Positions 1 to 17,732 of a DNA stretch of 17,732 nt are shown one piece after another. This DNA comes from an uncultured Eubacteriales bacterium (GTDB lineage Bacteria; Bacillota; Clostridia; Oscillospirales; Oscillospiraceae), in assembly GCA_900549495.1 (NCBI GenBank), contig UROL01000018.1, positions 1-17,732 on the forward strand, written 5' to 3'. The translations under genes and the position numbers were made by a program. The notes below the pieces were generated by a model that was not told where the DNA came from, searched no databases, and saw only the letters and a program-made list of their open reading frames with translations. Within the stretch, counting starts at the first letter, position 1; each line of letters starts with the position of its first letter.

Positions 1-1469
1 ATCCTACCCAGGCCCCTACAGAGAATCCTACCGAAACCCCCACCGAGAATCCTACCGAGAATCCTACCGAGACACCCACCCAGGAGCCTGGGGCAGAGCG
101 TGTCCGGGTGGAGATTCGCAGCACCCCCCGGGAGCTGCGCCTGACGGTGTACCCCGCCGATGCGGATGCCCAGTCCGCCATTCAGCCGGAGGCGGACGGC
201 TCCTATCTGCTCCTGCCCGGCGAGTATGCCTATCAGGCCTCTGCCGATGGCTACGACGATGCCCAGGGCAAATTCACCGTCCCGGCCAGCGGCCCCTATA
301 CTGTAGAGATTACCCTGAATCCCAGCGCCACCCAGCCCTCTGCTGCGGAGTCTACCCCGGCGGAGACGGAGGCGGAAACCCAGGCCACGGAGCCTCCTAC
401 CCAGGCAGCCCCGGCTACCGAGGCTCCTACGCAGGAGCCCCCTGCCACCCAGGCGGCCCCGGAGCTGACAGGAACAGAGGAGCTGGTTCAGTTCCTGGCC
501 CTGCTGTCTGAGGACGTTTCCCAGCCCTCCTCCGGCCTACAGCCCCCTTACTATGTGGTGTTTAAGATTACCCGGGACAATATGCTAAAGGGGGACATCC
601 TGGGCTGGATTGGCGTCCATGTGTATGCCGATGGCAACTTCTCCTTCTTCAATGCCTCCGGAATTGAGGATTTCAGCATCCCTGTGGAGCCCACCGAGCC
701 TGTCGAGACTGAGCCAGAGGTGGATTACTTCGGCAGCGGCTACACCTACTCCCAGATTCAGGAGATGAAGAAGGAGCAGGAGCAGAAAATCAAGGATTTG
801 GACATCCAGCTGAAGCTGGCCCAGTCCGAGCTGAAGATTATGCAGAAGGAGCTGAGCGACGGCAATATCTATGCAGAGCAGGACGGCAAGGTTATCTCCC
901 TGCTGACTGAGGAAGAGGCCAAGCTGAAATCGCAGCCCATTATCAAGCTCTCCAGCGGCGGCGGCTACTATATCGATGCCACCCTCAGTGAGCTGGAGCG
1001 GGATTTGGTGAAGGTGGGGCAGGAGGTAACCGTGAACTCCTGGGACACCGGCATGACCTATACCGGCACAGTGGTCTCCATCAGCGACGTGCCCTCCTCC
1101 CGCAACAGCTACAACGGAAACAACAACCCCAATGCCTCCAGCTACCCCTTCCGGGTCTTTGTGGACGAAAGTGCCGACCTACAGGCGGGCAACTATGTCA
1201 ACGTGCAGTATTCCTCCGCCGAGCAGAGCGGCATCTATTTGGAGAAGCCCTTCCTGCGTACCGAGGACGGACAAAGCGTGGTCTATGCCCGGGGAGAGGA
1301 CGGCCTGCTGGAGCGGCGTGTGGTCACCGTGGGCAAGTCCATGGGCGGCTACTATGTGGAGATTAAGGACGGCCTGACCGAAGACGATATGGTTGCCTTC
1401 CCCTATGGCAAGAATGTGAAGCCCGGCGTTCCCACCGAAGAGGGCGACTATTCGGATATGTACAATTAA
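1..1469 (+). CDS. MacA/HlyD-like membrane fusion (adaptor) protein, 5' end outside window
   Basis: The frame is open at the left edge (first full codon at base 3), so the N-terminal anchor and first half are missing. In order one sees: Pro/Thr/Glu repeats (PTEN-type), a PEGA-like beta segment (about bases 108-325; motif LLLPGEY..ASADGY), a second Thr/Pro/Ala-rich linker, an unrecognised globular stretch (about 470-690), a charged coiled-coil helix (about 745-860), the returning half of a lipoyl-like domain (YAEQDGKV) and a beta-barrel/membrane-proximal region ending in ..GDYSDMYN. In MacAB-type systems such adaptors couple an FtsX-type permease to export of peptides or lipids; the substrate here is unknown. 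The permease gene starts 15 nt after the stop, so the two are surely co-transcribed. The long insertion at what should be the distal tip of the hairpin is unusual. Family call is firm; function is inferred. Confidence 0.8.
   Translation, partial: PTQAPTENPTETPTENPTENPTETPTQEPGAERVRVEIRSTPRELRLTVYPADADAQSAIQPEADGSYLLLPGEYAYQASADGYDDAQGKFTVPASGPYTVEITLNPSATQPSAAESTPAETEAETQATEPPTQAAPATEAPTQEPPATQAAPELTGTEELVQFLALLSEDVSQPSSGLQPPYYVVFKITRDNMLKGDILGWIGVHVYADGNFSFFNASGIEDFSIPVEPTEPVETEPEVDYFGSGYTYSQIQEMKKEQEQKIKDLDIQLKLAQSELKIMQKELSDGNIYAEQDGKVISLLTEEEAKLKSQPIIKLSSGGGYYIDATLSELERDLVKVGQEVTVNSWDTGMTYTGTVVSISDVPSSRNSYNGNNNPNASSYPFRVFVDESADLQAGNYVNVQYSSAEQSGIYLEKPFLRTEDGQSVVYARGEDGLLERRVVTVGKSMGGYYVEIKDGLTEDDMVAFPYGKNVKPGVPTEEGDYSDMYN
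3..90 (+). repeat. In-frame 12-nt repeats encoding PTEN/PTET
   Basis: Short direct repeats of the unit CCTACCGAGAAT: an exact copy at 51-62, a near copy at 63-74 and degenerate copies from base 3 on. They stay in the frame of the adaptor gene and code for Pro-Thr-Glu-Asn/Thr. Such arrays encode flexible, wall-spanning linkers and tend to change copy number. The array continues past the left edge. Confidence 0.7.
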
Positions 1470-1484
1470 CGGAGGGAAGAAGCC

Positions 1485-2738
1485 ATGTTTGAAAATGTAC
1501 GGCTCGCCTTCCAGGGCGTTTGGAGCCACAAGATGCGCAGTATGCTTACCATGCTTGGCATCATCATCGGCATTGCTGCCATTATTACCATCGTCTCCAC
1601 CATCAAGGGAACCAATGAACAGATTAAGGAAAACCTGATTGGTGCCGGCAACAACATTGTGACGGTTCAGCTGAACCAGAATGGCTACCAATTCGATGCC
1701 AGCTGGGACAAGGCTCCCTCCACGGTCCGCCCCATCACCGAGCAGACCCGGCAGGAGCTGGAGAAGCTGGACGGCGTCCGGGAGGTATCCCTGTTCCGTT
1801 CCCGCAGCTATGCCGATTCTGCCTTCTACCAGAACACCCAGTTTGTTGGCAGCATCTATGGCGTTGATTCCCATTTTTTCTCTGCCAGTGGCTACCAGGT
1901 GAAGCTGGGGCGGGGCTTTACCCCATCGGATTACCAGAATTGCCGCAAGGTTGCCCTTGTAGATGCCAATGCCATCTCAATTCTGTCCCTGGGGCAGAAC
2001 CCCGTTGGCCAGGTCATTGAGCTGCAGGGGGACGTATACACCATCATCGGTGTGGTGGCCCTGTCCCAGGAGTTTACCCCCACCATCAATTCCATGCAGG
2101 ATTATCAGATGTATGTGGGCAACTCCTCCGGTGTCATCTATATTCCGGACAGCGTGTGGCCGGTGGCCTATGGATTTGACGAGCCCCAGAATGTGGCCAT
2201 CAAGGTTTCCAGCACCGACGAGATGACCACCGTGGGCAAGAAAGCCGCAGACCTGCTCACCGAGCGCCAGATTGTGGGCACCGACACCGGCTTTGACTAC
2301 CGCAGTCTGGACATGCTGGAGCAGGCCCAGCAGCTGCAAAAAATGAGCCAGGCCACCAATACCCAGCTGATTTGGATTGCCAGCATCTCCCTGCTGGTGG
2401 GCGGCATCGGCGTGATGAATATCATGCTGGTGTCCGTTACGGAGCGCACCGCTGAAATCGGTCTGAAAAAGGCCATCGGAGCCAAGAAACGCAGAATCCT
2501 GATGCAGTTTCTCACCGAGGCTGCCGTGCTCACCAGCCTGGGCGGCGTCATCGGCGTGGCCACCGGCATCGGCCTGGCCGAACTGATTTCCAAGATGATG
2601 CAGATACCGGTTGCCATCAGCGTCCCGGCCATTGCCATCAGCGTGGCCTTCTCCACCCTGATTGGTGTGGTTTTCGGTCTGCTCCCTGCCACCCAGGCGG
2701 CAAACCTGAACCCCATCGAGGCGTTGAGAAGAGTATAA
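1485..2738 (+). CDS. MacB/FtsX-like ABC transporter permease
   Basis: 417 residues. The N-terminus (MFENVRLAFQGVWSHKMRSM) leads into one membrane helix at about residues 20-42 (MLTMLGIIIGIAAIITIVST), followed by a large extracytoplasmic MacB-type core domain (about 43-285) and a C-terminal FtsX domain with three membrane helices from about residue 300, including the typical GGIGVMNIMLVSVTERTAEIG and GLLPATQAANLNPIEALRRV ending. This is the four-helix topology of MacB permeases, but without the N-terminal ATPase of MacB itself, so a separate ATPase is needed. None lies in the window; it is presumably upstream of the adaptor. The ribosome binding site GGAGGGA at 1471-1477 fixes the start. A terminator follows directly. 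Likely exports a peptide, lipid or toxic compound together with the adaptor. Confidence 0.9.
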   Translation: MFENVRLAFQGVWSHKMRSMLTMLGIIIGIAAIITIVSTIKGTNEQIKENLIGAGNNIVTVQLNQNGYQFDASWDKAPSTVRPITEQTRQELEKLDGVREVSLFRSRSYADSAFYQNTQFVGSIYGVDSHFFSASGYQVKLGRGFTPSDYQNCRKVALVDANAISILSLGQNPVGQVIELQGDVYTIIGVVALSQEFTPTINSMQDYQMYVGNSSGVIYIPDSVWPVAYGFDEPQNVAIKVSSTDEMTTVGKKAADLLTERQIVGTDTGFDYRSLDMLEQAQQLQKMSQATNTQLIWIASISLLVGGIGVMNIMLVSVTERTAEIGLKKAIGAKKRRILMQFLTEAAVLTSLGGVIGVATGIGLAELISKMMQIPVAISVPAIAISVAFSTLIGVVFGLLPATQAANLNPIEALRRV

Positions 2739-2747
2739 TCCCAACCC

Positions 2748-2780
2748 CAAGCGCAGTCTTTATGGCTGCGCTTGTTTTTA
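2748..2780 (+). terminator. Intrinsic terminator after the permease gene
   Basis: Perfect 9-bp stem CAAGCGCAG (2748-2756) / CTGCGCTTG (2766-2774) with a 9-nt loop, followed by TTTTTA. It lies 10 nt after the permease stop codon and separates the export genes from the next operon. Confidence 0.85.
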
Positions 2781-2784
2781 TTGA

Positions 2785-2813
2785 TTGTATTTTTCGGGGA
2801 ATTGTGATAAAAT
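2785..2813 (+). promoter_or_regulatory. Sigma-A-type promoter of the LRR lipoprotein operon
   Basis: TTGTAT (2785-2790), a 17-nt spacer, then TAAAAT (2808-2813) preceded by TG at 2805-2806 (extended -10). Transcription would start near 2820, about 30 nt before the start codon at 2852, right after the terminator of the previous operon. Confidence 0.65.
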
Positions 2814-2851
2814 ATATAGGTATACGTGTATCAAAACGGAGGCATTTATTG

Positions 2852-4339
2852 ATGAAATTCCTTGCAAAATTCGTTCCGGCGGCGTGCCTGGTTGGATTGC
2901 TGCTCTGTGGCTGCGATGTGGGCCCCGGGGCTGTGGAGACAACGGAGGCTGCTAAAATTGAAAGCATCTCCATGGTGGTGGACGAACAGTCCATCCTGGA
3001 GCTGGAAAAGAACTACCCCGATTTGAAGCAGGCCAATCTCACCGGCAGCGAGTGCTATCAGGCCATCGCCGCCTATGCGGCCCGGAATCCCCAGGTGCAG
3101 GTGACCTATCTGGTTCGCCTGGGCACCATGGGAGCTGCCCCGGATGCCGAGAGCCTGGATTTGGGCCCGGGGGAGTATGAGTATCCGCTGCTGCTCAGCA
3201 ATCTGCGCTACCTGCCCCGGCTGCAAACCGTAACCCTGCGGGATACGGCGCTGGAAATCACCGAGCTTCAGGCCCTTCAGCAGGCCTATCCCGGGGTGCA
3301 CTTTGTATGCGGCCTGAATTTCTGCGGCGTTGCCTGCGACGGCGAGACCCAGACCCTGGATTTGTCCGGTTGCAATCCGGAGGAGGTGCTGGCCAATGCC
3401 TCCCTGCTCTCGTCCCTGCCGAAGCTGACGGACATTCTGCTTATGACCTCGGAGGATTCCACTGCCTATACCCTGGAGCAGGTGGCAGAGCTTCAGCGCT
3501 TCGCCCCGGCGGCGCTGCTGCATTTCTCCTTTGATTTGTTTGGCCAGCGGGTCTCCACCACCGACCAGGAAATCACCTACGCCAATAAATACATCGGCAA
3601 CCAGGAGGGAGCCGTGGATACCCTGCGTACAGCCCTGTCCGTCCTGCGGGGATGCCAGCGGTTTGTGCTGGACAACTGCCACTTTACCAACGAGGATTTG
3701 GCGGAAATCCGGGAGGAATTCCGGGGCACCACCAAGGTAGTCTGGCGGGTTTGGTTCGGCAAGGGCGGCTGCCTGACAGACCGGACGGTAATCCGCCATG
3801 TGTATAATCTGTACGACTCCAACAGCGCCAACCTCATCTACTGCGAGGATGCAGAGTTCCTGGATTTTGGGCACAATGAGCTGCTGCGGCAGTGCGATTT
3901 CGTGGCGGGGATGCCCAAGCTCCGGGCGGTGATTCTCTCCGGCTCCATGATTTCCGACTTGACCCCCTTCCAGAATTGTCAGAATCTGGAATTTTTGGAG
4001 GTGGCCTACTGCGGCTATCTGGAGGATATTTCCCCCTTGGCTGCCTGCACCAGCCTGGAGCGGCTGAACATCGCCTATACCAAGGTTTCGGATTTGTCCC
4101 CCCTGGACCAGCTGAATTTGCAGGTGCTGGTGGATGCCCGCTCCAAAACCGACGAAGCAGAGCGGGCTCGGTTTGACGACCTGCACCCCGACTGCATCAC
4201 CCAGCACACCGGCGATGCCAAGGACGACCAGCCCTATGGCTACCCCTGGCGGTACGAGCAGAACGGCGATGCCAACGAGTACTACGCCCTGCTGAAAGAG
4301 AAATTCGGCTACCCCAACCCAACGGATACCCTGTATTGA
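2852..4339 (+). CDS. Leucine-rich-repeat lipoprotein
   Basis: 495 residues from the ATG at 2852, chosen because ACGGAGG lies at 2837-2843 and a signal peptide starts there; the frame is open further upstream, into the terminator and promoter, which is not believable as coding. The N-terminus is a lipoprotein signal (MKFLAKFVPAACLVGLLLCGC) with the modified cysteine probably C21. Two regions resemble leucine-rich repeats: about residues 113-150 (NLRYLPRLQTVTLRDTALEI) and about 360-430 (DLTPFQNCQNLEFLEVAYC, DISPLAACTSLERLNIAYT, DLSPLDQLNLQVLVD). The middle part is poorly structured by eye. It is anchored outside the membrane and probably binds protein or polysaccharide; the partner is unknown. 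It is the first gene of an apparent four-gene operon with a HAD phosphatase, a MoxR ATPase and a VWA protein. Confidence 0.85.
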   Translation: MKFLAKFVPAACLVGLLLCGCDVGPGAVETTEAAKIESISMVVDEQSILELEKNYPDLKQANLTGSECYQAIAAYAARNPQVQVTYLVRLGTMGAAPDAESLDLGPGEYEYPLLLSNLRYLPRLQTVTLRDTALEITELQALQQAYPGVHFVCGLNFCGVACDGETQTLDLSGCNPEEVLANASLLSSLPKLTDILLMTSEDSTAYTLEQVAELQRFAPAALLHFSFDLFGQRVSTTDQEITYANKYIGNQEGAVDTLRTALSVLRGCQRFVLDNCHFTNEDLAEIREEFRGTTKVVWRVWFGKGGCLTDRTVIRHVYNLYDSNSANLIYCEDAEFLDFGHNELLRQCDFVAGMPKLRAVILSGSMISDLTPFQNCQNLEFLEVAYCGYLEDISPLAACTSLERLNIAYTKVSDLSPLDQLNLQVLVDARSKTDEAERARFDDLHPDCITQHTGDAKDDQPYGYPWRYEQNGDANEYYALLKEKFGYPNPTDTLY

Positions 4340-4360
4340 CCCCGGGAAGGAGACTGCGAT

Positions 4361-4981
4361 ATGATTAAAAATATGGTGTTTGACATGGGCGGGGTGCTGA
4401 TTGTCTGGAATCCGGTGCAGATGCTTGCAAGGCTCCACCTTCCTGCGGAGGACGAGGTACTGCTGAACCGGGAGCTGCTGCAAAACCCCATTTGGACGGA
4501 GGCGGATGCCGGCCTGTATTCTGAGGAGCAGCTGGCGCAAACCGCCTGCGCCCATCTGCCGGAGCGTCTGCACGAATCGGCGTGGGCGCTGGTGCAGTGG
4601 TACAAGTGGTTCCTGACCCCCATGCCCGGCATGGAGCAGCTGGTGCGGGAGCTAAAGGAAAACGGCTACCGTATCTATTTGCTATCCAATGCAGAAACCA
4701 ATCTCCGGGGATATTTCCCCAAAATTCCCGGGGCAGATTGCTTTGATGCCCTGATGGTCTCCGCCGAGGAGCGGCTGATGAAGCCCTCCCGGGATATCTA
4801 CCAGCGCCTGTTCCAAAAATTCAACCTCAACCCCAGCGAATGCTGGTTTACGGATGACAATGCCCCCAATGTGGAGGCTGCCATCCAGGCCGGAATGCAC
4901 GCCGCTCAATTTACCGGCGACGTGGCACAATTGCGCCGCCGGATGCGGGAGGCGGGAATTCTCTGTAAGGAGGAACTGTGA
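4361..4981 (+). CDS. HAD-superfamily hydrolase (subfamily IA, YihX-like)
   Basis: 206 residues; ribosome binding site AAGGAG just upstream and the gene begins 21 nt after the lipoprotein stop. HAD motifs are all visible: motif I FDMGGVL with nucleophile D8, motif II S109 (LLSNAE), motif III K141 (LMKPSRDIYQ), motif IV D165/D166 (WFTDDNAPNVEAA). The position two after the nucleophile is Gly rather than Asp, as in YihX-type sugar-phosphate phosphatases and related proteins, so this is not in itself a sign of inactivity. The cap is the helical C1 type between motifs I and II. Substrate cannot be read from sequence; small phosphorylated metabolites such as sugar phosphates are likely. The stop codon shares one base with the start of the next gene, so translation may be coupled. 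Confidence 0.88.
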   Translation: MIKNMVFDMGGVLIVWNPVQMLARLHLPAEDEVLLNRELLQNPIWTEADAGLYSEEQLAQTACAHLPERLHESAWALVQWYKWFLTPMPGMEQLVRELKENGYRIYLLSNAETNLRGYFPKIPGADCFDALMVSAEERLMKPSRDIYQRLFQKFNLNPSECWFTDDNAPNVEAAIQAGMHAAQFTGDVAQLRRRMREAGILCKEEL

Positions 4982-5868
4982 TGACCCTGGAAGAAATGAA
5001 ACAGAAAATGGACGAGGCGGGCTACGTCTACGACGATACCATGGCCACTGTCCTATACGTTGCCCTGGTTCTGGGCCGCCCCCTGCTGATTGAGGGAGCC
5101 GCCGGTGTGGGCAAAACCGAGGTGGCCAAGGTGATGGCCGCCGCCCTGGGCCGGGAGCTGGTGCGGCTGCAATGCTACGAGGGTCTGGACGAAAGCAAGG
5201 CCCTGTACGAGTGGAACTATCAGAAGCAGCTGCTGTCCATCCAGGTGAACATGAATTCTGTGGACAAGGAGATGCTGACCAAGAGCCTGTTTTCCGATGC
5301 GTATCTGCTGGAACGCCCGCTGCTGAAATCCATCCGCTCCGAAAAGCCCGTGGTGCTTCTGATTGACGAAATCGACAAGGCGGACGAGGAATTCGAGGCA
5401 TTCCTGCTGGAGCTGCTGTCTGAGCAGCAGGTCACAGTGCCGGAAATTGGCACCATCCAGGCAAAGACCGTTCCCTTTGTGGTGCTTACATCCAACCGGG
5501 CCCGGCCCCTGTCCGAGGCCCTGCGCCGCCGCTGCGCCTACCTGCACATCGACTACCCGAATATGGACAAGGAGCTGGCCATTCTGCGTAAGAAGCTGCC
5601 CCATGTGGATGACCGGCTCTGCGCCCAGGTGGCTCTGGCGGTGCAGAAGCTGCGCAGCAACGAGGCCATTCTGAAAAAGCCCTCCATTGCCGAGACCCTG
5701 GACTGGGCCGCCGCCCTGGATGCCTTGGGCATCCGGGAGCTGACCCCCGATGCCCTGCGCCAGACTGCGGGCTTTGTGCTGAAGAACAACGAGGATTTGG
5801 AGATTTTAGAGGAGGAGCAGCCCCAGCAGGAGCACTGCGGCCGCTGCCAAGGGCACAGCCATGACTGA
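4981..5868 (+). CDS. MoxR-type AAA+ ATPase
   Basis: 295 residues from the ATG at 4981; AAGGAGG at 4967-4973 gives a normal 7-nt spacing to this ATG and too short a one to the in-frame GTG at 4978. Walker A GAAGVGKT at residues 39-46 (K45), Walker B VVLLIDEID with D129/E130, sensor segment VVLTSN, and an arginine-rich Arg-finger stretch LRRRC (R182-R184). The C-terminal lid follows. MoxR ATPases work as chaperone-like remodellers with a VWA-domain partner, which is encoded next and overlaps this gene by 8 nt. The last residues are rich in Glu, Gln, Cys and His (EEEQPQQEHCGRCQGHSHD); the Cys/His pattern could bind metal, which is speculative. Family assignment is firm, client unknown. Confidence 0.92.
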   Translation: MTLEEMKQKMDEAGYVYDDTMATVLYVALVLGRPLLIEGAAGVGKTEVAKVMAAALGRELVRLQCYEGLDESKALYEWNYQKQLLSIQVNMNSVDKEMLTKSLFSDAYLLERPLLKSIRSEKPVVLLIDEIDKADEEFEAFLLELLSEQQVTVPEIGTIQAKTVPFVVLTSNRARPLSEALRRRCAYLHIDYPNMDKELAILRKKLPHVDDRLCAQVALAVQKLRSNEAILKKPSIAETLDWAAALDALGIRELTPDALRQTAGFVLKNNEDLEILEEEQPQQEHCGRCQGHSHD

Positions 5869-7138
5869 TACCGGCGTCTATCTGGAAAAGCTCTCCGCCT
5901 TCTCCCGAATGCTCCGCCTGAAGGGGCTGACGGTGGGCCCCGCCGAGACTGCCGATGCTGCCCAGGTGCTCACCCAACTGGGGTTTGCCAGCCGGGAACA
6001 GGTGAAAACGGCACTGCGTACCGTCTACGCCAGCTCCCGGGAGGATCAGCTGACCTTCGACCAGGTGTTCGATGGCTTCTTTATTTCCGAGGAGGCCATG
6101 CGCCGCCAGGCCCAGCAGCAGCAGCAGCAGGAACAGCAGATGGAGCAGCGCCGCCAGGAGGCAGAGGAGGAGCTGGAGCAGCTGGGCCAGCAGGCCAATC
6201 TGAACCGGCAGCAGCGGGAAACCTACATGACCATGTCCGACGAGGCCCGGCAGCGGCTGAAGGATTTTGTGGAGCGATACAAATCCAATATGGAGCGCAA
6301 CCCGGGGCTTTATAGCGAGTTTATCCACTCCGTATTTGCCAAAACCATTATGGAGCAGCAGATGCTCATGGAATCCGCCGGAGAGAACTGCATGGAGGCC
6401 GACCCGGAGGTGGGCATCCTCTACCGGGATTTGGCAGAGTTCCGGGATACGGAAATTCCCAAGGCCATTACCATCATCCAGAGCATTGCCAAGCAAATCA
6501 ACGGTGAGCTGTCCTCCAAGCGGAACAACGCCGCCCACTCCGGCAAGCTGGATTTCCGCCGCACCATTCGCAAGGGCTTGGAAACTGGCGGCAGCTTCCG
6601 GCAGCTGCACTATCACAAAAAGCGGAGCCACCGCAAGCGGCTGGTGCTTCTGTGCGATGTCTCCGGCTCAATGATTCAGTTTTCAGAGTTCGCCCTGCGC
6701 TTTATCCAGTCTCTGAACCAGGTATCCGACAGCTCCCGGGTGTTTCTGTTTTCCGAGCACCTGGTGGAGGCGGATGCTTACTGCCTGCACAATATGGATA
6801 GCTTCCGTACCTTTGTCCGGGAATCCGGCATCTATGGCCGGGGGACGGATCTGGGCACCGCATTGGAGGAAATCTGCGCAAGCCGTCCGCCTATTCTGGG
6901 GCAGGGGGCGACCCTTATTATCCTCTCCGATACCAAGACCATCGACCAGAACCGGGCGGTGCAGGCCGTCCTGGAGGCCAAGCGCCAGTCCGGGCGCATC
7001 CTCTGGCTGAATCCGGTGCCGGAGGCCAAGTGGCAATATCTGCGCAGTGTGCAGACCATGGCCGCCCTGGTTCCCATGGTCAGCTGCTCTACCCTCCGGG
7101 AGCTGGCCTCCGCCTGCCGAAAGCTGGCACAGATGTAG
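5861..7138 (+). CDS. CoxE-like VWA-domain protein, partner of the MoxR ATPase
   Basis: 425 residues; begins inside the MoxR gene (8-nt overlap), so the two are translationally coupled. The N-terminal part (about 1-75) is helical and CoxE-like. Residues about 80-123 form a strongly Gln/Glu-rich coiled coil (MRRQAQQQQQQEQQMEQRRQ). The VWA domain starts at about 258 with an intact MIDAS: D266-V-S268-G-S270, T329 in GRGTDLGTAL, and a later Asp in LIILSDTKTID. VWA proteins bind a partner through a metal ion and commonly serve as the client adaptor for a MoxR ATPase, for example in metal-cofactor insertion. No signal peptide or membrane helix is seen, so it acts in the cytoplasm. Nothing in the neighbourhood names the client. 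A terminator follows at 7222. Confidence 0.9.
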   Translation: MTDTGVYLEKLSAFSRMLRLKGLTVGPAETADAAQVLTQLGFASREQVKTALRTVYASSREDQLTFDQVFDGFFISEEAMRRQAQQQQQQEQQMEQRRQEAEEELEQLGQQANLNRQQRETYMTMSDEARQRLKDFVERYKSNMERNPGLYSEFIHSVFAKTIMEQQMLMESAGENCMEADPEVGILYRDLAEFRDTEIPKAITIIQSIAKQINGELSSKRNNAAHSGKLDFRRTIRKGLETGGSFRQLHYHKKRSHRKRLVLLCDVSGSMIQFSEFALRFIQSLNQVSDSSRVFLFSEHLVEADAYCLHNMDSFRTFVRESGIYGRGTDLGTALEEICASRPPILGQGATLIILSDTKTIDQNRAVQAVLEAKRQSGRILWLNPVPEAKWQYLRSVQTMAALVPMVSCSTLRELASACRKLAQM

Positions 7139-7221
7139 ACAAGCGAAGCCGGGGCGCCAACCGAGGCAGGGGAATCCATTCCACATGCCCACGTTGGCGG
7201 CACCATCGAACGCATATATAG

Positions 7222-7265
7222 AGAACCTGCCAAATTCTGTTTCGGAAGATGGCAGGTTCTTTGTT
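7222..7265 (+). terminator. Intrinsic terminator after the MoxR-VWA operon
   Basis: Perfect 11-bp stem AGAACCTGCCA (7222-7232) / TGGCAGGTTCT (7250-7260) with a 17-nt loop, followed by TTGTT. It lies about 85 nt after the VWA stop codon. The bases between stop and stem (7139-7221) show no gene, tRNA or clear structure. Confidence 0.8.
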
Positions 7266-7312
7266 AATAATAATGAATTAAAAAATTAAATAGATATTAT
7301 TAAAAAAATAGA

Positions 7313-7341
7313 TTGACACGCAGAACAACTGGTGCTATAGT
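7313..7341 (+). promoter_or_regulatory. Near-consensus sigma-A promoter of the ABC importer operon
   Basis: Perfect TTGACA (7313-7318), 17-nt spacer, TATAGT (7336-7341) with an extended TG at 7333-7334, and an A/T-rich run upstream (7262-7312) that could act as an UP element. Transcription should start near 7348, giving a leader of about 45 nt. That is too short for a T-box or riboswitch. A small hairpin around 7357-7374 (AGCCC / GGGCT) sits just before the ribosome binding site and could affect translation. Confidence 0.85.
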
Positions 7342-7392
7342 ATCCCCAGCAATGAAAGCCCCCGCATTCGGGCTGAAAAGGAGCGAATGAAA

Positions 7393-8361
7393 ATGAAAAA
7401 GATGATTTCCTTGGTTTTGGCTGCTGCAATGGTGCTGGGGATGGCCTCCGCCGTCACCGCCCGGGCAGAGGAAAAGACCTATACCGTGGGCATTTGCCAG
7501 CTGGTGCAGCATGCGGCTTTGGATGCCGCTACCCAGGGCTTTATGGATGCCCTGACCGAGAAGCTGGGGGACAATGTGAAGATCGACTTGCAGAACGCCC
7601 AGGGCGAGTCCACCACCTGCTCCACCATCGTCACCGGCTTTGTGGCCAACGAATACGATTTGATTATGGCCAACGCCACCCCGGCCCTGCTGGCAGCGGT
7701 GGCGGCTACCGATACCATTCCCATTTTGGGTACCTCTGTGACCGATTACGCCACGGCTCTGGCCATTGACGACATGGATGCCTCCGTGGGCACCGGTATC
7801 AATGTATCCGGCACCTCCGACGGCGTTCCCGCACAGCTGTATGCCGATACGCTTCTGGAGCTGGTGCCCGATGCCAAGAACGTGGCAATCCTGTATTGCT
7901 CCTCGGAGCCGAACTCCGTGCTTCAGGCGCAGCAGTTCGCAGCTTGCATGGACGAAAAGGGAGTCAAAACCCGGGTCTATACCTTCACCGATTCCAACGA
8001 CATCCAGGCAGTGGTCACCACCGCTGTGGAGGATGTGGATGCCATGTACATCCCCACCGACAATACCGCCGCTTCCAATATGACCATCATTTCCAATGTG
8101 TGCGCCGGTGCGAATCTGCCTGTGATTTGCGGCGAGGAGGGAATGTGCGGCGCCGGTGGTTTGGCTACGGTTTCCATCAGCTACTATGATATCGGCCATG
8201 TCTGCGGCGAGATGGCCTATGACGTTCTGGTAAACGGCGCAGATGTCTCCACCATGCCCATCGGCTATGCGGCCTCCCCGGTAAAGAAGTACAATCCCGA
8301 CTATGCCCAGGCCATTGGCTTTGAGATGCCCCAGGGCTACGAGGCCATCGAAACCCAGTAA
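7393..8361 (+). CDS. ABC importer substrate-binding protein (ABC_sub_bind / TrpX-like family)
   Basis: 322 residues from the ATG at 7393. AAGGAG at 7378-7383 lies 9 nt before this ATG but only 3 nt before the in-frame ATG at 7387, so 7393 is preferred; the difference is two residues. A signal peptide (MKKMISLVLAAAMVLGMASA) ends near ARA-EE, followed by the mature start EKTYTVGICQLVQHAALDAA, typical of the family that includes streptococcal TrpX (two-lobed Rossmann-like binding protein). Family members bind aromatic amino acids or related small molecules; the ligand here is unproven. Unusually there is no lipobox cysteine, so it may be released or held by the uncleaved signal rather than lipid-anchored. 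Permease and ATPase genes follow. Confidence 0.88.
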   Translation: MKKMISLVLAAAMVLGMASAVTARAEEKTYTVGICQLVQHAALDAATQGFMDALTEKLGDNVKIDLQNAQGESTTCSTIVTGFVANEYDLIMANATPALLAAVAATDTIPILGTSVTDYATALAIDDMDASVGTGINVSGTSDGVPAQLYADTLLELVPDAKNVAILYCSSEPNSVLQAQQFAACMDEKGVKTRVYTFTDSNDIQAVVTTAVEDVDAMYIPTDNTAASNMTIISNVCAGANLPVICGEEGMCGAGGLATVSISYYDIGHVCGEMAYDVLVNGADVSTMPIGYAASPVKKYNPDYAQAIGFEMPQGYEAIETQ

Positions 8362-8378
8362 CCCATCCGGGAACGACA

Positions 8379-8422
8379 GCAGAATATTCTCCCGGCAAAA
8401 CCCTTGCCGGGGGATTTTCTGC
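8379..8422 (+). promoter_or_regulatory. Long hairpin between binding-protein and permease genes
   Basis: An inner stem at 8388-8398 / 8404-8414 (core CCCGGCAA / TTGCCGGG, 5-nt loop) is capped below by a second pairing GCAGAA (8379-8384) / TTCTGC (8417-8422), with TTTT just after the inner stem. It starts 17 nt after the binding-protein stop and ends 14 nt before the permease ribosome binding site. In binding-protein importers such hairpins usually act as leaky terminators or 3' stabilisers that give more binding protein than permease; this role is inferred. Confidence 0.6.
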
Positions 8423-8450
8423 AAACAGAAAATAACAGGAGGTCAATTCC

Positions 8451-9443
8451 ATGCTGGATGCTCTCATGGTATCTATCCCCGAATACTTTGCTTCTCTGAA
8501 ATTTACTGCGCTGCTTCGTGCCCTCCCTGGGGGCGTGGCCCAGGGCCTTATCTGGGGCGTACTGGCTCTGGGCGTGTTCCTCACCTTCCGGATGCTGGGC
8601 GTGTCCGACCTGACGGTGGACGGAAGCATGGCCACCGGCGGCGCTGTCTGCATCATGCTGGTGCTGGCGGGGGTCAATCCCCAGTTGGCGCTGCTGGCCT
8701 CCTTCCTGGCCGGTATGGCGGCGGGAGTTATTACCGGCTTCCTGCACACCAAGCTGGGTATCCCGGATATTCTGGCAGGTATTCTCACCCAGATTTCCCT
8801 GTACTCCATCAATCTGAACATTATGGGCAAGGCTAACCAGGCGGTAAACGTCAACAAGGTCGCCTTCCTCTTTTCCTCCAATGCCAAGCTGCTGACCCGC
8901 ACCATCTGGATTGTGCTGGGGGTATGCGTGGCGCTGGTGGTGGCACTATACCTGTATCTGGGCACGGAGCACGGCTCCGCTCTGCGGGCCACCGGCATCA
9001 ACGGCAATATGGCCCGGGCCCAGGGCATCAACACCAATCGGATGAAGGTCATCGGTCTGGCGCTGAGCAACGGCCTGGTGGCTCTGTCCGGGGGCATCAT
9101 GTCCCAGTATCAGGGCTTTGCCGATGTGAAAATGGGCACCGGTGCCATTGTGATTGGTCTGGCTGCCGTAATCATCGGCGAGGTGCTGGGCGAGGCTCTG
9201 GTGGGCAGACATATGAACTTCATGGTTCGTCTGGCCTTTGTGGTGCTGGGCAGCGTGATTTACTATGTGGTGTATGTATTTGTCCTCTGGCTGAAATTCC
9301 CGCCGGATGATATGAAGCTCCTCACCGCTGTTGTTGTGGCTATTTTCCTGGCAGTGCCCAATTTGCGGGCAGCAAAGCGGAATTCCTTTGGCCGGATTGC
9401 CAAGCTGAATGCCAAGGCCGCCAGACAGAGTCAGGAGGGATAA
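8451..9443 (+). CDS. ABC importer permease (BPD_transp_2 / LivH-like, TrpY-like)
   Basis: 330 residues; AGGAGG at 8437-8442, 8 nt before the ATG. Very hydrophobic, with about eight to nine membrane helices. The stretch GLIWGVLALGVFLTFRMLGV followed by SDLTVDGSMATGG, and GTEHGSALRATGINGNMARAQGI with NTNRMKVIGLALSNGLVALSGG, are hallmark segments of branched-chain-type permeases that pair with ABC_sub_bind proteins. The second is the cytoplasmic coupling loop to the ATPase. The C-terminus is basic and cytoplasmic (RNSFGRIAKLNAKAARQSQEG). It forms the membrane pore with the neighbouring ATPase, whose start codon lies 3 nt after this stop codon. Confidence 0.92.
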   Translation: MLDALMVSIPEYFASLKFTALLRALPGGVAQGLIWGVLALGVFLTFRMLGVSDLTVDGSMATGGAVCIMLVLAGVNPQLALLASFLAGMAAGVITGFLHTKLGIPDILAGILTQISLYSINLNIMGKANQAVNVNKVAFLFSSNAKLLTRTIWIVLGVCVALVVALYLYLGTEHGSALRATGINGNMARAQGINTNRMKVIGLALSNGLVALSGGIMSQYQGFADVKMGTGAIVIGLAAVIIGEVLGEALVGRHMNFMVRLAFVVLGSVIYYVVYVFVLWLKFPPDDMKLLTAVVVAIFLAVPNLRAAKRNSFGRIAKLNAKAARQSQEG

Positions 9444-9446
9444 GCC

Positions 9447-10244
9447 ATGCTGAAAATCAAGAACGTATACAAGACCTTCAATGCCGGCACCATCAACGAA
9501 AAGAAGGCACTGAAAAATTTGAACCTGACCCTGCAAACCGGTGAGTTCTGCACCGTCATCGGAGGCAACGGTGCCGGTAAGTCCACCATGCTCAATGCCG
9601 TGTCCGGGGTGTGGCCGGTGGACTCCGGGGCTATCCTTATTGATGGGCAGGATATCTCCGGCCTGTGCGAATACAAGCGTGCCCCCTTCCTGGGCCGGGT
9701 CTTTCAGGACCCCATGAACGGCACTGCCGCCGATATGCAGATTATTGAGAATTTGGCCCTGGCCGCCCGCCGGGGGGAGAGACGCCGGGTGTTCCGCTGG
9801 GGCGTACCCAAGGCGGACACGGAAAAATACCGGGATATGCTCCGCACCCTGGATTTGGGCCTGGAGGACCGGCTTACCACCAAGGTGGGGCTGCTCTCCG
9901 GCGGCCAGCGCCAGGCACTGACATTGCTGATGGCTACCTTGCAGAAGCCCCAGCTGCTGCTTCTTGATGAACACACCGCCGCCCTGGATCCCAAAACCGC
10001 TTCCAAGGTGCTGGATGCCACCCAGCGCATTGTGGAGCAGGATCACCTGACCACCCTGATGATTACCCATAATATGCGCGATGCCATTGCCTATGGCAAT
10101 CGCCTGGTGATGATGTATGACGGCCACATTGTGGTGGACGTCTCCGGCGAGGAGAAAAAACGCCTCACCGTGGAGCAGCTCCTGGAGCTGTTCAGCAAGG
10201 CCTCCGGTTCGGACGAGGCCGACGACAAATTGATTCTCTCCTAA
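9447..10244 (+). CDS. ABC importer ATP-binding protein (TrpZ-like)
   Basis: 265 residues; AGGAGG at 9433-9438 within the end of the permease gene. All ABC ATPase motifs are intact: Walker A GGNGAGKST (39-47, K45), signature LSGGQRQA (150-157), Walker B LLLLDEH with D174/E175, and H-loop H208 (MITHNM). The residue after the catalytic Glu is His in LDEHTAAL, common in the family that serves ABC_sub_bind importers. It powers the permease encoded directly upstream. The operon ends at the hairpin at 10257-10298. Confidence 0.94.
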   Translation: MLKIKNVYKTFNAGTINEKKALKNLNLTLQTGEFCTVIGGNGAGKSTMLNAVSGVWPVDSGAILIDGQDISGLCEYKRAPFLGRVFQDPMNGTAADMQIIENLALAARRGERRRVFRWGVPKADTEKYRDMLRTLDLGLEDRLTTKVGLLSGGQRQALTLLMATLQKPQLLLLDEHTAALDPKTASKVLDATQRIVEQDHLTTLMITHNMRDAIAYGNRLVMMYDGHIVVDVSGEEKKRLTVEQLLELFSKASGSDEADDKLILS

Positions 10245-10256
10245 TTTCCCCCCAAA

Positions 10257-10298
10257 AATGAAAATCCCAGCCAGGATTGCCCGGCTGGGATTTTCATT
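10257..10298. terminator. Bidirectional terminator between convergent genes
   Basis: Perfect 16-bp stem 10257-10272 / 10283-10298 (AAAATCCCAGCC / GGCTGGGATTTT core) with a 10-nt loop. T-rich on the 3' side of both strands, it lies 12 nt after the importer ATPase stop codon and just after the end of the convergent DUF975 gene at 10307, so it can serve both. Confidence 0.9.
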
Positions 10299-10306
10299 CT
10301 GTAGGA

Positions 10307-11293
10307 TTACATTTGGAAGATGTTGCCCAGCACAGCGCCGTCCTGGGGCTGCTTGGGGCACAGACTGTCATAAAACAGGGCATAGGTCACGGCAATGCGA
10401 TTGCTGAAGAAATAACGCACGGCAAAATCCGCCGCCAGATAGGCCAGCACAATGGCGAAGAAATAAGCCACCGGGGACAGGGGGAGGCTGACACCAAAAA
10501 TGGCCAGCAGAATGTCCAGATAAATCAGGCAGCTCACCAGCCACTGCAAAACATAATACCACCAGAGGCTGATATCCACCCGGAGCATCATTTTCATATT
10601 CCCATGCATCATCCGGCGGCTCTCCCGCAGAACGCCGAAGGCACCCAGCTGGGGCCGGTCAATCAGCAGATAGTCCACCATCCGATAGGTGCAGGAATAG
10701 AGCCACGTCATGGGAATCAGCAGCACCAGATAAATTATCAACAGAGGCAGCATGGCCGTGTACGCCGTGTCCAGCAGGGACAGCATGGCTTCGGCGCTCA
10801 TGGTGCCCCCTTCGGTCAGGGGCAGGGTGGCAACCAGCAGCCGGTTGGCAAAGGGTGTGAGGAAATAGAGGTTGACGGTGAGGAAGCCCAGGGCCAGGGT
10901 AATGGCAATGAAAATTGCCGCTTGCAGCAGCCTGGTGCGCAGCAGCACCCATACCCGCTCAACCCCGGCCTTCAGAGTGCTCCGGGAGGCGTATTGCCCC
11001 CGGGCAATCCGGAGCATGGCGGCAGTGTAGCCCAGGGTAAGGCACATCACCAGCAGCATTTGGGCAATGGTCAGGGCGGTGCTGGTGGTGGACAGCAGGG
11101 AGCGGGTGCTGATGCCCTGCAAACCGCCGGTCTGGGAAATTTGCCCGTCCAGCAGATACTTCACAGCATTGACAACCAAGGAGGAACCGGCCAAAATTCC
11201 CGCATAGATAAGAACCAGCGTTTTGGCTTCCTTGTTGCCCTCCAGCCGGTTGCTGGCCTTTTTCTTAAGATACTTTGCAGATGGAATACTCAT
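10307..11293 (-). CDS. DUF975 family integral membrane protein
   Basis: 328 residues; ribosome binding site AGGAGAG lies about 5 nt before the ATG on the minus strand. A positively charged N-terminus (MSIPSAKYLKKKASNRLEGN) precedes about six membrane helices. The segment VLRESRRMMHGNMKMMLRVDIS between two helices matches the conserved ESRRMM-G motif of DUF975 proteins, which are common in Firmicutes and have no proven function. Usual members are about 200-300 residues, so this one is at the long side, with an extra hydrophobic stretch in the first half. It is divergent from a XRE-type regulator, which may control it. No catalytic motif is seen. Confidence 0.78.
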   Translation of the reverse strand: MSIPSAKYLKKKASNRLEGNKEAKTLVLIYAGILAGSSLVVNAVKYLLDGQISQTGGLQGISTRSLLSTTSTALTIAQMLLVMCLTLGYTAAMLRIARGQYASRSTLKAGVERVWVLLRTRLLQAAIFIAITLALGFLTVNLYFLTPFANRLLVATLPLTEGGTMSAEAMLSLLDTAYTAMLPLLIIYLVLLIPMTWLYSCTYRMVDYLLIDRPQLGAFGVLRESRRMMHGNMKMMLRVDISLWWYYVLQWLVSCLIYLDILLAIFGVSLPLSPVAYFFAIVLAYLAADFAVRYFFSNRIAVTYALFYDSLCPKQPQDGAVLGNIFQM

Positions 11294-11326
11294 GGATACT
11301 CTCCTATGTTTCTTTTTCTATCTAAA

Positions 11327-11355
11327 GTTATAAAGCATTTTGGGGAAAATAGCAA
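11327..11355 (-). promoter_or_regulatory. Promoter of the DUF975 gene
   Basis: On the minus strand TTGCTA (11350-11355), 17-nt spacer, TATAAC (11327-11332). Transcription would start near 11320, about 27 nt before the start codon at 11293. The site lies back to back with the likely promoter of the XRE-TPR gene. Confidence 0.5.
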
Positions 11356-11374
11356 ATGAATTTTTCTGGAATTG

Positions 11375-11403
11375 TGGAAATAATTTGCCTGGTGTGGTAA
11401 AAT
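11375..11403 (+). promoter_or_regulatory. Probable promoter of the XRE-TPR regulator
   Basis: TAAAAT (11398-11403) with an extended TG at 11395-11396. The -35 region 17 nt upstream (TGGAAA, 11375-11380) is poor, as expected for extended -10 promoters. A start near 11410 gives a leader of about 23 nt before the ATG at 11433. Confidence 0.45.
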
Positions 11404-11432
11404 GGCCGCAAGAACAGCCGGGGGGTGGAAAT

Positions 11433-12209
11433 ATGGAATTGGGCGAGCGGCTGCGCCGGGCCAGGCTGGCCGCCGGGCTCAGTCAGAGGCAGCTGGTGGG
11501 GGACCGCATTACCCGCAACATGCTCTCGCAAATCGAGCATGGTACGGCGGCACCCTCCATGGAAACCCTGCGTTACCTGGCAGAGCGGCTGGGCAGACCC
11601 GTGAGCTATTTCCTGGACCAGGGGGAGGCGGACTTCCTGGAAAGGGCCTGGTCTTCCTTCGACTCCGGGGATGATGCCGGGGCCTTGCAGCTATTGGAGC
11701 AGCTCCGGGAGCAGACCCGGGAATCCCACCTCCTGAAATCTCTGGCCCTGCTGCGGCTGGCCCAGACCTCGGCAGAGCAGGGAAGAGATGTGTATGCCCG
11801 GAAGCTGCTGAGTCAGGCCCAGGAGCTGGAGGGAGAAATCCCCTGGCTGCCGGAGCTGAAAATCCGGCGGCTGCAAATTTCGGCCCGGCTCCACCTGGCG
11901 GTGGACCCTGCGGCCCTCCCCAGCCTGGACCAGCAGCTGTATCTCCATGCCTATGTGTGTATGCGCTCTGATGCCCCGGAACAGGCGGCAGCCTACCTGG
12001 ATGCCTGCCAGGACCGCACCGCATCCCCCTGGCGGCTGCTCCGGGCCAGAACATACATGGCCCAGCGGGAATATACCCCCGCCGCCCAGCTGCTTCGGCA
12101 GGAGGAAAAACGCTGCCCCGAAGAGGCAATCCCACTGCTGGAGCAATGCTTCCGGGAGCTAGGCGATTTCCAGCTTGCCTACCACTATGCTTGTCTACAG
12201 CGTAAGTAA
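11433..12209 (+). CDS. XRE-family helix-turn-helix regulator with TPR-like C-terminus
   Basis: 258 residues from the ATG at 11433 (GGGGGTGG upstream); the open frame extends back to 11340, but that part overlaps the promoter and lacks a binding site. The N-terminus MELGERLRRARLAAGLSQRQ, then RNMLSQIEHGTAAPSMETLR, is a canonical XRE DNA-binding domain (about residues 5-58). The rest is made of helical pairs rich in Leu, Ala and Gln (for example residues 70-115 and 170-258), like the TPR repeats of peptide-responsive Rgg/PlcR-type regulators. No peptide gene is visible next to it. Being divergent from the DUF975 gene, that gene or itself is the likely target. No clear terminator follows. Confidence 0.85.
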   Translation: MELGERLRRARLAAGLSQRQLVGDRITRNMLSQIEHGTAAPSMETLRYLAERLGRPVSYFLDQGEADFLERAWSSFDSGDDAGALQLLEQLREQTRESHLLKSLALLRLAQTSAEQGRDVYARKLLSQAQELEGEIPWLPELKIRRLQISARLHLAVDPAALPSLDQQLYLHAYVCMRSDAPEQAAAYLDACQDRTASPWRLLRARTYMAQREYTPAAQLLRQEEKRCPEEAIPLLEQCFRELGDFQLAYHYACLQRK

Positions 12210-12299
12210 GAAAAGCGGGTTAAAGGCGAATGTGCTGCCCGTTGATACGACAATTTTCCATTGCAATTTGATAAAACTGCTGAAATGGCATTGCCCTCC

Positions 12300-12328
12300 T
12301 TGACAAAGCCGGTTTTTTCTTTGATAAT
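12300..12328 (+). promoter_or_regulatory. Sigma-A promoter, apparently the displaced promoter of the dehydrogenase gene
   Basis: Perfect TTGACA (12300-12305), 17-nt spacer, GATAAT (12323-12328). It ends 7 nt before the left inverted repeat of the PHP cassette. If 12335-13502 is removed, transcription would start at the junction and run into the ribosome binding site of the dehydrogenase at 13526-13532, so this appears to be the original promoter of that gene. In its present place it reads into the cassette. Confidence 0.7.
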
Positions 12329-12330
12329 AT

Positions 12331-12334
12331 GATG
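12331..12334. repeat. Candidate target-site duplication, left copy (GATG)
   Basis: GATG directly outside the left end of the cassette, matched by GATG at 13503-13506 directly outside the right end. Four bases are short, so chance cannot be excluded, but the position is exactly where a duplication is expected. Confidence 0.45.
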
Positions 12335-12335
12335 A

Positions 12336-12356
12336 ATAAAACCAGATAGGGAGAAA
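12336..12356 (+). repeat. Left terminal inverted repeat of the cassette
   Basis: 21 bases beginning ATAAAACC and ending GATAGGGAGAAA; inverted copy at 13481-13501 with one mismatch (A/T at 12344). Weaker similarity goes on inward: 11 of 15 positions after a one-base shift (12364-12378 against the complement of 13460-13474). Confidence 0.8.
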
Positions 12357-12403
12357 TCTCAAATATATGTTATTGCAGAATTAACATTTTTCAGCACTCA
12401 TGA

Positions 12404-12432
12404 TTGCGCTTCTTGTAACGGTAATGTATAAT
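12404..12432 (+). promoter_or_regulatory. Promoter of the PHP gene inside the cassette
   Basis: TTGCGC (12404-12409), 17-nt spacer, perfect TATAAT (12427-12432). A start near 12440 gives a leader of about 60 nt. A 6-bp hairpin ATCTCA (12467-12472) / TGAGAT (12482-12487) lies just before the GGAGG at 12489-12493. The rest of the stretch 12210-12501 has no gene that I can support. Confidence 0.65.
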
Positions 12433-12501
12433 ACATCCAAACACACTGGCAAATCGGGATTTTACGATCTCACGAGTGAACTGAGATTGGAGGAATGAAT
12501 A

Positions 12502-13293
12502 ATGAGAGACGTACATGTACACTTTTTACATGGAAATCCTATAGGCTATAATATTGATTTTTTTGAGGGATTCATTAAAGTTGCACAAGCTGCAGGACTT
12601 GATGAGATATACATGCTTGAGCATACTCATCAATTTACTGAATTTGAGAAAGTATACGAACCAATAAAGTCCTATAACGATTTTCAGAATAACTGGATAA
12701 CAAAAAGAATGAACGGTTCAATAGACGAGTATATTAGCTTTATTAAAAGAGTACGAAATATTAAGTACCCTGTAAAAGTGAAGTTCGGTCTTGAAGTCTG
12801 TTATATTCCTGAAACTGCTGATGTTCTGGCAGATATTCTTGATAAATATGATTTTCATTTTCTTACAGGTGCTGTACATTGGATTGACGGTTGGGGATTT
12901 GACCATATGGGGCAAAAGGAGATTTGGGAAAGCAAAAACATAGAAGAAGTATATAAAAGATATTATGATATTATGTTCCAGTTATGTGAGAGCGGTTTAT
13001 TTAACGGACTTGCCCATCCTGACTCAATCAAATGTTTTGGCTATAAACCGAACATTGATTTAACAGAATATTATAATAAATTGGCTGTGTTGTTAAATAA
13101 ACATAGTATGTATGCCGAAAACAGCGGAGGATTACACTTAAATTATAGTTCTGATATTGAACTTGGTTTAAATCCTCAATTATTATCTATTCTGACAAAA
13201 AACAACGTGCAAATTGAGACTGCTTCCGATGCACACAAACAAAGTGATGTTGGTGCTAATATCATGGAACTTGAAAATATGCTCAAAGATTAG
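12502..13293 (+). CDS. PHP-domain metal-dependent phosphoesterase (histidinol-phosphatase-like), foreign base composition
   Basis: 263 residues; GGAGG at 12489-12493, 8 nt before the ATG. PHP motifs in order: H5-x-H7 (RDVHVHF), E40-H41 (MLEHTH), an acidic residue in FGLEVCYIP, His in GAVHW, His in GLAHPDSIKCFGY, and D-x-H in ASDAHKQSD. These are the ligands of the trinuclear metal site, so the enzyme should be active. The length and motif pattern resemble HisJ/HisK-type histidinol phosphatases, but no his gene is nearby, so the substrate may be another phosphomonoester. It is the only gene of an AT-rich cassette bounded by inverted repeats. Codons are A/T-ending, unlike all other genes here, which shows recent transfer. 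Alternative: a nucleotide- or sugar-phosphate phosphatase acting in resistance or competition; there is no direct evidence for that. Confidence 0.85.
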   Translation: MRDVHVHFLHGNPIGYNIDFFEGFIKVAQAAGLDEIYMLEHTHQFTEFEKVYEPIKSYNDFQNNWITKRMNGSIDEYISFIKRVRNIKYPVKVKFGLEVCYIPETADVLADILDKYDFHFLTGAVHWIDGWGFDHMGQKEIWESKNIEEVYKRYYDIMFQLCESGLFNGLAHPDSIKCFGYKPNIDLTEYYNKLAVLLNKHSMYAENSGGLHLNYSSDIELGLNPQLLSILTKNNVQIETASDAHKQSDVGANIMELENMLKD

Positions 13294-13311
13294 TAAGCAT
13301 ATAGAATATTT

Positions 13312-13433
13312 TAGCTTATCGAAATTAAGCTACCGTGGAAATGTTCAATTTGGTGGAGCGACAACTTCCGGTTTGTCGGGCTGCTTGATTGTCCACAAAA
13401 ATAGCGAGCATCGGATTGTGTCAACCACAATCC
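13312..13433 (+). other. Cluster of inverted repeats downstream of the PHP gene
   Basis: Between the PHP stop and the right end of the cassette lie three hairpins: TAGCTTA (13312-13318) / TAAGCTA (13326-13332); CGACAA (13359-13364) / TTGTCG (13373-13378), itself enclosed by GTGGA (13353-13357) / TCCAC (13392-13396); and GGATTGTG (13413-13420) / CACAATCC (13426-13433). None has a T-run right after it, so they are not ordinary terminators. They could be a structured 3' untranslated region, a small RNA, or DNA structures used in transposition. Confidence 0.45.
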
Positions 13434-13480
13434 AAATTCATATCCGAGAGCTGAGCGGACTTAAATAGCAAATAGACTTT

Positions 13481-13501
13481 TTTCTCCCTATCAGGTTTTA
13501 T
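13481..13501 (-). repeat. Right terminal inverted repeat of the cassette
   Basis: 21 bases beginning TTTCTCCCTATC and ending GGTTTTAT, the inverted copy of 12336-12356 with one mismatch. A run of T extends inward (13478-13483). A weak outward promoter TAGACT (13473-13478)-N17-TTTTAT (13496-13501), 4 of 6 matches in each box, might drive the dehydrogenase from here. Confidence 0.8.
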
Positions 13502-13502
13502 C

Positions 13503-13506
13503 GATG
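13503..13506. repeat. Candidate target-site duplication, right copy (GATG)
   Basis: GATG next to the right end of the cassette, equal to 12331-12334. It also creates an upstream ATG at 13504 in frame with the dehydrogenase, which lacks a ribosome binding site. Confidence 0.45.
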
Positions 13507-13539
13507 GAACACAAAACAAAAAACACGGAGGTTTTACTT

Positions 13540-14586
13540 ATGAACGGCAACATGCGTGTGGCAATTATGGAAGGAATCGGCAAGATGGGCTTCACCCAGC
13601 GTCCCATCCCCACTCCCAAAGAGGATGAGGTTCTGGTTAAGCTGGAATATGTAGGCATCTGCGGTTCTGATATGCATTATTACGAGACGGGTGCCATTGG
13701 GGACTTTGTGGTGGAGCCCCCCTTCGTCCTGGGCCATGAGCCCGGCGGCACAGTGGTGGAGGTGGGCAGTAAGGTGACCCATCTGAAGGTTGGCGACCGG
13801 GTGGCTCTGGAGCCGGGGAAGACCTGCGGCCATTGCCGGTTTTGCCGGGAGGGCAAATACAACCTTTGCCCGGATGTGGTGTTCTTTGCCACACCCCCGG
13901 TGGACGGCGTGTTCCAGGAGTATGTGGCCCACCAGGCGGACCTGTGCTTTAAGCTGCCCGACAATGTAAGCACCCTGGAGGGGGCGCTTATCGAGCCTTT
14001 GGCCGTGGGCTTCCATGCTGCCATTCAGGGGGATGCCCACCTGGGCCAGAAGGCTGTGGTGATGGGTGCCGGCTGCATTGGCCTGGTGAGCCTGATGGCG
14101 CTGAAAGCCCGGGGTGTCCAGGAGGTCTATGTGGTGGACGTAATGGACAAGCGGCTGGACAAGGCCTTGGAGCTGGGCGCTACCGCAGTCATCAACGGAA
14201 AGAAAGAGGATGTGGTGGCTCGGCTGAACCAGCTTACCGGCGGCATGGGTACGGATTTGGCCATCGACACCGCAGGCAGCGAGTTCACCGTCCGCCAGGC
14301 CATTATGGCCGCCGCCAAGGGCAGCACCATCGTCCTGGTGGGCTACAGCCGGACAGGCGAGATGAATATGCCCACCGACTTCATCCTGAACAAGGAGCTG
14401 ACGTTGAAGTCCGTCTTCCGCTACCGCCACATCTACCCCATTGCCATTGAGGCGGTGGCCTCCGGCAAGGTGAATCTGAAGGGCATCGTCTCCAATATCT
14501 TCCCCCTGTCGGATATCCAGAACGCCATGGACGAGAGCATCCGCAACAAGGCGGATATTGTCAAATCCGTAATTAAAATCGACTGA
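13540..14586 (+). CDS. Zinc-dependent sorbitol/xylitol-type dehydrogenase (MDR family)
   Basis: 348 residues from the ATG at 13540, chosen because ACGGAGG lies at 13526-13532; the in-frame ATG at 13504 has none. Catalytic zinc ligands C41 (GICGSD), H66-E67 (GHEPGG) and E152 (IEPLAVG) are present, as are the four structural zinc cysteines C96, C99, C102, C110. The Rossmann motif is GAGCIG (176-181), and D200 at the end of the second strand (VYVVDV) indicates NAD rather than NADP. The segment SVFRYRHIYPIAIEAVASGK is typical of sorbitol dehydrogenases. It should oxidise a polyol such as sorbitol or xylitol to the ketose in the cytoplasm. It stands alone, without a polyol transporter or kinase nearby. 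Its original promoter seems to have been split off by the PHP cassette. Confidence 0.9.
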   Translation: MNGNMRVAIMEGIGKMGFTQRPIPTPKEDEVLVKLEYVGICGSDMHYYETGAIGDFVVEPPFVLGHEPGGTVVEVGSKVTHLKVGDRVALEPGKTCGHCRFCREGKYNLCPDVVFFATPPVDGVFQEYVAHQADLCFKLPDNVSTLEGALIEPLAVGFHAAIQGDAHLGQKAVVMGAGCIGLVSLMALKARGVQEVYVVDVMDKRLDKALELGATAVINGKKEDVVARLNQLTGGMGTDLAIDTAGSEFTVRQAIMAAAKGSTIVLVGYSRTGEMNMPTDFILNKELTLKSVFRYRHIYPIAIEAVASGKVNLKGIVSNIFPLSDIQNAMDESIRNKADIVKSVIKID

Positions 14587-14621
14587 TTTTTCCAAAAGGG
14601 GAAGCAAACGGTAAGAATCTG

Positions 14622-14644
14622 CCCCGGGCATCTTATGCCCGGGG
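14622..14644. terminator. Hairpin between dehydrogenase and spoIIID (convergent genes)
   Basis: Perfect 9-bp GC-rich stem CCCCGGGCA (14622-14630) / TGCCCGGGG (14636-14644) with a 5-nt loop. The following T-tract is poor on both strands, so it may be a weak or Rho-assisted terminator for the two converging genes. Confidence 0.55.
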
Positions 14645-14651
14645 TGGCGCT

Positions 14652-14900
14652 TTAACGGTGGAGGTATTTTTGCCTGGTGGCCATTCCGCCCCGAATGTGG
14701 CGCTCCTGCTTGTTTTTGTCCAGGACGGCCCTGGCCTGGGCGTAAAGCTGGGCATTGCAGCGCCGCAGCCGAAAGGTGATATCCTTGTGGACGGTGGATT
14801 TGGAGATGCCGAAGTGTTGTGCAGCAGAGCGCACAGTGGCACCGGTTTCAACAATGTACACAGCCAGTTCACAGGCTCGCTTCTCAATTTGATCTGTCAT
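14652..14900 (-). CDS. spoIIID: Sporulation transcription factor SpoIIID
   Basis: 82 residues; GGAGG 7 nt before the ATG on the minus strand. The sequence matches SpoIIID in length and layout: ACELAVYIVETGATVRSAAQ, helix-turn-helix HFGISKSTVHKDITFRL (about residues 28-46), and the basic C-terminal HIRGGMATRQKYLHR that contacts the minor groove (Bacillus subtilis has RHLRGGEATKLKY in that place). SpoIIID acts in the mother cell, switching genes of the sigma-E regulon on or off before sigma-K. Its presence is good evidence that the host forms spores. In B. subtilis it is transcribed by sigma-E and a fitting promoter is seen upstream. Very confident. Confidence 0.96.
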   Translation of the reverse strand: MTDQIEKRACELAVYIVETGATVRSAAQHFGISKSTVHKDITFRLRRCNAQLYAQARAVLDKNKQERHIRGGMATRQKYLHR

Positions 14901-14930
14901 TTCCTGACCTCCGATGCTGTGTGCTGTCTT

Positions 14931-14959
14931 AGCGTATTCCGCCTCGGGGGCAATTATGA
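14931..14959 (-). promoter_or_regulatory. Probable sigma-E promoter of spoIIID
   Basis: On the minus strand TCATAAT (14953-14959), 14-nt spacer, AATACGCT (14931-14938). This fits the sigma-E pattern (ATATT-like -35, 14 nt, CATACA-T -10) at most positions and in spacing, and agrees with the known control of spoIIID. Transcription would start about 25 nt before the start codon. Confidence 0.6.
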
Positions 14960-14962
14960 GCG

Positions 14963-14990
14963 TTGGGAATGCCAGGCGTTAGAATAAAAT
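14963..14990 (+). promoter_or_regulatory. Probable promoter of the diguanylate cyclase gene
   Basis: TTGGGA (14963-14968), 16-nt spacer, TAAAAT (14985-14990). A start near 14997 gives a leader of about 30 nt. It lies back to back with the spoIIID promoter. Confidence 0.45.
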
Positions 14991-15028
14991 GCTCCCGGAG
15001 GGCGGGAGAAAAAGTGAGGGAGGATGCC

Positions 15029-16618
15029 ATGAAAATGGCCAAAAGGTGGCTGGCAGCTTTGCTGCTCTGCACAATGGCCGCCGGATTGCTTTACGAATTC
15101 AAAACAGAAATTATGCCGCAGACCTTCGCCTACGGCCAGGTGCAGCCTCTGGAGGGCACATGGGCCCAGGAAACGCAGGAATCCGGCCGGGCGGTTCGCT
15201 TTGATGCCCAGCTCCCCAGGCAGAAGTGCATGCCTCAGCAGATTCTGCTGCTGCAATCCCACTGGGGTCATTACCGAATCCTGGTGGATGGCGAAGAGAT
15301 TTTCAGGGTAGACGGTGGCAGATCCGGCTCCCACCATTTGCTGCCGCTGCCCCCGGGGGAGCAGTTGACGGTGCAGTTTTTGCAGATTTCTTCCGGAGCG
15401 GAGATGGCAATCCGCCGTTCCAGGCTCTCTCTGGGGGATAAGAGCGGCATTTACCGAACCCTGGTGCGGCAAAATCTTCATGCCGTCATCTTTGCCGCCT
15501 TCGCTCTGGCCCTGGGGGCCATGGGTGTCGTGGCCGGCATCTATACCTATATCCAACGCTTCGGGGAGCTGAGCCGGAACCTGATGAATCTTGGCCTGTA
15601 TATTCTGTGTGCCGGTACCTGGGTGCTGACGGATTCCGGCTTCCTGATGCTGGTGACCCGGAGGACGGGGCTGGTGGAGCTGATTTCCTTCTATTCCTTC
15701 TTCCTGCTGCCCATTCCCCTTTTGGGCTTTACCAAGAAGATGCTTCCCCGGCAGGAAAAGGTGTTCGGGGCCCTACAGCTGCTGGCTGAGATAATGCTGC
15801 TGCTGTTTACCCTGAATGCGCTTTCCAGCTTTATCCTGACGGCGCTGATGGTGGTGACGGAGCATGTGCTCATGGGGGTCACCATCGCCCTGGTGCTGCT
15901 CTATGGCTACCGGGAAGTGCGCCGGGGGGAGAAGGGAAAGCTCTCCCGGGTGATGCAGGGTTATTTTGTGTTTGCCCTGTTCAGCGGGGCGGCGCTGTGT
16001 GCCTTTTATAGGGGCGATGCCGTGGCCTATTCCGTGGCCTATGTGCTGGGAATGCTGGGCTTTATCATTTGTCTGGTCGATGCGGCGGGGATTGCCGTGC
16101 TGGACCATGTCAAGGAAAGTGAAAAGGCAGCCCTGTATGCAAAGATGGCCTATGTGGATATGATGACCGGCTTGGGCAACCGGGCGGCCTTCCAGGCCCG
16201 GACGCAGGAGGACAGAGAGTACTCCGGCCCTCTGGGATACATTATGCTGGATGCCAACAATCTGAAAACGGTAAACGATACTCTGGGCCACCAGCGGGGG
16301 GACGAACTCATTGCCGCTGTGGCTGGGTGCATCCAAAAGGCGGTGGGGGAGCAGGGGGCCTGCTACCGCATTGGCGGAGACGAATTCGTTATTTGCCTGA
16401 AAGGCGGCAGCCGCCAGCAGGTGCTGGACTGTATGAAGGCTTTGCAGGCGGAGCTTCGGGCGGCGGATGCCGTTTCGGAGCTGTCCATTTCGGCGGCTAT
16501 GGGCTATGCCTGGGCCCAGGGGCCGGACAAGGACTTGGAGCAGCTGCTTCGCCAGGCGGATGACAATATGTACCAAACCAAAAAAGAAATGAAGGAGCAG
16601 GAAAGTGATTTACTTTAA
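15029..16618 (+). CDS. Membrane-bound diguanylate cyclase (7TM-type sensor plus GGDEF)
   Basis: 529 residues from the ATG at 15029 (GAGGGAGG upstream; the frame is open back to 14963 but overlaps the promoter). An N-terminal membrane anchor or signal (about 5-22) is followed by an extracytoplasmic beta-rich domain (about 25-148), seven or so membrane helices (about 150-355), a linker helix, and a C-terminal GGDEF domain (about 370-525). The layout resembles 7TMR-DISM sensors. The domain starts with YVDMMTGLGNRAAF, has the metal Asp in IMLDANNLKTVNDTLGH, and an intact GGDEF at 449-453, so it should make cyclic di-GMP. The place of the inhibitory I-site (RxxD) reads GEQG, so product inhibition is probably absent. 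Signal unknown. The stop codon lies inside the next gene. Confidence 0.9.
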   Translation: MKMAKRWLAALLLCTMAAGLLYEFKTEIMPQTFAYGQVQPLEGTWAQETQESGRAVRFDAQLPRQKCMPQQILLLQSHWGHYRILVDGEEIFRVDGGRSGSHHLLPLPPGEQLTVQFLQISSGAEMAIRRSRLSLGDKSGIYRTLVRQNLHAVIFAAFALALGAMGVVAGIYTYIQRFGELSRNLMNLGLYILCAGTWVLTDSGFLMLVTRRTGLVELISFYSFFLLPIPLLGFTKKMLPRQEKVFGALQLLAEIMLLLFTLNALSSFILTALMVVTEHVLMGVTIALVLLYGYREVRRGEKGKLSRVMQGYFVFALFSGAALCAFYRGDAVAYSVAYVLGMLGFIICLVDAAGIAVLDHVKESEKAALYAKMAYVDMMTGLGNRAAFQARTQEDREYSGPLGYIMLDANNLKTVNDTLGHQRGDELIAAVAGCIQKAVGEQGACYRIGGDEFVICLKGGSRQQVLDCMKALQAELRAADAVSELSISAAMGYAWAQGPDKDLEQLLRQADDNMYQTKKEMKEQESDLL

Positions 16619-17645
16619 CAATGACTATAGCGAGGGCTGCCACGAAAAGGTGCTGCAAGCCCTGAACGCCACCAATATGGAGCAGACCATGGGCTATGGC
16701 GAGGATGCATACTGCGCCGCCGCAGCGGCCAAAATCCGGAAAAAATGCGGCCGGGAGGATATTGCCGTCCATTTCCTGGTGGGCGGCACCCAGGCAAATC
16801 TGACGGTGATTGACGCTGCTCTGCGCCCCCACCAGGGGGCGCTGGGGGCGGACACGGCCCACATCCATGTCCACGAAACCGGTGCTGTGGAGGCCACCGG
16901 CCACAAGGTGCTGTGGGTGCCCCATCACCAGGGGAAAATCACGGCGCAGCAGGTGCGGCAAACCCTCCGGGAGCACTACGCCAGCAGCTCCTTCGAGCAC
17001 ACCGTCCAGCCCAAGCTGGTGTATATTTCCCAGCCTACGGAGTTGGGTACCCTCTACACGCTCCGGGAGTTGGAGGATTTATCCGCCGCCTGCTGGGAGC
17101 TGGGGCTGTATCTGTTCGTGGATGGGGCACGGCTGGGCTATGGCCTGTCGGCCCGGGGAAATGACGTGACCATGCAGGATTTGGCAAGACTGTGCGACGT
17201 ATTCTACATCGGCGGCACCAAGGTGGGAGCGCTTTTCGGCGAGGCCGTTGTAATCTGCCATCCCGCCCTGCAAGAGGACTTCCGTTACCTGATCAAGCAG
17301 CATGGCGGCATGCTGGCCAAGGGACGTCTGCTGGGGGTGCAGTTCGGTGTGCTGATGGACAATGACCTCTACGAGCAAATCGCCGCCCAGGCTGACCGCC
17401 TGGCCGACCGCCTGCGGGCGGCGCTTCACGCCCTTGGCGTGCCCTTCCTGGTAGAGAGCACCACCAACCAGCTTTTCCCCATCCTGCCGGATACCGTGCT
17501 GGAGGAATTGGCCAAGACCTATGTTTTCAGTGAGCAGGAGCGGGTGGATGAAGCCCACCGGGCCGTCCGCTTCTGTACCAGCTGGGCAACCCGGCCGGAA
17601 AATGTCGAGCAGCTATGCAACGACTTGCAGCGGCTGCTGGGATAA
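16605..17645 (+). CDS. Low-specificity L-threonine aldolase family (PLP-dependent)
   Basis: 346 residues, starting at GTG 16605 with AAGGAG at 16592-16597; the start lies 14 nt inside the diguanylate cyclase gene, so translation is probably coupled. Fold type I PLP enzyme: MIYFNNDYSEGCHEKVLQAL at the N-terminus, YGEDAY, the conserved LVGGTQANLTVI, HETGAVEATGHKV, the PLP aspartate in LFVDGARLGYGL, and the Schiff-base lysine K206 in YIGGTKVGALFGE. Such enzymes split L-threonine or L-allo-threonine into glycine and acetaldehyde; related members act on other beta-hydroxy amino acids. Length is typical (about 340). The link with a cyclic di-GMP enzyme is not obvious. Confidence 0.9.
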   Translation: MIYFNNDYSEGCHEKVLQALNATNMEQTMGYGEDAYCAAAAAKIRKKCGREDIAVHFLVGGTQANLTVIDAALRPHQGALGADTAHIHVHETGAVEATGHKVLWVPHHQGKITAQQVRQTLREHYASSSFEHTVQPKLVYISQPTELGTLYTLRELEDLSAACWELGLYLFVDGARLGYGLSARGNDVTMQDLARLCDVFYIGGTKVGALFGEAVVICHPALQEDFRYLIKQHGGMLAKGRLLGVQFGVLMDNDLYEQIAAQADRLADRLRAALHALGVPFLVESTTNQLFPILPDTVLEELAKTYVFSEQERVDEAHRAVRFCTSWATRPENVEQLCNDLQRLLG

Positions 17646-17664
17646 TCCCTTAAAATCAACAGGA

Positions 17665-17732
17665 CTGCTCCCCGTAAAATGATATGCTCCCCATAGAGTA
17701 GACACTCGAAATAACAAAAATTCGAGACTACA
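17665..17732 (+). mobile_element. Possible left end of an insertion sequence (IS3-like), cut by the window edge
   Basis: After the aldolase stop come two copies of TGCTCCCC 19 nt apart (17666-17673 and 17685-17692), the second followed by ATAGAGTAGACA. CTGC/TGC-CCCC followed by TAGACA is typical of left ends of IS3-family (IS150-like) elements. An inverted repeat CTCGAA (17705-17710) / TTCGAG (17721-17726) follows. No transposase is visible in the window, so this is tentative. Confidence 0.35.

Follow-up and report, generated by a model that had tools for sequence, protein, structure and literature searches.

Does the AT-rich stretch with a single gene that interrupts a GC-rich contig of an uncultured Eubacteriales bacterium represent a mobile unit, and if so, where does that unit end? 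We addressed this question in a 17,732-nt stretch of DNA (contig UROL01000018.1 of assembly GCA_900549495.1; this whole stretch is referred to as the window), in which a PHP phosphoesterase gene lies between inverted repeats at 12335–13502. The original prediction had read this segment as a non-autonomous cassette bounded by the ends of an insertion sequence. On balance, we favor the interpretation that the segment is a horizontally acquired, transposase-less, one-gene PHP cassette with a structured 3′ tail, inserted in the 5′ leader of a host alcohol dehydrogenase (ADH) gene. The argument turns on the following features.

12300–12328, + strand: promoter-like site TTGACA-17-GATAAT, directly left of the segment (11 of 12 consensus positions)
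12331–12334, no strand: left copy of GATG, possible 4-bp target duplication (read directly)
12335–12356, + strand: left inverted arm, A plus 21 nt (repeat search, arm-match count and shuffle tests)
12357–12501, + strand: leader of the PHP gene, AT-rich, containing the hexamer TATAAT at 12427–12432 and the RBS GGAGG (from the sequence)
12502–13293, + strand: PHP phosphoesterase, 263 aa, HisK/HisPPase-like, frame complete (frame list, profile and structure comparisons)
13385–13470, + strand: core of the 3′ non-coding module common to two other loci, with the hairpin GGATTGTG..CACAATCC (blastn, pairwise alignment and shuffles)
13481–13502, – strand: right inverted arm, 21 nt plus C (repeat search, arm-match count and shuffle tests)
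13503–13506, no strand: right copy of GATG (read directly)
13540–14586, + strand: host zinc-type ADH gene, RBS GGAGG at 13527–13531 (profile and relative searches)

A single-gene segment of foreign composition between inverted arms

The 21-bp inverted ends are present as first described: the arms at 12336–12356 and 13481–13501 are identical at 20 of 21 positions and read as A-run, stem and T-run. Two arm matches occurred in 0 of 200 shuffles, and the window itself contains no third match to the arm with up to three mismatches. The pair is also the window's sole 20/21 inverted repeat with arm starts at most 3 kb apart; when the window was randomized by a local Markov model, such a repeat appeared in 1 of 200 versions. 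The weaker similarity thought to continue inward of the arms is not significant, since 335 of 1000 shuffles score at least as well as the next 60 nt. GATG does stand outside both ends, at 12331–12334 and 13503–13506, and the pair is supportive but weak evidence for a target-site duplication on insertion, a direct repeat of at least 4 bp abutting 141 of 20,000 random end pairs exactly and 815 of 20,000 when the ends may slide by one base.

The segment is of foreign composition. An interior of about one third GC among neighbors of about 60% had been noted, and the values are 34.6% for the segment and 59.1% for each 1-kb flank; GC3 is 0.277 in the PHP gene versus 0.725–0.805 in 11 neighboring genes. 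The arms do not mark an abrupt change in composition: the 100 bases flanking them have GC contents of 0.39 and 0.46. The AT-rich interval of best fit (12242–13544) is wider than the arm-to-arm segment because the adjoining host intergenic DNA is also AT-rich.

The sole recognized gene inside the segment is intact and encodes a PHP phosphoesterase whose fold is HisK/HisPPase-like, and its 263-aa frame, preceded by a GGAGG RBS, agrees with the complete gene that had been reported as the interior's only one. The promoter scan listed no + strand promoter-like site in the leader at 12357–12501. Both the PHP fold and the conserved residues of metal-site type that characterize the PHP superfamily are present. 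The protein has no Pfam match at 0.001, and P0001, a relative at 93%, has one at 2.6e-9. In fold and conserved residues it resembles the HisK/HisPPase histidinol-phosphatases of the PHP family (3dcp, 2yxo), but its score of 140.3 bits against the histidinol-phosphatase model NF005596 does not reach the curated cut-off of 202. The substrate of this PHP-fold metallophosphatase is probably a small phosphorylated metabolite. Relatives are common (819 proteins, the named ones from Lachnospiraceae), and some lie on contigs longer than 200 kb, which makes the gene in many cases an ordinary part of the chromosome. Neither single-sequence nor alignment queries found relatives in viral_contigs, and tblastn found none in phages and 7 records in plasmids, each below 60% identity.

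Probable insertion into the leader of an alcohol dehydrogenase gene

The promoter-like site stops two bases ahead of the left GATG, while the RBS and the start of the ADH gene lie 21 and 34 bases past the right GATG. With the segment and one GATG taken away, the promoter-like site is followed at normal spacing by a leader of ~33 nt and then by the RBS and the ADH gene. This order fits insertion of the whole arm-to-arm segment and is the strongest argument for it. Judged by its sequence, the site at 12300–12328 is only a plausible host promoter, because the scan lists 8 sites per 1801 bases versus 4.7 (s.d. 2.4) in shuffles and a second 11/12 site falls within the PHP gene. Since the PHP and ADH genes share the + strand, the host promoter could read the cargo. 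The ADH was not found in viral_contigs, and hence no empty site is available there.

We envisage that the segment would have been acquired horizontally, without a transposase of its own, and moved by an enzyme that acts in trans from another locus. It would have entered the ADH 5′ leader on the same strand, right after the promoter, in what is presumably a gut Oscillospiraceae-like bacterium, with a 4-bp duplication (GATG) possibly made on insertion. Host read-through, perhaps from the host promoter, would then express the cargo.

A 3′ module shared with units carrying other cargo

Blastn searches with the two non-coding parts of the segment (E ≤10) returned 5 and 2 plasmid records and 13 and 5 phage records. 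The 3′ part gave weak matches, at the same position, to OY725877.1 (E 7; Subdoligranulum variabile, deposited as a plasmid, 266,993 bases; hereafter L048) and to MT838454.1 (E 8; a scaffold of human-faecal origin in a phage set; hereafter L049). These two records, the ones opened for this comparison, were chosen after viewing the list, for matching the same stretch and for their gut sources; the remaining rows looked like chance. Taken singly, the matches at E 7 and E 8 are chance-level. They gain meaning because the L048 and L049 modules match each other (75% over 123 nt), because both lie directly behind AT-rich acetyltransferase genes (GC 0.358 and 0.364), and because the core score of each of the three pairs among the window, L048 and L049 was reached in 0 of 2000 shuffles. 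BLASTP between the two acetyltransferases gives no alignment, the L049 protein being cut at its start. In three of three cases, the gene immediately ahead of the module is an AT-rich accessory gene that shares its strand. A unit related to the PHP cassette but with other cargo exists, recognized via the 3′ module and not via common ends.

Just upstream of the core, the window is weakly similar to L048 (score reached in 20 of 2000 shuffles) but not to L049 (1293 of 2000); past the core, the tail of the window is unlike that of either L048 (1722 of 2000) or L049 (1851 of 2000). L048, as read by eye, holds an equivalent of the hairpin formed by GGATTGTG and CACAATCC, in which the changes are paired; L049 has none. 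A search of 71 sequences (the window plus 70 loci, overlapping in part and totaling 724,629 bases) yielded no further convincing copy of the module, the other rows having E values of at least 4.2, and the L048 and L049 modules matched only themselves when searched against their own collections. Rfam gave no match in the window or segment and one sub-threshold microRNA match on L049.

Arms of the related unit and searches for further ends

The L048 unit (2445–3142) is enclosed by AAAAAACCTCCTGCCGGG and its complement, perfect arms of 18 bp that are 662 nt apart and differ in sequence from the window arms; no direct repeat was seen outside them. The unit sits between convergent frames, a lipid-kinase-family gene and an unassigned frame of 180 aa. 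Three perfect inverted repeats of at least 16 in L048 have arms separated by 200 nt or more and arm starts at most 3000 apart, and only that of the unit encloses AT-rich DNA (GC 0.406). The record also contains 39 short-loop hairpins (arms at least 14, at most one mismatch), 16 of them beginning with an A-run under a loose rule. By their sequence, the L048 arms look like a bidirectional terminator split by the insert, and the window arms may therefore not be insertion-sequence ends. L049 begins within its gene, so that its left side is not readable.

Searches with the segment's own ends found no other copy of them in genome_contigs, viral_contigs, plasmids or phages. Exact end patterns revealed neither a second copy nor a cognate insertion sequence in genome_contigs and viral_contigs, and blastn with the whole element found nothing in plasmids and 2 weak matches in phages. 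Judged to be chance were 3 matches of AAAACCNGATAGGGAGAA in viral_contigs, one match of a 20-base end pattern in genome_contigs (an Anaerolineae contig), and the 17 and 25 stretches of viral_contigs matching two 15-base end patterns. The right-end 51-mer gave weak matches in 2 plasmid and 4 phage records; two of these six were opened (L007 and L008) and looked like chance. Inward-facing end pairs within 6 kb occurred in two of 47 loci compared (L032 and L033) and were too poor to be taken for elements, with 6+6 and 5+3 mismatches of 22. As a separate observation, L008, a human-faecal phage scaffold, carries at 6–2276 a reverse transcriptase (PF00078) beside a DUF6273 protein, possibly a diversity-generating retroelement.

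Weighing the explanations

The arms could be halves of a pre-existing palindrome, either a bidirectional intrinsic terminator or a leader hairpin, with the insert having entered its loop and the element being the part between the arms. L048 speaks for such an event: its unit lies between AAAAAACCTCCTGCCGGG and the complement, with convergent frames on either side, its A-run hairpins (16 of 39) resemble these arms, and the one of three long-spaced repeats that encloses AT-rich DNA is the unit's. The window, too, holds such a hairpin (10257–10298), and its arms share the form of A-run, stem and T-run. However, the window genes on both sides run in the same direction, and a terminator there would part the promoter-like site from its gene; moreover, the G+C of the arms (7 of 21) resembles that of the insert, though the host's intergenic DNA close by is likewise rich in AT, and the GATG outside the arms would be a coincidence. 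We consider this explanation possible but rather doubtful. An old horizontal acquisition by ordinary recombination, in which terminator-like flanks of the gene provide the inverted arms and no mobile unit is involved, would accord with the abundance of PHP relatives, some of them on long contigs, and with an end repeat found nowhere else. It is nevertheless unlikely, given an insert that falls between a promoter-like site and an RBS, has matched ends and is flanked by a direct repeat, and given a common 3′ module behind other lone AT-rich genes. Far less probable is that the module represents an interspersed repeat in its own right, similar to a MITE or BOX element, which stands behind these genes by chance and is uninformative on cargo mobility; only three copies are known, without another convincing one in the loci searched, but each of the three directly follows an AT-rich accessory gene on its own strand.

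Insertion of a cassette is what the ends, the composition difference, the intact gene, the promoter-like site on the left and a 3′ module with other cargo elsewhere speak for. Against it stand ends with no second copy beyond chance, no cognate insertion sequence and a composition break wider than the arms. The tail past the module has no significant alignment to L048 or L049, the L048 arms differ and show no flanking repeat, the scan behind the promoter-like site lists 8 sites against an expected 4.7, and viral_contigs offers no empty site. The host family, too, depends on few named relatives. Of the non-autonomous cassette first proposed, the foreign composition, the single gene, the inverted ends and the lack of a recognized transposase stand, whereas no insertion sequence with these ends was found and the arms may not be insertion-sequence ends at all. 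Of the two observations that had been named as jointly refuting it, one was made, in that the end repeat recurs nowhere else in the collections searched. The best reading is a mobile-insertion-cassette-like unit with exchangeable cargo, whose arms are either its own ends or the halves of a target palindrome.

More speculatively, and with considerable doubt, the three loci may belong to a family of transposase-less, single-gene cassettes of gut Clostridia that is defined by the structured 3′ module instead of by ends, carries unrelated cargo (a PHP phosphatase and different acetyltransferases), inserts next to active genes, into the palindromes of terminators or leaders, and is moved by an unknown enzyme. 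If real, it would carry metabolic or modifying genes one at a time from one family of gut Clostridia to another without machinery of its own, and drop them beside host promoters. The module at 13385–13470 is a search key for the size, the cargo and the mobilizing enzyme of such a family in existing gut genomes.

Comparison with known systems

Like integron gene cassettes, the segment combines one gene with a structured 3′ segment and apparently exchangeable cargo downstream of a promoter-like site; unlike them, it is a single insertion with no integrase seen. The attC sites of integron cassettes have the core sites RYYYAAC and GTTRRRY. An integron cassette is disfavored because neither core site occurs on the + strand of the window, L048 or L049 modules.

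Mobile insertion cassettes are described as having inverted repeats on both sides, no transposase gene nearby and usually a target duplication, and MIC231 is reported to be mobilized in trans by IS231A (PMC3913671). The segment likewise has inverted-repeat bounds and a passenger gene, with no transposase inside or nearby among the scanned proteins. It resembles MIC231 of Bacillus cereus, mic-qnrD and mic-qnrS2 in its inverted repeats, its passenger gene without transposase and a possible short target duplication. It differs from them in that no parent insertion sequence with its ends is known, in that the cargo is a PHP phosphatase, and in that its structured 3′ module is common to units whose arms, where readable, differ. 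With moderate confidence, we regard it as a cassette of the mobile-insertion-cassette type that is new in its cargo and its shared 3′ module. The pneumococcal MITEs with terminator-like repeats (BOX, RUP and SPRITE; in part PMC10969869) are similarly small, transposase-less, palindromic and intergenic, but the segment holds a complete protein gene. Within the terms searched, the matched titles and abstract openings mention neither a cassette with a PHP gene nor a 3′ module of this kind.

Neighboring genes and other features of the window

Pfam found no transposase or recombinase domain in the 16 main window proteins, and the frame at 13214–13468 had no match in domain scans; these 17 were the ones scanned among 64 window frames of at least 80 aa. 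PADLOC and PHROGs gave no matches. The left neighbor's named relatives, 2 of the 120 matches listed, are from Faecousia and Oscillospiraceae, and among ADH relatives a single organism is named, Blautia (81%). A SpoIIID of 82 aa (14652–14900, – strand) scores 112.9 bits against an NCBIfam equivalog cut-off of 111.5, making a sporulating lineage likely.

Elsewhere in the window, a substrate-binding protein (TrpX-like, below cut-off), a permease and an ATPase lie in a row at 7387–10244 and form an ABC importer operon. The hairpin at 10257–10298 (19 bp, 4-nt loop) lies between convergent genes and is probably a bidirectional terminator; it is the sole window hairpin with arms of at least 12, at most one mismatch and a loop of 3–12. 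At the left edge of the window (3–86), overlapping copies of a 36-nt repeat with a 12-base step encode PTE-rich repeats.
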